DNA of 64,000 nucleotides from Nocardioides soli (GTDB taxonomy: Bacteria > Actinomycetota > Actinomycetes > Propionibacteriales > Nocardioidaceae). Positions 1 to 64,000 of the stretch are shown piece by piece. Where the stretch lies: the NCBI RefSeq assembly GCF_014191495.1, contig NZ_JACHWR010000001.1, positions 1,488,001 through 1,552,000 of the forward strand, written 5' to 3'. The position numbers and the translations under genes are program-made. The notes under the pieces are model-generated. The model worked only from the letters and a program-made list of their open reading frames with translations, did not search any database and had not been told where the DNA came from. Position 1 is the first letter of the stretch, and each line of letters opens with the position of its first letter.

Positions 1-151
1 GCCGGTCGTCCGGCACCCCGACGACGCCGACGTTCGGCTCGATCGTGGCGAACGGGTAGTTCGCCGCCAGGACGTCGTTCTTGGTCAGCGCGTTGAAGAG
101 GGTGGACTTGCCCGCGTTGGGGAGCCCGACGATGCCGATGGTGAGTGCCAC
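1..151 (-). CDS. ychF: Redox-regulated GTPase/ATPase YchF (N-terminal part, runs off the window)
   Basis: Reading leftward from a GTG at 151, the first 50 residues start [19 protein letters not shown] and continue with the conserved N-terminus of the OBG-family nucleotide-binding protein YchF. The Walker A/P-loop GLPNAGKST is complete, and the following [18 protein letters not shown] stretch is characteristic of the family. YchF binds ATP rather than GTP and associates with ribosomes; that is family knowledge. The rest of the gene lies outside the window. The GTG start is chosen because family members begin immediately before this motif. Confidence 0.93.
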
Positions 152-204
152 GGGCGGCGAGTCTACGGGCGGCGTACGACGGTGCCCCAATCCGCCGACG
201 GCGC

Positions 205-1059
205 TCAGCGGGCCGGTCGGATCGGTCCCGCTCCCGGGGGCACCGCCTCGAGCACCTCGATCTCGTCGCCGACCCGGATCGTCGCTCCCGGCGTGTCCGG
301 CACCAGGTTGATCGCGAACCAGGTCGCGCCGTCCCAGCGGCGGATCCGGGCCAGGGAGGCGATCGGCTCCTTCTCGCGCACGGCGGTGTCCGGGTCGACC
401 GTCGTCATCACGCAGCGGGCACAGCCCTTGACCGCCCGGAAGGTCGCCTCGCCGATCCGGACCCGGCGCCAGTCGTCCTCCGCCCAGGCCGCAACCCCGG
501 ACACGACGACGCTGGGCCGGAACCGGGTCATCGGCAGCGGCGCGTGGCCGCCACCGGACGACTCGAGGACGACGTCGTTGAGCGCCGCCAGGGACTCCTC
601 GGTGGCCAGCAGGAGCGGATAGCCGTCGGCGAACGACACGCGGTCGTCGGGTCCGCTGAAGCGCGGGTCGGTCGGGCGACGGGTCGGGTCGTCGAGGTGG
701 ACCAGCCGGGCCGGGCACCCCAACGCCTTGCTGAACCACGCGTCGGCCTCCGGCCCGGCCGGCGCGGCGGTCAGCCGCGAGGCCCAGATCTCGACCGCGA
801 CCTGGGCCGCGGGGTCGGGTGTCGGCACCGACAGCGGCGGCAGGTCCGGCGCGGTCACCAGCAGACCGTCGCCGGTGAGGACCGGGTCGATCAGCAGCAT
901 CCGGTTCACCTCGCGGGCGGTGATCACGGTGCCCGCCTCGTCGACGACCATCCAGCGCCGGTCACCCGACAGCCCCCACGGCTCGACCAGGGCCGAGTCG
1001 ACCGACTCCCCGCGGCAGGACTTGACCGGGAAGCGGTGGATCGAGGTCAGCTGGGCCAC
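205..1059 (-). CDS. MOSC domain protein (MOSC N-terminal beta-barrel plus MOSC)
   Basis: A 284-residue protein beginning [18 protein letters not shown], the typical opening of the MOSC N-terminal beta-barrel domain, followed by a MOSC domain with the motif [12 protein letters not shown] near residue 225, whose first cysteine aligns with the conserved MOSC cysteine. MOSC proteins handle sulfur for molybdenum cofactor enzymes or form mARC-like molybdoenzymes; which applies here cannot be told. The reading frame is open further upstream to 1695, but that extension overlaps the exonuclease III gene on the other strand and lacks family similarity, so the GTG at 1059 is used. It is divergent from the exonuclease gene, with 54 bases between the starts. 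Confidence 0.85.
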
Positions 1060-1113
1060 GGCAGCAGGATACGGACGGACACCCGCTCCGGCCTGGTCAC
1101 TAGGGTGGCGGCC

Positions 1114-1890
1114 GTGCGCATCGCCAGCTGGAACGTCAACTCCCTCCGCTCCCGCATCGACCGCGTCGAGGCGTTCCTCGACCGGCACCAGGTCGACGTG
1201 CTGGCCCTCCAGGAGACCAAGGCCCGCGAGGACCAGCTGCCGCTGATGGGCCTCGAGGCGCGGGGGTACGACGTGGCCGCGGCGGGGGTGGACCAGTGGA
1301 ACGGCGTGGCGATCCTGAGCCGGGTCGGCCTCGATGACGTGATGACCGGCTTCCCGGGCCAACCGGGATGGGGCGAGGTCGCGGAGGTCGAGTCGCGGGC
1401 GATCGGCGCGACCTGCGCCGGCGTCCGCATCTGGTCGCTGTACGTGCCCAACGGTCGCAAGCCCGACGACCCGCACTACGTCTACAAGCTCGACTGGCTG
1501 GCCCGGCTGCGCGAGGCCGCGGTCGACTGGCGCGACCAGCCCACGGCGCTCGTCGGCGACTGGAACATCGCACCCACCGACGACGACGTCTTCGACATCA
1601 AGCAGTTCGCGAAGTCGACGCACGTGACGCCGCCCGAGCGCGCGGCGTTCCAGGCGTTCCTCGACGACGGGTACGTCGACGTCGTCCGGCCGCACGCCCC
1701 CGAGCCGGACACCTACACCTACTGGGACTACTACCGGCAGCGCTACGAGCGCAACCGCGGCATGCGCATCGACTTCGTGCTCGGCTCACCGTCACTGGCC
1801 GCGCGGGTGACCGGCGCGTTCGTCGACCGGGAGGAGCGGGCCGGCCAGGGCGCCTCCGACCACGCGCCCGTGGTCGTCGACCTCGATTGA
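1114..1890 (+). CDS. xth: Exodeoxyribonuclease III (AP endonuclease)
   Basis: A 258-residue EEP-fold nuclease that would remove nucleotides 3' to 5' and cleave at abasic sites in base-excision repair. The catalytic set is visible: N7 in the opening RIASWNVNSLR, the metal-binding E34 in LQETKA, D149/N151 in GDWNIAP, and the terminal SDHAP motif with D249-H250. The length matches bacterial ExoIII (about 260). GTG at 1114 is chosen because the family starts directly at (M)RIASWNVN; another in-frame GTG nine bases upstream is possible. The same frame is open back to position 145 with no similarity, which is a high-GC artefact. Confidence 0.95.
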   Translation: MRIASWNVNSLRSRIDRVEAFLDRHQVDVLALQETKAREDQLPLMGLEARGYDVAAAGVDQWNGVAILSRVGLDDVMTGFPGQPGWGEVAEVESRAIGATCAGVRIWSLYVPNGRKPDDPHYVYKLDWLARLREAAVDWRDQPTALVGDWNIAPTDDDVFDIKQFAKSTHVTPPERAAFQAFLDDGYVDVVRPHAPEPDTYTYWDYYRQRYERNRGMRIDFVLGSPSLAARVTGAFVDREERAGQGASDHAPVVVDLD

Positions 1891-1939
1891 CCTCCGTCGT
1901 CGAGACACCACTGTCGGTGGCCAGGTCCATGCTGGCCCC

Positions 1940-3001
1940 ATGGACATCCTGACGCTCTTCCTCACGCTGCTGGTCGGTCTGGCGATCGGCGCGGTCGTCG
2001 GGCTGCTGTGGGCGCGCTCGCGCCCCGTCGCCGTGCAGCGGTACGCCGCCGGCCTCGTCGACCAGGCCGAGGTGATGCAGGGCCTGGACCGGCTCAGCGA
2101 CCAGATGCACCACCTCGACCGGGCGCGGGCGACCTGGCAGGGGCAGTTCGACACCCAGGTCGAGCAGCTCCAGCGGGAGACCAGGTCGCTGGCGACCGCG
2201 CTCCGCAAGCCGCAGGTGCGCGGCCGCTGGGGCGAGCTGCACCTACGCCGGGCGGTCGAGCTGGCCGGGCTCGTCGACCGGTGCGACTTCGCCGAGCAGG
2301 TCCGGCTCGACGACGGCGCCCGGCGGCCCGACCTGGTGGTCCGGCTGGTCGGCGGCCGGAGTGTGGTGGTCGACGCCAAGGTGCCGCTCGACGCCTACCT
2401 CGACGCGACGTCGACCGACGACCCCGACGAGCACCGCCACCACCTGCGCCGCCATGCCGGGCAGCTGCGTACCCACGTCGACGCGCTCGGCGGCAAGCAG
2501 TACTGGCGGTCGCTGCCCGAGAGCCCCGAGTTCGTGGTGCTGTTCGTGCCCGCCGAGTCGTTCCTCGCGGCCGCGCTCGACGCCGACCCGGCGCTGATCG
2601 AGTACGCCGCGACACGGCAGGTCGTGCTCGCCACGCCGACGACCCTGATCGCGCTGCTGCGCACCGTCGCGCACGGCTGGAGCCACGAGGCGCTGGCCGA
2701 CCAGGCGCGGGAGATCCACCGGGTCGGACGCGAGCTCCACGAGCGGCTGACCAGCATGACCGGCCACCTCGACCAGCTCGGACGCTCCCTCAACGCGGCG
2801 GTCGGCCACTACAACCAGGCCGTGGGATCGCTGGAGTCGCGGGTGCTGGTCTCGGCCCGCCGCTTCGGCGACCTGCCCACGCCCCGTCAGGTGGAGGCCG
2901 CGGCCAGGTCCGCCGGTGGCGCCACCGCGGTCGGACTGCACGCGGTCGACCGGCGCGCCGCCGATGACGGCGACGCGAGGGACCCTAGCGTGGCCCTGTG
3001 A
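1940..3001 (+). CDS. rmuC: RmuC family DNA recombination protein
   Basis: A 353-residue protein with one N-terminal transmembrane helix (about residues 4-25), a helical region rich in Gln, Leu and Arg (about 40-95) likely to form a coiled coil, then the RmuC core with RGRWGELHLRRAVELAGL, the DLVVRL strand and VVDAKVPLDAYLDA. RmuC proteins have a PD-(D/E)xK nuclease-like fold and limit recombination at inverted repeats in E. coli; the biochemical role is unsettled. The ATG at 1940 lies 49 bases after the exonuclease III stop, so the two DNA-maintenance genes may be cotranscribed. The stop codon overlaps the next start (GTGA). Confidence 0.9.
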   Translation: MDILTLFLTLLVGLAIGAVVGLLWARSRPVAVQRYAAGLVDQAEVMQGLDRLSDQMHHLDRARATWQGQFDTQVEQLQRETRSLATALRKPQVRGRWGELHLRRAVELAGLVDRCDFAEQVRLDDGARRPDLVVRLVGGRSVVVDAKVPLDAYLDATSTDDPDEHRHHLRRHAGQLRTHVDALGGKQYWRSLPESPEFVVLFVPAESFLAAALDADPALIEYAATRQVVLATPTTLIALLRTVAHGWSHEALADQAREIHRVGRELHERLTSMTGHLDQLGRSLNAAVGHYNQAVGSLESRVLVSARRFGDLPTPRQVEAAARSAGGATAVGLHAVDRRAADDGDARDPSVAL

Positions 3002-3453
3002 GCCAGCGGACCCTCTGGGAGGAGGGGCACGAGCCCGGCCGTCAGGTGGCCGTCCTGGGAGTGGCGGTCACGTTGACCGCCGCTGTCCTCGACCTGTTCG
3101 TGTTCGGCTCGGTGGGGGTGCTCTTCGACCTCTGCTTCGTGCTGCTCTGCGTGGCGCTGGCGCTGCTGGTCCGGCCCCGCGACTTCTTCACCGTCGGCGT
3201 GCTGCCCCCGCTGCTGATGGTCGGCACCTTCACGTTCCTGGGCGTGATCCGGCCCGATGCCGTCGCCGACGCGGGGGACGGCGTGGTGCAGTCGGTCGTC
3301 ACCGGCCTCGGCCACCACGCGGGCGCGCTGATCGTCGGCTACGGGCTGAGCCTGGGCGTGCTCGCCGTACGCCACCGGGTGCTGCACCGGCACGGCACTC
3401 AGGCCGCGAACCGCTCCGGGTCACCGGCGCCGACCCGCACCACCTCGGGGTAG
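2998..3453 (+). CDS. Small integral membrane protein, DUF6542-like
   Basis: A 151-residue protein with about four hydrophobic segments (roughly residues 18-40, 42-60, 65-85 and 98-118) and a basic tail. The central pattern with FDLCFVLLCVALALLVRPRD and then VLPPLLMVGTF resembles DUF6542 proteins, which I recall sitting near ispH and xseA in actinobacteria. It has no known function. It is translationally coupled to rmuC by a GTGA overlap. Its last 55 bases overlap the end of the convergent yciO-type gene, so the true C-terminus (a Ser/Thr/Pro-rich tail) may carry no domain function. Confidence 0.7.
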   Translation: MSQRTLWEEGHEPGRQVAVLGVAVTLTAAVLDLFVFGSVGVLFDLCFVLLCVALALLVRPRDFFTVGVLPPLLMVGTFTFLGVIRPDAVADAGDGVVQSVVTGLGHHAGALIVGYGLSLGVLAVRHRVLHRHGTQAANRSGSPAPTRTTSG

Positions 3454-4022
3454 CCCTCCGACCAGTCGACGACGGTCGTCGGCTCGGCCAGCGTCTCGCC
3501 GGCCTCGATGACGAGGTCGACCTGGTGGTCGAGCTCCTCCTTGATCTCCCAGCCGAGGCTGCGCGGCTCGTCCTCGCCGGGGAGGATCAGCGTGCTCGTG
3601 AGCAACGGCTCGCCGAGCTCGCCGAGCAGCGCCTGCACGAAGACGTGATCGGGGATCCGGACGCCGACGGTGCGCTTCTTCGGGTGCATCAGCCGCCGCG
3701 GGACCTCCTGGGTGGCCGGGAGGATGAACGTGTACGGGCCGGGCGTGGCGGACTTGATCGCCCGGAACGCCGAGTTGTCGATCTGCACGAACTGGCCGAG
3801 CTGGGCGAAGTCCTTGCACATCAGCGTGAAGTGGTGCCGGTCGTCGAGGCCGCGGATGCGCAGGATCCGGTCGCGACCGTCACGGTTGCCGAGCTGGCAG
3901 CCGAGCGCGTAGCCCGAGTCGGTCGGGTAGGCGATCAGCTGGTCGCCGCGCAGCGCGTCGGCGATCTGGCCGAGCAGCCGCGGCTGAGGGTTGTCCGGGT
4001 GGACGTCGACGTACCGCGCCAT
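3399..4022 (-). CDS. yciO: Sua5/YciO/YrdC family protein, YciO subtype
   Basis: A 207-residue protein with strong resemblance over its whole length to E. coli YciO: HPDNPQPRLLGQIADALRG near the start, the YPTDSGYALGC nucleotide-binding segment, FTLMCKDFAQL, TPGPYTFILPATQEVPRR and the C-terminal PTTVVDWSEG. The fold is that of threonylcarbamoyl-AMP synthase, used to make the t6A37 tRNA modification, but YciO members are generally poor substitutes for TsaC/Sua5, so the reaction is uncertain. It lies 10 bases downstream of ispH on the same strand and probably shares its transcript. It overlaps the convergent DUF6542 gene by 55 bases. Confidence 0.9.
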   Translation of the reverse strand: MARYVDVHPDNPQPRLLGQIADALRGDQLIAYPTDSGYALGCQLGNRDGRDRILRIRGLDDRHHFTLMCKDFAQLGQFVQIDNSAFRAIKSATPGPYTFILPATQEVPRRLMHPKKRTVGVRIPDHVFVQALLGELGEPLLTSTLILPGEDEPRSLGWEIKEELDHQVDLVIEAGETLAEPTTVVDWSEGYPEVVRVGAGDPERFAA

Positions 4023-4032
4023 CGTCAGCGAC

Positions 4033-5034
4033 TCACGCTCGTCCCGCGGCCTTGAGGTCGCGACGCAGCTCCTTGGGCAGGGCGAAGATCAGCGACTCCT
4101 CGGCGCTGTGCACCGCCTGGGCGTCCGGATAGCCGCGCTCGGCCAGGAGCGCCAGCACACCCTGCACCAGCGCCTCGGGCACGCTCGCGCCGGAGGTGAC
4201 GCTGACGGTGCTCACGCCGTCGAGCCACGACTCGTCGATCTCGGAGGCGTCGTCGACGCGGTGGGCCGCCTTCGCCCCGGCCTCGAGCGCGACCTCGACC
4301 AGGCGCACGGAGTTGGACGAGTTGCCCGAGCCCACCACGATCACCAGGTCGGACTCGCTGGCGATCTCCTTGACCGCGAGCTGGCGGTTCTGGGTGGCGT
4401 AGCAGATGTCGTCGCTGGGCGGGTCGAGCAGCTCGGGGAACCGGGCCCGGATCGCCGCCACCGTCTCGAGGGTCTCGTCGACCGACAGCGTGGTCTGCGA
4501 GAGCCAGGCGACCCGCTTCGGGTCGCGCACGACGATCCCGGGCACGTCGGCGGGGCTCTGCACGAGCTGGATGTGGTCCGGCGCCTCCCCGGCGGTGCCC
4601 TCGACCTCCTCGTGGCCGGCGTGGCCGATCAGCAGGATGTCGTAGTCCTCGCCGGCGAACCGCTTGGCCTCGTGGTGGACCTTGGTCACCAGCGGGCAGG
4701 TCGCGTCGATGGTCTTCAGCGACCGCTCCTCCGCCTGGCGGTGCACCTCGGGCGAGACGCCGTGGGCGGAGAAGACGACGGTCGCGCCGGTCGGCACCTC
4801 GTCGAGCTCCTCGACGAAGATCGCGCCGCGCGACTCGAGGTCGGAGACGACGTGCTTGTTGTGGACGATCTGCTTGCGCACGTAGACGGGGGCGCCGTAC
4901 AGGTCCAGCGCCTTCTCCACCGTGATGACCGCGCGGTCGACGCCGGCGCAGTAGCCCCGTGGCGCCGCCAGCAGGACGGCCTTGTCGGCCGCCTCCGGTG
5001 ACAGGATCGGCGGCATGCCCATGTCGGTCGTCAT
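4033..5034 (-). CDS. ispH: 4-hydroxy-3-methylbut-2-enyl diphosphate reductase
   Basis: A 333-residue IspH, the last enzyme of the MEP isoprenoid pathway, which reduces HMBPP to IPP and DMAPP with a [4Fe-4S] cluster. The three cluster cysteines are visible at C29 ([11 protein letters not shown]), C113 ([11 protein letters not shown]) and C211 ([11 protein letters not shown]). The substrate-contacting histidines of HNKHVV and [10 protein letters not shown] and the SGNSSNS motif are intact. The frame is open further upstream, but the ATG at 5034 fits the family start and avoids overlap with xseA. It is divergent from xseA with only 46 bases between, so both promoters must be compact or overlapping. 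Confidence 0.97.
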
Positions 5035-5080
5035 GGCGTCCAGTCTAGGGAGGTCGGTGCCATCCCCTAATCTCCCGGGC

Positions 5081-6311
5081 ATGGCCCTCGACACCTCCCC
5101 CGAGTCGCCGGCACCGGTCCGCCAGATCGCGAACGCGATCGCGGGCTGGGTGGACCGGCTCGGCGCGGTGTGGGTCGAGGGCCAGGTGGCCCAGGTCAAC
5201 CGCCGGCCCGGCATGAGCACCGTCTTCATGACCCTGCGCGACGCGGTCGCCGACATCTCGCTCACCGTCACCTGCTCGCGCACCCTCTTCGACGGAATGA
5301 ACCCGCCGCTGGTCGAGGGCGCCAGCATCGTGGTGCACGCCAAGCCCTCCTACTACGCCAACCGCGGCACGATCTCGCTCTACGCCCGCGACATCCGGAT
5401 GGTCGGCCTCGGCGAGCTGCTCGCCCGGCTCGAGCGCCGCCGCCAGCTGCTCGCCGCCGAGGGTCTCTTCGCCGTCGAGCTCAAGCGTCCGCTGCCGTTC
5501 CTGCCCGGCACGGTCGGCCTGGTCACCGCACCCAACAGCGCCGCCGAACGAGACGTGCTCGAGAACGCCCGGCGGCGCTGGCCGGCGGTCCGGTTCGAGG
5601 TGGCGTACGCCGCCATGCAGGGGCCGCGCTCGGCGGCGGAGGTGATCGAGGCGGTCGAGCGCCTCGACCGCAACGCCGCCGTCGAGGTCATCGTGGTCGC
5701 CCGGGGCGGCGGGTCCGTCGAGGACCTGCTGCCGTTCTCCGACGAGGGCCTGATCCGGGCCGTCGCGCGGGTGCGCACCCCGCTCGTGTCCGCGATCGGC
5801 CACGAGCCCGACCAGCCGCTGCTCGACCTGGTCGCCGACGTGCGCGCCTCCACTCCGACCGACGCCGCCAAGCTCGTGGTGCCCGACGTCGCCGACGAGG
5901 TCCGCAACGTCGTGCGGGCCCGCGAGCGGATCCGCGGCGCCCTGGCGGGCTGGATCTCCCGCGAGCAGGCCGGCCTCGACGCGCTGCGCTCCAGGCCGGC
6001 CCTCGCCGACCCGCGCACCCTGCTCGACGCACGGCTCGACGAGGTGCACCAGCTCCGCGACCGGGCACGCCGCTGCCTGCGCCACTCGCTCGAGCGGGCC
6101 GCCGACGACGTCGGCCACCAGCGCGCCCGGGCGCGGGCGCTCTCCCCGCTCGCGACGCTGCAGCGCGGGTACGCCGTGGTCCAGGACGCCGACGGACACG
6201 TGCTCACCTCGGTCGGCGACGTCGCCGCCAAGCAGCGGATCAGCGTCCGGGTCGCCGACGGCCGGATCCGCGCCACCACCACGAGCACCGAGAGGATCGA
6301 CGGGGAGACCG

Positions 6312-6328
<17 letters not shown>
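5081..6328 (+). CDS. xseA: Exodeoxyribonuclease VII large subunit
   Basis: A 415-residue XseA. The N-terminal OB fold (about residues 10-105) contains [14 protein letters not shown] and [20 protein letters not shown]; the nuclease core follows with [22 protein letters not shown] and the highly conserved [17 protein letters not shown] and [12 protein letters not shown]-type segments; the C-terminal part is helical. With XseB it degrades single-stranded DNA in both directions. The ATG at 5081 is taken as the start because the conserved [12 protein letters not shown] helix follows at once. The gene overlaps xseB by 17 bases, implying coupled translation. Confidence 0.96.
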
Positions 6329-6578
<250 letters not shown>

Positions 6579-6633
6579 TCGCCGCCAGGCTGCAACAGTT
6601 CGGCCGCACGGCGGTGCGCATCGCGACCATCCG

Positions 6634-6765
6634 GTGCTCGACCTCGAGCAGGCCACGAAGATCGCCACCCTGCCGTGGTGGGGCCGCACCGACCTCCCGG
6701 TCGAGTACGTCGAGGCCGGGAAGCGACTCGAGGGCTACAGCGATGTCACCGGCGGCGCGGGCTGA
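6634..6765 (+). CDS. Possible 43-residue small protein or gene remnant
   Basis: A short frame from GTG 6634 to TGA 6765 after xseB. Of 43 sense codons, nearly all end in G or C (exceptions CGA and GAT), which matches the coding bias of neighbouring genes, whereas the same frame immediately upstream of the GTG loses this bias. The product contains ATKIATLPWWGRTDLPVEYV, which reads like real protein, but I do not recognise a family. No good ribosome-binding site is visible, so it may be leaderless, or the tail of a decayed gene. Confidence 0.3.
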   Translation: MLDLEQATKIATLPWWGRTDLPVEYVEAGKRLEGYSDVTGGAG

Positions 6766-6796
6766 CGAGCCGCTTCGTTCGCGCTGGCCCAGCCCG

Positions 6797-6847
6797 GCGG
6801 TGAGCCAGCAACCATTGCCGGCTCCGGAAAGGTTGCCTGCTCACCGC
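6797..6847. repeat. Single-copy palindromic element related to the 73-bp array at 29.8 kb
   Basis: A long hairpin between the end of xseB (rightward) and the DUF4245 gene (leftward). The left arm 6797-6813 and right arm 6831-6847 pair at 15 of 17 positions around a 17-base loop. The reverse complement of the right arm, GCGGTGAGCAGGCAACC, is identical to the left arm of the 73-bp repeat units at 29805-30297. Placed between convergent genes, it could act as a bidirectional terminator, although it has no T-tract. Confidence 0.75.
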
Positions 6848-6884
6848 TGACCGGCGCCGCCGACCGACCGAACGCCGACCAGGG

Positions 6885-7445
6885 CTACGGCTGCAACGGC
6901 TCCGTCGTCAGCGACTCGACGAACGCACGCAGCGCCTCGGGATCGCCCGAGCTGTAGACGAGCACGGTGTCGTCGCCGACCTCGGTGGTCCAGGCGTGGT
7001 CGGTGTCGGTGTCGTCCCAACCGGTCCAGGTGCCGACCGGGGTGGTGAGGGTGTCGCCGTTCTCACGGACGCCGTCGCCGACGTACGTGCCGAGCAGGGC
7101 GCGCTCGGACTCGTCCTCCTGGTGTACGCCGGCGGTGCGCTCGTCGTCGGTGGTGAACACCATGTCGACGGCCGGGCGGTTCCCGGAGTCGAACGACGCG
7201 TCCTTGACCGACCAGCCGTCGGGGAGCCGCGGCGGGTAGACCGGCTCGAGGCCGAGCTGCTGGATGCTGACGACCATCTCGCGGTAGTCGATGTCCGGCG
7301 GCTGGTACTCCGGGGTGTCACGGAAGGTCCCGCGGAAGGCGACGATGCCCAGGACGACCAGCACCAGCACGATCATCGACCCGATCAGGCCACCGAACGA
7401 CCGCTGGTAGCGACCGGGCTTCCCGGTCTGCGTCTCCTCGCTCAC
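6885..7445 (-). CDS. DUF4245 domain membrane-anchored protein
   Basis: A 186-residue protein with a cytoplasmic tail of about 18 residues, one transmembrane helix (about 19-40, IGSMIVLVLVVLGIVAFRG) and an extracytoplasmic domain containing YPPRLPDGWSVKDASFD and TPVGTWTGWDD, typical of DUF4245. The function is unknown; in actinobacteria the family usually sits between xseB and glpX, and that neighbourhood is kept here except for an inserted transport block. It is divergent from the permease gene at 7512. Confidence 0.85.
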   Translation of the reverse strand: MSEETQTGKPGRYQRSFGGLIGSMIVLVLVVLGIVAFRGTFRDTPEYQPPDIDYREMVVSIQQLGLEPVYPPRLPDGWSVKDASFDSGNRPAVDMVFTTDDERTAGVHQEDESERALLGTYVGDGVRENGDTLTTPVGTWTGWDDTDTDHAWTTEVGDDTVLVYSSGDPEALRAFVESLTTEPLQP

Positions 7446-7511
7446 GCAGGACCTCCTCTTCCGGAAACATCCTCACAGGTCGGCCCAGGGCCGGTGACCT
7501 AGGGTCGCTCC

Positions 7512-8747
7512 GTGCCGGTCGTCGACGTGATCCCCGTCGCGGCGCTCGTCGCCCTGCTGGTGACGGCATACGCCCATCCGTCGGGCCGGGTCGAGGCACT
7601 GGTCGGGCTGCTCGCGGCGGCCGCCACCCTCGCGACCGGCGTGCTGGCGTGGCCGGATATCGAGGACACGCTCCGCCACCTCGGCCCGGTCGTGCTCTTC
7701 CTGGTCACGATCCTGGTCGTCGCCGACGTCTGCGGACGCTCCGGACTGTTCACGGCGGCGGCGGGCCTGATCCGCGACGCCGGTCGCGGCCGGCCGCTGC
7801 CGATCTTCACCGGCGTCTTCCTGCTCGCCGCGGCGGTGACCGCCGTGCTGAGCCTCGATGCCACGGTCGTGCTGCTCACCCCGGTCGTCGTCACCGCCGC
7901 GGTCGGCGCGGGCACGTCGTACCGCCCCGGCGCACACGCCTGCCTGCGGATGGCCAACTCCGCCTCGCTGCTCCTGCCGGTCTCCAACCTCACCAACCTG
8001 CTGGCGATGCCGCACCTCGACCTCACCTTCGGGCAGTTCGCGGTCCGGATGGCTCCGGTGCTCGCGGTCGTGCTCGTCGTCGAGTACGCCGGGCTGCGGC
8101 TGCTCTTCCGCCGGGAGCTCGCCGAGTCGCCGGCGCCGGGCGGTCCGACCGGGACCACCGCGCTGCCGCTGGTGCCGCTGGTCGTGGTGGGCCTGATGCT
8201 GGTCGGCTTCGCGGTGGCCTCACCGTTCGGCATCGCGCCGTGCTGGGTGTCCGGGGTCGCCGCGGCGGCGCTGGTCTGGTGGGCGCGGCGCCGCGGCCTG
8301 CTGGCGGTCCGCGACGCCGTCGACGCCGCCCACCCCGCCTTCGCGCTGTTCGTGCTGTGCCTGGGCGTCGTGGTCGCCGGCATCGCGACCGGCGTCCTCG
8401 GCGACCGCGTCGCCGAGGTGCTGCCCTCCGGCTCCGGCTTCGGCGCCCTGCTGGCGATCGCGCTGCTCGCCACCCTGCTCGCCAACCTGTTCACGAACCT
8501 CTCGGCGACCCTGCTCCTCGTGCCGCTGCTGGCGCCCCGCGGCGACAGCGCCGTCCTCGCCGCGTTGCTCGGGCTGAACATCGGCTCGGGGCTCAGCTAC
8601 ACCGGCTCGCTGGCCAACCTGCTCTGGCGCCGCGGCCTGATCCGGCTCGGGCACCCGCCCTCGCTGCGGGCGTTCCACCGGGTCTCGCTGCTCCTCACGC
8701 CGGTCAGCCTGATCGTCGCGGTGCTCGCGCTGAGCCTGACGAGTTAG
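7512..8747 (+). CDS. ArsB/NhaD/SLC13-type ion permease
   Basis: A 411-residue polytopic membrane protein with roughly 11-12 hydrophobic helices. The segments SLDATVVLLTPVVVTAA, MANSASLLLPVSNLTNLL and, in the second half, NLFTNLSATLLLVPLL are the paired helical-hairpin motifs of the ion transporter superfamily that includes ArsB and SLC13 carriers. The ion is not evident; no arsR or arsC gene is adjacent. It starts with GTG at 7512, 66 bases from the divergent DUF4245 gene, and precedes the mod cluster by 54 bases, so a link to oxyanion handling is possible but unproven. Confidence 0.8.
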   Translation: MPVVDVIPVAALVALLVTAYAHPSGRVEALVGLLAAAATLATGVLAWPDIEDTLRHLGPVVLFLVTILVVADVCGRSGLFTAAAGLIRDAGRGRPLPIFTGVFLLAAAVTAVLSLDATVVLLTPVVVTAAVGAGTSYRPGAHACLRMANSASLLLPVSNLTNLLAMPHLDLTFGQFAVRMAPVLAVVLVVEYAGLRLLFRRELAESPAPGGPTGTTALPLVPLVVVGLMLVGFAVASPFGIAPCWVSGVAAAALVWWARRRGLLAVRDAVDAAHPAFALFVLCLGVVVAGIATGVLGDRVAEVLPSGSGFGALLAIALLATLLANLFTNLSATLLLVPLLAPRGDSAVLAALLGLNIGSGLSYTGSLANLLWRRGLIRLGHPPSLRAFHRVSLLLTPVSLIVAVLALSLTS

Positions 8748-8801
8748 CGCATCTGCGGGCGAAATTGACACAAACGCCCGCATCTACGGCATGATCACCG
8801 C
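8748..8801 (+). promoter_or_regulatory. Promoter and candidate operator of the mod cluster
   Basis: TTGACA at 8765-8770 and CATGAT at 8790-8795 (19-base spacer) place the transcription start close to the GTG at 8802, so the message is probably leaderless. Two overlapping repeat patterns cover this promoter: a direct repeat CGCATCTGCGG (8748-8758) and CGCATCTACGG (8779-8789), 31 bases apart, and an inverted repeat TGCGGGCG (8754-8761) with CGCCCGCA (8775-8782). Either could bind the regulator encoded just downstream. The sequence does not resemble the E. coli ModE box. Confidence 0.55.
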
Positions 8802-9197
8802 GTGACGACATACCGGATCGCGGAAGCGGCCGAGCTGCTCGGCGTCAGCGACGACACCATGCGACGTTGGGTCGAGGCCGGCCGCGTGGCCAGCACCAAG
8901 GAGGACGGCCGCACGGTCGTGCCCGGCGCCGACCTGGCGGCCTTCGCCGAGTCGCTGGCCGAGCATCCCGACCGGGAGGCCACCCGCGCGGCCGCGGTGA
9001 GCGCGCGCAACCGGCTGTCCGGCATCGTCACGAAGGTGGTCAAGGACCGGGTGATGGCCCAGGTCGAGCTGGTCTGCGGCCCCTACCGGATGGTCTCGCT
9101 GATGAGCACCGAGGCGGCCGAGGAGCTCGGCCTCGAGCCCGGTGTGCGAGCCATCGCGTCCGTCAAGTCCACCAACGTGATCGTGGAGCGCCCGTGA
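8802..9197 (+). CDS. Helix-turn-helix/TOBE molybdate-responsive regulator
   Basis: A 131-residue protein with an N-terminal MerR/excisionase-like helix-turn-helix (about residues 4-45, RIAEAAELLGVSDDTMRRWVEAGRV) and a C-terminal molybdate/tungstate-binding TOBE (Mop) domain (about 65-130, SARNRLSGIVTKVVKDRVMAQVEL ... AIASVKSTNVIVERP). This two-domain layout is common in actinobacteria upstream of modA and is presumed to sense molybdate. Start GTG 8802 sits where a leaderless transcript would begin. Its stop overlaps the modA start (GTGA), so it is the first gene of the mod operon and probably autoregulates it. Confidence 0.85.
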   Translation: MTTYRIAEAAELLGVSDDTMRRWVEAGRVASTKEDGRTVVPGADLAAFAESLAEHPDREATRAAAVSARNRLSGIVTKVVKDRVMAQVELVCGPYRMVSLMSTEAAEELGLEPGVRAIASVKSTNVIVERP

Positions 9198-9976
9198 ACA
9201 AGCCCCTGCGCAAGCTGGTCCTGCTGCCCGCCGTCCTCGCCCTGGTCCTCCCCCTGGCCGCCTGCGGGGGTGACGACGACGGGGAGGCCGGGAACGGCGG
9301 GACGACGACGCTGACGGTGTACGCCGCGGCGTCGCTCACCTCGACCTTCGAGCAGATCGGCGACGAGTTCGAGAAGGCGCACGACGGCGTCGAGGTCGAG
9401 TTCAGCTTCGGCGGCTCCTCCGACCTGGTCACCCAGATCCAGGAAGGCGCCGAGGCCGACGTGTTCGCCTCCGCCGACACCGCCAACATGGACAAGCTGG
9501 TGGACGCCGACCTGGCCGGCGAGGACCCCCGGGACTTCGCGACCAACACCCTCGAGATCGCCACGCCCCCGGACAACCCGGCCGAGGTCGCGAGCTTCCA
9601 GGACCTGGCCTCGAAGGGCCTCCAGCTGGTCGTCTGCGCACCCGAGGTGCCGTGCGGGGCCGCCACCCAGACGATGGCCGACAACCTCGGCGTCACCCTG
9701 AAGCCGGTGAGCGAGGAGCAGTCGGTCACCGACGTGCTCGCCAAGGTCACCTCCGGCGAGGCCGACGCGGGCGTCGTCTACCGGACCGACGTGACCGCCG
9801 CCGGCGACGCGGTCCACGGCGTGACGTTCCCGGAGTCCGGCGACGTCGTCAACACCTACCCGATCGCCCCCGTCGACGGCAGCGACGAGTCCGACCTGGC
9901 CGCGCAGTTCGTCGAGTTCGTGCTCGGCGACACGGGCCAGCAGATCCTCCAGGATGCCGGCTTCGGGCAGCCTTAG
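9194..9976 (+). CDS. modA: Molybdate ABC transporter substrate-binding lipoprotein
   Basis: A 260-residue ModA. A lipoprotein signal peptide ends in the lipobox LAAC with C24 as the lipidated residue. The mature part opens with LTVYAAASLTSTFEQIGDEFE, the hallmark of ModA proteins (the two serines or threonines near ASLT contact the oxyanion), and continues with FSFGGSSDLVTQIQEGAEADVFASAD. It captures molybdate or tungstate outside the membrane for ModBC. It overlaps the regulator upstream by four bases and is followed three bases later by modB. Confidence 0.94.
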   Translation: MNKPLRKLVLLPAVLALVLPLAACGGDDDGEAGNGGTTTLTVYAAASLTSTFEQIGDEFEKAHDGVEVEFSFGGSSDLVTQIQEGAEADVFASADTANMDKLVDADLAGEDPRDFATNTLEIATPPDNPAEVASFQDLASKGLQLVVCAPEVPCGAATQTMADNLGVTLKPVSEEQSVTDVLAKVTSGEADAGVVYRTDVTAAGDAVHGVTFPESGDVVNTYPIAPVDGSDESDLAAQFVEFVLGDTGQQILQDAGFGQP

Positions 9977-9979
9977 CCC

Positions 9980-10774
9980 GTGGCCCCAGGAAGACAACGG
10001 CACGTCGGACTCCCCGGCTGGATCTTCGTCCCCGCCGTCCTCGGCGCGGCGCTGGTCATGCTCCCGCTCGCCGGGATGGTCTCGCGCGTCGACTGGAACA
10101 GCTTCCTCTCGCTGGTCACCTCCGACTCGGCGCTGACCGCGCTCTGGCTCAGCCTGCGGACGTCGGTCGCCTCGACCCTGCTGTGCCTGGCGTTCGGGGT
10201 GCCGATGGCGCTGGTGCTGGCCCGCACCAGCTTCCGCGGGCAGGGCGTGATCCGGTCGCTCGTGCTGCTCCCGCTCGTGCTGCCACCGGTCGTGGGCGGC
10301 ATCGCGCTGCTCTACACGTTCGGCCGCCGCGGACTGCTGGGCGAGCAGCTGGACGCGATCGGTGTCCAGATCGCGTTCTCGACGATCGCGGTGGTGCTCG
10401 CCCAGACGTTCGTGTCGCTCCCCTTCCTCGTGGTCAGCCTCGAGGGCTCGCTGCGCACGGCGGGTGAGCGGTACGAGGTGGTCGCCGCATCGCTCGGCGC
10501 CCGGCCGACGACGGTCTTCCGCCGGGTGACGCTGCCGCTGGTGCTGCCCGGGCTGGTGTCCGGCGCGGTGCTGTCCTTCGCCCGGGCGCTCGGGGAGTTC
10601 GGCGCCACGATCACCTTCGCCGGCAGCCTGGAGGGCACCACCCGCACGCTGCCGCTCTACATCTACAACCTGCGGGTGACCGACCCCGACGCCGCGGTCG
10701 CGATGTCGCTGGTGCTGGTGCTGGTCGCGGTGCTGGTGATCACCTTCGCCCGGCCCGGCCGGGGGGCGCTATGA
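9980..10774 (+). CDS. modB: Molybdate ABC transporter permease
   Basis: A 264-residue permease with about six transmembrane helices and the ABC-permease EAA-type loop at about residues 155-185, [27 protein letters not shown], which docks to ModC. It starts with GTG at 9980, three bases after modA, and overlaps the modC start by four bases (ATGA), so the three genes are translated from one message. Confidence 0.94.
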
Positions 10775-11856
10775 ACGCCCCGACGGTGAGCGACCTCCAG
10801 CTCACCGCCCGGGTCGACGACCGTGGCGTCGACGTCGCGCTGGACGCCGCCGCCGGCGAGACCGTCGCCGTGCTCGGCCCGAACGGCGCCGGCAAGTCGA
10901 CGCTGCTGTCCGTGGCCGCCGGCCTGCTGCGCCCCGACGCGGGCCGGGTGGTCCTCGACGGCACCGAGCTGACCGGCCCGGACGCCTGGGTGCCGCCGCA
11001 CGCGCGCCGGATCGCCCTGCTCGCCCAGGACGCGCTGCTCTTCCCGCACCTGAGCGCGCTCGAGAACGTCGCGTTCGGGCCGCGCAGCAGGGGCGTGTCG
11101 CGGCACGTCGCTCGCGAGCGCGCCCGCGCGTGGCTCGACGAGGTCGGCGTCGGCGAGCTGGCCGGCCGCCGGCCGGACCAGCTCTCCGGCGGCCAGGCCC
11201 AGCGGGTCGCGGTCGCCCGGGCGCTCGCCGCCGACCCCCGGCTGCTGCTGCTCGACGAGCCGATGGCCGCCCTCGACGTCGCCGTGCGCCCGGCCCTGCG
11301 GCAGACCCTGCGCCGGGTGCTGACCGACCGGACCGTCGTGCTGGTCACCCACGACGTGCTGGACGCGCTGCTGCTCGCCGACCGGGTCGTGGTCGTCGAC
11401 GACGGCCGGGTCGTCGAGGAGGGGCCGACCCAGACGGTCCTCGCCCGGCCGCGGAGCGCGTTCGCCGCCCGGATCGCCGGCCTCAACGCCGTACGAGGGA
11501 CCTGGCGCGACGGTGCCGTCGCCGGCCCGGACGGGATCGAGGTCAGGGGCCTGTCCGATGGCGAGCAGCCGACCGCCGGAGCCCCCGCCGTGGCGGTGTT
11601 CCGGCCCAGCGCGGTCTCGGTGTACGGCGACGGCGACCACGAGCCCCCGGCCGGCAGTCCGCGCAACGTGATCGCGGTGACGGTCACCGACCTGGAGCCG
11701 CTCGGCGACCGGGTGCGGGTGCACGCGGCCCCACCGAGCGGGCCGAGCCTCGCCGCCGACGTCACCCCGCTCGCCGCCGCCGAGCTCGACCTGGTGCCGG
11801 GGCTTCACGTGGTGTTCAGCGTCAAGGCCACGGAGGTCTCGGTCTACCCGGTCTGA
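10771..11856 (+). CDS. modC: Molybdate ABC transporter ATP-binding protein
   Basis: A 361-residue ATPase: Walker [10 protein letters not shown] at residues 36-44, signature LSGGQ at 138-142, Walker B LLLLDEP with D162-E163, and the switch histidine in LVTHD shortly after. The C-terminal third is a TOBE/regulatory domain ([19 protein letters not shown]) that in ModC proteins can sense molybdate. It completes the modABC importer and is followed by glpX after 20 bases. The likely consumer of molybdate within this window is the Mo hydroxylase at 42.1-45.9 kb. Confidence 0.94.
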
Positions 11857-11876
11857 GGACCGATAGAGTCGCGGCC

Positions 11877-12917
11877 ATGAGCGAGCCCTCCTCCCCCCGT
11901 CAGGCGGATGCCCTCTCCGTCGCACCGCAGTCGCCCGATCGCAACCTCGCTCTGGAGCTGGTCCGGGTGACCGAGGCCGCGGCGATGGCCGCCGGCCGGT
12001 GGGTCGGGCGCGGGGACAAGAACGGCGCCGACGGCGTCGCGGTCAACGCGATGCGGGTGATGATCTCGACGATCGGCATGGACGGCATCGTCGTGATCGG
12101 CGAGGGCGAGAAGGACAACGCCCCGATGCTCTACAACGGCGAGCGGGTCGGCGACGGCTCCGGTCCCGAGTGCGACGTCGCGGTCGACCCGATCGACGGC
12201 ACCACGCTGACCGCGAAGGGCATGACCAATGCGGTCTCGGTGCTCGCGGTGTCGCCGCGCGGCTCGATGTACGACCCCTCCGCCGTCTTCTACATGGAGA
12301 AGCTGGTCACCGGCCCCGAGGCGGCCGACGTCGTCGACATCCGCCTGCCCGTCGCGGAGAACATCCACCAGGTCGCCAAGGCCAAGGGCAAGACGCCGAG
12401 CGACGTGACCGTCGTACTGCTGGACCGGCCCCGGCACGCCGCCCTGGTCGACGAGATCCGGGCCACCGGCGCGATGATCAAGTTCATCACCGACGGCGAC
12501 GTCGCCGGCGCGATCATGGCCGCCCGCGCCGAGACCGGCATCGACCTGCTGCTCGGCATCGGCGGCACCCCGGAGGGCATCATCACCGCCTGCGCGATGA
12601 AGGCCCTCGGCGGCACCATCCAGGGCCGGCTGTGGCCGCAGGACGACGACGAGCGCCAGAAGGCGATCGACGCCGGGCACGACCTCGACCCCGACCACGT
12701 GCTGACCACCGACCTGCTGGTCACCGGCGACGACTGCTTCTTCGTGGCGACCGGCATCACCGACGGCGAGCTGCTGCGCGGGGTGCGCTACGGCGCCGGC
12801 GGGGTGACCACCCACTCGCTGGTGATGCGCTCGCGCAGCGGCACGATCCGCTCGATCACCTCGGAGCACCAGCTCCAGAAGCTACGCGCTTTCGCCGCGA
12901 TCGACTTCGACAGCTGA
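11877..12917 (+). CDS. glpX: Class II fructose-1,6-bisphosphatase
   Basis: A 346-residue GlpX, the gluconeogenic phosphatase of actinobacteria. Visible family motifs are [23 protein letters not shown], with acidic metal ligands, and [14 protein letters not shown] with D104 and D107, followed by [23 protein letters not shown] 11877 is chosen as the start, 20 bases after modC. Its last 36 bases overlap the end of the convergent lipase gene. Confidence 0.97.
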
Positions 12918-13718
12918 GCAGGGCGAGGTACGCCCGAGGCGGTCGACCACCAGGTCGATGACGCGGGGGTCGAAGGCCATGCCGAGGTGGGACGCGCTCA
13001 CCTCGACCGCCTCGGCGAGCGGGTCGACGCAGGCGCGCCAGTCGACGATGCCGTCGCGCCGGGAGTAGATCGAGGTGTTGCCGGTCCCGCTCGGCAGCGG
13101 GAGCCGGCTCTCCTCGAAGCTCTGCCGAGCACACGCCCCCGCGACGCAGTCCTCGGCCATCAGCCCGGGTACGCCGGCCCGGCTGAGCCGCACCAGCAGC
13201 TCGACGCTCGCGCCCAGCGAGCGGTGGTGGGCGCCGGGCGCGAGCATCGGGCTGCCCATCGTGACCACGCCCGAGACCAGGTCGGGCCGGCGGGCCGCGA
13301 TCCCGCGGGCCAGCATGCCGCCGAGGCTGTGCCCGACCAGCTGCACCCGCGCCTCGCGCCGCATCGCGATCGCCTCCAGCCGCGCCTCGAGCTGCGCGGC
13401 GGCGGCCCGCGTGCAGCCGACGTTGGCATGGATGTGCGAGCGGTAGGTGCGGAACCCGCGCGCCCGCAGGGCCCGGGCCATCAGCCCGAGCGTGCCGTCG
13501 CCGGCGAGGAAGCCGGGCACGAGCAGCACCGGATCGCCGTGGCGCACCCCGGCCCGCGCGGCGTACGGCGTGTCGCGCCGCGCCCGCCGGTCGCCGGCCG
13601 CGCGCAGCGCGAACCTGCCGATCTCGAGCACCGCGCTGCCCTCGCGGAGCACCGCCGCCGGCCCGGGGGCCGTGAAGCCCTCGGGCAGGAGGAAGTCCGC
13701 AAGCGCGGTGGGACGCAT
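12882..13718 (-). CDS. Alpha/beta-fold lipase or esterase
   Basis: A 278-residue alpha/beta hydrolase with [17 protein letters not shown] near residue 65 (oxyanion-hole HG-like strand) and the nucleophile elbow GHSLGGM with S131. A candidate acid is in the [11 protein letters not shown] segment and the histidine in SASHLGM near the end, the order expected of triacylglycerol-lipase-type enzymes. No signal peptide is seen, so it is likely cytoplasmic; the substrate is unknown. An upstream ATG at 13871 in the same frame would overlap the divergent hydrolase, so ATG 13718 is preferred. Confidence 0.8.
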
Positions 13719-13806
13719 GTGAGCCACGTTACGTCCGGTGACCACCCCTCCGGGTGAGATTCCGGGGCGGCATGTCGGTTTCACCTTCAACTGGTTGACT
13801 GGGTCC

Positions 13807-14739
13807 ATGCCGTCGTCTCCCGCCGAGGTCGTCGTGTCCGAGGAGCTCTTCGCTCCGGTCGGGCGGGGCATCGAGCTGTGCTACCAGACCTTCGGCGACC
13901 CCGACGGCGACCCGCTGGTGCTCGTGATGGGCCTCGGCGGACCGATGACCTGGTGGGACCCCGACCTGTGCGCGGGCCTGGCCCGGGCCGGCTTCTACGT
14001 CGTGCGCTTCGACAACCGCGACTCCGGGCGCTCCACCGTGCTCGAGACCCAGGTCTCCCGAGCCTCGGTGGTGCGCGCGTTCGCCGGGCGGAGGGTGCGC
14101 CCACCGTACGGCCTCGCGGACCTGTCCGACGACGTCTTCGGGCTGCTCGACCACCTCGGGCTCGACGGCGCCCACGTCGTGGGCGTGTCGATGGGCGGCA
14201 TGGTCGCCCAGACGATGGCGATCGCCCGGCCCGACCGGGTCCGTTCGCTGACCAGCGTCATGTCGACCACCGGCAAGCGCAGCGTCGGCTGGCAGCACCC
14301 GGCCCTGCTCCCGCGGCTGATCGCGCCGCGCCGGGCCGGCCGCGAGGCGTACGTCGCGGGCGGAATGGCGTTCGCCCGGCTGACCGGCTCCCCGGCCTAC
14401 CCGGAGCCGGAGGACGCGATGCGCCGGCGCTTCGAGGAGACCTTCGACCGCGGCGTGCACCCCGACGGGGTGGTGCGCCAGATGCTCGCCGTGCTCACCC
14501 AGCCGAACCGCAGCAGCCGGCTGCGCGGCGTACGCCTGCCCACGTTGGTGGTCCACGGGCTCGCCGACCGGATGGTCCACGTGTCGGGCGGCCGGGCCAC
14601 GGCCGCCGCCGTCCCCGGCGCCGAGCTGCTGCTCATCGACGGCATGGGCCACGACCTCCCCGTGCCCCTCCACGAGACGTTCGTCAACGCGATCCGCGGC
14701 AATGCCGAGCGGACCGGTGGTTTCGAGGCTCGTCGCTAG
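13807..14739 (+). CDS. Alpha/beta hydrolase
   Basis: A 310-residue alpha/beta hydrolase: oxyanion segment LVLVMGLGGPMTWWD, nucleophile elbow GVSMGGM with S128, and a late GMGHDLP segment supplying the histidine; the acid is probably in VHGLADRMVHV. This resembles proteins near the aclacinomycin methylesterase/hydrolase group, but the substrate is not evident. The last eight codons (TGGFEARR and the TAG) lie inside an intergenic palindromic repeat, so the C-terminus has been set by insertion of a repeat. An in-frame ATG at 13738 is a less likely start. Confidence 0.8.
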   Translation: MPSSPAEVVVSEELFAPVGRGIELCYQTFGDPDGDPLVLVMGLGGPMTWWDPDLCAGLARAGFYVVRFDNRDSGRSTVLETQVSRASVVRAFAGRRVRPPYGLADLSDDVFGLLDHLGLDGAHVVGVSMGGMVAQTMAIARPDRVRSLTSVMSTTGKRSVGWQHPALLPRLIAPRRAGREAYVAGGMAFARLTGSPAYPEPEDAMRRRFEETFDRGVHPDGVVRQMLAVLTQPNRSSRLRGVRLPTLVVHGLADRMVHVSGGRATAAAVPGAELLLIDGMGHDLPVPLHETFVNAIRGNAERTGGFEARR

Positions 14740-14816
14740 CGCTCCTCGCACCTCAACCACCGTGACGGTGGTTGAGGTGCGAAGGCGCCCTGGCGCCTGA
14801 GCCTCGAAACCACCGG
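14714..14816. repeat. Large palindrome made of two head-to-head interspersed repeats
   Basis: Outer arms CCGGTGGTTTCGAGGCTC (14714-14731) and its perfect complement (14799-14816) enclose a second perfect pair of 16 bases, CGCACCTCAACCACCG (14747-14762) and 14766-14781, around a 3-base loop. The internal bulges differ. The two halves are copies of one element in opposite orientation; a third, diverged copy follows at 14870-14911. The left copy supplies the end of the hydrolase reading frame. Confidence 0.8.
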
Positions 14817-14825
14817 AATGTGCAC

Positions 14826-14856
14826 AGGGCGGTGACCACACCACGGTCACCGCCCT
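14826..14856. terminator. Hairpin between convergent genes, probable bidirectional terminator
   Basis: AGGGCGGTGACC (14826-14837) pairs perfectly with 14845-14856 around a 7-base loop. It lies between the rightward hydrolase and the leftward sugar ABC ATPase gene. No T-tract follows on either strand, as is common for terminators in high-GC actinobacteria. Confidence 0.55.
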
Positions 14857-14869
14857 GCATCAGTTCCGG

Positions 14870-14911
14870 GGTTTCGAGACGGTTGCTGGCGCAACCTCCT
14901 CAACCACCGGG
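14870..14911. repeat. Third copy of the interspersed GGTTTCGAG...CTCAACCACC repeat
   Basis: This segment shares GGTTTCGAG at one end and CTCAACCACC at the other with the two halves of the palindrome at 14714-14816, but has its own inner hairpin GGTTGC/GCAACC. I recall elements of this kind as abundant between genes in Nocardioides. It lies 20 bases beyond the end of the leftward ATPase gene. Confidence 0.6.
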
Positions 14912-14930
14912 GCGTCAGCCCTCCTCGCCG

Positions 14931-16013
14931 TCAGTCCGAGAGCCGCTCGCCGGACTCGGTGTCGAAGACGTGCACGTTCTGGGGGTCGGTCGTGACGTAC
15001 ATCGTCTCGCCCTTCTGCGGGTGACTGCGCCCGCTGACCCGGATGATGATGTTGTGCGGGGTGCCCTCGACGCCGCTGGTGCCGTAGACGAACGCGTCGG
15101 CGCCGAGGTCCTCGACCACGGTGACCTGGACCGGCATGCCGGCCTCGCTGTTGCCGACCACGCGCCACGCCTCGGGGCGGACGCCGACGGTGATGTTGCC
15201 CTGCATCTTCTGCGCGGCTGCCGGGTCGACCGGCACGAGGTAGTCGCCGATCTTCGCCTGGCCGTTGTCGGCCTTGGCCTCGATCAGGTTCATCTGCGGG
15301 GAGCCGATGAAGCCGGCCACGAAGAGGTTGACGGGCTTGTCGTAGAGCGCCAGCGGGGTGTCGACCTGCTGGAGGTAGCCGTCCTTCATCACCGCGACCC
15401 GGTCGCCCATCGTCATCGCCTCGACCTGGTCGTGAGTGACGTAGACGGTGGTGACGCCGAGGTCGGACTGGAGCTTGGCGATGTCGGTGCGGGTCTGCAC
15501 GCGCATCTTGGCGTCGAGGTTCGACAGCGGCTCGTCCATGCAGAAGACCTGCGGCTGGCGCACGATCGCCCGGCCCATCGCGACCCGCTGCCGCTGGCCG
15601 CCGGAGAGCGCCTTGGGCTTGCGGTCGAGGTACTCGGTCAGGCCGAGGATCTTCGCGGCCTCCTCGACCCGCCGGGCGCGCTCCTCGTTGGGCACCTTCG
15701 CCATCTTGAGCGCGAACGCCATGTTGTCGGCGACGGACATGTGGGGGTAGAGCGCGTAGTTCTGGAACACCATCGCGATGTCCCGGTCCTTCGGCGGGGT
15801 GTGGGTGATCTCGCGGTCACCGATGAAGATCTTCCCCTGGTTGACCTCCTCGAGCCCGGCGAGCATCCGCAGGGTCGTCGACTTGCCGCAACCGGAGGGG
15901 CCGACGAGGACCATGAACTCCCCGTCGCCGATCTCGAGACTGATGCCCGGCACCGCGGGCCGGTCAGCGCCGGGATACCAGCGCTGCGCCTCCTCGAAAC
16001 GCACAGTGGCCAT
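14931..16013 (-). CDS. MsiK/UgpC-type sugar ABC transporter ATP-binding protein
   Basis: A 360-residue ATPase of the CUT1 carbohydrate importer group: Walker A GPSGCGKST at residues 38-46, Q-loop MVFQNYALYPHMSV, signature LSGGQ at 136-140, Walker B VFCMDEP with D160-E161, D-loop SNLDAK and switch VTHDQ, then a C-terminal TOBE/MalK regulatory domain including VGVRPEAWRVV. It is encoded alone, divergent from the sugar-binding protein gene at 16175, although that operon carries its own ATPase of the same type at 19279. It may be a shared MsiK-like ATPase that energises several importers. Confidence 0.92.
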   Translation of the reverse strand: MATVRFEEAQRWYPGADRPAVPGISLEIGDGEFMVLVGPSGCGKSTTLRMLAGLEEVNQGKIFIGDREITHTPPKDRDIAMVFQNYALYPHMSVADNMAFALKMAKVPNEERARRVEEAAKILGLTEYLDRKPKALSGGQRQRVAMGRAIVRQPQVFCMDEPLSNLDAKMRVQTRTDIAKLQSDLGVTTVYVTHDQVEAMTMGDRVAVMKDGYLQQVDTPLALYDKPVNLFVAGFIGSPQMNLIEAKADNGQAKIGDYLVPVDPAAAQKMQGNITVGVRPEAWRVVGNSEAGMPVQVTVVEDLGADAFVYGTSGVEGTPHNIIIRVSGRSHPQKGETMYVTTDPQNVHVFDTESGERLSD

Positions 16014-16174
16014 GCTGGAACAACTCCTTCACCGGCAGGTACGTGCCGGACGATCCGTAGTAAAGGTGAGCGGGCTCACAGTAACCGGTTCTGGGGGCCG
16101 GAGGGCCGGGTGGGTTTACAACCGCGCCCCGGAGGGCTAGATGTGAACTAGGACACTCCGGAGGGGAGAGCCGT
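16014..16174. promoter_or_regulatory. Divergent regulatory region of the sugar ABC genes
   Basis: This 161-base gap separates the leftward ATPase gene from the rightward binding-protein gene. It contains two inverted repeats: CCGGCA (16032-16037) with TGCCGG (16044-16049), and GTGAGC-GG-GCTCAC (16066-16079). The second is the kind of short perfect palindrome used by LacI-type sugar regulators, but no regulator gene is adjacent and the assignment is inference. A purine-rich site, GGAGGGGAGAG, precedes the ATG at 16175. Confidence 0.45.
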
Positions 16175-17449
16175 ATGACTCGGGTACGCCGCGCGCTCGC
16201 CGCCGTCGCGGCCCTGACGACCGCGGCGGGGTTCCTCGCCGCGTGCTCGGCCAGCGCGAGCGGGAAGACCGAGCTGACCTGGTACATCAACCCGGACTCC
16301 GGGGGGCAGGCGAAGGTCGCCGCGAACTGCAGCACCGACAGCTACACGATCAGCACCCAGGTGCTGCCCCAGGACGCCAACGAGCAGCGGATCCAGCTGG
16401 CCCGCCGGCTGGCCGCCCACGACTCGGGCATCGACATCATGAGCATCGACCCGCCGTTCTCCGCGGAGTTCTCGAACGCCGGGTTCCTGGCGCCGCTGCC
16501 GCAGGACCTGCAGACCAAGCTGAAGGACCAGTCGTTCCAGGGCGCCACCGACGCGGCCACCTGGGACGGCCAGATGGTGGTCGCGCCGTTCTGGTCGAAC
16601 ACCCAGGTGCTCTGGTACCGCAAGTCGTTCGTCGAGAAGGCCGGCATCGACATGAGCCAGCCGGTGACGTGGGACCAGATCATCGACGTCGCGGCGAAGA
16701 ACGGCGGCAAGGTCGCCGTCCAGGCGAACAAGTACGAGGGCTACGTCGTCTGGATCAACGCCCTGATCTCCGGCGCCGGCGGCGAGATCGCGACCGACAC
16801 CGACAAGGGCCTCGACATGAAGCTCGAGATCGACTCCCCGGCCGGCGAGCAGGCCGCGGGGGTCATCGAGAAGCTGGCACACTCCCCCGCCGCGCCCGCG
16901 GACCTGTCGGTCGCCCAGGAGGGCCAGGCCGGCAGCACCTTCGGCGGGCCGCAGGGCGCGTTCATGGTCAACTGGACCTACATCTACAACAGCTACGAAG
17001 CGACCAACAAGGGCTTCAACAAGGACATCGGCTACACCCGCTACCCGCAGACGGTCCAGGGCGAGGCGTCGCGCCCGCCGTACGGCGGCATCGGGCTCGG
17101 CGTGAGCGCCTACTCCGACCACGTCGACGACGCGATGAAGGCCATCGAGTGCCTCACCAGCCCCGACAACCAGGAGGTCAACGCCGAGATCACCGGCAAC
17201 ATGCCGGCGAGCAAGGCGGGCTACGAGGCCAACGACAACGCGCTGGAGAAGACCTACCCCGCCGACCTGCTGGCACTCTTCCAGGAGAGCCTGGACGCCG
17301 CGGCACCCCGCACCGTGACGCCGTACTGGAGCGACATCTCCGGCGGCCTCCAGTCGACGTGGCACCCACCGTCGAGCGTCAACTCCTCGACGCCCGCGAA
17401 GTCGCAGACGTTCATCGACAACGTCCTCCACGGAAGGAGCCTGCTGTGA
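16175..17449 (+). CDS. Carbohydrate ABC transporter substrate-binding lipoprotein
   Basis: A 424-residue extracellular sugar-binding protein. The signal peptide ends in the lipobox FLAAC with C24. The mature protein has the family 1 solute-binding layout: TELTWYINPDSGG at the start, a conserved DIMSIDPPFSAEFSNAGFLAPL segment, and an NWTYIYN motif around residue 270. The opening and gene order resemble the trehalose-recycling LpqY-SugABC system of mycobacteria, so trehalose or a related disaccharide is a reasonable guess. A strong GGAGGGGAG site precedes the ATG, and the stop overlaps the first permease. Confidence 0.88.
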   Translation: MTRVRRALAAVAALTTAAGFLAACSASASGKTELTWYINPDSGGQAKVAANCSTDSYTISTQVLPQDANEQRIQLARRLAAHDSGIDIMSIDPPFSAEFSNAGFLAPLPQDLQTKLKDQSFQGATDAATWDGQMVVAPFWSNTQVLWYRKSFVEKAGIDMSQPVTWDQIIDVAAKNGGKVAVQANKYEGYVVWINALISGAGGEIATDTDKGLDMKLEIDSPAGEQAAGVIEKLAHSPAAPADLSVAQEGQAGSTFGGPQGAFMVNWTYIYNSYEATNKGFNKDIGYTRYPQTVQGEASRPPYGGIGLGVSAYSDHVDDAMKAIECLTSPDNQEVNAEITGNMPASKAGYEANDNALEKTYPADLLALFQESLDAAAPRTVTPYWSDISGGLQSTWHPPSSVNSSTPAKSQTFIDNVLHGRSLL

Positions 17450-18396
17450 GCACCACGATCGCCACGGCGGCGGCCCCGGCGGGCAAGAAGCGGGCGAAGA
17501 TGACCGACCGCTCGAGAGCCGAGAACCGTCTCGGTCAGCGGCTCGTGCTGCCCGCGGTCATCGTGATGCTGGTCGTCACGGCGTGGCCGATGATCCAGGC
17601 GCTCTACCTGTCGCTGTTCCGCTATCGGCTGACCACACCGGACGACAAGGAGTTCGTGGGACTGTCCAACTACGGGACCGTCCTGACCGACTCGCTCTTC
17701 TGGCAGGACACCCTCAACACCGTCATCATCATGGTGGTGACCGTGGCCGTCGAGCTCGTCATCGGGTTCGCGTTCGCGATGGTGATGCACCGGATCGTCT
17801 TCGCCCGCGGGGCGATCCGGACCTCGATCCTGATCCCGTACGGCATCATCACGGTGGTCTCGGCGTACGCCTGGCAGTTCGCGTTCAGCCTGAACAACGG
17901 GTGGGTGAACAGCTGGTTCGAGTGGCTGCCGTGGATCACCGCGGACACCAACTGGTTCGGCAGCCACTGGCCGGCGATGTTCGCGATCATGGTGTCGGAG
18001 ATCTGGAAGACCACGCCCTTCATGGCGCTGCTCCTGCTCGCCGGCCTGTCGCAGGTCTCGGAGGACATGATCGAGGCCGCGAAGGTCGACGGCGCCACGT
18101 GGTGGCAGCGGCTGTGGAAGGTGATCATCCCCAACATGCGGGCGGCGATCATGGTCGCCGTGCTGTTCCGGGCGCTCGACGCCTTCCGCATCTTCGACAA
18201 CATCTACGTGATGACCCGCGGCGCGCAGGACACCGAGTCCTCGTCGTTCCTGACCTATCGCCAGGTCATCCAGCAGTTCCAGCTGGGCCTCGGCTCCGCA
18301 CTCTCGGTCCTGCTGTTCCTCACCGTGCTGCTGCTGGCGTGGCTGATCGTCAAGACGTTCCGGGTCGACCTGGCGCAGGCGAGGGGTGAGGCGTGA
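17446..18396 (+). CDS. Carbohydrate ABC transporter permease (MalF/SugA type)
   Basis: A 316-residue inner membrane permease starting at GTG 17446, overlapping the binding-protein stop (GTGA) with a GGAAGGA site upstream. It has about six transmembrane helices and the EAA loop EAAKVDGATWWQRLWKVIIPNM at about residue 205. A charged N-terminal tail of about 30 residues precedes helix 1, as in SugA and MalF relatives. It pairs with the next gene. Confidence 0.9.
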   Translation: MSTTIATAAAPAGKKRAKMTDRSRAENRLGQRLVLPAVIVMLVVTAWPMIQALYLSLFRYRLTTPDDKEFVGLSNYGTVLTDSLFWQDTLNTVIIMVVTVAVELVIGFAFAMVMHRIVFARGAIRTSILIPYGIITVVSAYAWQFAFSLNNGWVNSWFEWLPWITADTNWFGSHWPAMFAIMVSEIWKTTPFMALLLLAGLSQVSEDMIEAAKVDGATWWQRLWKVIIPNMRAAIMVAVLFRALDAFRIFDNIYVMTRGAQDTESSSFLTYRQVIQQFQLGLGSALSVLLFLTVLLLAWLIVKTFRVDLAQARGEA

Positions 18397-19274
18397 TGGC
18401 CGCGACGGCAGGGGCGACCCGTACCAAGGTCGGCACCTGGATCGGCTTCATCGTCATCCTGGTCTGGTGCCTGCTCCCGGTGGTGTGGATCCTGTCGCTG
18501 TCCTTCAAGGGCCCCGGCGAGACCGCGGCCGGCAGCCCCCAGTTCCTGCCCAAGGACTGGACGCTCCAGAACTACCGCGACATCCTCGGCTTCGGCACCG
18601 TCACGCCGGGCCAGGAGAGCACCCACAAGGACTTCCTCGACGCCCTGCGCAACTCCTTCGGGATCGCGGCCATCGCCACGGTGCTGTCGGTGATCTTCGC
18701 GACCCTGGCGGCGTACGCCATCGCCCGCCTCGACTTCAAGGGCAAGCGGCTGGTGCTCTCCCTCGCGCTGGCGATCGCGATGTTCCCGGTGGTCGCGCTG
18801 GTCGGTCCGCTCTTCGACCTCTGGCGCACGCTCGGGCTGTTCAACACCTGGCCCGGGCTGATCATCCCCTACATGTCGTTCACCCTGCCGCTGGCGATCT
18901 GGACGCTCTCGGCGTTCTTCCGCGAGATCCCGTGGGAGATGGAGCAGGCGGCCCAGGTCGACGGCGCCACCTCGTGGCAGGCCTTCCGCAAGGTGATCGT
19001 GCCGCTGGCCGCGCCGGGGGTCTTCACCGCGGCGATCCTGACCTTCTTCTTCGCCTGGAACGAGTTCGTGCTCGCGATCTCGCTGACGTCGACGACGTCG
19101 TCACGCACGGTGCCGGCGCAGCTGTCCTTCTTCGTCGGACCCGATCCGTTCAACCCGCCGTACGGGCTGCTGGCCACCGCCTCCGTCGTGGTCACGGTCC
19201 CGATCATCATCATCGTCCTGCTGTTCCAGCGAAAGATCGTCGCCGGGCTGACGTCCGGCGCGGTGAAGGGGTGA
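18393..19274 (+). CDS. Carbohydrate ABC transporter permease (MalG/SugB type)
   Basis: A 293-residue permease with six predicted transmembrane helices and the EAA loop EQAAQVDGATSWQAFRKVIVPL near residue 190. GTG 18393 overlaps the previous stop; an ATG at 18396 directly follows and may be used instead. Together with the 17446 gene it forms the membrane channel of the sugar importer. Confidence 0.9.
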   Translation: MMAATAGATRTKVGTWIGFIVILVWCLLPVVWILSLSFKGPGETAAGSPQFLPKDWTLQNYRDILGFGTVTPGQESTHKDFLDALRNSFGIAAIATVLSVIFATLAAYAIARLDFKGKRLVLSLALAIAMFPVVALVGPLFDLWRTLGLFNTWPGLIIPYMSFTLPLAIWTLSAFFREIPWEMEQAAQVDGATSWQAFRKVIVPLAAPGVFTAAILTFFFAWNEFVLAISLTSTTSSRTVPAQLSFFVGPDPFNPPYGLLATASVVVTVPIIIIVLLFQRKIVAGLTSGAVKG

Positions 19275-19278
19275 CCCC

Positions 19279-20502
19279 GTGGCTTCCATCGACATGGTGA
19301 ACATCGTCAAGAGGTACGGCGACGGGTTCCCCGCCGTGAACGACGTGAGCATCGACGTCCAGGACGGCGAGTTCATGATCCTGGTCGGCCCGTCCGGCTG
19401 CGGGAAGTCCACGCTGCTGCGGATGATCGTCGGGCTCGAGGACATCACCTCCGGCGACATGGTGATCGGCGACCGGTTGGTCAACGACCTGGCGCCGCGG
19501 GACCGCAACCTCGCCATGGTGTTCCAGAACTACGCGCTCTATCCGCACTTGTCGGTCTACGAGAACATCGCCTTCCCCCTGCGGCTGGCCAAGGCGCCGG
19601 ACGCCGAGGTCGACGAGAAGGTGCGGGCGGCCGCGAAGACGCTGGAGCTCGAGGAGCACCTCGAGCGCAAGCCCGGCAACCTCTCCGGCGGCCAACGGCA
19701 GCGGGTGGCGATGGGCCGCGCGATCGTCCGCGAGGCCGACGCCTTCCTCTTCGACGAGCCGCTCTCGAACCTGGACGCGAAGCTGCGCGGGCAGATGCGC
19801 ACCGAGATCGCGCGGCTGCAGAAGCGGCTCGGCATCACCACCGTCTACGTCACCCACGACCAGACCGAGGCGATGACGCTCGGGCATCGCGTCGCCGTGC
19901 TCAAGCGCGGCGTGCTCCAGCAGCTCGCGACGCCCCGCGAGCTCTACGAGCAGCCCGGCAACCTCTTCGTCGCCGGCTTCATCGGCTCGCCCCCGATGAA
20001 CTTCCTGCCGGCGACCGTGGAGGGCAACTCGGTGAAGCTGCCCTTCGGCACCGTGCAGCTGCCGCCGGAGAAGGCCCAGAAGGCCGCCGGCAAGGGGCTG
20101 CTGATGGCCGGCATCCGGCCGGAGCACTTCGAGGACGCGTCGGTGAAGACCGACCGCGCCTCGGGCTCGACGTTCCGCGCCCAGGTCGACGTCGTGGAGT
20201 GGCTGGGCAACGAGACCTACGCCTACATCCCGTTCGAGGCGCCGCCGGAGGTGGAGGAGCAGCTGCGCCAGCTCGAGCGCGATCTGGACGGCGAGTCCCT
20301 GCACACCCAGCTGGTGATCTCGCTCGACGGCGCCAGCCGGATCGAGGAGGGCGAGGAGGCCGAGATCTGGGTCGACGGCTCCCAGATCCACCTCTTCGAC
20401 CCGGCGACGGGCGAGAACCTCACCGTCGACCACGAGCGCGCCGGGCGGATCCCCACGCTCGCGATGGCGGAGGCGGCCGAGCAGCCGAGCGCGGCGGGCT
20501 GA
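19279..20502 (+). CDS. Sugar ABC transporter ATP-binding protein (SugC/UgpC type)
   Basis: A 407-residue ATPase of the CUT1 group with Walker A GPSGCGKST (about residues 35-43), MVFQNYALYPHLSV, LSGGQ, DEPLSNLDAK and VTHDQ. It is about 45 residues longer than the divergent paralogue at 14931-16013: the C-terminal regulatory part carries an extra acidic stretch (VEEQLRQLERDLDGES) and an Ala/Glu-rich tail. It starts with GTG four bases after the second permease and completes a self-sufficient importer operon. Confidence 0.92.
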   Translation: MASIDMVNIVKRYGDGFPAVNDVSIDVQDGEFMILVGPSGCGKSTLLRMIVGLEDITSGDMVIGDRLVNDLAPRDRNLAMVFQNYALYPHLSVYENIAFPLRLAKAPDAEVDEKVRAAAKTLELEEHLERKPGNLSGGQRQRVAMGRAIVREADAFLFDEPLSNLDAKLRGQMRTEIARLQKRLGITTVYVTHDQTEAMTLGHRVAVLKRGVLQQLATPRELYEQPGNLFVAGFIGSPPMNFLPATVEGNSVKLPFGTVQLPPEKAQKAAGKGLLMAGIRPEHFEDASVKTDRASGSTFRAQVDVVEWLGNETYAYIPFEAPPEVEEQLRQLERDLDGESLHTQLVISLDGASRIEEGEEAEIWVDGSQIHLFDPATGENLTVDHERAGRIPTLAMAEAAEQPSAAG

Positions 20503-20514
20503 CCGCGCCGCCGG

Positions 20515-21159
20515 TCAGTGCGGGGCGTGCCGGCTCCGGGACCGGCGCGGGCGGCGGGGACCCTTGCGAACCACGGTGACCGCGGCCATCAGTGCGACCC
20601 CGCGGACCCGGACGACCGGCGAGTCCGGGGTGATCTCCGGCTCCACCTTGTCGACCTGGTCGAACGCGCCCATCACCCCGATGCCCTCGACGACGACGAC
20701 CGTGTGCGCGTTGACGATGATGTCGATGCCGGCCCAGAAGGCGTTCGCGGTGATCACGGTCTCGGCGCCGGTGAAGACCGCCTCCCGCAGGTCGATGTCG
20801 ATCCCGGCCATCAGCGCGAGCGCGTTGTGGGTCGGGCCGACCTCCCACACGCCCTTGCGGTCGACCCCGCCCAGGATCGCGATCGAGGTGTCGTGGCGCC
20901 GGGCCGGGACGGCGGCCGCCGGCTGTGCCGGCACCGCGCCGGAGCGCTGCGCCGGTGCCTGCTCGGGCAGGTCGTGGGTGATCGGCACCAGATCGGCGTA
21001 CGTGCGGGCGGCGTAGGTCGCCTCGAGCCGCTCGTCGAGCTCGTCGATGTCCAGGCGCCCCTCGCCGGCGGCCTGACGGAGGATCTCGGCGACCTGATGT
21101 CGGTCCGCGTCGGAGATCCGCATCAGCGCGGGGTCGGGACGCGGCTCCATCTCTCCCAT
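20515..21159 (-). CDS. DUF1707 and LiaF-like (cell-wall stress response) domain protein
   Basis: A 214-residue protein without transmembrane segments. The N-terminal DUF1707 domain (about residues 13-65) has RISDADRHQVAEILRQAAGEGRLDIDELDERL and ends TYADLVPITHDLP. A Pro/Ala/Gln linker follows, then a beta-rich domain like the C-terminal part of LiaF (about 95-195), and an Arg-rich tail. DUF1707 proteins are common in actinobacteria and of unsettled function; LiaF relatives modulate cell-envelope stress signalling. The ATG at 21159 lies only 9 bases from the MITE-like element, so its native promoter may have been replaced. Confidence 0.82.
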   Translation of the reverse strand: MGEMEPRPDPALMRISDADRHQVAEILRQAAGEGRLDIDELDERLEATYAARTYADLVPITHDLPEQAPAQRSGAVPAQPAAAVPARRHDTSIAILGGVDRKGVWEVGPTHNALALMAGIDIDLREAVFTGAETVITANAFWAGIDIIVNAHTVVVVEGIGVMGAFDQVDKVEPEITPDSPVVRVRGVALMAAVTVVRKGPRRPRRSRSRHAPH

Positions 21160-21168
21160 GGAGGCAGC

Positions 21169-21336
21169 CTAGTGCCGCGTGTCGAAAGTTCTTGTGCGCT
21201 TCGCGCACCCATGGCACGCACTCTGCGGCGTTGCCGAAGCTCGCTAGACGAGCGGGTATGGCGTCGCTCCGGCGCCTTGCAGCGCACGCACCCTGAGCAC
21301 GCCAAGCGTTCAACAACTTCCGACGCGCGACACTAG
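21169..21336. mobile_element. Non-coding MITE-like element with long imperfect terminal inverted repeats
   Basis: The 168-base segment begins CTAGTGCCGCGTGTCGAAAG and ends with the complement of CTAGTGTCGCGCGTCGGAAG. The terminal inverted repeats match at 30 of 37 positions. A TA dinucleotide lies at the outer edge of each end, consistent with the TA target duplication of Tc1/mariner-IS630 elements. A small central hairpin (GCTCG/CGAGC around 21239-21253) lets the whole element fold. There is no transposase gene. It fills the divergent gap between the DUF1707 gene and class I fumarase. Confidence 0.65.
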
Positions 21337-21397
21337 ACGGCCGCCCGGCCCGCCCTGGTGGGCCGTGGAGCCGAACCGCGGGCTACGCTCGACGCTC

Positions 21398-23101
<1,704 letters not shown>

Positions 23102-23127
23102 GTCGGAAGAGCAAGGGGGACGCCGCC

Positions 23128-23847
23128 GTGGCGGAGATCTCGAAGACGGCCGACCAGGCCCTGCAGGTGCTCGGCGCCGTCATCGACGACGGGCCGGTCA
23201 CCGCCCAGCAGGTCGCCAGCACCCTCGGCCTGAACCGCACCGTCACGCACCGGCTGCTCACCACGCTGCAGGCGCGCGGCTTCGTGCGCAAGCACGGCAG
23301 CGACTACAGCGCCGGGCCGTTCTTCCTCAAGGCGGCCCAGCGCGCCTGGCCCGCGGCGTTCTCGCAGGCCCGCTCGGTGGTCCGCGAGCTGGCCGAGGTC
23401 CACGGCGAGACGGTGCTGCTCACCGTCGCCGACGGTGACCAGGCGGTCGCCATCGACCAGGTCGTCGCCGAGAAGCACCCGGTGCGGGTCGGCTACCCGA
23501 TCGGCGAACGGCACCCGCTGACCGTCGGCGCGAGCGGGCGGGCGATCCTCGGCTACCTGGAGCCGCGGCAGCTGGAGCGGGTGCTGGACTCGATCGTCGA
23601 CGTCGACGAGCTGGCCCGGGTCCGCCGGGGGCTCGACGACCTCCACCGCCAGGGCTTCGCGGAGAGCCACAACGAGCTCCACCCCGGCATCTACGGCGTC
23701 GCCGTGCCGCTCCTGGACGCCGACGGCTACGCGCTGGCCAGCATCGCGCTGCTGGCACCGGTCGAGCGCGCGGACCAGGTCCGCGCGCTCGTCCCGGTGC
23801 TGAAGGAGACCGCCGAGTCCGTGTCGGCAGCGCTCACCTCGGGTTGA
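23128..23847 (+). CDS. IclR-family transcriptional regulator
   Basis: A 239-residue regulator: an N-terminal winged helix-turn-helix (about residues 5-60, TADQALQVLGAVIDDGPVTAQQVASTLGLNRTVTHRLLTTLQARGFV) and the IclR effector-binding domain (about 75-238) with GERHPLTVGASGRAIL and ELHPGIYGVAVPLLD. IclR proteins often control aromatic catabolism. Its stop is 10 bases from the end of the convergent DUF2783 gene, and a 15-bp IclR-like palindrome lies at 25894-25908 between the flavin hydroxylase and dioxygenase genes, so these are its likely targets. Confidence 0.9.
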   Translation: MAEISKTADQALQVLGAVIDDGPVTAQQVASTLGLNRTVTHRLLTTLQARGFVRKHGSDYSAGPFFLKAAQRAWPAAFSQARSVVRELAEVHGETVLLTVADGDQAVAIDQVVAEKHPVRVGYPIGERHPLTVGASGRAILGYLEPRQLERVLDSIVDVDELARVRRGLDDLHRQGFAESHNELHPGIYGVAVPLLDADGYALASIALLAPVERADQVRALVPVLKETAESVSAALTSG

Positions 23848-23857
23848 CCACCGGCAC

Positions 23858-24061
23858 TCACCAGGGAGCGAGGGCGTCCTGGATGGCGGCGTGCACCCGC
23901 TCCTTGTCGCCGACCTCGTGCATCAGCAGCAGCGCCAACCGGGCCAGGACCATCGAGGTCTGCTCGTCCCCGGCGGCCGTCAGCCCCGCGCTCAACAGCG
24001 AGTAGAGCTCGTCGAGCTCGGCGCTGCTCAGGCCCCGCGAGGTCTCGGTGGTGGTGTTCAT
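23858..24061 (-). CDS. DUF2783 small protein, partner of the flavin monooxygenase
   Basis: A 67-residue protein from ATG 24061 that overlaps the stop of the flavin monooxygenase gene by four bases (ATGA). Its pattern, LSSAELDELYSLLSAGLTAAGDEQTSMVLARLALLLMHEVGDKERVHAAIQDA, matches DUF2783: an all-helical protein with a conserved central Asp/Glu-Gln and a leucine-rich helix. The family is typically encoded directly after FAD-dependent aromatic hydroxylases and may stabilise or modulate them; its function has not, to my knowledge, been established. Confidence 0.75.
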   Translation of the reverse strand: MNTTTETSRGLSSAELDELYSLLSAGLTAAGDEQTSMVLARLALLLMHEVGDKERVHAAIQDALAPW

Positions 24062-25749
24062 GCGCGTCCTCCCGTCGTGATCAGGTCGGCCGCGCGCGTG
24101 ATCGCGGCGGCCAGGTCGGCGGCGTCCAGGCCCTTCCAGCGCCCCTGGACGTGGCCGTCGGGCCGCACGAGGTACGCCGCCGGCCCGGGACCGACCAGGT
24201 CGTACGCCGGCAGCAGCCGACCGGTGTGGTCCTCGGCCGGCGTGAGGGTCCGGACCCGGATCGGCATCCGCTCGGCGATCGCCGCGACCGCGGCCGCGAC
24301 CGGCTCCGGCACCGCGCCGTCCTCGGTCGCCAGCAGCACGGTGGCGTGGGCACCGATCAGCTCGGTGAGGTGGCCGGCCCGCTCGCCGTCCGCGTCGCGG
24401 ATCGTCACCGGGAACTCCGTCAGGATGTGCCCCGGCCGCGGCCCGGCGGACCAGCCGTCCGCGTCGGGCACGTTGAGCGGCGAGGCGACGAGCGGGATCG
24501 AGGAGTGCTGACGCGGGTCGAGCAGCGTGGCGATCCACGGGTGCCGCTCCGAGAGCGAGAGCACCGCGTCGCGCAGCACGGTCGCCGGCCGGGAGGGCGG
24601 CGCCATGAACTCCGCGCCCTTGGAGGCGAGCCGCAGGTTCTCGCGGGCCGCGAAGACCCGCTCGGCCGAGTAGCTGTCCAGCAGCTCCCGCGGCGCCCGC
24701 CCCTGCGCGACCAGCGCCAGCTTCCAGGCCAGGTTGTGGGCATCGTCGAGGCTGGAGTTCATCCCCCGCACGCCGAAGATCGGCACCAGGTGTGCGGCGT
24801 CCCCGGCGAAAAGCACCCGGCCGTGCACGTAGTCGTCGAGGGTGAGCGCGTTGGCCTGGTAGAGGCTCATCCAGACCGGCTCCCACGGCCGGTCGACGCC
24901 CATCATCTTCAGGTGCTGCTCGACCCGCGGCAGCACGGACTCGGGCCGCATCGCCTCCTCGACGTCCTCGCCGGGCAGCAGTTGGTAGTCGAACCGCACC
25001 ATGTCGTCGGGCTTGGTGTACATCAGCAGCGTCGAGCCCGGGTTCGAGGGCGGGTCGAACCAGCAGCGCCGGCCGATCGGGAAGCCCTCGGTGTCGATCC
25101 GGATGTCGATGATGACGAACTTGCCTTCGTACGCCGTGCCGCCGAGCTGCAGCCCGAGCCGGCGCCGGATCTCGCTGCGGCCGCCGTCACAGGCGACGAC
25201 CCAGTCCGCGGCGAGGGTGTACCGCTCCGTCGGCGTGCGCACGTCCAGCTCGACGCCACCCTCGGTCTGGCGGACGCCCTCGACCTCGGACTGCCAGCGG
25301 ACCTCGATCAGGTCGGCGTGCCGCTCCACCTCGTCGATGAGGTACTGCTCGACGTAGTTCTGCTGCAGGCTCATGCCCGGCGGGAACCGCTGGTCGTCGT
25401 CGTGCGGCATCGAGAAGCTGTAGACCTCCTGGTCGCGGTAGAAGGTCCGCCCCTCCGACCAGGTGAAGCCGGTGCGCAGCGCCGGCTCGATGATGCCGAG
25501 CTGGGCGAAGATGTCGAGCGTGCGCCGGGTGATCGCGCCGGCCCGGCTGCCGCTGCACACGGTGTCGTCCACCTCGAGGACCACGCTCGGCACGCCGTAC
25601 CGGGCCAGGCCGAGAGCGGTGGCGAGGCCGGTCGGGCCCCCGCCCGCGACGACGACCCGGTGGCGTACCGGGTCCCTGCCGTCGACCAGCTCGGGCACCA
25701 CGGCGTCGTGGTGCACGTAGGGGAAGTACTCACGGAAGGTCAGCTCCAC
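24058..25749 (-). CDS. FAD-dependent aromatic hydroxylase (PheA/MhpA-type monooxygenase)
   Basis: A 563-residue class A flavoprotein monooxygenase that would hydroxylate a phenolic ring using NAD(P)H and oxygen. It shows the FAD-binding GGGPTG at residues 36-41, the DG motif in VACDGGRSEIRRRLG, and GDAAHLVPIFGVRGMNSSL (from about 315), which binds the FAD ribityl and pyrophosphate. The C-terminal 150 residues form the thioredoxin-like domain of the phenol-hydroxylase/MhpA branch. GTG 25749 is preceded by GAGAGG. The neighbouring dioxygenase suggests the product is a para-dihydroxylated ring such as homogentisate, but that is inference. Confidence 0.88.
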   Translation of the reverse strand: MELTFREYFPYVHHDAVVPELVDGRDPVRHRVVVAGGGPTGLATALGLARYGVPSVVLEVDDTVCSGSRAGAITRRTLDIFAQLGIIEPALRTGFTWSEGRTFYRDQEVYSFSMPHDDDQRFPPGMSLQQNYVEQYLIDEVERHADLIEVRWQSEVEGVRQTEGGVELDVRTPTERYTLAADWVVACDGGRSEIRRRLGLQLGGTAYEGKFVIIDIRIDTEGFPIGRRCWFDPPSNPGSTLLMYTKPDDMVRFDYQLLPGEDVEEAMRPESVLPRVEQHLKMMGVDRPWEPVWMSLYQANALTLDDYVHGRVLFAGDAAHLVPIFGVRGMNSSLDDAHNLAWKLALVAQGRAPRELLDSYSAERVFAARENLRLASKGAEFMAPPSRPATVLRDAVLSLSERHPWIATLLDPRQHSSIPLVASPLNVPDADGWSAGPRPGHILTEFPVTIRDADGERAGHLTELIGAHATVLLATEDGAVPEPVAAAVAAIAERMPIRVRTLTPAEDHTGRLLPAYDLVGPGPAAYLVRPDGHVQGRWKGLDAADLAAAITRAADLITTGGRA

Positions 25750-25843
25750 TCCAGCAACCTCTCATTCCTGCCTCGTCGTTCGGGTCCGGCGGGACGCCCT
25801 CGGAATCGAGCGCGGGCGTGCGCCCGAACCGGCCCGGGAGACC

Positions 25844-25908
25844 TTGACCGCACCCGGCGCCGCACCTATCGTAAATCCACGCGTTCGCCTTACGTTCGAT
25901 TATCGAAC
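25844..25908 (+). promoter_or_regulatory. Promoter and IclR-type operator upstream of the homogentisate-dioxygenase-like gene
   Basis: TTGACC (25844-25849) and TATCGT (25867-25872), 17 bases apart, form a good rightward promoter. Downstream at 25894-25908 lies GTTCGATTATCGAAC, a perfect palindrome of 7-base arms around one base. Read on the other strand it is GTTCGATAATCGAAC, which differs at one position from the 15-base PcaR operator of Pseudomonas as I remember it. The position just downstream of the expected transcription start suggests repression by the IclR protein encoded at 23128. Confidence 0.6.
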
Positions 25909-25939
25909 ATGCCACCGAGAGACACAGGACGGAAGCCAG

Positions 25940-27127
25940 ATGCCTTACTTCAACCGGGTCGGGGACGTCCCCGCCAAGAGGTTCTCCCAGTTCCGGCAGG
26001 AGGACGGCTCCCTCTACTGCACCGAGGTGATGGGCGAGGAGGGCTTCTCCTCCGACATGTCGCTGCTGTTCCACCGGCTCCCTCCCACGGGCATCTCCGC
26101 GGTCCGCGCCGTCGAACGCGAGCCGATCACGCTGACCGCGAACCAGCCGCTGCTGCCCCGGCTGTTCAACACCTCCCAGCTCAAGGTCGGTGGCGACGCC
26201 GTCACCGGCCGGCAGCCGCTGGTCGGCAACGACGACGTGCTGGTCTCGTTCGTCATCGCCGACTCCGACTCCCCGCTCTACCGCAACGCGGTCGGCGACG
26301 AGCTGGTCTTCGTGCACGAAGGCACCGCCACCGTGGAGACCGTCTTCGGCGTCCTCGAGGTCGGCCCGGGCGACTACCTGGTCATGCCCACCGGCACCAC
26401 GCACCGCTGGCTGCCGACCAGTGAGGGGCCGCTGCGCGCGCTGGTCTTCGAGACCTACAGCCACATCCACCCGCCGAAGCGCTACCTGTCGCGGTACGGG
26501 CAGCACCACCAGGAGTCGCCGTACTTCGAGCTCGACCTGCGCCGGCCCACCGAGCCGCTGGTCGCGCCCGCGGAGAGCGACGTCGACGTGCTGGTGCGCA
26601 ACCGCGACGGGATCACCTGCTACACGATGCAGAACCACCCCTTCGACGTCGTCGGCTGGTTCGGCTGCAACTACCCCTACGTGCTCAACGTCGCGGACTT
26701 CTCCCCGATCACCGGCAGCTTCCACCGGCCGCCGCCGGTGCACCAGGTCTTCGAGGCGCACAACCTGGTCTTCTGCAACTTCGTGCCGCGGATGCTCGAC
26801 TACGACCCGCGGGCGGTGCCGATCCCGTCGTACCACTCCAACGTGGACAGCGACGAGTTCCTCTTCTACGCCGAGGGCAACTTCTTCAGCCGGTCCGGCT
26901 CCGGCGTGGAGCGCGGCTCGATCTCGCTGCACCCGGCCGGCCACATCCACGGCCCGCAGCCGGGCAGCGTCGAGAAGGCGCTCTCCCGGATCGGCCAGCG
27001 CACCGAGGAGCTGGCGATCATGCTCGACACCTTCCGGCCGCTGCGCCTGGCCAACCCGGCCCTCGACGTGGAGGACCCGAAGTACATCACCACGTGGAGC
27101 CGGCGCCCCGAGGCCGAGGGGAGCTGA
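25940..27127 (+). CDS. Homogentisate 1,2-dioxygenase family cupin protein
   Basis: A 395-residue, two-cupin protein of the shorter bacterial homogentisate dioxygenase type. The C-terminal cupin carries the non-haem iron ligands: YHSNVDSDE with H299 and E306, and HPAGHIHGPQPG with H335/H337. The preceding NFVPRMLDYDPRAVPIPS is also family-typical. It would open an aromatic ring such as homogentisate with O2. No maleylacetoacetate isomerase or fumarylacetoacetate hydrolase gene is nearby, so the ring-cleavage substrate may differ. ATG 25940 is used because the conserved PYFNRVGDVPAKRF segment starts there. Confidence 0.82.
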   Translation: MPYFNRVGDVPAKRFSQFRQEDGSLYCTEVMGEEGFSSDMSLLFHRLPPTGISAVRAVEREPITLTANQPLLPRLFNTSQLKVGGDAVTGRQPLVGNDDVLVSFVIADSDSPLYRNAVGDELVFVHEGTATVETVFGVLEVGPGDYLVMPTGTTHRWLPTSEGPLRALVFETYSHIHPPKRYLSRYGQHHQESPYFELDLRRPTEPLVAPAESDVDVLVRNRDGITCYTMQNHPFDVVGWFGCNYPYVLNVADFSPITGSFHRPPPVHQVFEAHNLVFCNFVPRMLDYDPRAVPIPSYHSNVDSDEFLFYAEGNFFSRSGSGVERGSISLHPAGHIHGPQPGSVEKALSRIGQRTEELAIMLDTFRPLRLANPALDVEDPKYITTWSRRPEAEGS

Positions 27128-27128
27128 G

Positions 27129-28265
27129 TTGGCCGTCATCCGGGAGCTGCTCGCGGTTCCCATGCAGACCGGCGCGACCTCGGACATCCAGTCCGGCATC
27201 GCCCGCAAGGCCGGGGTGCTGTGGTGCACCCGCCATCGTGACGAGAGCGCCCGCTCGCGTGCGGTGATGGTCTTCGTGCACCCGTCGTCGAACTTCATGG
27301 CGCACTACGCGCTCGACCCGCTGGCCCACCTGGGCATCGACGCGGTCGGGATGACCACCCGCTACCTCGGCAACGAGTCGGCGCTCCAGCTGGAGAACTG
27401 CGTGGTCGACATCGGCTCGGTGCTCCACCACCTGCGCGAGGAGGGCTACGAGCAGATCGTGCTCGCCGGCAACTCCGGCGGTGGCGGCCTGGTCGCGCTC
27501 TATCAGGACCAGGCCCGCAAGGCCACGATCACCTCACCACCCGCCGGTGGGGCGCCCGACCTGACCCAGGCCGTGCTGCCGCCCGCCGACGCGCTGGTGA
27601 TGCTGATGGCCCACCCCGGCCGCAGCAGCGTGCTGACCGAGAAGATCGACCCGGCGATCGTCGACGAGGCCGACCCGTTCCGGCGGGACCCCGAGCTCGA
27701 CCTGTTCGACCCGAACCACGGCCCGCCGTACTCCGAGGAGTTCCTGGAGCGCTACCGGGCCGCGCAGCTCGAGCGCAACCGCCGGATCACCGCCTGGACC
27801 CAGGCGCGGCTGGCCGAGCTGCCCGAGCTCTCCGACGGCCGGGTCGACGACCTGCCCTTCGTGGTGCACGGCACCATGGCCGACCCGCGCAATCTGGACC
27901 TGTCGCTGGACCCGTCGGACCGGAAGGCGACGACCCAGTGGGGCCCGCCGTACCGGGCCAACCTGACTCCGGCGACGCTGGCGCACTTCACCACGCTGCG
28001 TTCGTGGCAGAGCCAGTGGAGCTACGACCTGTCCAACGGTCACGGTCCCACGCGGCTGCGCGAGGTCGACGTTCCCGTGCACGTCGTGTACGGGACGGCC
28101 GACCCCGGCTGCTACCCCGGCCACGCCCGGTCGCTGTACGACGCCGTCCCGCACGACCGCAAGCTGCTGACCCCCGTGGTCGGCGGCGGGCACTATCTCT
28201 ACGGCCAGCCCGAGCAGCTCGACTTCACCGTCCGGCTGCTCGCCGACTGGACCCGCTCCCTCTAA
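27129..28265 (+). CDS. Alpha/beta hydrolase coupled to the ring-cleavage dioxygenase
   Basis: A 378-residue alpha/beta hydrolase. The nucleophile elbow is GNSGGGG with S116; VVYGTADPGCYPGHA supplies a likely acid and GGGHYLYGQ a likely histidine. A TTG start at 27129 is preferred because AGGGGAG lies just upstream, two bases after the dioxygenase stop; ATG 27162 would lose this site. Cotranscription with the dioxygenase suggests it acts on the ring-cleavage product or on an ester substrate entering the pathway, in place of the missing fumarylacetoacetate hydrolase, but this is inference. Confidence 0.75.
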   Translation: MAVIRELLAVPMQTGATSDIQSGIARKAGVLWCTRHRDESARSRAVMVFVHPSSNFMAHYALDPLAHLGIDAVGMTTRYLGNESALQLENCVVDIGSVLHHLREEGYEQIVLAGNSGGGGLVALYQDQARKATITSPPAGGAPDLTQAVLPPADALVMLMAHPGRSSVLTEKIDPAIVDEADPFRRDPELDLFDPNHGPPYSEEFLERYRAAQLERNRRITAWTQARLAELPELSDGRVDDLPFVVHGTMADPRNLDLSLDPSDRKATTQWGPPYRANLTPATLAHFTTLRSWQSQWSYDLSNGHGPTRLREVDVPVHVVYGTADPGCYPGHARSLYDAVPHDRKLLTPVVGGGHYLYGQPEQLDFTVRLLADWTRSL

Positions 28266-28302
28266 CCTTTCCTCCCTTCTTTCGATCAGACGAGGTGCCC
28301 CG

Positions 28303-29760
28303 ATGCCCGAGCCCACCGCTGACCTGACCACCCGATCCGGCGCGTCCGCCGGCGTGGTCTCTCACTGGCTGGCACAGGAGGAGAAGATCGACCCGTCGGT
28401 GCTGCGGCGGCGCCCGCGCCTGGACGGCGACCGCGAGGCGGACGTCTGCATCGTCGGCGCCGGCTACACCGGCCTGTGGACGGCGTACTCGCTGCTCCGC
28501 AAGGACCCCGGGCTCGACATCGTGGTGCTGGACGCCGAGTTCGCCGGGTACGGCGCCTCGGGCCGCAACGGCGGCGCGGTGATCGCCCAGCTCAACGGGT
28601 CGCGGGAGTACTGGGACTCGATCGGCGGCCCCGGCGCCGGCGTCCGGATGGAGCGCGCGGTCCAGGCGACCGTCGACGAGGTCGGCAAGACCATGGCGGC
28701 CGAGGACCTCGGCGCCTTCGTCAAGGGCGGCGTGGTGATCTCGGCGCGCAACCAGCTCGAGGCGAAGCGGCTCAGGGGTTCGGTCGAGGAGGACCGCGCC
28801 CACGGCTTCACCGAGGAGGACTGCGTCTGGCTCGAGGCCGGCGCCGCCGCCGAGCGGATCGGGGTGGCCAACCAGCTGGGCGCCCGGTTCAGCCCGCACT
28901 CGGCGACCATCAACCCCGGCCGGCTGGTCCGCCGCCTCGCCGACCGGGTCGAGGCTGCCGGAGCCCGGATCTACGAGGGCACCCCGGTCACCTCGATCAC
29001 CCCGCGCTCCGGAGGCCAGGCGGCCGCCGCACACACGCCGTACGGCACGGTGCGGGCGAAATGGGTCGTGCGCGCGACCGAGGCCTACACCGAGAGCATG
29101 AGCAGCCATCGCCGCCGGCTGATCCCGGTGCGCACCTCGATGATCGTCACCGAGCCGCTCGACGACGCGACGTGGGCCGAGCTGGGCTGGGAGCGCCACG
29201 AGACGCTGCTGGCGCTGCACCCCTTCCTGCACCTGCAGCACACCGAGGACCGCCGGATCACCATCGGCGGCGCCGACAACCGGCTGCCGTACCGCTACGG
29301 CTCCAAGCCCTCCCCCGACGGGAACGCCCTCCCGGTGGTCGAGGAGTACTTCCGCCAGCAGCTGGTCAAGCTCTTCCCGTCGCTGGCGGGTGCGCGCGTG
29401 GACCGCTCGTGGGCCGGGGTCTTCGGGGTCACCCGCAGGTGGGCACCGTGCGTCAACGTCGACCGCGCCGCCGGCACCGCGTGGGCCGGCGGGTATGTCG
29501 GCGAGGGCGTGGCCGCCTCCAACCTGGCCGGCCGGACGCTGACCGACCTGATCCTCGGGGAGGACACCGACCTGACCCGGCTGCCCTGGGTCGGCGAGCC
29601 GCCGCGGGGCTGGGAGCCCGAGCCGCTGCGCGCCGTCGGCGCCCTCGGCATCTGGGCGATCCGCGCCGTCGGCGACCAGGCCGAGGACCGCACCAACAAG
29701 CGCTCCCGCCTGGTGGCCTTCGCCAACAAGGTCTCCGGCTTCAGCGGCCACCTGGGCTGA
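28303..29760 (+). CDS. FAD-dependent amine/D-amino-acid oxidoreductase (DAO family)
   Basis: A 485-residue flavoprotein of the DAO superfamily, closest in layout to gamma-glutamylputrescine oxidase-type enzymes. The Rossmann FAD motif is VGAGYTGLWTAYSLL (from residue 51) and the next FAD contact GYGASGRNGG follows near residue 86. Near the C-terminus GGYVGEGVAASNLAGR binds the flavin again. It would oxidise an amine or amino acid to an imine with release of H2O2 or transfer to an acceptor. It begins 37 bases after the hydrolase, so it probably belongs to the same rightward operon. Confidence 0.82.
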   Translation: MPEPTADLTTRSGASAGVVSHWLAQEEKIDPSVLRRRPRLDGDREADVCIVGAGYTGLWTAYSLLRKDPGLDIVVLDAEFAGYGASGRNGGAVIAQLNGSREYWDSIGGPGAGVRMERAVQATVDEVGKTMAAEDLGAFVKGGVVISARNQLEAKRLRGSVEEDRAHGFTEEDCVWLEAGAAAERIGVANQLGARFSPHSATINPGRLVRRLADRVEAAGARIYEGTPVTSITPRSGGQAAAAHTPYGTVRAKWVVRATEAYTESMSSHRRRLIPVRTSMIVTEPLDDATWAELGWERHETLLALHPFLHLQHTEDRRITIGGADNRLPYRYGSKPSPDGNALPVVEEYFRQQLVKLFPSLAGARVDRSWAGVFGVTRRWAPCVNVDRAAGTAWAGGYVGEGVAASNLAGRTLTDLILGEDTDLTRLPWVGEPPRGWEPEPLRAVGALGIWAIRAVGDQAEDRTNKRSRLVAFANKVSGFSGHLG

Positions 29761-29804
29761 GCCGGGCGGCCTGCGGTTGGGCCTGGCGGGGCCGGGCCGC
29801 TGGG

Positions 29805-30297
29805 CGGCGGTGAGCTGGCAACCGAATCCTCGACGACTTCGGTTGCTGACCCACCGCCCCACGGTCAACCCACGCCCCGGCGGTGAGCAGGCAACCGAAT
29901 CCTCAGCGACTTCGGTTGCTGACCCACCGCCCCACGGTCAACCCACGCCCCGGCGGTGAGCAGGCAACCGAATCCTCGACGACTTCGGTTGCTGACCCAC
30001 CGCCCCACCGTCAACCCACGCCCCGGCGGTGAGCAGGCAACCCATTCCTCAGCGACTTCGGTTGCTCACCCACCGCCCCACCGTCAACCCACGCCCCGGC
30101 GGTGAGCAGGCAACCGCATCCTCAGCGACTTCGGTTGCTCACCCACCGCCCCACCGTCAACCCACGCCCCGGCGGTGAGCAGGCAACCCATTCCTCAGCG
30201 ACTTCGGTTGCTCACCCACCGCCCCACCGTCAACCCACGCCCCGGCGGTGAGCAGGCAACCGCATCCTCGACGACTTCGGTTGCTCACCCACCGCCG
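29805..30297. repeat. Tandem array of seven 73-bp palindromic repeats
   Basis: Units begin at 29805, 29878, 29951, 30024, 30097, 30170 and 30243, exactly 73 bases apart; the last is cut after about 54 bases. Each carries the arm GCGGTGAGCAGGCAACC (GCGGTGAGCTGGCAACC in unit 1) and an inner hairpin GCAACCGAA/TTCGGTTGC (perfect in units 1-3, mismatched in 4-7). Units 4 and 6 match each other, and 5 and 7 nearly so, pointing to a later 146-base duplication. The array fills the gap between the convergent oxidase and SDR genes; the flanks 29761-29804 and 30298-30326 hold nothing recognisable. Confidence 0.95.
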
Positions 30298-30326
30298 CAC
30301 CGCACCGGCGACGGGTGGACCGGCGC

Positions 30327-31112
30327 CTACTGCGGCGCGCGCACCTTCCGGCCGACCGTCACGCCGCCGTCGCTGTAGATGGTCTGGCCGACGACGAAGG
30401 ACGACCGGCGCGAGCAGAGCCAGACGACGACGTCGGCGATCTCCTGGGGGCGGGCGCCGCGGCCGAGCGGGATCGCGTCGAGCGCCGACGTCGCCCACAC
30501 CGGGTTCTTCGCCATCTCCTGCTCGATCATCGGCGTGCGGGTGAAGCCGGGGGCGACGGCGTTGATCCGGATGCCCTGCCCGGCGTGCTCCATCGCGGCG
30601 GCCTTGGTCAGGCCGGAGACGCCGTGCTTCGCCGCGCCGTACGCCGCGAGGGTGGCCTGGCCGGTCCGGGAGGAGACCGAGGCGGTGTTGACGATCACGC
30701 CGCTGCCCTGGGCGGACATGATCCGCAGCTCCTCGCGCAGGCAGAGGAAGACGCTGGTCAGGTTCGCGCCGATGATCAGGTTCCAGTTGTCCAGGTCGGT
30801 CTCGGTGATCCGAGTGGACCGCCCGGACGCGCCGGCATTGTTGTGCGCGATGTCGAGCCCGCCGAACCGGTCGACGGTGGCCGCCACCATCGCGGCCACG
30901 GCCCGCTCGTCGGTGACGTCGGCCTCGACGGAGTCGGCGAGGCCGCCGGCGGCCTCGATCAGCGCCACCGTCTCGGCCGCGCCGGCCGCGTTGAGGTCGG
31001 CGACCATCACCGAGGCGCCCTCGGCGGCCAGGGCGAGCGCGCTCGCCCGGCCGATCCCCGACGCGGCGCCGGTCACCAGCGCGACCCGGCCCGCGAACTC
31101 CTGCTCGGTCAC
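30327..31112 (-). CDS. Short-chain dehydrogenase/reductase (classical SDR)
   Basis: A 261-residue NAD(P)-dependent SDR. Cofactor motif TGAASGIG at residues 14-21, NNAG at 91-94, catalytic serine in TASVSS (about 145-147), Y158 and K162 of YGAAK. D39 after the second strand (VADLN) suggests NAD rather than NADP. It is the last gene of leftward operon II; GTG 31112 overlaps the stop of the upstream SDR by four bases. The alcohol or ketone substrate is unknown. Confidence 0.88.
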   Translation of the reverse strand: MTEQEFAGRVALVTGAASGIGRASALALAAEGASVMVADLNAAGAAETVALIEAAGGLADSVEADVTDERAVAAMVAATVDRFGGLDIAHNNAGASGRSTRITETDLDNWNLIIGANLTSVFLCLREELRIMSAQGSGVIVNTASVSSRTGQATLAAYGAAKHGVSGLTKAAAMEHAGQGIRINAVAPGFTRTPMIEQEMAKNPVWATSALDAIPLGRGARPQEIADVVVWLCSRRSSFVVGQTIYSDGGVTVGRKVRAPQ

Positions 31113-31993
31113 AGATCCGTCCCTTCGCCGGGCGGGGCGAGCCCCGCGTCGCGCCACCAGTCGGCGGCCTGCTCCTGCTCGCTGCGGCCCCGCGCCGCGG
31201 CGGTCGCGGCGAGGGCGTCGGCGCCCACCAGCCGGCGGATCGGGTGCACGTCGCGGTCCTCGATCGCGGCGACCACCGCGCGGGCCACGTCGGCCGGATC
31301 GGCGGCGGCTCCCCCGCCGGCGCGCATCGCCCGGTCGACGGCCGCGCCGAGGTCGGCGTACGCCGCCTCGACCTCGGCCCCGACCTGGCCGGGCGAGGTT
31401 GCTCGCGCGATCCGGTTGTCGCGGATGCGGGTGGCGTGGAAGCCGGGGTCGAGCTGGCGGACCCGGATCCCGAACGACGCGACCTCCAGCGCGAGGGCCT
31501 CGGAGAACGTGCCGAGCGCGTGCTTGCTGGCGGCGTACGCCCAGCGCAGCGGTCGGCCCGGCAGCCAGCCGTCGACCGACCCGATGTTGACGACGGTGCC
31601 GCCGCGGCGGGCGCGCATGCCCGGCAGCACCAGCCGGGTCATCGCCACCGCCGCCAGGAAGTTGGTGTCCATCACCAGCTCGAGCTCGGCGTCGGTGCTG
31701 GTCTCCACGGCGCCGAAGGAGCCGACGCCGGCGTTGTTGACCAGCACGTCGATCGCGAGCCCGTCGGCGGTCAGCGACCCGACCAGCGCGGCGGCCGCAG
31801 CCCGATCGCGTACGTCGAGCCGGGCCATCGAGATCAGCCCACCCGACGCCGCACTCGCGGCAGCCAGCTCCGTCGTACGCGAGCCCTCACGCACCGTCGC
31901 GACCACGCGCCGCCCGGTGCCGGCGAGCCCCACCGCGGTCGCCAGGCCGAGCCCGCTGCTGGCCCCGGTGACCATCGCGACAGGCGAGACCAT
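31109..31993 (-). CDS. Short-chain dehydrogenase/reductase (second SDR)
   Basis: A 294-residue SDR with TGASSGLG at residues 9-16, NNAG near 86-89, and catalytic S139, Y153 and K157 (NIGSVDG; WAYAASKHALG). The arginine-rich second strand (ATVREGSR) suggests NADP(H) preference, unlike the SDR encoded just downstream. Its start shares one base with the aminotransferase stop (TGATG). It has a longer C-terminal part than classical SDRs, similar to oxidoreductases acting on bulky substrates. Confidence 0.85.
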   Translation of the reverse strand: MVSPVAMVTGASSGLGLATAVGLAGTGRRVVATVREGSRTTELAAASAASGGLISMARLDVRDRAAAAALVGSLTADGLAIDVLVNNAGVGSFGAVETSTDAELELVMDTNFLAAVAMTRLVLPGMRARRGGTVVNIGSVDGWLPGRPLRWAYAASKHALGTFSEALALEVASFGIRVRQLDPGFHATRIRDNRIARATSPGQVGAEVEAAYADLGAAVDRAMRAGGGAAADPADVARAVVAAIEDRDVHPIRRLVGADALAATAAARGRSEQEQAADWWRDAGLAPPGEGTDL

Positions 31994-33354
31994 CAGGCCA
32001 GGACCGTGCCGACGAACTCGTCGAGGGCCGCGGTGTGCCGGTCGACGTCCGCCGCCGTCGTGGCGGGGCACATCAGCACCATCGAGTGGAACGGCGTGAG
32101 CAGGACGCCGCGGTTGAGCAGGAAGAGGTGCAGTGTGGCGTTCAGCAGCGGGTTGCGGGCCGCCTTGGCCTCGCCGCCGTTGCGCGGGACCGACGGCGCG
32201 AAGAGGTACTCGCACCGCGCGCCGAGCCGGGTCACGTGCCAGCCGAGGTCGTGCCGCGCGATGACCTCCTGCACCCCGGCCTCGCACCGCGAGGCGAGCC
32301 CGATCATGTGGTCGTACGCCGCGGGGGTCATCACCTCCTCCAGCACGGTCCGCATCACGTGCAGCGTGAGGGCGTTGCCGACCAGGGTGCCGCCGAAACC
32401 ACCGTGGCTGCTGCCGTGGTTCTCCTTGCGCGTGTAGTCGGTCAGCGTCCCGGCCATCTCCTCGGTCATCCCGTAGACCGCGGCCGGGATGCCGCCGGCG
32501 ATCGCCTTCCCGAGCACGAAGACGTCCGGGTCGAGGTCGTGGGCGCGGGTGTAGCCGCCCGGTCCGGTGGAGATCGTGTGCGTCTCGTCGATGATCAGCT
32601 TGGTGCCGGCCGCACGGGTGAGCTCGCGCAGCGCGTCGTGGTAGCCGTCGACGGCGGGCACGATGCCGATGTTGGTCATCGCGGGCTCGGCCAGCACGCA
32701 GGCGACGTCGCCGCCGGCGAGTGCCTTCTCCAGGGCATCGACGTCGTTGAACTCGACCACGGCCGAGACCCGGTCGAAGTCGACCGCGTTGCGCGAGACC
32801 CCCGGCTGCGGCTCGAGCCGGCCGTTCACGTCGACGACGTGGGTCTCGTCGACCGAGCCGTGGTACTTGCCGGCGAACACCAGCACCTTGTCGCGCCCGG
32901 TGGCCAGGCGGCACATCCGGATCGCGAACCGGTTGGCGTCGGTCGCGGACGTCGCGAGCTGCCACAGCGGCAGGCCGAAGCGCTCCTGGAGCAGCCGCCC
33001 GACGGCGTTGCCGTCGGCGGTGGGCAGCATCGCGGTGGCGCCGCGCCTGGCGTGCCGGATCATCGCCTCGCGCACCGCCGGGTGGGCGTGACCGAACATC
33101 GCGCCGGTGTCGCCCAGGCAGAGGTCGACGTACTCGTGACCGTCGACGTCGGTGACCTGCGCGCCGGCGGCGCCGCCCATGAAGAGCGGGTACGGCGTGG
33201 GCCAGTTGCCCATCCAGTGGAGCGGGACTCCCCCGGCCAGCGAGCGGCGACCCTCGACGGCCAGCTCGGCCGAGCGCGGCGTTCGGCGCCGGTAGCGCTC
33301 CTCCTCCTCGGCGAGCACCTGCTCCAGGCGGGCGGGGTCCATCGTTGCCGTCAC
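31993..33354 (-). CDS. Class III PLP aminotransferase, glutamate-1-semialdehyde-aminomutase-like
   Basis: A 453-residue fold-type I PLP enzyme. The Schiff-base lysine is K283 in VFVLGKAIAGG, with D256 in LIIDETHT contacting the PLP nitrogen; LCLGDTGAMFGHAHPAV near residue 80 is typical of the glutamate-1-semialdehyde aminomutase branch. Members outside haem synthesis act as transaminases on diverse amines, and with the SDRs and aldehyde dehydrogenase here a catabolic transamination is more likely than tetrapyrrole synthesis. The GTG at 33354 overlaps the amidohydrolase stop (GTGA); ATG 33342 is an alternative. Confidence 0.85.
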   Translation of the reverse strand: MTATMDPARLEQVLAEEEERYRRRTPRSAELAVEGRRSLAGGVPLHWMGNWPTPYPLFMGGAAGAQVTDVDGHEYVDLCLGDTGAMFGHAHPAVREAMIRHARRGATAMLPTADGNAVGRLLQERFGLPLWQLATSATDANRFAIRMCRLATGRDKVLVFAGKYHGSVDETHVVDVNGRLEPQPGVSRNAVDFDRVSAVVEFNDVDALEKALAGGDVACVLAEPAMTNIGIVPAVDGYHDALRELTRAAGTKLIIDETHTISTGPGGYTRAHDLDPDVFVLGKAIAGGIPAAVYGMTEEMAGTLTDYTRKENHGSSHGGFGGTLVGNALTLHVMRTVLEEVMTPAAYDHMIGLASRCEAGVQEVIARHDLGWHVTRLGARCEYLFAPSVPRNGGEAKAARNPLLNATLHLFLLNRGVLLTPFHSMVLMCPATTAADVDRHTAALDEFVGTVLA

Positions 33355-35000
33355 AGTCCGGGTCCTCCTCGGTGGACGCCGCCGACGTAGGTCGCGGCGA
33401 CCGTCAGGGCGTGCAGCTGGTGCTCGTCGATGGTGAGCGGGTCCTCCTCCAGGACCACCAGGTCGGCCAGCTTGCCCGGCTCGACGGTGCCCTTGAGGTG
33501 GTCGGTGTGCTCCTGGTACGCCGCCTCGACGGTCCAGGCGCGCAGCGCCTCCTCGCGGCTGACCCGCTCGTCGGGACCGCTGACCGTGCCGCTCGCCCGC
33601 GACTCGCGCAGCACCAGGCACTCCACGCCCTGGCGCCAGTCCGGGTCCGAGACGGGTGCGTCCGAGGTGTCGGCCACGTGCAGCCCGGCGTCGATGAGAC
33701 TGCGCATCGGCGAGCTGTAGCCGGCGCGCTCGTCGCCGTACGTCGCGACCAGCGCGTCGGCGACGCTCCACTTGATCAGCGCGTTGGTGTTGGCGCAGTA
33801 GCCGTGCTCGGCCATCCGTCGGGCCGTCTGTGGGCTGAGCAGGTTGGCGTGGATCAGCGCGTGCCGCGCGTCGGCCCACGGGTCGGTCTGGTGTGCGGCG
33901 ACGAACGCGTCGACCGCGGCGTCGCAGGCCCGGTCGCCGGTCGCGTGGACCTGCACCTGGAGCCGGGCCCGGTGCAGGTGCTCGATCATCCCGCCGAGCT
34001 CGGTCAGGCGCGCCTCGTCGGTCTCGCCGTCGGTGAGCAGCGAGCCGTGGCAGCCCTCGCCGTACGGCCGCGAGGTCCAGGATGTGCGCAGCGGCGGGAT
34101 GCCGTCGGCGAACAGCTTGGCGCCGGCGATCCGGAGCACGTCGTCCCCGAGGCCGGTCGCCATCCCGCTGAAGCCCAGGGCGCGCTCGATCTCGCCGGCG
34201 TTGTTGGGCAGTCCGAGCCCGGCCCAGTGCAGCAGCACGGCGACCCGCATCGGGAGCCCGCCGGCGTTGTGCATCCGAACGTACTGCCGGAGCAGCTCCG
34301 GCCCGACCATCGGGTCGGTCACGCTGGTGACGCCGAGGTCGAGCAGCTGCCGCATCGCGGCGTCGACCGCCGCGTCGGCCTCCGCCGGGCTGGGCTGCGG
34401 CAGCGCGGTCATCATCAGGTCGCCGGCCGACTCGATCAGGTAGCCGGTGGGCTCACCGTCGGCGTCGCGCAGGATCGTGCCGCCCTCGGGATCCGGCGTG
34501 GCGGCAGTGATGCCGGCCGCGGCGAGGGCCAGGCTGTTGGCCCAGACGGCGTGCTCGGAGAAGTGCACCAGGACGACCGGATGCTCCGGGCTGACCGCGT
34601 CCAGCTCCTGGCGGGTGGGCCAGCGGCCACCGAGGTCGCTCATCCGGGCCTCGTACCAGCCGTGGCCCTTGACCCAGCTGCCGACCGGCCGCTCGGCGAC
34701 CCGCCGGGCGACGGCGTCGACCGCCTCCCCGACCGAGGTCGCGAGGCTCAGGTCGATCGAGTACTCCGGCCGGTTGGCCGCCCACATCGCCAGATGCAGA
34801 TGCCCGTCGTGGACGCCGGGGATCACGGTACGGCCGTCGAGCTCGACGACCTGCGTCGCCGGACCGCGCAGGCCGGCGACGTCCGCCGCCGAGCCCACCG
34901 CCGCGATCCGACCGTCCCGCACCGCCACCGCCTGGGCCACCGACGAGGCCGGATCCAAGGTTCGGATCGTGCCGCCGGTCAGGATCAGGTCAGCGGTCAT
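33351..35000 (-). CDS. Amidohydrolase family 3 protein (YtcJ/NfdA-like)
   Basis: A 549-residue metal-dependent amidohydrolase. The metal motif HDGHLHL (H67 and H69) follows a small N-terminal beta-sandwich; ALIHANLL and VADTSDAPVSDP later supply further metal ligands and the catalytic aspartate. YtcJ-type enzymes hydrolyse N-formyl or amide bonds. Cytoplasmic, no signal peptide. It overlaps dppF by 11 bases and the aminotransferase by 4, so it is embedded in operon II between the importer and the processing enzymes, which suggests it acts early on the imported substrate. Confidence 0.87.
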   Translation of the reverse strand: MTADLILTGGTIRTLDPASSVAQAVAVRDGRIAAVGSAADVAGLRGPATQVVELDGRTVIPGVHDGHLHLAMWAANRPEYSIDLSLATSVGEAVDAVARRVAERPVGSWVKGHGWYEARMSDLGGRWPTRQELDAVSPEHPVVLVHFSEHAVWANSLALAAAGITAATPDPEGGTILRDADGEPTGYLIESAGDLMMTALPQPSPAEADAAVDAAMRQLLDLGVTSVTDPMVGPELLRQYVRMHNAGGLPMRVAVLLHWAGLGLPNNAGEIERALGFSGMATGLGDDVLRIAGAKLFADGIPPLRTSWTSRPYGEGCHGSLLTDGETDEARLTELGGMIEHLHRARLQVQVHATGDRACDAAVDAFVAAHQTDPWADARHALIHANLLSPQTARRMAEHGYCANTNALIKWSVADALVATYGDERAGYSSPMRSLIDAGLHVADTSDAPVSDPDWRQGVECLVLRESRASGTVSGPDERVSREEALRAWTVEAAYQEHTDHLKGTVEPGKLADLVVLEEDPLTIDEHQLHALTVAATYVGGVHRGGPGL

Positions 35001-36063
35001 CGAGAGGGACTCCGTTCGTCATCGGCTCGTGGGCGTGGCAGGCGACGTGGCCACCGCCCGCGGTCGGACGCATCGGCGGCATCACCGTCCGGCAGACCGG
35101 CATCACCAGCGGGCACCGGCTCTGGAAGGGGCAGCCGGCCTCGGCACGCGGGTCGGCCGCGGGCGCGGCCGGCTCCTGCGCGTCCGGCCGCACGTCCTGC
35201 TGGGCCGCGTTCTGGACCGTCTTCTGGGCGGTCCGCAGCTCCCGGCGCAGCCGGCGGCGCTCCCGCTGAGCGTCGGGGTCCGGGATGGGGATCGCGGCCA
35301 GCAGCATCCGTGTGTACGGGTGGGCGGGTGCGGTGTAGACCTCCTCGGCCGGACCGGTCTCCAGGAGCCGGCCGGAGTACATGACGCCGACCTCGTCGCT
35401 GATGTGCCGGACCACGGCGAGATCGTGGGCGATGAAGAGGTAGGCGACCCCGAGCTCCTCCTGAAGGTCCTCCAGCAGGTTGATCACCTGACTCTGGGTG
35501 GACACGTCCAGGGCGCTGACCGGCTCGTCGCAGACGATCAGCCGCGGCTGCGAGGCGAGCGCGCGAGCGATCGCGATGCGCTGGCACTGACCGCCGGAGA
35601 GCTCCCAGGGGTAGCGCTTGCGGTGGTAGCCCGACATGCCGACCTGGTCGAGCAGCTGGTCGACCAGCCGGGACTCCTCCGCGGAGCTCGGCAGCTTGCG
35701 GTGCATCCGGATCGGCTCGAGCAGGATGTCCTCGATGCTCCAGCTCGCGTTGAGCGCGGTGGTCGGGTTCTGGAAGACCACCTGCACGGCGCGTCGGTAC
35801 GACAGCGGGCTGCGCCGGCCGAAGTCGGCGATGTCCTGGCCGTCGAAGACGATCGCGCCCTCGCTGGTGTCGACCAGCCGCAGGATCGCCCGCCCGATCG
35901 TCGACTTGCCGGAGCCGGACTCGCCGACCAGGCCGAAGGTCCGTCCGGGCTCGATGCGCAGGCTCACCCCGTCGACCGCCGGCCGCGGTGCGCCGCCACC
36001 GAGCAGCGAGCGCCGCGCGGCGTAGCGCACCGAGAGGTCCTGCAGGTCCAGCAACGCGGTCAC
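34990..36063 (-). CDS. Peptide/nickel-type ABC transporter ATP-binding protein (DppF/OppF type)
   Basis: A 357-residue ATPase with Walker [10 protein letters not shown] at residues 47-55, signature ELSGGQCQRIAIARAL, Walker B LIVCDEPVSALD and a C-terminal cysteine-rich tail (GCPFQSRCPLVMPVC ... VACH) typical of the OppD/OppF subfamily, where it can hold an iron-sulfur cluster. The linker before the cysteines is long and rich in Gln/Ala/Pro. It starts with GTG overlapping the permease-ATPase fusion by four bases. Confidence 0.92.
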   Translation of the reverse strand: MTALLDLQDLSVRYAARRSLLGGGAPRPAVDGVSLRIEPGRTFGLVGESGSGKSTIGRAILRLVDTSEGAIVFDGQDIADFGRRSPLSYRRAVQVVFQNPTTALNASWSIEDILLEPIRMHRKLPSSAEESRLVDQLLDQVGMSGYHRKRYPWELSGGQCQRIAIARALASQPRLIVCDEPVSALDVSTQSQVINLLEDLQEELGVAYLFIAHDLAVVRHISDEVGVMYSGRLLETGPAEEVYTAPAHPYTRMLLAAIPIPDPDAQRERRRLRRELRTAQKTVQNAAQQDVRPDAQEPAAPAADPRAEAGCPFQSRCPLVMPVCRTVMPPMRPTAGGGHVACHAHEPMTNGVPLDDR

Positions 36064-38003
36064 GGCGTCCTCACCTTCTCGGCCAGGTCCAGCTCGCCGG
36101 TGCGCACGCAGCGCACCGCACGGGAGTCGCCGACCAGGGCGATGCCCCCGGTGCCGCACCGGTCCACGGCGTGGGAGCAGCGCTCCTGGAACCGGCAGGC
36201 CGACGACCACTCCCACGGCGGGGGCACCCGGCCGGGGATCGTCGCCAGCCGCTGTCCCGTCGGCGCGTCGTTGACCGGGCTGGAGGCCAGCAGCGCCGCG
36301 GTGTAGGGGTGCTCCGGGTGCTTCAGCACGTCGGCGCAGTCGCCCCGCTCGACGATCTGGCCGGCGTACATCACCGAGACCGTGTCGCACATGTCCGCGA
36401 CCACGCCGAGGTCGTGGGTCACCAGGACGATGCCCATGCCGAACTCGTCCTGCAGGTCGATCAGCAGGTCGAGGACCTGGGCCTGCACCGTGACGTCGAG
36501 CGCGGTGGTGGGCTCGTCGGCGAGCAGCAGCTTGGGGTTGCAGGCCAGCGCCCGCGCGATCACGACGCGCTGGGCCATGCCGCCCGAGAACTGGTGGGGG
36601 TAGTCGCCCATGCGGCCGGCCGGGTCGGGTACGCCGACCAGACCGAGCAGGTCCTGGGCGCGCGCCTTGGCCTGGGCGCGGGTCATGCCGAGGTGGCGAC
36701 GCAGCGGCTCCATCACCTGGCGGCCGACCGTCATCGCCGGGTCCAGGGCGGTCGCCGGGTCCTGGAAGACCATGCCGACGTCGCGGCCGCGGATGTCGCT
36801 GAGCTCGCGGTCGGACCGACCGATCAGCTGCTGGCCGGCCACCTTGACCGAGCCGCGCACGATCCGTCCCGGCTCGGGCACCAGGCCCATCACGGCCCAG
36901 GCGGTCAGGCTCTTGCCCGATCCGGACTCGCCGGCCAGGCCGAGCGTCTCGCCCGGCGCCACCCGCAGGTCCACGCCGTCGACGACCACGGTCTCGCCGC
37001 CGTCGGCGGCCGGGAAGGCGACCACCAGGTCCTCGACCTCGAGCACCGGGGCGGGGCCGTCGGCGACCGGACGGTCGGCCCGCTCGGACACCAGGACCGG
37101 CGGCCGCTTGCGGCGCTTGCCGGTGGTGACGGCGCCCGAGTCGGGCCGCTTGATGATGGCGTCGGCGACGCCGTCACCGGCAAGGTTGACCGCGATCACC
37201 AGCAGGGTGATCGCCAGGCCGGCCGGGAAGGGCAGGAACGGCTGCCGGGCGAAGTACGCCTGGGAGTCGTGGAGCATCCGGCCCCAGCTGGGGTCCGAAG
37301 CGCTGGCGGCCAGGCCCAGGTAGCTGAGCTCGGCCTCGATGAGGATGATCGCGCCCAGCAGGACGGTGGTCTGCACGACCAGCGGGCGCAGGATGTTCGG
37401 CGTGATGTGCCGGGCGATGACCCCCCAGGATCGGACGCCGAGCACCTGCGCCGCCTCGACGTACGGCTCGTGCCGAGCGGCCTTGACCATCGCCCGGCCC
37501 AACGCGATGTAGCGGGTGCTGAAGACCAGGCCCAGGCCGATCATCGCGTGGGAGAGGCTGACACCGGTCACCGCGACGATGCCGAAGACCACGAGGATGG
37601 CCGGCAGCGCGAAGGCGACGTCGTTGGCGCGGCTGATGAACCGCTCCCACCGACCGCCGATGTAGCCGGCCGACATGCCGAGCGGGACGCCGATCACGAT
37701 CGAGATCGAGATCGCCTGCAGCATCGCGACCATCGACAGGCGGGTGCCGGCGATCACCCGGCTGAGGTTGTCCCTGCCGACCTGGTCGGTGCCGAGCCAG
37801 TGCTCGCCGTTCGGACCCTGGAACGCGTTGGCCAGGTCCTGGGCGTTGGGGTCGTAGGGGCTGATGAGCGGGGCGAAGATCGCCACCAGCACCATCATCA
37901 GGACGAAGAGCAGCGCGACGAACGGCACCTTCTGCCGCACCAGCCGGGCCAGGAAGCCCGGGCGTCGTGGAGCCTGTCGGGTCTCGCTCACTGTGTCACC
38001 CAT
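36060..38003 (-). CDS. Fused ABC permease and ATP-binding protein (DppC-DppD fusion)
   Basis: A 647-residue fusion. Residues about 1-295 form a DppC/OppC permease: six transmembrane helices, the periplasmic [21 protein letters not shown] segment and the EAA loop [21 protein letters not shown] charged linker (about 295-325, [18 protein letters not shown]) leads into a complete ATPase with GESGSGKS near residue 360, [27 protein letters not shown] and a terminal Cys-rich tail. Both ATPases and both channel halves of the importer are therefore present with four polypeptides plus the binding protein. Similar fusions occur in other actinobacteria. Confidence 0.92.
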
Positions 38004-38004
38004 C

Positions 38005-38946
38005 TCAGAGGCGCACCTTCGGGTTCGCCCAGCCGAACACGATGTCGGTCATCAGGTTGGACAGCAGGACGAAGACGGCGACCACGATCACCGTGCCCTG
38101 CACGAGGGAGAGGTCGCGGTCGAAGATCGCCTGCACCGCCATCGAGCCGACGCCGGGGATGTTGAAGGCCTGCTCGACGACGAAGGAGGCGCCCAGGATG
38201 ACGACCAGCTGGAAGCCGATCACCGGGATCACCGGGGTGAGCGCGTTCTTCAGCGCGTGCCGCCACACGACCTGTCGGCGGGTCAGGCCGCCGGCCACCG
38301 CGGCGCGGACGTAGCCGCTGCGCAGGACGTCGACCATCGCGCTCCGCATCTGGCGGGCGATGACGGCGGCCGAGGGCAGCGCCAGCGCCAGCCACGGAAG
38401 GATCAGCCCCTTCAGCCAGTCGACGGGGCTGTAGGCGAACTCGGTGTAGCCGCCGGCCGGCAGCACCCCCCACTTCACGCCGACGTAGACGCTGAGCAGG
38501 ATGCCGACCCAGAACGACGGAACCGCCAGGGCGGCCGAGCTCAGGATCGTGATCGTGCGGTCGAAGATGCCGCCGGGCCGGAGGCTGGCCCGGACGCCGA
38601 GCCCGATCCCGACCACGACCGCCAGCACCAGCGCGCCGAGGGTGAGCGACAGCGTCGCGCCCATCCGGGAGCCGATGGTGCCGGCGACCGGCTCCGCGGT
38701 CTTGGCCGAGACGCCCAGGTCGCCCTGGAGGGCGTTGCCCACCCAGATGCCGTACTGCGTGATCAGCGGCCGGTCCAGCCCCAGGCGGTGGTTGAGGTCA
38801 GCCACCGCCTGGGGCGTGGCGCCGCTGCCCAGGATCGAGTCGGCCACGGTGCCCGGTGCGAGCTGCACCAGGAGGAAGGCGAGGATCGAGATCACCACGA
38901 GCAGCGGCACCATGGCCGCCACCCGAAGCGCGATGAACTTCGTCAC
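38005..38946 (-). CDS. Peptide/nickel-type ABC transporter permease (DppB type)
   Basis: A 313-residue permease with the DppB/OppB layout: an N-terminal helix, the PGTVADSILGSGATP ... HRLGLDRPLITQYGIWVGNALQGDLGVS external loop, and the EAA-like segment YVRAAVAGGLTRRQVVWRHALKNALTPVI. It starts with GTG 38946. A small GC hairpin (CCCGC/GCGGG, 38963-38978) lies in the 73 bases between the binding-protein gene and this one, which could lower expression of the membrane parts relative to the binding protein. Confidence 0.92.
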   Translation of the reverse strand: MTKFIALRVAAMVPLLVVISILAFLLVQLAPGTVADSILGSGATPQAVADLNHRLGLDRPLITQYGIWVGNALQGDLGVSAKTAEPVAGTIGSRMGATLSLTLGALVLAVVVGIGLGVRASLRPGGIFDRTITILSSAALAVPSFWVGILLSVYVGVKWGVLPAGGYTEFAYSPVDWLKGLILPWLALALPSAAVIARQMRSAMVDVLRSGYVRAAVAGGLTRRQVVWRHALKNALTPVIPVIGFQLVVILGASFVVEQAFNIPGVGSMAVQAIFDRDLSLVQGTVIVVAVFVLLSNLMTDIVFGWANPKVRL

Positions 38947-39019
38947 CGTTCCTGCCGTCCCACCCGCATCAGCGCGGGAAATCCGTTCCGATCCGACCCG
39001 GTTCGCGACATCACGTTCC

Positions 39020-40549
39020 TCAGCGCACCTTCATGCCCTGGAACCGCACATTGCCACAGGTCCACTCCCACTTGGTGACCCCGGTGATCCGCTGCGGGTC
39101 CCAGGCCTGCAGGCAGCTGACGACACCCAGCGGGACCACGACCGCGTCCTCGGAGGCCAGCTTGGCCATCTCCTGGTAGGCCGCCTCGTCCGCGGCCGGG
39201 TCGGCACCCGTGACCTGCTGCATCACCTTGTCGATGTCGGGCGAGGGCACCTTGAACGGGTTGGCCGGGCCGAACACCGAGATGCGGGTGTTGTAGAAGT
39301 CCTGCGGGTGGACCTCGTGCGCCGGCACGATCGCGGCGGCGTAGTTGCCGCTCGCGGCCTCACCGGAGATGTTGCCGGTCTCGGAGGGCACCAGCTTCAT
39401 GGTGACCCCGATCTTCGCCAGGAAGCCGGCGATCGCCGTGTTGTACCCGTCGAACGGACCGTACGAGGGGATGTCGAACTCCAGGCTGCTGACGCCCGCC
39501 TCGTCCATCAGCGACTGCGCCTTGTCCAGGTCGAAGCCGAGGCCCGTGTAGTCGCTGTTGAAGCCGTACTGACCGGGGATGGTCCACTGGTTGGTCTCGA
39601 CCCCGAAGCCGGACATGGTCACGTCGAAGAAGGACTTCTGGTCGATGGCATACGCCATGGCCAGCCGGACCCGCTTGTCCTTGAACTCCGGCACGATGGT
39701 GCCGTTGCGGTCCATGATCTGCAGGTAGTACGGGAACGACGGGACGTCCTGGACCTCCATGCCGGCGGCCTCGACCTGGTCGGCGAACTGGAAGTCCAGT
39801 GCGGCGTAGTCGACCTTGTGGGTCAGCAGCGCGTTCGCCCGCGCCTGCTGGTCGGGGATGAAGTGGATCTCGATGTTCTGTACGCCCTGGACCGACTTGT
39901 CCCAGTAGTTCGGGTTCAGCTTGAAGACGTACTTCGAGTTCGCCACCGTGGCGGCGGTGTCCAGCAGCCAGGGCCCGGTGCCCACCGGCTCGGTGGCCAG
40001 CTTCTTCGGGTCCTTCAGCGCCTCGGGGCTCGCCATGATGCCCTGCTGCCGCGCCAGGTTGTAGATCAGCTGCGGGGTCGGCCGGGACAGGTTGATCTTC
40101 AGCTCCGTGGGGCTGACGACGTCCATGGACTCCACGTTGAGGAACTTCGCCTGGTTCGGCGGGATGCCGTTCTTCTGCTGGTGCTCGATGTTCGCCTTGA
40201 CGGCGGCGGCGTCGAACGTCGTGCCGTCGGAGAACGTCACGCCCTCACGCAGCTCCAGGGTCAGGCTGTCCGGCGTGGACTCCCAGCTGGTGGCCAGGCC
40301 TGGCACGAGCTGGCCGTCGTCGTCGGTGTTGACCAGGAACTCGTAGGGACCCTGGTAGTAGAGGAGGTTGGGGTCCGCGGGCGTCGCCAGCGCGGGGTCC
40401 CACGGGTCGGGCGGGGTGTCGGTGGCGACTCTGAGCGTGCCGGACGGACCGCTGGTGCCGTCATCGTCGTCCTGGGCGTTTCCCGAGCAAGCGGCGAGAA
40501 CCATTGCGCTGACAACGACGGCGACCATGCCTAGCCGGATGCGTGCCAT
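39020..40549 (-). CDS. Peptide/nickel-type ABC substrate-binding lipoprotein
   Basis: A 509-residue family 5 solute-binding protein. The signal peptide ends in the lipobox VLAAC with C21. The mature part shows the family pattern: LVPGLATSWESTPDSLTLELREGVTFSDGTTFDAAAVKANIEH and later RVRLAMAYAIDQKSF. Family 5 proteins bind peptides but also nickel, opines and other small molecules, so the ligand is open; its operon partners are not peptidases. ATG 40549 is preceded by AAAGGGA. It is the first gene of operon II and has a 14-bp candidate operator in its promoter. Confidence 0.92.
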   Translation of the reverse strand: MARIRLGMVAVVVSAMVLAACSGNAQDDDDGTSGPSGTLRVATDTPPDPWDPALATPADPNLLYYQGPYEFLVNTDDDGQLVPGLATSWESTPDSLTLELREGVTFSDGTTFDAAAVKANIEHQQKNGIPPNQAKFLNVESMDVVSPTELKINLSRPTPQLIYNLARQQGIMASPEALKDPKKLATEPVGTGPWLLDTAATVANSKYVFKLNPNYWDKSVQGVQNIEIHFIPDQQARANALLTHKVDYAALDFQFADQVEAAGMEVQDVPSFPYYLQIMDRNGTIVPEFKDKRVRLAMAYAIDQKSFFDVTMSGFGVETNQWTIPGQYGFNSDYTGLGFDLDKAQSLMDEAGVSSLEFDIPSYGPFDGYNTAIAGFLAKIGVTMKLVPSETGNISGEAASGNYAAAIVPAHEVHPQDFYNTRISVFGPANPFKVPSPDIDKVMQQVTGADPAADEAAYQEMAKLASEDAVVVPLGVVSCLQAWDPQRITGVTKWEWTCGNVRFQGMKVR

Positions 40550-40595
40550 GGGTGTCCCTTTCGGTGTTGACGAGATCCGTTGCATCCCGTCTGTC

Positions 40596-40636
40596 GTATG
40601 ACCTCTGACGATAGACAAATGTGGTGCAGAGCACAA
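40596..40636 (-). promoter_or_regulatory. Promoter of operon II with 14-bp element shared with operon I
   Basis: Reading leftward, TTGTGC (40631-40636) and TATCGT (40608-40613) are spaced by 17 bases. The sequence GTATGACCTCTGAC (40596-40609) overlaps the end of the -10 and the expected transcription start. The same 14 bases, in opposite orientation relative to transcription, lie at 52720-52733 in the promoter of operon I. The position suits repression by the GntR protein encoded at 48399-49178. Confidence 0.6.
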
Positions 40637-40665
40637 GAGCGCCGACGGCATTCGGAACGCCGGCG

Positions 40666-42150
40666 TCAGTAGACGATGCGGACCGCCTTCTCCTCGGTGA
40701 AGGCGTCGATCGCGGCGGCACCGAGCTCGCGCCCGATGCCGCTCTGCCGCATGCCGCCCCAGGGCAGCCGCGGATCGATCGCGCCCCACGCGTTCACCCA
40801 GACCGAGCCCGCCCGCAGCCGTGCGGTCAGCTCGTGGGCCGCGGCCAGGTCGCGGGTCCACACCGACGCGGCCAGGCCGTACGTCGAGTCGTTGGCGATG
40901 GCGACCGCGGAGTCGAGGTCGTCGAACTCCAGGACCGTGCCCACCGGGCCGAAGATCTCCTCGCGGGCGATCGCCATCTGCGGCGTCGCCGAGGCGAACA
41001 CGGTCGGCTCCATGAAGTAGCCGGTCGAGCCGACCGGCTCACCCCCGGTGACCAGGCGGGCGCCGTCGTCGAGCCCACGGCGTACGTAGCCCAGGACCCG
41101 GTCGCGGTGGGCTCCGGTGATCAGCGAGCCCATCGTGGTGTCCGGGGCGAACGGGTCCCCCACCTGCACCGCGCGGGCGGCCTCGGCCAGCGCCTCGACG
41201 ACGTCCCCGGCGATCGAGCGATGCACCAGCACCCGGGTGCCGGCCGCGCAGACCTGGCCCTGGTTGGCGAAGAGGCCACGAGCGGTGCCGCGCACCGCGG
41301 CGGTCAGGTCGGCGTCCGGCAGGATGATCTGCGGCGACTTGCCGCCCAGCTCGAGGGTGACCCGCTTGAACGTCCCGGCGGCCGCCTGCTGGACCAGCCG
41401 GCCCACCTCCGGGCTGCCGGTGAAGGTCACCTTGTCGATGCCGGGGTGCGCGGTGATCGCCGCGCCCGCCTCGGCGTCGCCGGCGAGGACGCTGACGACC
41501 CCGTCGGGGAGGCCGGCCTCGGCCAGCAGCTCGGCGAGCGCGAGCACGCTCAGCGGCGCTTCGAGCGCCGGCTTGAGCACGACCGTGCAGCCGGCCGCCA
41601 GCGCCGGGGCGAGCTTCCACGCGGTGATCATCAGCGGGGCGTTCCAGGGCACGATCGCCCCGACCACGCCGATCGGCTGGCGCACCGTGTAGGAGTGCGT
41701 CGGCCGGCCGCGCAGCAGCGGCGTCGGGACGACGCGTCCCTCCAGGCAGCCGTCGGCGAGGCCCGCGTAGTAGCGGAAGGTCTCGATCGCGCCGGGCAGG
41801 TCGACCATGACCGAGTCGGCCAGCGGCTTGCCCACGTCGAGGGTCTCGATCCGGGCGAGCCGGTCGGCGTCGCGCTCCAGGAGCTCGGCCACCCGGGCGA
41901 GGATCCGGCCCCGGTCGGTCCCGGAGGTGCGCGACCAGGCGCCGCCGTCGATCTCCCGCCGGGCCGCGGCCACAGCCGCGTCGACCTCGGCGGCACCGCC
42001 GACCGCGACGGTGGCGATGACCCGCTCGGTGGCCGGGTTGATCACCTCGGCGGTGGCTCCATCCACGGCGGCCTGCCAGCGGCCGTCGATGAAGGCCTCG
42101 GTGCGCAGCCGCAGCTGCGCGACGTCCACGCTCGTCGACTCGGTGCTCAT
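40666..42150 (-). CDS. NAD(P)-dependent aldehyde dehydrogenase
   Basis: A 494-residue aldehyde dehydrogenase with all catalytic residues: N170 in VPWNAP, E267 in LELGGKSP and nucleophile C301 in NQGQVCAAGTR, as well as GFTGS-type KVTFTGSPEVG for cofactor binding. It would oxidise a pathway aldehyde to the acid. It is the last gene of operon I; ATG 42150 overlaps the stop of the FAD subunit of the Mo hydroxylase by four bases, so its substrate may derive from the same route. Confidence 0.92.
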   Translation of the reverse strand: MSTESTSVDVAQLRLRTEAFIDGRWQAAVDGATAEVINPATERVIATVAVGGAAEVDAAVAAARREIDGGAWSRTSGTDRGRILARVAELLERDADRLARIETLDVGKPLADSVMVDLPGAIETFRYYAGLADGCLEGRVVPTPLLRGRPTHSYTVRQPIGVVGAIVPWNAPLMITAWKLAPALAAGCTVVLKPALEAPLSVLALAELLAEAGLPDGVVSVLAGDAEAGAAITAHPGIDKVTFTGSPEVGRLVQQAAAGTFKRVTLELGGKSPQIILPDADLTAAVRGTARGLFANQGQVCAAGTRVLVHRSIAGDVVEALAEAARAVQVGDPFAPDTTMGSLITGAHRDRVLGYVRRGLDDGARLVTGGEPVGSTGYFMEPTVFASATPQMAIAREEIFGPVGTVLEFDDLDSAVAIANDSTYGLAASVWTRDLAAAHELTARLRAGSVWVNAWGAIDPRLPWGGMRQSGIGRELGAAAIDAFTEEKAVRIVY

Positions 42151-43022
42151 CGTCCCTCCTCCACGGCGGCCCGGACCGCCCGCTCGACCACGACGCCCAC
42201 CATGGCGCGCCGGTACTCCGCGCCCGCGCGCACGTCGGTGATCGGCGAGCTCGCCGATCGGGCCGCCTCGGCCGCCCGGCCCGTCGCGGCGGCCAGGGCC
42301 GCCTCGTCGCCGACCGCCACACCCTCGAGCGCCGCCGCGGCCTCGGGCACCAGGAACGGCACCGGACGGGCCGCGCCGACCGCCACCCGGGCGGACCGGA
42401 CGACGCCGGCGTCGATGTCCAGCGCCGCGCTGGCGCTGACGATCGCGATGTCCACGGAGCGGCGCAGGTCGATCCGCCGGTAGGCCGAGCTCCATCCGGC
42501 GTCGGCGACTCCGACGCGGATGGCGACCAGGATCTCCTCGGGCGCCAGCGTGGTGCGCCGCGGGCCGGCGAAGAGCTCCGCGACCGGCATGGTGCGCCGG
42601 CCCCGGGGCCCGGCGACGTCGACCAGAGCACCGTGGGCGAGCAGCGCGGTCGCCACCTCGGCTGCCGGTGATCCCTGGCAGAGGTTGCCACCCACCGTGG
42701 CGGCGGCCTGGATCTGCCGGCCGCCGAGCAGGTCGGCCGCCTCGCGCAGGGCGCGCAGCCGATCGCCCAGCGGCGCCGCGAGCAGCTCCCGCATGGTCAC
42801 CGTGGCCCCGATCCGGACGCCGTCCGGCGCCTCGTCGAGCCCGCCCAGCTCGGCGACGCCGGCCAGGTCGACCACGTCGCCCGGCTCGATCAAGCCGTGA
42901 CGCAGGTCGTTGAGGAGATCGGTGCCGCCGGCCAGCAGGTGCGCGTGCGGGCGCTCGCTGAGCACCCGCAGCGCGTCGTCGACCGAGCCGGGTGCGAAGT
43001 ACTCACGGGTCTGGGTGGTCAT
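42147..43022 (-). CDS. Molybdenum hydroxylase FAD-binding subunit (CoxM/XdhB type)
   Basis: A 291-residue medium subunit. FAD-binding motifs are HLLAGGTDLLNDLRHG near residue 30 and the later ATVGGNLCQGSPAAEVATALL. The C-terminal CO-dehydrogenase flavoprotein domain follows. It passes electrons from the iron-sulfur subunit to the final acceptor. It overlaps the large subunit gene by four bases, and with 43019-45373 and 45370-45885 makes a complete three-subunit enzyme. Confidence 0.92.
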   Translation of the reverse strand: MTTQTREYFAPGSVDDALRVLSERPHAHLLAGGTDLLNDLRHGLIEPGDVVDLAGVAELGGLDEAPDGVRIGATVTMRELLAAPLGDRLRALREAADLLGGRQIQAAATVGGNLCQGSPAAEVATALLAHGALVDVAGPRGRRTMPVAELFAGPRRTTLAPEEILVAIRVGVADAGWSSAYRRIDLRRSVDIAIVSASAALDIDAGVVRSARVAVGAARPVPFLVPEAAAALEGVAVGDEAALAAATGRAAEAARSASSPITDVRAGAEYRRAMVGVVVERAVRAAVEEGR

Positions 43023-45373
43023 CGGATCGCTCCTGCCGACGAGGACTCCACGGGCTCGCCGAGGTGCAGGTAGCGCCACATCCGCTCCGGCGAGATCGGC
43101 AGGTCCTTGCAGCGCAGGCCGGTGGCGTTGTAGATCGCGTTGGCGATCGCCGCGACGACCGGGTTGAGCGCGACCTCACCGAGGCTCTTGGCGCCACGCG
43201 GGCCGTTGGGCTCGTAGGCGTCGACGAACTCGACCTCGACGCCGGCCGGCATGTCGCCCGCACCGGGGATCCGGTAGTCGAGGAAGTTGGGGTTGCGCAC
43301 GACGCCCTCGCTCATGATGACGTCCTCCATCAGCGCCCAGCCGAGACCCTGGGCGATGCCGCCGAGGACCTGACCGCGGGCGGTCTGCGGGTTCAGGACG
43401 GTGCCGGAGTCGTGGGCGGCCCAGTAGCCGACCACCGAGATCTGGCCGGTGTCGCAGTCGACCTCGACCTCGGCGACGTGTGCGGCGAAGGGGTACGCCG
43501 CGGAGGCGTTGCCGTACTTGGTCGCGTCGGGCATCACCGTCTTGGGATGGTGGACGCCCGTGGCCAGCAGCGGCAGCCCGCAGTTGACGACGCCGTACCG
43601 GTGCAGCGCCTGGCGCAGCGTGAACGGCTCGTTGGCGCCGGTCGTGTCGGTGAGGGTGCCGGCCTGCCACGACACGGCGGCCTCGGGGACGCCCCACTGC
43701 TCGGTGGCGAACGCGATCAGCTTGCGGCGTGCGTCGGCGCCCGCCGCCACCGTGGCCATGCCGGCCATGGTCGCCGCCCGCGAGGCGAGGGTGCCGACCG
43801 CGGCGGGACTGAACGCGGAGTCGATCCCCTGCACCTTCACCTCGGCCGGGGCGACGCCGAGCTCGTCGGCGGCCAGCTGGGCCATGACGGTCACGTGGCC
43901 CTGGCCGACGTCCGGCTCACCCACGTAGAGCTGGATCGAGCCGTCGGGGCCGAGCCTCAGGATCGCCGAGGATCCGTCGTAGTCGGGCAGGATCGGCCGG
44001 TAGCCGGACACGTGGTGGCCGAGCGCGATGCCGGTGCCGCGCAGCTTGCCGACGCGCTCCCCCGCCGTCGCGGGCGGTCGGGCCCGCCGACGGTCGGCGA
44101 AGCCCGACATCTCGCTGACCCGCTCGATGCAGGCGGGCAGCTGGGAGGAGCTGATGTACCAGCCGTGCAGGGAGGTCTCACCCTCCTGGACGATGTTGCG
44201 GCGCCGCATCTCGACCGGGTCGATGTCCAGCCGCTCGGCGATCTCGTCGATCATCTGCTCGATGCCGAAGAGCGCCTCGGCGTTGCCGAAGCCGCGCATG
44301 GCGGTGGTCGGCGACTCGTTCGTGTAGACGAGCCGGCCGCGGCCGGTCATCGCGTTGAAGTTGTAGAGAGAGTCCGGGCGGTGGACCGCGGTGGCCACCG
44401 TCGCCGGCGACCAGTAGGTGCGGGCGCCGGCGATGCCGACCACGTCGGTCTCGCGGCCCAGGAAGGTGCCGTCGGCGCGCACCGCGATCCGGTTGCGGAA
44501 GACGAACGGCGGCCGCGGCCGGTGGTAGGCGGCGTCCTCGTCGCGACCGAAGAGGATCCGCACGGGCACCCCGGCCTTGCGGGACAGCAGCGCCGCGATC
44601 AGCGGGGTGTTCATCTCGTACTTGGCGCCGAAGCTGCCGCCGATCGGTGGCACGACCAGGCGGACCTTGTCCAGGGGCAGCCCCAGCGCGGCGGAGTACG
44701 TCTGCCGGGCCCGGTAGGGGATGTGCGAGGGCACGTGCAGGACGTGGACGCCGTCGACGTAGTGGGCGATGACCCCGATCGGCTCCAGGTAGGCGTGGTA
44801 CATCCGGCTGGTCGCGTAGACGTCGTCGACCACCAGGTCGGCGGCGTCGAAGGCCGCCCGGGTGTCACCGCGCTCGATGGTGAACAGCGTGGAGACGTTG
44901 TCGGCGTACTCGTCCCAGATCACCGGGCCGCCCTCGGCCAGCGCCGCGAACGGGTCGAAGACCGCCGGCAGCTCCTCGACGTCCACCTCGACCAGGCTCG
45001 CGGCGTACCGCGCCGTCGGCTCGTCGATGGCGGCGACCGCGGCGACCTCGTCGCCGATGAAGCGCACCTTGTGCCGCGCCAGGATCTCCCAGTCCGGGGT
45101 GTAGGGGCCGAACTTCACCTCGGGGGCGTCGGCCGCGGTGGCGACCGCCAGCACCCCGGGCACCCGCTCGGCGCGGCTGGTGTCGATGCCGCGGATCCGC
45201 CCGTGCGCCACGGTGCTGCGCACGATCGCGGCGTGCGCCATGTTCGGCAGGCGCAGGTCGCCGATGTACTCCGTCTGGCCGCGCAGCTTGGCCTCGATGT
45301 CGACCTGCGGGATGCCCCGGCCGACCCAGCCCTGAGCCGCCGTCTCGTGGATCGTGTCCTGGGTCGTGGTCAT
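43019..45373 (-). CDS. Molybdenum hydroxylase catalytic subunit (xanthine/nicotinate dehydrogenase type)
   Basis: A 784-residue molybdopterin subunit. It contains GGSFGAKYE, the active-site arginine loop AMRGFGNAEALFGIE, GQGHVTVMAQLAADELG, and the catalytic base E733 in GAKSLGEVALNPVV. The AMRGFG loop and the absence of the CO-dehydrogenase-specific AYRCSFR loop place it with enzymes that hydroxylate N-heterocycles or aldehydes. The reading frame continues upstream to 46789, but ATG 45373 overlaps the iron-sulfur subunit stop and starts the family-typical segment. The substrate is unknown. Confidence 0.93.
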   Translation of the reverse strand: MTTTQDTIHETAAQGWVGRGIPQVDIEAKLRGQTEYIGDLRLPNMAHAAIVRSTVAHGRIRGIDTSRAERVPGVLAVATAADAPEVKFGPYTPDWEILARHKVRFIGDEVAAVAAIDEPTARYAASLVEVDVEELPAVFDPFAALAEGGPVIWDEYADNVSTLFTIERGDTRAAFDAADLVVDDVYATSRMYHAYLEPIGVIAHYVDGVHVLHVPSHIPYRARQTYSAALGLPLDKVRLVVPPIGGSFGAKYEMNTPLIAALLSRKAGVPVRILFGRDEDAAYHRPRPPFVFRNRIAVRADGTFLGRETDVVGIAGARTYWSPATVATAVHRPDSLYNFNAMTGRGRLVYTNESPTTAMRGFGNAEALFGIEQMIDEIAERLDIDPVEMRRRNIVQEGETSLHGWYISSSQLPACIERVSEMSGFADRRRARPPATAGERVGKLRGTGIALGHHVSGYRPILPDYDGSSAILRLGPDGSIQLYVGEPDVGQGHVTVMAQLAADELGVAPAEVKVQGIDSAFSPAAVGTLASRAATMAGMATVAAGADARRKLIAFATEQWGVPEAAVSWQAGTLTDTTGANEPFTLRQALHRYGVVNCGLPLLATGVHHPKTVMPDATKYGNASAAYPFAAHVAEVEVDCDTGQISVVGYWAAHDSGTVLNPQTARGQVLGGIAQGLGWALMEDVIMSEGVVRNPNFLDYRIPGAGDMPAGVEVEFVDAYEPNGPRGAKSLGEVALNPVVAAIANAIYNATGLRCKDLPISPERMWRYLHLGEPVESSSAGAIR

Positions 45374-45885
45374 GCCGCGCCTCCCGTCCGACCCGACCGC
45401 ACCTGCTGGTGCGCGTCCAGGACCGCGTCGACGATCGACTCGTAGCCGGTGCACCGGCACAGGTTCCCGGTGAGCTCGCTGACGACGTCGTCGCGGGTGA
45501 GCTCGTCGCGGTCGACCAGCGGGCTGGCCGCCACCAGGATGCCCGGGATGCAGTAGCCGCACTGGCTGGCGTTGTGCCGCATGAACGCCGCCTGCAGCGG
45601 GCTCAGCTCGGTGGCCGTGCCCAGCCCCTCGACGGTGGTGACCCGCCGACCGCCGGCCCGCACGGCGGGCAGCAGGCAGGACGCCATCGGCACGCCGTCG
45701 ACCAGGACCGCGCAGGCGCCGCAGTCGCCGGTCTCGCATCCGAGCTTGGTGCCGGTCAGGCCCTCGGCGCGCACGGCCGAGGCCAGCGACTGGACGGGGT
45801 CGACGATCATCGTCCGCGGGCTGCCGTTGAGGTCGAGCTCGATGCCGACCTCGGGGGCTCCGGACGGCTCCTGGTGGTGGCTCAC
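45370..45885 (-). CDS. Molybdenum hydroxylase [2Fe-2S] subunit (CoxS/XdhC type)
   Basis: A 171-residue small subunit with both [2Fe-2S] clusters: the plant-type motif LGCETGDCGACAVLVDG with a fourth cysteine in MASCLL, and the C-terminal QCGYCIPGILV ... GNLCRCTGY motif that sits near the molybdopterin. It starts with GTG at 45885, 30 bases after the dihydroxyphthalate-decarboxylase-like gene. Confidence 0.94.
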   Translation of the reverse strand: MSHHQEPSGAPEVGIELDLNGSPRTMIVDPVQSLASAVRAEGLTGTKLGCETGDCGACAVLVDGVPMASCLLPAVRAGGRRVTTVEGLGTATELSPLQAAFMRHNASQCGYCIPGILVAASPLVDRDELTRDDVVSELTGNLCRCTGYESIVDAVLDAHQQVRSGRTGGAA

Positions 45886-45915
45886 CGCACTCCTTGTCTG
45901 TAGGTCCGCGGGTCT

Positions 45916-46920
45916 CTAGATCCGCGAGTCGATCAGGGTGCTCGCGGCGAAGAGGTCTTCGACCGGCGCGCTCTGCTCGACGATGCCCTGCTCGGTCAGG
46001 TAGCGGGAGAAGGTCTCCAGCTGGGCCCGGTTGGCGTCGACGCCGTACGGCCACGGGTCCGCACCGAAGACCTCGATCTGGCGCTCCCAGGCCTCGAGCA
46101 GGAAGGGCATGGTGTAGCGCAGGGCCGGTGCCTCGTGGATGCCCTCGATGGCGACCGCCTTGGCCTGACGCAGCGCCTTGTAGAGGCTCTGCGCCACCCA
46201 CGGGTGTGTACGTGCGACGTCGGCGCGGACCACCACGAGGTGCATGATCGGGAAGTTCCCGGTGCGCCGGTAGTAGTCCGTCTCGCGCTCGGCGTAGTCG
46301 GGGAAGAGCCGGCGGACCCGGCCCTCGCCCCGGCTGAAGGCCGACGGGATCCGCGGCGCCATCAGCGCGTCGATCTCGCCGTCCAGCAGGGCACCGGAGA
46401 GCGTGGACTCGGGCCCGATCGGCTCGATGCGGACCCGGTCGGGAACGACCAGCTTCTGCCGCTCGACCCGGCCCGGCTGCTCCATGCCGCCGGTGCGCCA
46501 GGTGATCGAGTCCAGGTCGACGCCGTGGTCGTCGGCGAGCATGCCGCGGGTCCACACCGAGGCGGTCATCTGGTATTCCGGGACGCCGACCCGGCGACCC
46601 TCCAGGTCCTTCGGCCCCTCGATGCCGGACCCCTCCCGCACGTAGATGCTGGAGTGCCGGAAGCTGCGGGAGAGGAACGCCGGGATCCCGACGAACCGCT
46701 CGTCGCCGCGAGCGCGGAGCATGCAGTAGCTGGAGAGCGACATCTCCGCGGCGTCGAACTCCTCGAAGCGCAGCATCCGCCAGAAGCACTCCTCCGGCTC
46801 CAGCGGCACCACGTTGAGGTCGATGCCCTCGACCCCCACGCGGCCGTCGACCAGCGGGCCGACGCGGTCGTAGCGCCCGCAGGCCAGGGTGAGGCCCAGG
46901 CCAGAACTCAGCCGAGCCAC
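45916..46920 (-). CDS. 4,5-dihydroxyphthalate-decarboxylase-like protein (periplasmic-binding-protein fold)
   Basis: A 334-residue protein with the full pattern of the 4,5-dihydroxyphthalate decarboxylase family: LTLACGRYDRVGPLVDGRV near the start, LEPEECFWRMLRFEEFDAAEMSLSSYCML, FRHSSIYVREGSG, GRRVGVPEYQMTASVW and FPIMHLVVVRADVARTHPWVAQSLYKA. The family has a solute-binding-protein-like fold, but there is no signal peptide here, so it should be a cytoplasmic enzyme. GTG 46920 overlaps ubiD by 13 bases. Whether it decarboxylates, hydrolyses or only binds is uncertain; many family members have no tested activity. Confidence 0.82.
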   Translation of the reverse strand: MARLSSGLGLTLACGRYDRVGPLVDGRVGVEGIDLNVVPLEPEECFWRMLRFEEFDAAEMSLSSYCMLRARGDERFVGIPAFLSRSFRHSSIYVREGSGIEGPKDLEGRRVGVPEYQMTASVWTRGMLADDHGVDLDSITWRTGGMEQPGRVERQKLVVPDRVRIEPIGPESTLSGALLDGEIDALMAPRIPSAFSRGEGRVRRLFPDYAERETDYYRRTGNFPIMHLVVVRADVARTHPWVAQSLYKALRQAKAVAIEGIHEAPALRYTMPFLLEAWERQIEVFGADPWPYGVDANRAQLETFSRYLTEQGIVEQSAPVEDLFAASTLIDSRI

Positions 46921-48338
46921 GGCAGACCCGCCGAGTCGGTCACCGACACCGCGGAGTCGAGGTCGACCGCGTCCACGACCTCGGGCGGCACCTGGGCGCG
47001 CACCGGGAACTGCACCGGCGGCGCCGGCTTGGTGGCGTCCATGATCACCGCCGAGGAGCGACGCGCCGTACGACCGCCCTCCTTGTCGTAGCCCCAGTTG
47101 GTGGGCAGCAGGCCGCCCGGGCCGTTCCAGGCGGGGATCACCAGCAGGTCCTGCGCGGCGTCCATCCGAGTGCCGATGGCCCAGGCCATCTCCTCCTCGT
47201 TGTAGATATCGATGTCGTCGTCGACGACCACGACCATCCGGAGGTTCTCGGGCTCGGTGTTCAGCGCCGTCGTGGCCGCGCGGATCGGGTCGTTGTCCTG
47301 CTCCTTGTCGATCGACAGGTAGCAGTGCATCCGGGCGTAGACCGGGACGTTGACGGCCTTGAGGCCGGGGATCACCTGGCTGACGTTGCGGTGGATGCTC
47401 GAGATGCGGGGCAGCGCACCCATCAGCCGGTGCTCGCGGCCGGAGGCCTGGATGTCCTGGAAGATCGCGTCGCGGCGCATGGTGATCGCGTCGATCCGGA
47501 TCACCGGCTTGGGGCCGCCGCCGACGTAGTGGCCGGGCCACTCGGCGAACGGGCCCTCCTCGCGCTCCTCGGCCGGCATGATGACGCCCTCGAGCACGAT
47601 CTCGGCGCGGGCCGGCACCATCAGGTCGCTGGTCTCCGCCCGCACCACCTCGAGGGACTCGCCCAGGAAGCTGCCCGCGGCGTCGTACTCGCCGCCGATG
47701 CCCGGCACCCGGGAGACCGCACCCATGAGGAACGCCGGGTGGTGGCCGATGACGATGGCGACCGGGGTCGGCTCGCCCTTGGCCTCGTAGCGACGGTGGA
47801 TGGTCCCGCCGTGGTGGGACCCGAAGAACCACACGCCCATGTGCCGGTCGTCGTAGACGTGGTGGCGGTAGATGCCCGCGTTGATCTTGCCCGACTCCGG
47901 GTCGCGCATCACCGCGACCGCGGCGGTCAGGAACGGCCCGCCGTCCAGCGCGTTGTGCACCGGGATCGGCAGCTTGCCGAGGTCGACGTCGTCGCCGCGC
48001 CAGACGATCTGCTTGACCGGGGCGTCGGCGGCCGCGACCTCCACCGGCGGATGCGCCTCCGGGCTCTCGATGCGGTCCGAGGACTGCGTCAACTCCTCCA
48101 CCGTCCGGCCGAGAGCCAGCGCCATCCGCTCCGGGGTCGCCAGCAGGTTGGCGACACAGCTGACCTCGGAGTCGACGACGTTGGTGAACAGCAGCGCGGG
48201 GTACTCACGCTCCCGCTCGGCGCGGGCGCCGTAGGCGTTGATGCCGAACCGGCGGTCGACGGGCACGTCGACCCGGCGCAGCCCTCCCGGTTGCTGTTCG
48301 ACGACCTCAGCCATGAAGCTGCGCAGGTCCTTCGGCAC
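46908..48338 (-). CDS. UbiD-family decarboxylase (prenyl-FMN dependent)
   Basis: A 476-residue UbiD-family protein. It shows NALDGGPFLTAAVAVMRDPESGKINAGIYRHHVYD near residue 125, IGHHPAFLMGA, and the acidic catalytic segment PAEEREEGPFAEWPGHYVGGG near 265-285, whose glutamates match the family proton relay. UbiD enzymes (de)carboxylate aromatic, heteroaromatic or unsaturated acids using prenylated FMN made by UbiX, encoded two genes upstream. GTG 48338 is preceded by AAAGGAG. The substrate is not deducible; the nearby Mo hydroxylase favours a heteroaromatic acid. Confidence 0.92.
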   Translation of the reverse strand: MPKDLRSFMAEVVEQQPGGLRRVDVPVDRRFGINAYGARAEREREYPALLFTNVVDSEVSCVANLLATPERMALALGRTVEELTQSSDRIESPEAHPPVEVAAADAPVKQIVWRGDDVDLGKLPIPVHNALDGGPFLTAAVAVMRDPESGKINAGIYRHHVYDDRHMGVWFFGSHHGGTIHRRYEAKGEPTPVAIVIGHHPAFLMGAVSRVPGIGGEYDAAGSFLGESLEVVRAETSDLMVPARAEIVLEGVIMPAEEREEGPFAEWPGHYVGGGPKPVIRIDAITMRRDAIFQDIQASGREHRLMGALPRISSIHRNVSQVIPGLKAVNVPVYARMHCYLSIDKEQDNDPIRAATTALNTEPENLRMVVVVDDDIDIYNEEEMAWAIGTRMDAAQDLLVIPAWNGPGGLLPTNWGYDKEGGRTARRSSAVIMDATKPAPPVQFPVRAQVPPEVVDAVDLDSAVSVTDSAGLPWLG

Positions 48339-48398
48339 GGGGTCTCCTTTCGGCCGGCCCAGACATCGGAGCTGGGTCGGTCGGTCGAGGGGTGGGGG

Positions 48399-49178
48399 TC
48401 AGTCCAGGTAGGTGCGGACGATCGAGAACCGGAGGATCTCGTCGTCGACGAGGGCGTCGGTGACGGCGACCGGCTCCTGCTTCTCGTCGAGGTGCAGGTG
48501 CCGGATCAGCAGCATCGGCCGTCCGGCGGGTACGCCGAGGTGCTCGCTGGTGCGCTCGTCGGCGGCGGCCGGGACGAGGTCGGCGATGGAGTACTGGATC
48601 CGGCCGGGCACGTTGCGCTCGACGAACGCGAAGGTCGAGTCCTCGGCGGTGACCTGCTCCACGGGGCGCAGCAGCCTGGAGACCGGCACGTAGTCACGGC
48701 TGAGCACGGCGGGCCGGCCGTCGGCCTCGAAGATCCGGTCCACCGTGCAGGTCGTCCCGCCCTCCTCGAGGTCCAGCTTCGCGGCGATCTCCGCCTCGGG
48801 CGTCACCTCGCCGATGGCCAGCGTCCGGAGCGTGGCGGTGTAGCCGAGGTTGGCGATGAGGTCGACGAAGGGCAGGTCCTCGGCGAGGTTGGCGCCCATC
48901 GTCAGGGCATACTTGTTGATGAAGGTGCCGCGGCCGTGGAACCGCGAGACCTTGCCCTCCTTCTGCAGGGACAGCAGGGCGGAGCGGACCGTCGGCCGGC
49001 TCACCCCGAGGGTCGAGCTGAGCTGGTCCTCGGCCGGGAGGCGGTACTCCCCCTCGGCGGCCAGGCGCTCGACCAGGTCGTTGAGCCGGGCCTTCACCTG
49101 GTGGTAGGCGTCGACCATGATCGGCTGCTGGTCGTTCAGCGCCTGCCGGCGGCGCGACTGGGTACGTGGTTGCGTCAT
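48399..49178 (-). CDS. GntR-family regulator, HutC subfamily (UTRA domain)
   Basis: A 259-residue regulator with a GntR winged helix-turn-helix (about residues 25-90; YRLPAEDQLSSTLGVSRPTVRSALLSLQKEGKVSRFHGRGTF) and a UTRA effector domain (about 110-258; ILRFSIVRTYLD at the end). HutC-type proteins usually repress and are released by a pathway metabolite. It is encoded inside operon I between ubiX and ubiD, with AAGGAG before the ATG, and so is likely autoregulated through the sites at 52717-52768, where AGGTC-T-GACCT resembles the GGTC(TA)GACC cores bound by HutC/NagR relatives. Confidence 0.9.
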   Translation of the reverse strand: MTQPRTQSRRRQALNDQQPIMVDAYHQVKARLNDLVERLAAEGEYRLPAEDQLSSTLGVSRPTVRSALLSLQKEGKVSRFHGRGTFINKYALTMGANLAEDLPFVDLIANLGYTATLRTLAIGEVTPEAEIAAKLDLEEGGTTCTVDRIFEADGRPAVLSRDYVPVSRLLRPVEQVTAEDSTFAFVERNVPGRIQYSIADLVPAAADERTSEHLGVPAGRPMLLIRHLHLDEKQEPVAVTDALVDDEILRFSIVRTYLD

Positions 49179-49201
49179 GTCCGTCTCCTTCCGATCCCGG
49201 C

Positions 49202-49825
49202 TCAGCCGTTGACCGGCTCGCCGAGAGCCGCCTGGTGGTCCGGCTGCTGGTCCTGCCGCTCCCGGAGCGGTCGCATGCCCTCCCAGCGGGCGACCGCGGC
49301 GTCCAGGCCGAACTGGTCGAGCACGCGCCCGGCCGTCTGGTCGACCAGATCGTCGATGACCTTGGGCTCGTGGTAGAACGCCGGCACCGGCGGGAAGACG
49401 GTGGCGCCCATCTCCGCGGCCTGGGTGAGCAGGCGCAGGTGTCCCAGGTGCAGCGGGGTCTCGCGGAAGACCAGCACCAGCCGGCGACCCTCCTTGAGGG
49501 TGACGTCGGCGGCCCGGGTGACCAGGTTGTCGGCGTAGCAGTTGGCCACGCCCGACAGGGTCTTGACCGAGCACGGCGCGATGATCATGCCGTCGTGCTG
49601 GAAGGAGCCGCTGGCGATCACCGACCCGACGTCCCCGACCGGGTGCACGTGGGTGGCCAGGGACCGCAGTCCCTCGGGGGTCCAGTCGGTCTCGGTGGTC
49701 AAGGTGAGCATCGCGTGCCTGCTGGTGACCAGATGGCTCTCGACGCCCAGCGCGGAGAGCATCTGCAGGATCCGGACGCCGTAGATGGCCCCCGAAGCTC
49801 CGGTGATGGCAACGACCAATCGCAT
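49202..49825 (-). CDS. ubiX: UbiX-type flavin prenyltransferase
   Basis: A 207-residue UbiX that makes prenyl-FMN from FMN and dimethylallyl phosphate, the cofactor of UbiD enzymes. It opens MRLVVAITGASGAIYGVRIL, then GSFQHDGMIIAPCSVKTLSGVANCYADNL and ETPLHLGHLRLLTQAAEMGATVFPPVPAFYH, all family hallmarks. ATG 49825 has AGGAG seven bases upstream and begins directly at the Rossmann strand; an upstream GTG at 49846, overlapping the [2Fe-2S] gene stop, is the alternative. A dedicated ubiX in the operon argues that the UbiD here is active. Confidence 0.94.
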   Translation of the reverse strand: MRLVVAITGASGAIYGVRILQMLSALGVESHLVTSRHAMLTLTTETDWTPEGLRSLATHVHPVGDVGSVIASGSFQHDGMIIAPCSVKTLSGVANCYADNLVTRAADVTLKEGRRLVLVFRETPLHLGHLRLLTQAAEMGATVFPPVPAFYHEPKVIDDLVDQTAGRVLDQFGLDAAVARWEGMRPLRERQDQQPDHQAALGEPVNG

Positions 49826-49842
49826 GTTCTTACTCCTGTCCG

Positions 49843-50139
49843 TCACAAACGGGTGGCCAGGTCGCGGACCAGGGGCTTGTGCGAGAGCGGCTCGACCAGC
49901 ACCTCACCGGTCGCCGGAACGATGCAAGTGTAGGTGCGCTGGCCGTTCACGACGGCGAGGCACTCCTTGCAGGCGTTGGCCCGTCGACAGGAGAATCTGA
50001 CGCCGACCGTGGGGTCCTCGAACTCCCGCACCCACAGGAGCGCGTCGAGGACCGTCATGCCCTCCGACTCCGGGACCTCGAACGAGTCGACCCGGTCGAC
50101 GCCGCCGTCCTGACTCTTGCGCTGAACGCTCAGCTTCAT
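49843..50139 (-). CDS. Lone [2Fe-2S] protein resembling the N-terminal half of SdhB
   Basis: A 98-residue protein matching only the N-terminal plant-ferredoxin domain of succinate dehydrogenase/fumarate reductase iron-sulfur subunits: TVLDALLWVREFEDPTVGVRFSC, then the cluster cysteines in SCRRANACKECLAVVNGQRTYTC (spacing C-x5-C-x2-C-x11-C, one residue longer in the first loop than usual). The C-terminal domain that holds the 4Fe and 3Fe clusters is absent. It overlaps the flavoprotein gene by four bases and is likely its electron-transfer partner. Confidence 0.82.
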   Translation of the reverse strand: MKLSVQRKSQDGGVDRVDSFEVPESEGMTVLDALLWVREFEDPTVGVRFSCRRANACKECLAVVNGQRTYTCIVPATGEVLVEPLSHKPLVRDLATRL

Positions 50140-51884
50140 GCGCCGAGCACCTCCTCCTGTGTGGCCGGCGAGCGGCGCGGGATGTCCTCCCAGCGGTGCA
50201 CGAGACCGCTGCCGTCATCGGTGATCACGCTGCTGCGGACGTACGCCGCGTCGGTGGCGACGAAGTCCTCGCGCTGGTGTGCGCCCCGGCTCTCGCGACG
50301 CTCCAGCGCCCCGAGCCGGATCACCGCGGCGTTGCGCAGCATCGTGCGCATCTCGAACAGCTCGACCCACTCCTGGTTGTGTGCCCGGTCGGGAGCGACA
50401 TGGGCCTGCTCGACGGCGTCGGCGAGCTCGGCGAGCTCGGCCTCCGCGGCCATCAGGCCGGCCTCGTCGCGCAGCGGCCCGACCCGGTGCCACATGACCT
50501 CCTGGAGCCGGCGGCGCAGCGCGGGGAGGAAGATGCCGCTCTCCCGGTTGCGATCGCGGCCCTCGTCGATGCGGCCGAGCGCGTCCTTCATCGCCGCGGC
50601 GGCCGAGCCGTTCGGGTCGGGCCGGCCCAGCTCCACCGCGTCCGCGGCGGCGCTGACGCCGGCCCGAGCGCCGAAGACGAAGGCCTCGCTGATGGCGTTC
50701 CCCGAGAGCCGGTTGGCTCCGTGGGCGCCACCGACGGCCTCCCCCGCAGCGAGCAGACCGGGGATGTTGGTCCGCATCTGCGGGTCGACGCGCAGTCCGC
50801 CGATCGTGTAGTGCGCGGTCGGACCGACCTCGACGCGACGCTGGGTCAGGTCGATGCCCTGCTCCAGCAGCTTGTCCACCACGGGCGGGAACGCCGCGTG
50901 GATGTCCTCGGCGGGGATGCCCCGGAAGTCCAGCCAGGCGCCGCCGTGCGGTGAGCCGCGGCCGGCCTCGACCTCCTTGAGGATCGCGTAGCTCACCACG
51001 TCGCGGGTGGCGGTGTACTTGCCCTCGTCGGCCACGCCGGCGTACCGCTCCAGGAAGTCCTCGTCCAGACCGTTGGTGAGCCGGCCGCCGAGCTTGTAGC
51101 GGAACGGGTCCCACATGATCGGGTCGAGCCCGATGGTGCGGGGCGCGAGGTTGCCGATCGGGAAGAACTGCACCATCTCGGGGTCGAGGATCTCGGCGCC
51201 CACGCCGAGCGCGAGGGCGTAGGCGTCACCGGTCATGTTCACCGATGCCGAGTTGCGGCTGTACATCTCGGTGAGGCCGCCACAGGCGAGCACGACGCTC
51301 CCCGCCCAGATCGCGACCGGGCGGCCGTCCGTGATGTCGAGTGCGGCCGCACCGCAGACGCGGCCGCACTCGTCACGGATCAGCTCGGTGACGTAGAGGT
51401 TCTGGGTGCGCTCGACGTCGCGCCGGCGCAGCTCGAGCTTCATCCCCTTGATGACGCCGGTACCGGTCGCCAGGACGTCGACGTAGCAGCACCGCTGACG
51501 GCTGTGCCCCGGAGCGATCACCTGACGCAGCCGGTCGCCGTCGGACGCCCAGCGCACACCCATGTCGCGGGTCTCGAGGATGCGGCGCGGCGCGTCCTCG
51601 CACATCAGCTCGGCCAGCGGCTCGCTGACCAGCTCCTTGCCGCTCGCGATGGTGTCGGCGAAGTGGAGCTCGGCGCTGTCGTCCTCACGGTGTCCGAGGG
51701 CCGCGGCGACGGTCATCTGGGCCATGATCGTGGCGCCGCCGACTCCGACCATGCTCTTGTCCAGCAGGCACACCTCCGCTCCCGCGGCACGGGCCTCGAG
51801 GGCGGCGTAGATCCCGGCGGCGCCACCGCCGATGACCAGGACGTCGGTGGTGACCAGGCCGGGCTCGACCGTCGACGCGCTCAT
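50136..51884 (-). CDS. Fumarate reductase/succinate dehydrogenase-like flavoprotein
   Basis: A 582-residue flavoprotein with the complete FrdA/SdhA layout: FAD motif GGGAAG (residues 19-24), LACGGLTEMYSRNSASVNMTGDAYALALGVGAEI, the HYTIGGLRVD active-site segment and GANRLSGNAISEAFVFGARAG, then the C-terminal helical domain. There is no membrane anchor gene and no full SdhB, only the short [2Fe-2S] protein, so this is not the respiratory enzyme. It probably reduces or oxidises a C-C bond in the imported compound, as other members of this fold do. ATG 51884 overlaps the creatininase-like gene by four bases. Confidence 0.87.
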   Translation of the reverse strand: MSASTVEPGLVTTDVLVIGGGAAGIYAALEARAAGAEVCLLDKSMVGVGGATIMAQMTVAAALGHREDDSAELHFADTIASGKELVSEPLAELMCEDAPRRILETRDMGVRWASDGDRLRQVIAPGHSRQRCCYVDVLATGTGVIKGMKLELRRRDVERTQNLYVTELIRDECGRVCGAAALDITDGRPVAIWAGSVVLACGGLTEMYSRNSASVNMTGDAYALALGVGAEILDPEMVQFFPIGNLAPRTIGLDPIMWDPFRYKLGGRLTNGLDEDFLERYAGVADEGKYTATRDVVSYAILKEVEAGRGSPHGGAWLDFRGIPAEDIHAAFPPVVDKLLEQGIDLTQRRVEVGPTAHYTIGGLRVDPQMRTNIPGLLAAGEAVGGAHGANRLSGNAISEAFVFGARAGVSAAADAVELGRPDPNGSAAAAMKDALGRIDEGRDRNRESGIFLPALRRRLQEVMWHRVGPLRDEAGLMAAEAELAELADAVEQAHVAPDRAHNQEWVELFEMRTMLRNAAVIRLGALERRESRGAHQREDFVATDAAYVRSSVITDDGSGLVHRWEDIPRRSPATQEEVLGA

Positions 51885-52702
51885 CCGCGGTCCTTGCGGC
51901 CGATCGGCCCGTCGTAGCCGCGCATCCAGTCGATCAGCTCGCACAGCCGGCCGACGATGTGGTCGTGGTAGCGCCGACCCTTCTCCTCGGTGACACCCAG
52001 CGAGGAGCTGAACTGACCGCTCGGCGTGAACGCCCGCTGCTCCGCGCCGGACCACATGATCTCCACGCCGTCGGGCGCGGGACCGAAGAGGTCGTTGCCG
52101 ACGAAGCCGCCGAAGACGTCCTCGAAGTCGACCTCGGCGTCGGTCAGCTTGTCCATCCGGACCATGCCCGGGAACCGGTAGTGGACGTGGGAGAGCTCCA
52201 GCTCCCCGCAGTGGTGCTCGTTGGTCTCCTTGATCTCACCGGCAGCGGAGCGCGCCAGGTGCAGCGGGTCCGCGACCGCGAACATCACGCCGCCCAGCTC
52301 GCGCTCGTGCAGTCCGCGGACCGCCGTGACCAGCCCGGGGAGGTTGGACCCCTTGTGCCCGTTGATCAGGATGATCCGGTCGAAGCCATGGCGCGCCAGG
52401 CTCCGGCAGACGTCGGCCACCAGGGCGGTCAACGTCTCCGTCCGGAGCGTGATGGTGCCCGGGAACGCGCTGTGGTGCGCGGAGTCCCCGAACCAGATCG
52501 GCGGCGCGACCAGCACACCGGAGCGCTGCGCGGCGTCCTCGGCGAGCGTGATCGCCACCAGGGCGTCGACACCCAGGACTCCGGCCGGTCCGTGCTGCTC
52601 GGTAGCACCGATGGGCACGATCGCCACCCGGTCGCCGCCGAGGTACTCCTCGACCTCGGGCCAGGTCAACTCATGCATCCACACCGAATCACGCGCTGTC
52701 AT
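51881..52702 (-). CDS. Creatininase-family amidohydrolase
   Basis: A 273-residue creatininase-fold protein. The metal ligands are readable: E35 and H37 in GATEQHGP, D46, H116 in INGHKGS and E167 in HCGELELS; the FGDSAHHSAFPGTITL segment (H76-H77) is also typical. The usual HLP after the first motif and the NGHGGN glycine are replaced, so substrate specificity probably differs from creatininase. The family hydrolyses lactam or formamide-type C-N bonds. It is the first gene of operon I; ATG 52702 lies about 20 bases from the expected transcription start. Confidence 0.87.
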   Translation of the reverse strand: MTARDSVWMHELTWPEVEEYLGGDRVAIVPIGATEQHGPAGVLGVDALVAITLAEDAAQRSGVLVAPPIWFGDSAHHSAFPGTITLRTETLTALVADVCRSLARHGFDRIILINGHKGSNLPGLVTAVRGLHERELGGVMFAVADPLHLARSAAGEIKETNEHHCGELELSHVHYRFPGMVRMDKLTDAEVDFEDVFGGFVGNDLFGPAPDGVEIMWSGAEQRAFTPSGQFSSSLGVTEEKGRRYHDHIVGRLCELIDWMRGYDGPIGRKDRG

Positions 52703-52716
52703 CTTGCTCCTTGTGA

Positions 52717-52768
52717 GAGGTCAGAGGTCATACTATTCTACGACCCGTCGAGTGACAAGGTCTGACCT
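52717..52768 (-). promoter_or_regulatory. Promoter and operators of operon I (also facing korA)
   Basis: Reading leftward, TTGTCA (52753-52758) and TAGTAT (complement of 52730-52735) are spaced by 17 bases, a near-consensus promoter. Two candidate operators flank it: the palindrome AGGTC-T-GACCT at 52758-52768, abutting the -35, and GAGGTCAGAGGTCATAC at 52717-52733 over the -10 and start, which contains a direct repeat of AGGTCA and the 14-base element GTCAGAGGTCATAC found again at 40596-40609. Regulation by the operon's own GntR protein is inferred. The same region must contain the rightward korA promoter. Confidence 0.65.
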
Positions 52769-52789
52769 CTTAGGAGGCTGAGTACGGCG

Positions 52790-52812
52790 CCGGGCGCCGC
52801 AGCGGCGCCCGG
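52790..52812. other. Strong GC hairpin in the korA leader
   Basis: CCGGGCGCCG (52790-52799) and CGGCGCCCGG (52803-52812) pair perfectly around a 3-base loop, about 80 bases upstream of the korA start. It could be an attenuator or protect the message. It lies beyond the promoter of the divergent operon I, so it is transcribed only with korA if the korA promoter is upstream of it. Confidence 0.4.
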
Positions 52813-52891
52813 GCACCCGACCGGCAGGCGAGGAGCAACTGTCGCCGATCCCGCGGGGACGCGACCGGCCGCCCGCGGAGACGAGCAACGG

Positions 52892-53059
52892 ATGAGGACG
52901 CGCATGATCAGGCAGGACAAGCAGGTCAAGCAGCTCGATCGGGTGATCATCCGGTTTGCTGGTGATTCCGGTGATGGGATGCAGCTGACGGGTGATCGGT
53001 TCACTCAGGAGTCGGCGGTGTTCGGCAATGATCTAGTTGAGTCCCCGATGATGGTGTAA
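52892..53059 (+). pseudogene. korA: korA 5' fragment, interrupted by an IS256-family element
   Basis: From ATG 52892 (or ATG 52904 in the same frame) the frame encodes VIIRFAGDSGDGMQLTGDRF and continues to SAVFGNDL, the N-terminal gamma domain of the 2-oxoacid:ferredoxin oxidoreductase alpha subunit. At 53034 it runs into the insertion element and stops at a TAA (53057-53059) after seven foreign residues. The rest of the gene resumes after the element at 54447-54455. Joining 52892-53034 to 54455-56237 gives one uninterrupted frame of 641 residues, the normal length. Confidence 0.92.
53027..53034. repeat. Left copy of the 8-bp target-site duplication
   Basis: AATGATCT at 53027-53034 is repeated exactly at 54447-54454 on the other side of the insertion element. 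The base before each copy is also C, so the duplication could be 9 bases. IS256-family elements generate 8-9 base duplications. Confidence 0.9.
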
Positions 53060-54446
53060 CGCGGTTGCCGGCCTCGTCGTAGTAGACGTGGAGCGGCCAC
53101 CGCGTGATCTTCGAGTGAACCCTTCACAGCACTCTCGAACGGAGCATCACGGTGACCGCACCTCACATTGTCGACCCTGCCGGCCTGCTTGGCGAGGCCC
53201 TGGCGGAAGCCTCCCCGGACCTCATGCGCAACCTGCTGCAGACGGTGATCAACGCGCTGCTGTCCGCCGACGCCGACGCGGTGGTCGGTGCCGAGTGGGG
53301 CCAACGCAGCCCGGACCGGACCGCGCAGCGCAACGGCTACCGGCACCGCGACCTGGACACCCGGGTCGGCACGATCGACGTCGCGATCCCCAAGCTGCGC
53401 ACCGGGACGTACTTCCCCGAGTGGCTGCTCGAGCGGCGCAAGCGGGCCGAGTCGGCGCTGATCACGGTGGTGGCGGACTGTTATCTGGCCGGGGTGAGCA
53501 CCCGCCGGATGGACAAGCTCGTCAAGCAGCTGGGCATCAACAGCCTGTCGAAGTCGCAGGTGTCCCGGATGGCCGCCGACCTGGACGAGCAGGTCGAGGC
53601 CTTCCGCCACCGGCCCCTCGACGAGGCCGGACCCTTCACGTTCGTCGCCGCCGACGCCCTGACCATGAAGGTGCGCGAGGGCGGGCGGGTCATCAACGCC
53701 GTGGTCCTGATCGCGACCGGTGTCAACGGTGACGGGCACCGCGAGGTCCTGGGCATGCGGGTGGCCACGGCCGAGACCGGGGCGGCGTGGAACGAGTTCT
53801 TCGCCGACCTCGTGGCCCGCGGCCTGGCTGGGGTCCGGCTCGTGACCTCAGACGCGCACGCCGGCCTCGTCGAGGCCATCGCGGCCAACCTTCCCGGCGC
53901 CACCTGGCAGCGCTGCCGCACCCACTACGCCGCCAACCTCATGAGCGTGACCCCGAAGTCGATGTGGCCGGCGGTCAAGGCGATGCTGCACTCGGTCTAC
54001 GACCAGCCCGACGCCGCCGCGGTGCACGCCCAGTTCGACCGGCTGCTGGACTACGTGGCCGCCAAGCTGCCGGCGGTGGCCGAGCACCTCGACGCCGCCC
54101 GCGCCGACATCCTGGCCTTCACCGCCTTCCCCAAGGACGTCTGGACCCAGATCTGGTCCAACAACCCCTCCGAGCGGCTGAACAAGGAGATCCGGCGCCG
54201 CACCGACGCCGTGGGCATCTTCCCCAACCGGCAGGCCATCGTTCGCCTCGTCGGGGCCGTGCTGGCCGAACAGACCGACGAATGGGCCGAAGGCCGCCGC
54301 TACCTCGGCCTCGAAGTCCTCGCCCGCTGCCGACTCGCTCCAGTGACCGACACGACGACGGAGGTGAGCACCGACCCCGTCCTCGAACTCAGCGCCTAAC
54401 CCCTACGAAGGATCACAGGCGATACACCACTACCTGGGACTTGACC
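53035..54446. mobile_element. IS256-family insertion sequence, intact, inside korA
   Basis: The 1412-base element lies between perfect AATGATCT duplications. Its terminal inverted repeats, starting AGTTGAGTCCCC on the left and, on the opposite strand, GGTCAAGTCCCA on the right, match at 20 of 27 positions (excluding the first base). It carries one complete transposase gene (53152-54399). A TTGACC at its right tip (54441-54446) faces outward and could contribute a -35 box to a hybrid promoter for the korA remainder, although no good -10 follows. The intact gene and exact duplications indicate a recent insertion. Confidence 0.93.
53152..54399 (+). CDS. IS256-family (Mutator-type) transposase
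   Basis: A 415-residue transposase, complete. The DDE residues are readable as D168 (VAADALTMK), D234 (TSDAHAGL) and E341 ([14 protein letters not shown]), with the conserved [14 protein letters not shown] segment between the second D and E, as in all IS256-type enzymes. GTG 53152 has CGGAG upstream. There is no frameshift or internal stop, so the element may still be mobile. Confidence 0.96.
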
Positions 54447-54454
54447 AATGATCT
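54447..54454. repeat. Right copy of the 8-bp target-site duplication
   Basis: AATGATCT, identical to 53027-53034. In the uninterrupted gene these bases encode Asn-Asp-Leu at the junction. Confidence 0.9.
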
Positions 54455-56237
54455 GGTGACGTTGCCGAACTTCCCGGCCGAGATCCGGGCCCCGCAGGGC
54501 ACGTTGCCGGGCGTGTCGTCGTTCCAGGTGCACTTCGCCGATCACGACATCCTGACCGCGGGGGATGCGCCGGATGTGTTGGTGGCGATGAATCCGGCGG
54601 CGTTGCGGGCGAACCTGGGTGATCTGCCCCAGGGCGCGACGATCATCGTGGACACCCACGACTTCACCGCCCGGAACCTGACCAAGGCCGGGTATGAGTC
54701 GAACCCGCTGGACCTGCTGGGTGATGCGAACGACCCGCTGGGGGCGTTCGCGGTGCAGCCGGTGGACCTGACCGGGATGACGGTCGAGGCGGTCAAGGAG
54801 TTCGGCCTGTCCCGCAAGGACGCCGCCCGGGCGAAGAACATGTTCGCCCTCGGGCTGCTCTCGTGGATGTACGGCCGCCCGACCGAGCCCACCATCGCGT
54901 TCCTGGAGAAGCGGTTCGCGAAGGTCGAGGCGATCCGCGACGCGAACATCACCGCGTTCAAGGCCGGCTGGAACTTCGGGGAGACCACCGAGGCGTTCGT
55001 GGTCTCCTACGAGATCAAGCCCGCCCCGATGGCCCCGGGGGTCTACCGCAACATCACCGGCAACCTCGCCCTGGCCTACGGCCTGGTCGCCGGCGGCGTC
55101 CAGTCCGGGCTCCCGGTGTTCCTGGGCTCCTACCCGATCACCCCGGCCTCCGACATCCTCCACGAGCTGTCCAAGCACAAGGCCTTCGGCGTCACCACCT
55201 TGCAGGCCGAGGACGAGATCGCCGGCATCGGCTCCGCGATCGGCGCCTCCTTCGCCGGCTCCCTGGGCGTGACCACCACCTCCGGACCCGGGATCGCGCT
55301 GAAGTCCGAGGCCATCGGCCTGGCCGTGATGACCGAGCTCCCCCTAGTCGTCATCGACGTCCAACGCGGCGGCCCCTCCACGGGCCTGCCCACCAAGACC
55401 GAACAGGCCGACCTCCTCCAGGCCATGTACGGCCGCAACGGCGAGGCGCCGGTCCCGATCGTCGCGCCGCAGTCACCGGGCGACTGCTTCGACGCCGCCC
55501 TCGAGGCCGCCCGCATCGCCATCACCTACCGCACGCCCGTGATGCTGCTCTCCGACGGCTACCTCGCCAACGGCTCCGAACCCTGGCGGATCCCCGAGAT
55601 CGTCGACCTGCCGAAGATCGACCCGGCGTTCGCGACTGCCGAGGACCTGACCGAGGACGGGAAGTTCCAGCCGTACGCCCGCGACGCCGAGACGCTGGCG
55701 CGTCCCTGGGCGCCCCCGGGCATCGCCGGCCTCGAGCACCGCATCGGCGGCATCGAGAAGGCCGACATCACCGGCAACATCTCCTACGACCCCGCCAACC
55801 ACGACCTCATGGTCCGCACCCGCCAGGCCAAGATCGACCGGATCGCCGACTCCCTCCCCCCACTCGAGGTCGACGACCCCTCCGGCCCCCCAGGACACGG
55901 CAAGGCCAAGGTCCTCGTGATCGGCTGGGGCTCCACCTACGGCCCCATCGGCGCCGGCGTACGCCGCGTCCGCAAGGCCGGCCACCACGTCGCGCAGGTC
56001 CACCTGCGCCACCTCAACCCCTTCCCCCACGACCTCGGCGACATCCTCCACCGCTACGACAAGGTCCTCGTCCCCGAGATGAACCTCGGCCAACTCTCCC
56101 TCCTACTCCGCGGCAGATACCTCATCGACGCCATCGGCTACAACCAGATCAACGGCATGCCCCTCAAGGCCGCGGACCTGGAGCACCACATCCTCACCCA
56201 CCTCACCCACCTCAGCGAAGAACTGCGAGCCAACTGA
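54447..56237 (+). pseudogene. korA: korA 3' fragment (bulk of the alpha subunit)
   Basis: After the right target duplication the frame continues NDLVTLPNFPAEIRAPQGTLPG, then gamma-domain VHFADHDILTAGDAPDVLVAMNPAAL and the alpha domain with FLGSYPITPASDILHELSKH, TLQAEDEIAGIGSAIGASFAG and TTSGPGIALKSEAIGLAVMTELPLVVIDVQRGGPSTGLPT. All the expected thiamine- and subunit-contact segments are intact. There is no start codon with a ribosome-binding site at the new 5' end; GTG 54456 or ATG 54590 are the first in-frame options. Without the N-terminus the enzyme is probably inactive unless the element is lost. Confidence 0.9.
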
Positions 56238-56554
56238 TGACCTACGTGATCTCCCAAGGGTGCATCGATCTCAAGGACCGTGCCTGCGTGGACGAGTGCC
56301 CCGTCGACTGCATCTACGAAGGCCCGCGGATGCTCTACATCCACCCCGACGAGTGCGTCGACTGCGGCGCCTGCGAGCCCGTCTGCCCCGTCGAGGCGAT
56401 CGCGTACGAGGACGACCTGCCCAGCGAGTCGGCGGGCTACCTCGCGATCAACGCGGAGGTGTTCGCCGACCTCGGCTCGCCGGGCGGAGCCGCGGGCGCC
56501 GGCATGATGCCCGCCGACCACCCGCTCGTGGCGGCCGCGCAGGCATCGGCATGA
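56237..56554 (+). CDS. fdxA: Seven-iron ferredoxin
   Basis: A 105-residue ferredoxin with the 7Fe pattern: C9, C17, C21 and C25 (C-x7-C-x3-CP), then C40, C43, C46 and C50, for one [3Fe-4S] and one [4Fe-4S] cluster. It would accept the low-potential electrons of the Kor enzyme. Its ATG shares one base with the korA stop (TGATG) and its stop overlaps the korB start (ATGA), so ferredoxin is embedded between the two enzyme subunits. The 45-residue tail after the last cysteine is longer than in short clostridial ferredoxins but normal for FdxA. Confidence 0.93.
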   Translation: MTYVISQGCIDLKDRACVDECPVDCIYEGPRMLYIHPDECVDCGACEPVCPVEAIAYEDDLPSESAGYLAINAEVFADLGSPGGAAGAGMMPADHPLVAAAQASA

Positions 56555-57552
56555 CCGCCACCGGGCTTCCGTTCCCCGGACTCCGATCGGGTGTCGAGCT
56601 GGTCCCCACCACCGACCAGCCCCAGACCGGCAAGGACTTCACCTCCGACCAAGAGGTCCGCTGGTGCCCGGGCTGCGGCGACTACGCCGTCCTCAAGGCC
56701 GTCCAGGGCTTCCTGCCCGACCTCGGCCTGCGCCGCGAGAACATCGTCTTCGTCTCCGGCATCGGCTGCTCCAGCCGGTTCCCCTACTACCTCGACACCT
56801 ACGGCATGCACTCGATCCACGGACGCGCACCCTCGATCGCCACCGGCATCGCGACCGCCCGCGAAGACCTCTCCGTCTGGGTCGTCACCGGCGACGGCGA
56901 CGCCCTCTCCATCGGCGGCAACCACCTCATCCACGCGCTGCGCCGCAACGTCAACATGACGATCCTGCTGTTCAACAACCGGATCTACGGCCTGACCAAG
57001 GGCCAGTACTCCCCCACGTCCGAGGCCGGCAAGATCACCAAGTCCACCCCCATGGGCTCCCTCGACCACCCCTTCAACCCCGTCTCCCTCGCGCTGGGCG
57101 CCGAAGCCACCTTCGTCGCCCGCACCATCGACTCCGACCGCAAACACCTCACCACCGTCCTCTCCGCGGCCGCCGCCCACCGCGGCACGTCGCTGGTGGA
57201 GATCTACCAGAACTGCCCCATCTTCAACGACGGCGCCTTCGACACCCTCAAGGGCGCCGACGCCACCGAGCAACTGCTCCGCCTCGAACCCGGTGTCCAG
57301 GTCACCGCCCACGGCCACACCTGGGCCCACGACCCCACCGAGCCCGACCCCACCTGGCAGTTCGCCCTCTCCCGGCTCGACACCGATCCCCACACACCCA
57401 CCCCCATCGGCATCTTCCGCCAGGTCGAGCGCCCCACCTACGACGACCAGGCCCGCGCCCAGCTCGCCACCGCCCGGCAGGCCGCACCCGGTGAGCCGAC
57501 CGACCGTCTCGCCGCCCTCATCGGCAGTGGCGACACGTGGATGGTCAACTGA
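56551..57552 (+). CDS. korB: 2-oxoacid:ferredoxin oxidoreductase beta subunit
   Basis: A 333-residue thiamine-diphosphate subunit: EVRWCPGCGDYAVLKAVQGFLPDLG with the CPGCG motif, GIGCSSRFPYYLDTYGMHSIHGRAPSIATGIA, the ThDP/Mg motif VVTGDGDALSIGGNHLIHALRRNVN and FNNRIYGLTKGQYSPTSE. The YGLTKGQ.SPTS and ST(P)MG segments are usual in the 2-oxoglutarate-type enzymes of actinobacteria, but a different 2-oxoacid cannot be excluded, since the set shares its promoter region with the catabolic operon. It needs the interrupted KorA to work. Confidence 0.93.
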   Translation: MTATGLPFPGLRSGVELVPTTDQPQTGKDFTSDQEVRWCPGCGDYAVLKAVQGFLPDLGLRRENIVFVSGIGCSSRFPYYLDTYGMHSIHGRAPSIATGIATAREDLSVWVVTGDGDALSIGGNHLIHALRRNVNMTILLFNNRIYGLTKGQYSPTSEAGKITKSTPMGSLDHPFNPVSLALGAEATFVARTIDSDRKHLTTVLSAAAAHRGTSLVEIYQNCPIFNDGAFDTLKGADATEQLLRLEPGVQVTAHGHTWAHDPTEPDPTWQFALSRLDTDPHTPTPIGIFRQVERPTYDDQARAQLATARQAAPGEPTDRLAALIGSGDTWMVN

Positions 57553-57605
57553 GGCACCGAAGACGCAACGCGCAGGGTGCATCGCAGGTCGAGTAAGGAG
57601 TAGAA

Positions 57606-58703
57606 GTGTCTGTTGTCCCGATCCGAGCCGTTCAACCGTCGACGAGCATCGACCGGTCGTGGGTGGAGCACGCCATCCACTGCCTGCGCGCCGACGAGGC
57701 GCGCAGCGCGGACACTCACATGGTCAAGCTGCCCACCGGCGACGACGCGTCCGCGCTGATCTACCTCAAGGACGAGTCGACCCATCCGACGGGCAGCCTC
57801 AAGCACCGGCTGGCGCGGTCGCTGTTCCTGTACGCGATCTGCACCGGCGACATCGGCCCCACCACCACGGTCGTCGAGGCCTCCAGCGGCTCCACGGCCA
57901 TCAGCGAGGCGTACTTCGCCCGGCTGATCGGGGTGCCGTTCGTGGCCGTCATCGCACGCTCCACGAGCCCGGCCAAGGTGGCCCTGATCGAGCGGGAGGG
58001 CGGCCGGTGCGAGTTCGTCGATCGCGCCGACGAGGTGTACGACGCCGCCAGGCTCCTCGCGGAGAGCGTCGGGGGCCACTACATGGACCAGTTCACGAAC
58101 GCGGAGCGGGCCACCGACTGGCGCGGCAACAACAACATCGCGGAGTCGATCTTCGAGCAGCTGACCGAGGAGCCGTTCCCGATCCCCGACTGGGTCGTGG
58201 TCGGCGCCGGCACGGGCGGGACCAGCTCCACCATCGGGCGCTACCTGCGCTACCGCGGCCACGAGACCCGCCTCGCGGTCGTGGACCCGGACGGGTCGGC
58301 GTTCCTCCCGTCGTACGCCGGCGAGGGGACCACCGCTCCCGGATCACGGATCGAGGGGATCGGCCGGCCTCGCGTGGAGCCGTCGTTCCTGCCCCACGTG
58401 ATCGACCGGATGATGCGGATCCCGGACGCCGCGTCCGTCGCCGCCATGCGCTTCCTCGGCGATCGCGTCGGCCTGCGTGCCGGGCCGTCCACCGGGACCA
58501 ATCTCTACGGCGCGCTCCGGCTGGCCTGCGAGATGCACGAGCGCGGGCAGCGCGGCAGCATCGTGACGCTGATGTGCGATCGATCCGATCGCTACGACGC
58601 GACGTTCGACGACGACGACTGGCTCCGGCAGCAGGGGCTGGACTTCGAGCCCTACCTCGAGGTCGTCGAGACGGCGTGGACCACGCAGACCTGGATCGGC
58701 TGA
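57606..58703 (+). CDS. PLP-dependent cysteine synthase/desulfhydrase-family enzyme
   Basis: A 365-residue fold-type II PLP enzyme. The Schiff-base lysine is K66 in [18 protein letters not shown]; the phosphate-binding loop is [18 protein letters not shown], and [14 protein letters not shown] corresponds to the substrate-carboxylate loop. The SLKHRLA context is that of the actinobacterial Cds1-like L-cysteine desulfhydrase group rather than CysK. GTG 57606 has AAGGAG upstream. It lies 53 bases after korB and might be read through from the same promoter; a sulfur supply role for iron-sulfur or Mo enzymes is only a guess. Confidence 0.8.
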
Positions 58704-58771
58704 CCGCCTCGAAGCGGAACCCCGCGGCCGACTCGTGCGTTCGACCGGGTGAACGACGAGAGGACACGACC

Positions 58772-59050
58772 ATGCAGTGCCCCACCGACGGCACCATCCT
58801 GGTGATGAGCGAACGCAGCGGCATCGAGATCGACTACTGCCCGAGCTGTCGGGGCGTGTGGCTCGACCGCGGCGAGCTCGACAAGCTCATCGAGCGCTCG
58901 CTGACCCAGCCGGCACCCCAGCCCGCGCCGCCGCAGGCCCAGCAGTCCTACCAGCAGCCGCACCAGCAGTCCTATCAGCAGCCCTACCAGCAGGGCGGCT
59001 ACTACAAGAAGAAGCGCAAGGAGAGCTGGCTCAGCGAGCTCTTCGACTGA
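58772..59050 (+). CDS. Small TFIIB-type zinc-ribbon protein with a Gln/Tyr-rich tail
   Basis: A 92-residue protein with the zf-TFIIB pattern: MQCPTDGTILVMSERSGIEI, then DYCPSCRGVWLDRGELDKLI (C3, C23 and C26; the usual second cysteine of the first pair is replaced by D6, so three cysteines plus an acidic residue may hold the metal). The tail from about residue 45 is low complexity, with QQSYQQPHQQSYQQPYQQ, then a basic KKKRKE cluster and a short helical end. Function unknown. Confidence 0.8.
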   Translation: MQCPTDGTILVMSERSGIEIDYCPSCRGVWLDRGELDKLIERSLTQPAPQPAPPQAQQSYQQPHQQSYQQPYQQGGYYKKKRKESWLSELFD

Positions 59051-59098
59051 CGGTCCCTGGCGCCGGGTCCGTCGCGTCGGGTCCGTAGGGTCGGGCGG

Positions 59099-59782
59099 GT
59101 GGAGTACGTCGAGATCGCCCGAGCCGAGTCCGAGCGCGGCGAGCTGGTGCTGCGCGAGCGCCGGTCCGAGGCCGGTTCGAGCGCGCTCGAGCTGCGCGCC
59201 AACGGCGTGTTCGTCATGGACACGCTCGAGGTGAGCACCGAGCAGGCCCTGGCGAGCGGCGCGCTGGCGACCGTCGACGACCCCCGCGCGGTGTTCGTGG
59301 GCGGCCTCGGCCTCGGGTTCACCATGCACGAGGTGCTCGCCGACAGCCGCGTCGAGAAGGTCGCGGTCGTGGAGATCGAGCAGGCCTTGGTCGACTGGAT
59401 GCGCGACGGCACGATCCCCCACGGGCCCGCGATGCTGGCCGACGAGCGGGTGACGATCGTGGTGGCCGACGTCGCGGTCGCGCTCGCCGAGGCCGCGCCC
59501 GCGTCGTACGACCTGGTGCTGCTCGACGTCGACAACGGGCCCGGCTACCTGGTGCACGAGGTCAACGCGGCGCTCTACGAGGAGCCGTTCCTCCGGGCCG
59601 CGCGGCGGGCGCTGCGCCCCGGCGGCGTCCTCGCGGTCTGGTCCGCCGCGGACTCCCCCGAGCTGGCCGAGCAGCTGCGCGCGGCGTTCGGCAACGTCCA
59701 GGGCCAGGCGCACGACGTGCTGCTCCAGGATCGCGACGAGCAGTACTGGCTGTTCGTGTCGCGGGTAACGTCCGAGGCATGA
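59099..59782 (+). CDS. Spermidine-synthase-like SAM-dependent methyltransferase-fold protein
   Basis: A 227-residue Rossmann-fold protein related to polyamine aminopropyltransferases: [17 protein letters not shown] (motif I, about residues 64-80), [13 protein letters not shown] for the ribose-binding acid, and [18 protein letters not shown] around residue 140. It lacks the N-terminal beta-barrel of full spermidine synthases and the usual D-x-x-D-P substrate motif, so the donor and acceptor are uncertain. GTG 59099; it overlaps fumC by four bases (ATGA). Confidence 0.8.
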
Positions 59783-61182
59783 GCGACTCCGTGATCAGCG
59801 ACGCAGCCTTCCGGGTCGAGCACGACAGCATGGGCGAGGTCCGGGTGCCGGCGGCGGCGCTGTGGCGGGCGCAGACCCAGCGCGCGGTGGAGAACTTCCC
59901 GATCAGCGGCACGCCGATCGAGCCGGCGCTGATCCACGCGATCGGCCGGGTCAAGTCCGCCGCGGCGCGGGTCAACGGCGAGCTGGGCATCCTCGACCCC
60001 GCGCAGACGGACGCGATCGTCGGTGCGGCCGAGTCGGTGGTGGCCGGCGAGCACGACGACCAGTTCCCGATCGACGTCTTCCAGACCGGGTCGGGCACCA
60101 GCTCCAACATGAACGCCAACGAGGTCGTCGCCACGCTGGCGCAGCGATCCGGCACCGACGTACACCCCAACGACCACGTGAACGCGAGCCAGTCGAGCAA
60201 CGACACGTTCCCGACCGCGATCCACGTGGCCGCCGCCCTCGCGGTCGTCGACGACCTGCTGCCGGCCCTCGACGTCCTGGCCGGCAGCCTGGAGCGCAAG
60301 GCCGACGAGTTCGCGGGCCTCGTGAAGTCCGGCCGCACGCACCTGATGGACGCGACGCCGGTGCTGCTCGGTCAGGAGTTCGGCGGGTACGCCGCGACCG
60401 TGCGGTACGCCGCCGAGCGACTCGAGTCCGTGCTGCCCCGGGTCCGTGAGTTGCCGCTGGGCGGCACCGCGGTCGGCACCGGGATCAACACCCCGCCGGG
60501 CTTCGCCGAGCGCGTGATCGCGGTGCTCGGCGAGGCGAGCGGCCAGCCGTTCACCGAGGCGCGCAACCACTTCGAGGCCCAGGGCACCCGCGACTCGCTC
60601 GTGGAGCTGAGCGGCGTGCTGCGCACCTACGCCGTCGGGCTCACCAAGATCTGCAACGACCTGCGCTGGATGGCCTCGGGCCCGACGACCGGGCTCGCCG
60701 AGATCCACCTGCCCGACCTGCAGCCCGGGTCGAGCATCATGCCGGGCAAGGTCAATCCGGTGCTGCCCGAGGCGACGCTGATGGTCTGCTTCCAGGTCGT
60801 CGGCAACGACGCCGCGGTGGCCGCCGCCGGCGCCAGCGGCAGCTTCGAGCTCAACGTCGCGATGCCGGTGATCGCCCGCAACGTGCTGGAGTCGGTGCGC
60901 CTGCTCGCGGCGTCCTCACGGCTGCTCGCCGAGCGCTGCGTCGACGGCATCACCGCGAACGCCGACCGGATGCGGCAGTACGCCGAGTCCTCGCCCTCGG
61001 TCGTCACCCCGCTGAACCGCTACCTCGGCTACGAGGCCGCCGCCATGATCGCGAAGCGGGCGCTGGCCGACGGCGCCACGATCCGGGAGACCGTGATCGC
61101 GATGGGTTACGTCGAGCGCGGCGAGCTCACCGAGGCCCAGCTCGACGCGGCGCTCGACGTGGAGTCCATGACGCACCCGTAG
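59779..61182 (+). CDS. fumC: Fumarate hydratase, class II
   Basis: A 467-residue class II fumarase of the aspartase/fumarase superfamily. Signature [11 protein letters not shown] begins at residue 317, with the catalytic serine loop at S318-S319; [14 protein letters not shown] and [17 protein letters not shown] are the other conserved regions. It duplicates the reaction of the iron-sulfur enzyme at 21398 but is oxygen-stable. Its ATG overlaps the preceding methyltransferase-fold gene. Confidence 0.97.
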
Positions 61183-61183
61183 G

Positions 61184-61262
61184 ACTTCTCGGGCAATCCC
61201 TGACGTTCTGGGGTGTTGCACCGCCCGAGAAGTGCGGGGATACCCGGTGGACCGGGTATCCC
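61184..61262. terminator. Two hairpins between convergent fumC and the transglycosylase-like gene
   Basis: The first pairs ACTTCTCGGGC (61184-61194) with its complement (61223-61233). The second is a perfect stem of 12 bases, GGGATACCCGGT (61237-61248) with 61251-61262, around a 2-base loop, ending 10 bases from the stop of the leftward gene. They probably terminate transcription from both directions. Confidence 0.6.
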
Positions 61263-61272
61263 TGCAGGACGG

Positions 61273-61947
61273 TCAGTACCAGCCGTGCGACTGCGAGTGT
61301 CCCCAGGCACCGCACGGGCTGCCGTACCGGTCCTGGATGTAGCCGAGGCCCCAGGTGATCTGGGTGACCGGGTTGGACGCCCAGTCGGGGCCGGCGGAGG
61401 CCATCTTGGAGCCGGGCAGCGACTGCGGGATGCCGTGCGCGCCGGAGGAGGGGTTGTGAGCGGCGGGGTTCCAGTTGCTCTCGCGCGTCCACAATGAGTC
61501 CAGGCAGCCGAACTGGTCGCCGGAGAAGCCGAACTGCGGCAGCAGCGCCCGGGCGATGTCGCGCGGGTCGCCGTCGGTCACGTCCACGGACGCGGTGCGC
61601 GCCGGCCCGCTGTCGACGGAGAGCGCGCTGACCTTGTCCGGGTCGGCCTCGCGCCGGCGATCGGCCGCGCGGGAGACGACCTCGCGGTCCGCGAGCGCGG
61701 CCGCCGCGGCCCGCTCGTCGCTCGACGTGCCGGCGAGGCCGCCGGTGATGTCGCTGCCGAGGTCCTGGGCCGTGGTCGTCATCTGCGCGGGCGTGCCGAG
61801 GAGGCCGCCGGCGACGGAGATACCGGTGACGGCGGCGGCGACCGAGGTCATCACCAGTCCGGTGCGCAGCGCCTTCGTGGGCGCGCTGCGCAGGGTCGGC
61901 TCGGGGACGCTCCGGTGCTTCGGGACGTACTTCGTGCGCTTCGACAA
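61273..61947 (-). CDS. Secreted or membrane-anchored lytic-transglycosylase-like protein
   Basis: A 224-residue protein: basic N-terminus (SKRTKYVPKHR), a hydrophobic segment (about residues 29-51) acting as signal or anchor, an Ala/Glu/Arg-rich helical middle, and a C-terminal SLT-like domain with LDSLWTRESNWNPAAHNPSSGAHGIPQSLPGSKM (catalytic E156) and TQITWGLGYIQDRYGSPCGAW. It would act on peptidoglycan. The start is a TTG at 61947 without a clear ribosome-binding site, chosen because the KRTKYVPKHR segment is family-like; internal GTG/ATG codons near residue 32 are alternatives. The 236 bases upstream (61948-62183) hold no riboswitch I could recognise. Confidence 0.78.
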   Translation of the reverse strand: MSKRTKYVPKHRSVPEPTLRSAPTKALRTGLVMTSVAAAVTGISVAGGLLGTPAQMTTTAQDLGSDITGGLAGTSSDERAAAAALADREVVSRAADRRREADPDKVSALSVDSGPARTASVDVTDGDPRDIARALLPQFGFSGDQFGCLDSLWTRESNWNPAAHNPSSGAHGIPQSLPGSKMASAGPDWASNPVTQITWGLGYIQDRYGSPCGAWGHSQSHGWY

Positions 61948-62183
61948 GGCTCGCTGACTCGGGGTAGACGACTCGGGGCAGGCGATCCGGCTGGACCGGC
62001 GACGACGCTGTCGAAGGTCACGAAGAGATCACGAGCCACCCTGCCGGACGGAGCAGGTGGTTGCAAACCGAACTGCCTAACCAGTCGGGAGAAAGTCGCC
62101 GGCGGCCACCTCCCCTGTCACAGCAGCCACAGATGCCTCAGCAGCACCGGGGCGGCCCGGCGGTCCGGGGTACCGATCGGCAC

Positions 62184-63542
62184 TCAGACCGTCATGTTCT
62201 CCAACATCTCGGTCACCAGGGCGGCGATCGGCGACCGCTCGGAGCGGGTCAGCGTGACGTGGGCGAACAGCGGGTGTCCCTTGAGCTTCTCGACCACGGC
62301 GACCACACCGTCGTGCCGCCCGACCCGCAGGTTGTCCCGCTGCGCGACGTCGTGGGTGAGCACCACCTTGGAGTTGGCACCGATCCGGGACAGCACGGTC
62401 AGCAGCACGTTGCGCTCCAGCGACTGCGCCTCGTCGACGATGACGAAGGCGTCGTGCAGCGACCGGCCCCGGATGTGGGTCAGCGGGAGCACCTCGAGCA
62501 TGCCGCGGTCGAGCACCTCGTCGATGACCTCACGGGTCGTGATCGCCCCGAGGGTGTCGAAGACCGCCTGCGCCCAGGGCGACATCTTCTCCGACTCCGA
62601 GCCGGGCAGGTAGCCGAGCTCCTGGCCGCCGACGGCGAACAGCGGCCGGAACACCACGACCCGCTGGTGCTGACGCCGCTCCATCACCGCCTCGAGGCCG
62701 GCGCACAGCGCGAGCGCGGACTTGCCGGTGCCGGCGCGGCCGCCGAGCGAGACGATCCCGACCTCCGGGTCGAGCAGCATCTCCAGCGCGACCCGCTGCT
62801 CGGCGGAGCGGCCGTGGATGCCGAACGCCTCCCGGTCGCCGCGCACCAGGTGCACGTGCTTGTCGGGGCCGACCCGGCCCAACGCCGTACCGCGCTCGGA
62901 GAGCAGCACCAGCCCGTGGTGGCACGGCAGGTCCCGCGCGGCCTCGAGGTCGAGGACGCCGTCGTCGTACAGCTCGTCGAGATCGGCGGCCGCGACCTCG
63001 AGCTCGGCCATGCCGGAGTAGCCGGTGTCGGAGTCACTGACGGCCTCGGCGCGGTACTCCTCGGCGTCGAGTCCGACCGCGGACGCCTTGATCCGCAGCG
63101 GCAGGTCCTTGGAGACGAGCGTGACCGCGTGGCCCTCGTTGGCGAGGTTGCGGGCGACCGCGAGGATGCGCGTGTCGTTGTCACCGAGGCGGAAGCCCGA
63201 CGGCAGCGACTCGGGGTCGGTGTGGTTGAGCTCGACCCGGATCGTGCCGCCCTCGTCGCCGACCGGCACCGGCTCGTCGAGCCGGCCGTGGGTGATCCGC
63301 AGCTCGTCGAGCATCCGCAGCGCCGTACGGGCGAAGAAGCCCAGCTCGGGGTGGTGCCGCTTGCCCTCGAGCTCGGTGATCACCACGACCGGGAGCACGA
63401 CCTCGTGCTCGGCGAAGCGCCGCAGGGCGCCCGGGTCGGCCAGCAGCACGCTGGTGTCCAGGACGAAGGTGCGGACGGCGGGCGGTGTCGCTCGATCGGC
63501 AGTGGTGGCGGAGCGCTGTGACTTCTGAGCCTGGGTCGGCAC
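62184..63542 (-). CDS. PIN domain-PhoH ATPase (PhoH2-type)
   Basis: A 452-residue two-domain protein. The N-terminal PIN ribonuclease domain (about residues 24-150) has the acidic D29 in VLDTSVLL, E57 in ITELEG and acidic GDNDTRI. The PhoH ATPase (about 240-445) has Walker [10 protein letters not shown] at 267-275, Walker B VIVDEAQS near residue 372, and [29 protein letters not shown]. PhoH2 proteins unwind and cleave RNA in vitro. Start GTG 63542. It is encoded downstream of the isoprenyl transferase on the same strand. Confidence 0.94.
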
Positions 63543-63656
63543 GATGACACCCCTTCAGCAGGCCGGCGGGCACTCCGCGTCCGGCCATCTGCTCACTCTG
63601 ATGGACCGGAACGAGCCCGAGGGCCGGAGTGCCGGCTCCCGGTCGCGCACCCGCGA

Positions 63657-63739
63657 GGGGGATCCCCCCGATGGTGTGCTGTGCAGTCGTGAATGCTCAC
63701 GAACGGGCCTCCCGATACGGGGAGCTTCCCCACTCCCCG
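63657..63739. other. Palindromes in the gap upstream of the phoH-type gene
   Basis: This part of the 268-base gap (63543-63810) contains a perfect 12-base palindrome GGGGGATCCCCC (63657-63668) and a hairpin CGGGGAG (63718-63724)/CTCCCCG (63733-63739). The hairpin could terminate the leftward isoprenyl transferase transcript; the palindrome may be an operator of the phoH-type gene. Neither assignment is firm, and no coding region is seen in the gap. Confidence 0.35.
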
Positions 63740-63810
63740 ATACCCGCGAACGTACGCCGCGGCCCCACGGGTTCCGGGACGACACGCCCGAACGGACGGT
63801 GAAGGCTCGG

Positions 63811-64000
63811 TTACGAGCCGAAGCGCCGCTCGCGCTGCGCGTAGGCACGGATCGCGCGCAGGAAGTCGACCCGCCGGAAGTCGGGCCAGTAGGCCTCGCA
63901 GAAGTAGAACTCCGACTTCGCCGACTGCCACAGCAGGAAGCCGCCGAGGCGCTGCTCCCCCGACGTACGGATCACCAGGTCGGGATCGGGCTGGCCCTTG
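63811..64000 (-). CDS. uppS: Isoprenyl (undecaprenyl) diphosphate synthase, C-terminal part
   Basis: The last 62 codons of a leftward gene, ending at TAA 63811. They encode [22 protein letters not shown] followed by EFYF and YWPDF, the C-terminal region of cis-prenyltransferases, including the RTSGEQR motif that binds the pyrophosphate of the homoallylic substrate. The enzyme makes the lipid carrier for cell-wall synthesis. Its start is outside the window. Confidence 0.93.

Follow-up and report, generated by a model that had tools for sequence, protein, structure and literature searches.

The seven-unit palindromic array in the window (the whole stretch of Nocardioides soli DNA analyzed here, 64,000 nucleotides) belongs to a dispersed family of palindromes that is very probably paired with an AbiEi-Vsr protein, of which the palindromes are putative binding sites. 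The pairing is drawn from the palindromes that flank the gene, the match between dispersed arms and the gene's flanks in the same genome, the co-occurrence of gene and arrays, the fold of the protein, the spacing of the units, the junctions at which the gene block is found, and distant AbiEi-Vsr genes. It is the solid, well supported part of the results, while mobility, cutting, and host benefit are only putative. To the reading that we consider the best explanation, in which gene and sites are spread by the nuclease in a manner resembling REP elements and RAYT genes, we assign a probability of about one half.

The window array and its dispersed family

The array spans positions 29805–30302 and is resolved by TRF into 6.8 copies of a 73-bp period with 94% matches and no indels. 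Its seven units (29805–29859, 29878–29932, 29951–30005, 30024–30078, 30097–30151, 30170–30224, and 30243–30297) follow the exact 73-base ladder reported in the first-pass annotation. Each is a 55-bp imperfect palindrome made of a 19-nt arm, a 17-nt loop, and the inverted arm, with an 18-bp spacer between units. The hairpin claimed for each unit is borne out, the inverted repeat being visible in all seven and a hairpin being obtained in seven of the seven folds made (plus strand: three array units and the solitary palindrome described below; minus strand: two array units and that same palindrome), with z values of −3.9 to −6.3 relative to shuffles. The 55-nt palindromes of units 4 and 6 are identical, and units 6–7 repeat units 4–5, the two dimers differing at 3 of 128 positions; the suspected 146-base higher-order repeat is thus real. 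The array may have grown by unequal exchange or replication slippage in steps of 73 and 146 bp.

A solitary palindrome of the same family is located at 6795–6849. Its minus-strand arm is exactly that of the array, as had been noticed earlier, the 17-mer GCGGTGAGCAGGCAACC recurring on the minus strand at 6831–6847. Over the whole window, 18 arm-like matches with at most two mismatches were counted against 3.4 expected, and none of 100 shuffles gave as many.

Both sites had been placed between convergent genes, and the genes on either side agree with this. The array is preceded by an FAD-dependent oxidoreductase gene on the plus strand (28303–29760, PF01266, 1.7e-55), and a short-chain dehydrogenase gene on the minus strand (about 30327–31157, PF13561, 2e-64) converges on it. 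The solitary palindrome has on its right a converging minus-strand gene of 186 aa (6885–7445), presumably DUF4245, and on its left a plus-strand frame, called at 6312–6578 and open as far as 6765. The gene finder behind this call, and behind the comparisons of genes near arrays, of shared junctions, and of placement, is a codon-score script rather than a standard program. This convergent setting is no general rule, since placement differences are at best borderline. The 38 clusters scored in this genome (G000) comprise 25 between co-directional genes, 10 in convergent gaps, 2 in divergent gaps, and 1 inside a gene, so that 37 are intergenic, at median distances of 34 bp from the gene on the left and 27 bp from that on the right; the neighboring gene pairs in the G000 stretches read are 263 co-directional, 50 convergent, and 37 divergent. 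A preference for convergent gaps was considered and discarded (10/37 clusters vs 50/350 pairs, p = 0.054, and vs 26/138 wide gaps, p = 0.36), as was an avoidance of promoters, i.e., of divergent gaps (2/37 vs 37/350 pairs, p = 0.56, and vs 31/138 gaps of at least 60 bp, p = 0.018).

The suggestion that the array is a strong terminator does not fare well at the level of sequence: no terminator-like site (a GC hairpin followed by a T run) was found in 29600–30500, where 0.4 would be expected by chance, and most G000 clusters lie between co-directional genes (25/38). Rfam gives no match at gathering score over the array, the only two matches being far below the cut-off (E values of 0.14 and 0.71), and a known RNA family was therefore dropped. 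Elsewhere in the window, at 16018–16074 on the minus strand, the msiK RNA (RF01747) is matched with 58.1 bits, above its gathering score.

One unit used as a BLAST query gives 80 matches in the 5.81-Mb genome, and a palindrome pattern with a free loop of 9–27 nt gives 82 in G000 and none when reversed, so that the further copies of the arm on which the first-pass annotation had made its proposal depend do exist. The same pattern occurs in 6 of 39 genomes including G000, all of one genus, and in 0 of 14 genomes of other genera. Among the matches listed in the pattern scan, most are in Nocardioides and Aeromicrobium, some in actinomycete, Nocardioidaceae, and Propionibacteriales assemblies, and single ones in Streptomyces and Gemmataceae. 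A two-unit pattern at 73 bp is present in 29 of the 196 genus genomes, G000 among them, and its reversed version in none. An origin from plasmids was rejected, as the array has no match among 72,556 plasmid records, and an origin from phages likewise, as the AbiEi-Vsr protein has none among 50,697 phage records.

Each unit consists of two inverted arms, GCGGTG-N5-GCAACC in G000, around a loop of fixed length whose sequence is random between the loci of this genome. Of 294 distinct units, 271 measure 51 bp from GCGGTG to CACCGC. The outer box is nearly constant, and the inner hexamer varies by genome, being GCAACC in G000 and TCCACC, GCCACC, TCAACC, GGCTCG, GGACCG, or others elsewhere. The inner hexamer changes jointly in both arms: in the 127 non-redundant units, the pair 14/38 is A-T 104 times and C-G 20 times, totals that are biased by the choice of units for pairing, which leaves the variety of pairs unaffected. 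Two half-sites are favored over a strict hairpin, because positions 7–11 pair poorly and heterotypic palindromes, with one arm of each type, exist. Unit detection relied on the GCGGTG/CACCGC boxes, with one mismatch tolerated either in total or in each box, and on pairing at no fewer than 11–14 of the 18 arm positions; these limits varied between scripts, and the procedure inflates pairing scores and not spacing. Units of the GCAACC and TCCACC types are interleaved in single G000 arrays (L047:3468–4029, L039:3402–3952, and L038:3600–3797).

Neighboring units are mostly about whole DNA turns apart. The 136 center-to-center distances, taken from loci not chosen by the two-unit pattern and with one value per distinct distance per array, fall at 62–63 bp (7), 70–74 bp (83), and 80–85 bp (38), the ranges 64–69 and 75–79 being empty. 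The other eight are 88, 103, 105, 106, 109, 115, 115, and 123 bp; those of 88 and 109 bp are out of phase by half a turn, a point against the best explanation. The best-fitting period is 10.4 bp. With one vote per source, the three classes hold 6, 53, and 30 values, both gaps 0, and the distance of 88 bp one, although the significance is inflated by shared ancestry, related species inheriting their spacings. Without DNA phasing, the gaps would be difficult to account for. Of the earlier idea of a nucleoid-protein site, the protein site is upheld by this helical spacing and by the cognate gene described below, and the nucleoid protein gives way to the AbiEi-Vsr protein as the likely partner.

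Between 31 G000 loci the boxes are 98–99% alike and the loops have an identity of 0.37, as against 0.37 by chance, whereas the loops of adjacent units within one locus are 80% alike; only units with the left arm GCAACC were taken, which forces the left-arm identity. Since the loops are alike within loci and at chance between them, the arrays grow locally and recently, the spread between loci is old or invisible, and the arms are kept in place. Recent transposition between loci was rejected on the same chance-level identity. Seven locus pairs match at 12 of 15 loop positions, where shuffles usually top at 9–11, a weak excess that does not suffice for such transposition and is overstated in that the observed value is the best of several units per locus and the shuffled one comes from one unit. 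A search for target duplication in the flanks of 30 arrays found none that is general, a further point against the best explanation, with three of them (L041, L061, and L056) reaching the 99th percentile of the control. At these three G000 loci, a copy of a start-codon-like stretch from the downstream gene is found left of the array; since the duplicated stretch holds this region of the next gene, target-site duplication was rejected and local tandem duplication is likelier.

The AbiEi-Vsr gene and its palindromes

An all-against-all comparison of the genes near arrays yields one family that adjoins arrays in several species. The copy of G000 lies outside the window (locus L063, G000:C8:15303–16265) and has CoA-transferase and ABC transporter genes as neighbors, with one unit upstream and three downstream, the first of the latter overlapping the stop codon. 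No AbiEii-like (DUF1814) toxin gene was found beside this copy, the one locus at which it was sought.

As a single sequence, the protein gives nothing credible in Pfam, NCBIfam, or PDB. From an alignment of 49 homologues (7 of 56 loci being omitted as short, long, or broken), the matches to AbiEi are weak (at best 1.8e-5 for AbiEi_4, in 3/49 members, and 1.1e-7 for the PADLOC AbiEi profile), as are those to DUF559 in 6/49 and to MTES_1575 in 3/49 members. The model predicted from this alignment has a mean pLDDT of 92.9. Residues 1–177 of the model match AbiEi (6y8q; Z 9.2, rmsd 5.6, 170 aligned), and residues 182–285 match both I-Bth0305I (3r3p; Z 10.2, rmsd 2.6, 97 aligned) and Vsr (1cw0; Z 7.4, rmsd 2.3, 99 aligned). 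Judged by the predicted model, the protein is an AbiEi-like winged-helix DNA-binding region fused to a Vsr/I-Bth0305I-like predicted nuclease. The best Foldseek E value for the model is only 0.013, which counts against the best explanation. Residues E185, D217, E228, E230, H234, D244, and R247 are invariant in the alignment of the 49 homologues, the first five being candidate catalytic residues.

The family is present in 55 of the 196 genus genomes when matches of E 1e-40 or better are counted, and in single copy except in G043, G131, and G140, whose additional matches are partly fragments of a single broken gene; four more genus genomes have only distant relatives near 1e-21. The gene was read in 54 of these 55 genomes, the G150 copy being at a contig end. 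With a box-free detector, a palindrome stands beside the gene at 54 of 56 loci and on both sides at 36 of 56, with a mean of 2.64 per locus. The corresponding values for two sets of ordinary control genes are 6/26 and 8/30 with a palindrome, 0 and 1 with palindromes on both sides, and means of 0.23 and 0.37, the CoA-transferase control of this comparison omitting four loci that adjoin the gene. When box-based units are added, all 56 loci have a palindrome and 42 have them on both sides. At 33 of 56 loci the final 16 nt of the gene contain the start of an arm box (up to one mismatch), at register −12 in 12, −7 in 10, −11 in 5, −9 in 3, and elsewhere in 3. Here the repeated register outweighs the count itself, since 19 of 60 control gene ends also carry such a box.

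The gene and the 73-bp arrays co-occur, 20 of 29 array genomes having the gene vs 35 of the 167 others (Fisher 7e-7, uncorrected for phylogeny). The dispersed arms, moreover, agree with the flanks of the gene in their own genome at 0.84 and with those of other genomes at 0.585, a difference reached in 0 of 10,000 permutations over 13 genomes, and for 10 of the 13 the own flanks rank third or better out of 50. For this comparison 17 genomes were chosen, four of which had no scorable units or flanks, and G000 was represented by five chosen loci (9 units). Counting against the best explanation, the arms do not match the gene's flanks in G043 and G178 and do so only partly in G060 (rank 11 of 50), and nine array genomes, among them G208 and G094, have no gene at E 1e-40. 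The genomes with the most 73-bp dimers are two of those without a close homologue, namely G208 (42) and G094 (38), G000 having 36. A search for a cognate gene in G208 gave none at E 0.001 genome-wide, nor did 16 of its array loci yield one at E 10. In G094 the candidate was rejected, as it is only a distant relative (6.5e-32) and the arm type of the array is absent beside it.

Distant AbiEi-Vsr genes behave similarly. In two partly overlapping searches of 14 and 11 genomes, 60 distant loci were collected, of which 53 were scored (L333 was left out for a stop and L297, L299, L301, L310, L311, and L312 as doubles or cut, and L323 and L342 are one gene present twice); at 36 of the 53, the two flanks share repeats above the 99th percentile of mismatched flank pairs. 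In a further set of 23 loci (21 from other genera and 2 from the same genus), 21 score above 14, vs 2/30 and 0/30 ordinary genes in a control that keeps the CoA-transferase loci adjoining the gene. For mismatched pairs within this set the 99th percentile is 26.8, and only 8 of the 23 exceed it; related genomes with a common repeat type have probably pushed it up. With a threshold of E 1e-10, the profile finds relatives (resembling DUF559 plus AbiEi) in 121 of the 296 class genomes and in 55 of the 114 genera, with at most seven candidates scored per genome. In a search that covered mostly papers outside subscription journals, no description of repeats tied to AbiEi/DUF559 genes was found.

Several individual loci deserve mention. 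A second AbiEi/DUF559 gene of G000 (L346, G000:C2:52597–55761) has on both flanks a different palindrome, GGACGTCATACG...CGTATGACGTCC. In family f23, the AbiEi-Vsr genes of L485, L486, and L491 are flanked by palindromes with the arm GTTGATCTTGGAGT that are common to the genomes of one family. At L342, L345, L341, and L335, direct repeats of about 20–24 nt upstream of the gene recur inverted downstream, like head-to-tail half-sites.

Proposed spread of the sites and alternative readings

In the reading that we consider the best explanation, the palindromes would be the DNA sites of the protein, with its AbiEi region and Vsr/I-Bth0305I-like nuclease, that is encoded once in the same genome. Because the palindromes share the plan of the AbiEi and Rv2827c operators, we infer by homology one AbiEi domain per arm and two per palindrome. 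The nuclease may cut or nick the DNA at bound sites, and repair of the breaks could then multiply and spread the sites and move the gene block. The gene with its sites would form an autonomous element, dispersed arrays such as that of the window would be its non-autonomous kin, and the system would work like a RAYT and its REPs with an unrelated enzyme. That the nuclease drives the spread is held tentatively, at slightly less than even odds; the saturated loops between loci, by which no recent copying from locus to locus is visible, count against it.

The gene block looks like an insertion. In G000, G010, G008, G116, G196, G052, and G080, the gene and its palindromes lie between the CoA-transferase and ABC ATPase genes. 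Thirty loci of the CoA-transferase junction were read, from a search of 38 hand-chosen genomes most of which are without the gene. The gene adjoins the CoA-transferase at four of them (G196, G052, G080, and G197), while at ten the ATPase is 35–183 bp away with no gene between (G132, G050, G018, G161, G009, G016, G013, G024, G094, and G004, the last with a palindrome in the gap). In G013 and G024 the gene is found elsewhere in the genome. At 13 loci no ATPase is in reach, and the remaining three (G046, G111, and G102, the last with a palindrome) hold 0.57–1.15 kb in which neither the gene nor a homologue was detected. These three gene-less genomes make the junction evidence mixed at its edges. 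At two of these junctions (L358 in G046 and L379 in G111), about 1 kb without a homologue of the gene stands where relatives have the gene block or almost nothing.

No counterpart of the solitary palindrome was found downstream of the 186-aa gene in 27 of the 29 other genus genomes read, out of 57 other genomes with this gene. G044 and G060 have palindromes there, that of G044 and one of those of G060 matching the type of their own gene, and other short repeats are seen downstream of the 186-aa gene at L389 (G052) and L411 (G013), suggesting that some gene ends collect repeats. In a comparison that covered the fetched G000 array stretches, 3 of 17 array clusters from five relatives have the same two flanking genes as G000 arrays, each with its own arm type; the L040 junction has an array in G178 too, and a junction is common to G010 and G046 also. 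Either the sites stay while their arms are replaced, or some junctions are hot spots. Coincident positions fit conserved function or insertion hot spots just as well, which counts against the best explanation.

We have also considered a less probable, yet substantial, alternative in which the sites form a network that is functional for the host, the AbiEi-Vsr protein binding the dispersed arrays as a roadblock, an insulator, or a chromosome organizer between genes. The sites would then be old and selected in place, protein and sites would drift together, the nuclease would guard or regulate, and any spread would be incidental. Such a network is a close rival of spread on account of the saturated loops, the shared positions, and the gene-less genomes with many arrays. 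Boxes and lengths are indeed kept, the 51-bp length in nearly all distinct units, while the loops are saturated; the same junction carries different arms in different species, at the 3 of 17 clusters and at the L040 junction in G178; and all but one of the 38 G000 clusters are intergenic. What counts against a network selected in place is the absence of 73-bp arrays from most species (167/196), a solitary site that has no counterpart in nearly all the relatives read, divergent gaps that are not clearly avoided, and a gene block that resembles an insertion, and a coherent replacement of arms at many sites would be hard to achieve by point selection alone. An element acting at the RNA level, with the hairpins as 3′ end structures of transcripts, mRNA stabilizers, or terminators and the gene association as a side effect, is improbable. 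The hairpins are strong, and for the 25 co-directional G000 clusters the sense strand has more G·U than A·C in 18, fewer in 4, and equal numbers in 3, the per-locus sums being 17.8 to 5.1 over 21 co-directional loci; the sense-strand loops, however, are themselves 58% G+T. In the 127 non-redundant units, the inner six pairs (12/40 to 17/35) contain 2 G·U, 6 A·C, and 30 other mismatches among 762 cells, so that the arm changes are almost all from Watson–Crick to Watson–Crick. The helical spacing has no RNA reason, the window array has no terminator-like site, and heterotypic palindromes break the pairing. RNA covariation as proof of an RNA role was likewise rejected, the weakly paired positions 7–11 giving 88 G·U to 66 A·C, a count in which the orientation is arbitrary.

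Assemblers easily collapse or expand tandem arrays, but an assembly artefact or a chance tandem repeat has a negligible chance here, as the same 73-bp lattice recurs in 29 of 196 genomes with 0 matches to the reversed pattern, and the lattice genomes include the single-contig G102, G111, G132, and G161. It is equally hard to credit a spread of classical REPs or BIMEs through a RAYT (Y1/HUH) transposase, which we regard as extremely unlikely. Dispersed extragenic palindromes in alternating orientation, dimers, species-specific sequence, and a single flanked gene would all fit. The Y1 transposase (PF01797), however, is absent from G000 and occurs in 1 of the 196 genus genomes (G165, which has no 73-bp array), whereas the same search found it in 5 of 14 control genomes, and the partner gene is not a Y1 transposase; true REP/RAYT membership was rejected for this reason, a very divergent HUH enzyme aside. 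The 196 genomes of this search are taken, from their handles, to be those scanned for the 73-bp arrays. Of the first-pass description as a locally expanded REP-type element, the dispersed extragenic palindrome and the local growth stand, and the REP/RAYT system proper does not. The REP comparison holds for the architecture and not for the enzyme.

A wider proposal, possible and rather more doubtful than not, is that AbiEi-Vsr proteins are a large actinomycete-wide class of genome colonizers, boxed in by their own half-site arrays, seeding the genome, and re-writing all of their sites together whenever the specificity shifts. If this is true, the RAYT/REP lifestyle would have been invented a second time and independently, with a homing-type nuclease in place of the HUH enzyme, and many intergenic repeats of high-GC genomes that have had no explanation would stem from such colonizers. 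For the pairing itself, an unexplained repeat family gains a likely protein partner, the plan of REPs with a dedicated gene is extended to a nuclease fold for which it was not found reported in the literature searched, and a common actinomycete gene group (DUF559/AbiEi-like) is touched by the finding. The site sequence being species-specific and the geometry fixed, the pairing is directly testable by binding assays, and the sites offer a natural series for protein–DNA coevolution at dozens of chromosomal positions.

Comparison with known systems

Vsr and I-Bth0305I go by the name of EDxHD nucleases. In the predicted model, residues 182–285 resemble them in fold and perhaps in the conserved acidic and histidine residues; unlike them, the nuclease predicted here forms one protein with an AbiEi-like region, and palindromes enclose its gene.

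PMC2817692 describes RAYT genes as always flanked by two REPs, as coevolving with the REPs, and as correlating with REP number, and PMC3733652 adds that REPs may also overlap the ends of RAYT genes. The present family resembles the system of the former source in the single gene flanked by its own palindromes, in gene–repeat coevolution (with exceptions here), and in the dispersed extragenic copies, dimers, arrays, and species-specific sequence. It differs in the enzyme, which is an AbiEi part with a Vsr-like nuclease and not a Y1 HUH transposase, in the units, which are long-arm pairs of 51–55 bp that start with GCGGTG, end with CACCGC, and have no GTAG or CGTC foot, and in loops that are random between loci and units locked to helical turns. 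The GTAG- and CGTC-tagged REPs in PMC3733652, which include CGTC elements without a known transposase, are likewise short palindromes occurring as monomers and dimers, but the Nocardioides units lack either foot. The main text of that paper contains none of the terms actinomyc, nocardi, and high GC.

According to PMC7319586, the operators of AbiEi are pairs of 23-bp inverted repeats separated by 3 bp; that of Rv2827c comprises two such pairs, each with 13 bp between its repeats, and 4 bp separate one pair from the other. Both kinds of operator are found upstream of a toxin–antitoxin operon, whereas the present sites lie on both sides of the gene and genome-wide, the G000 copy has no AbiEii-like neighbor, and the AbiEi part continues into a predicted nuclease domain. 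Common to both are the AbiEi-fold N-terminal region, predicted here, and the inverted 23-bp half-site pairs beside the gene. Computed from the geometry given in PMC7319586, the operators measure 49 and 59 bp per pair with a period of 63 bp, compared with 51–55 bp and 62, 73, and 83 bp here; the pair lengths are thus alike, and the 63-bp period coincides with one of the spacing classes of the present family.
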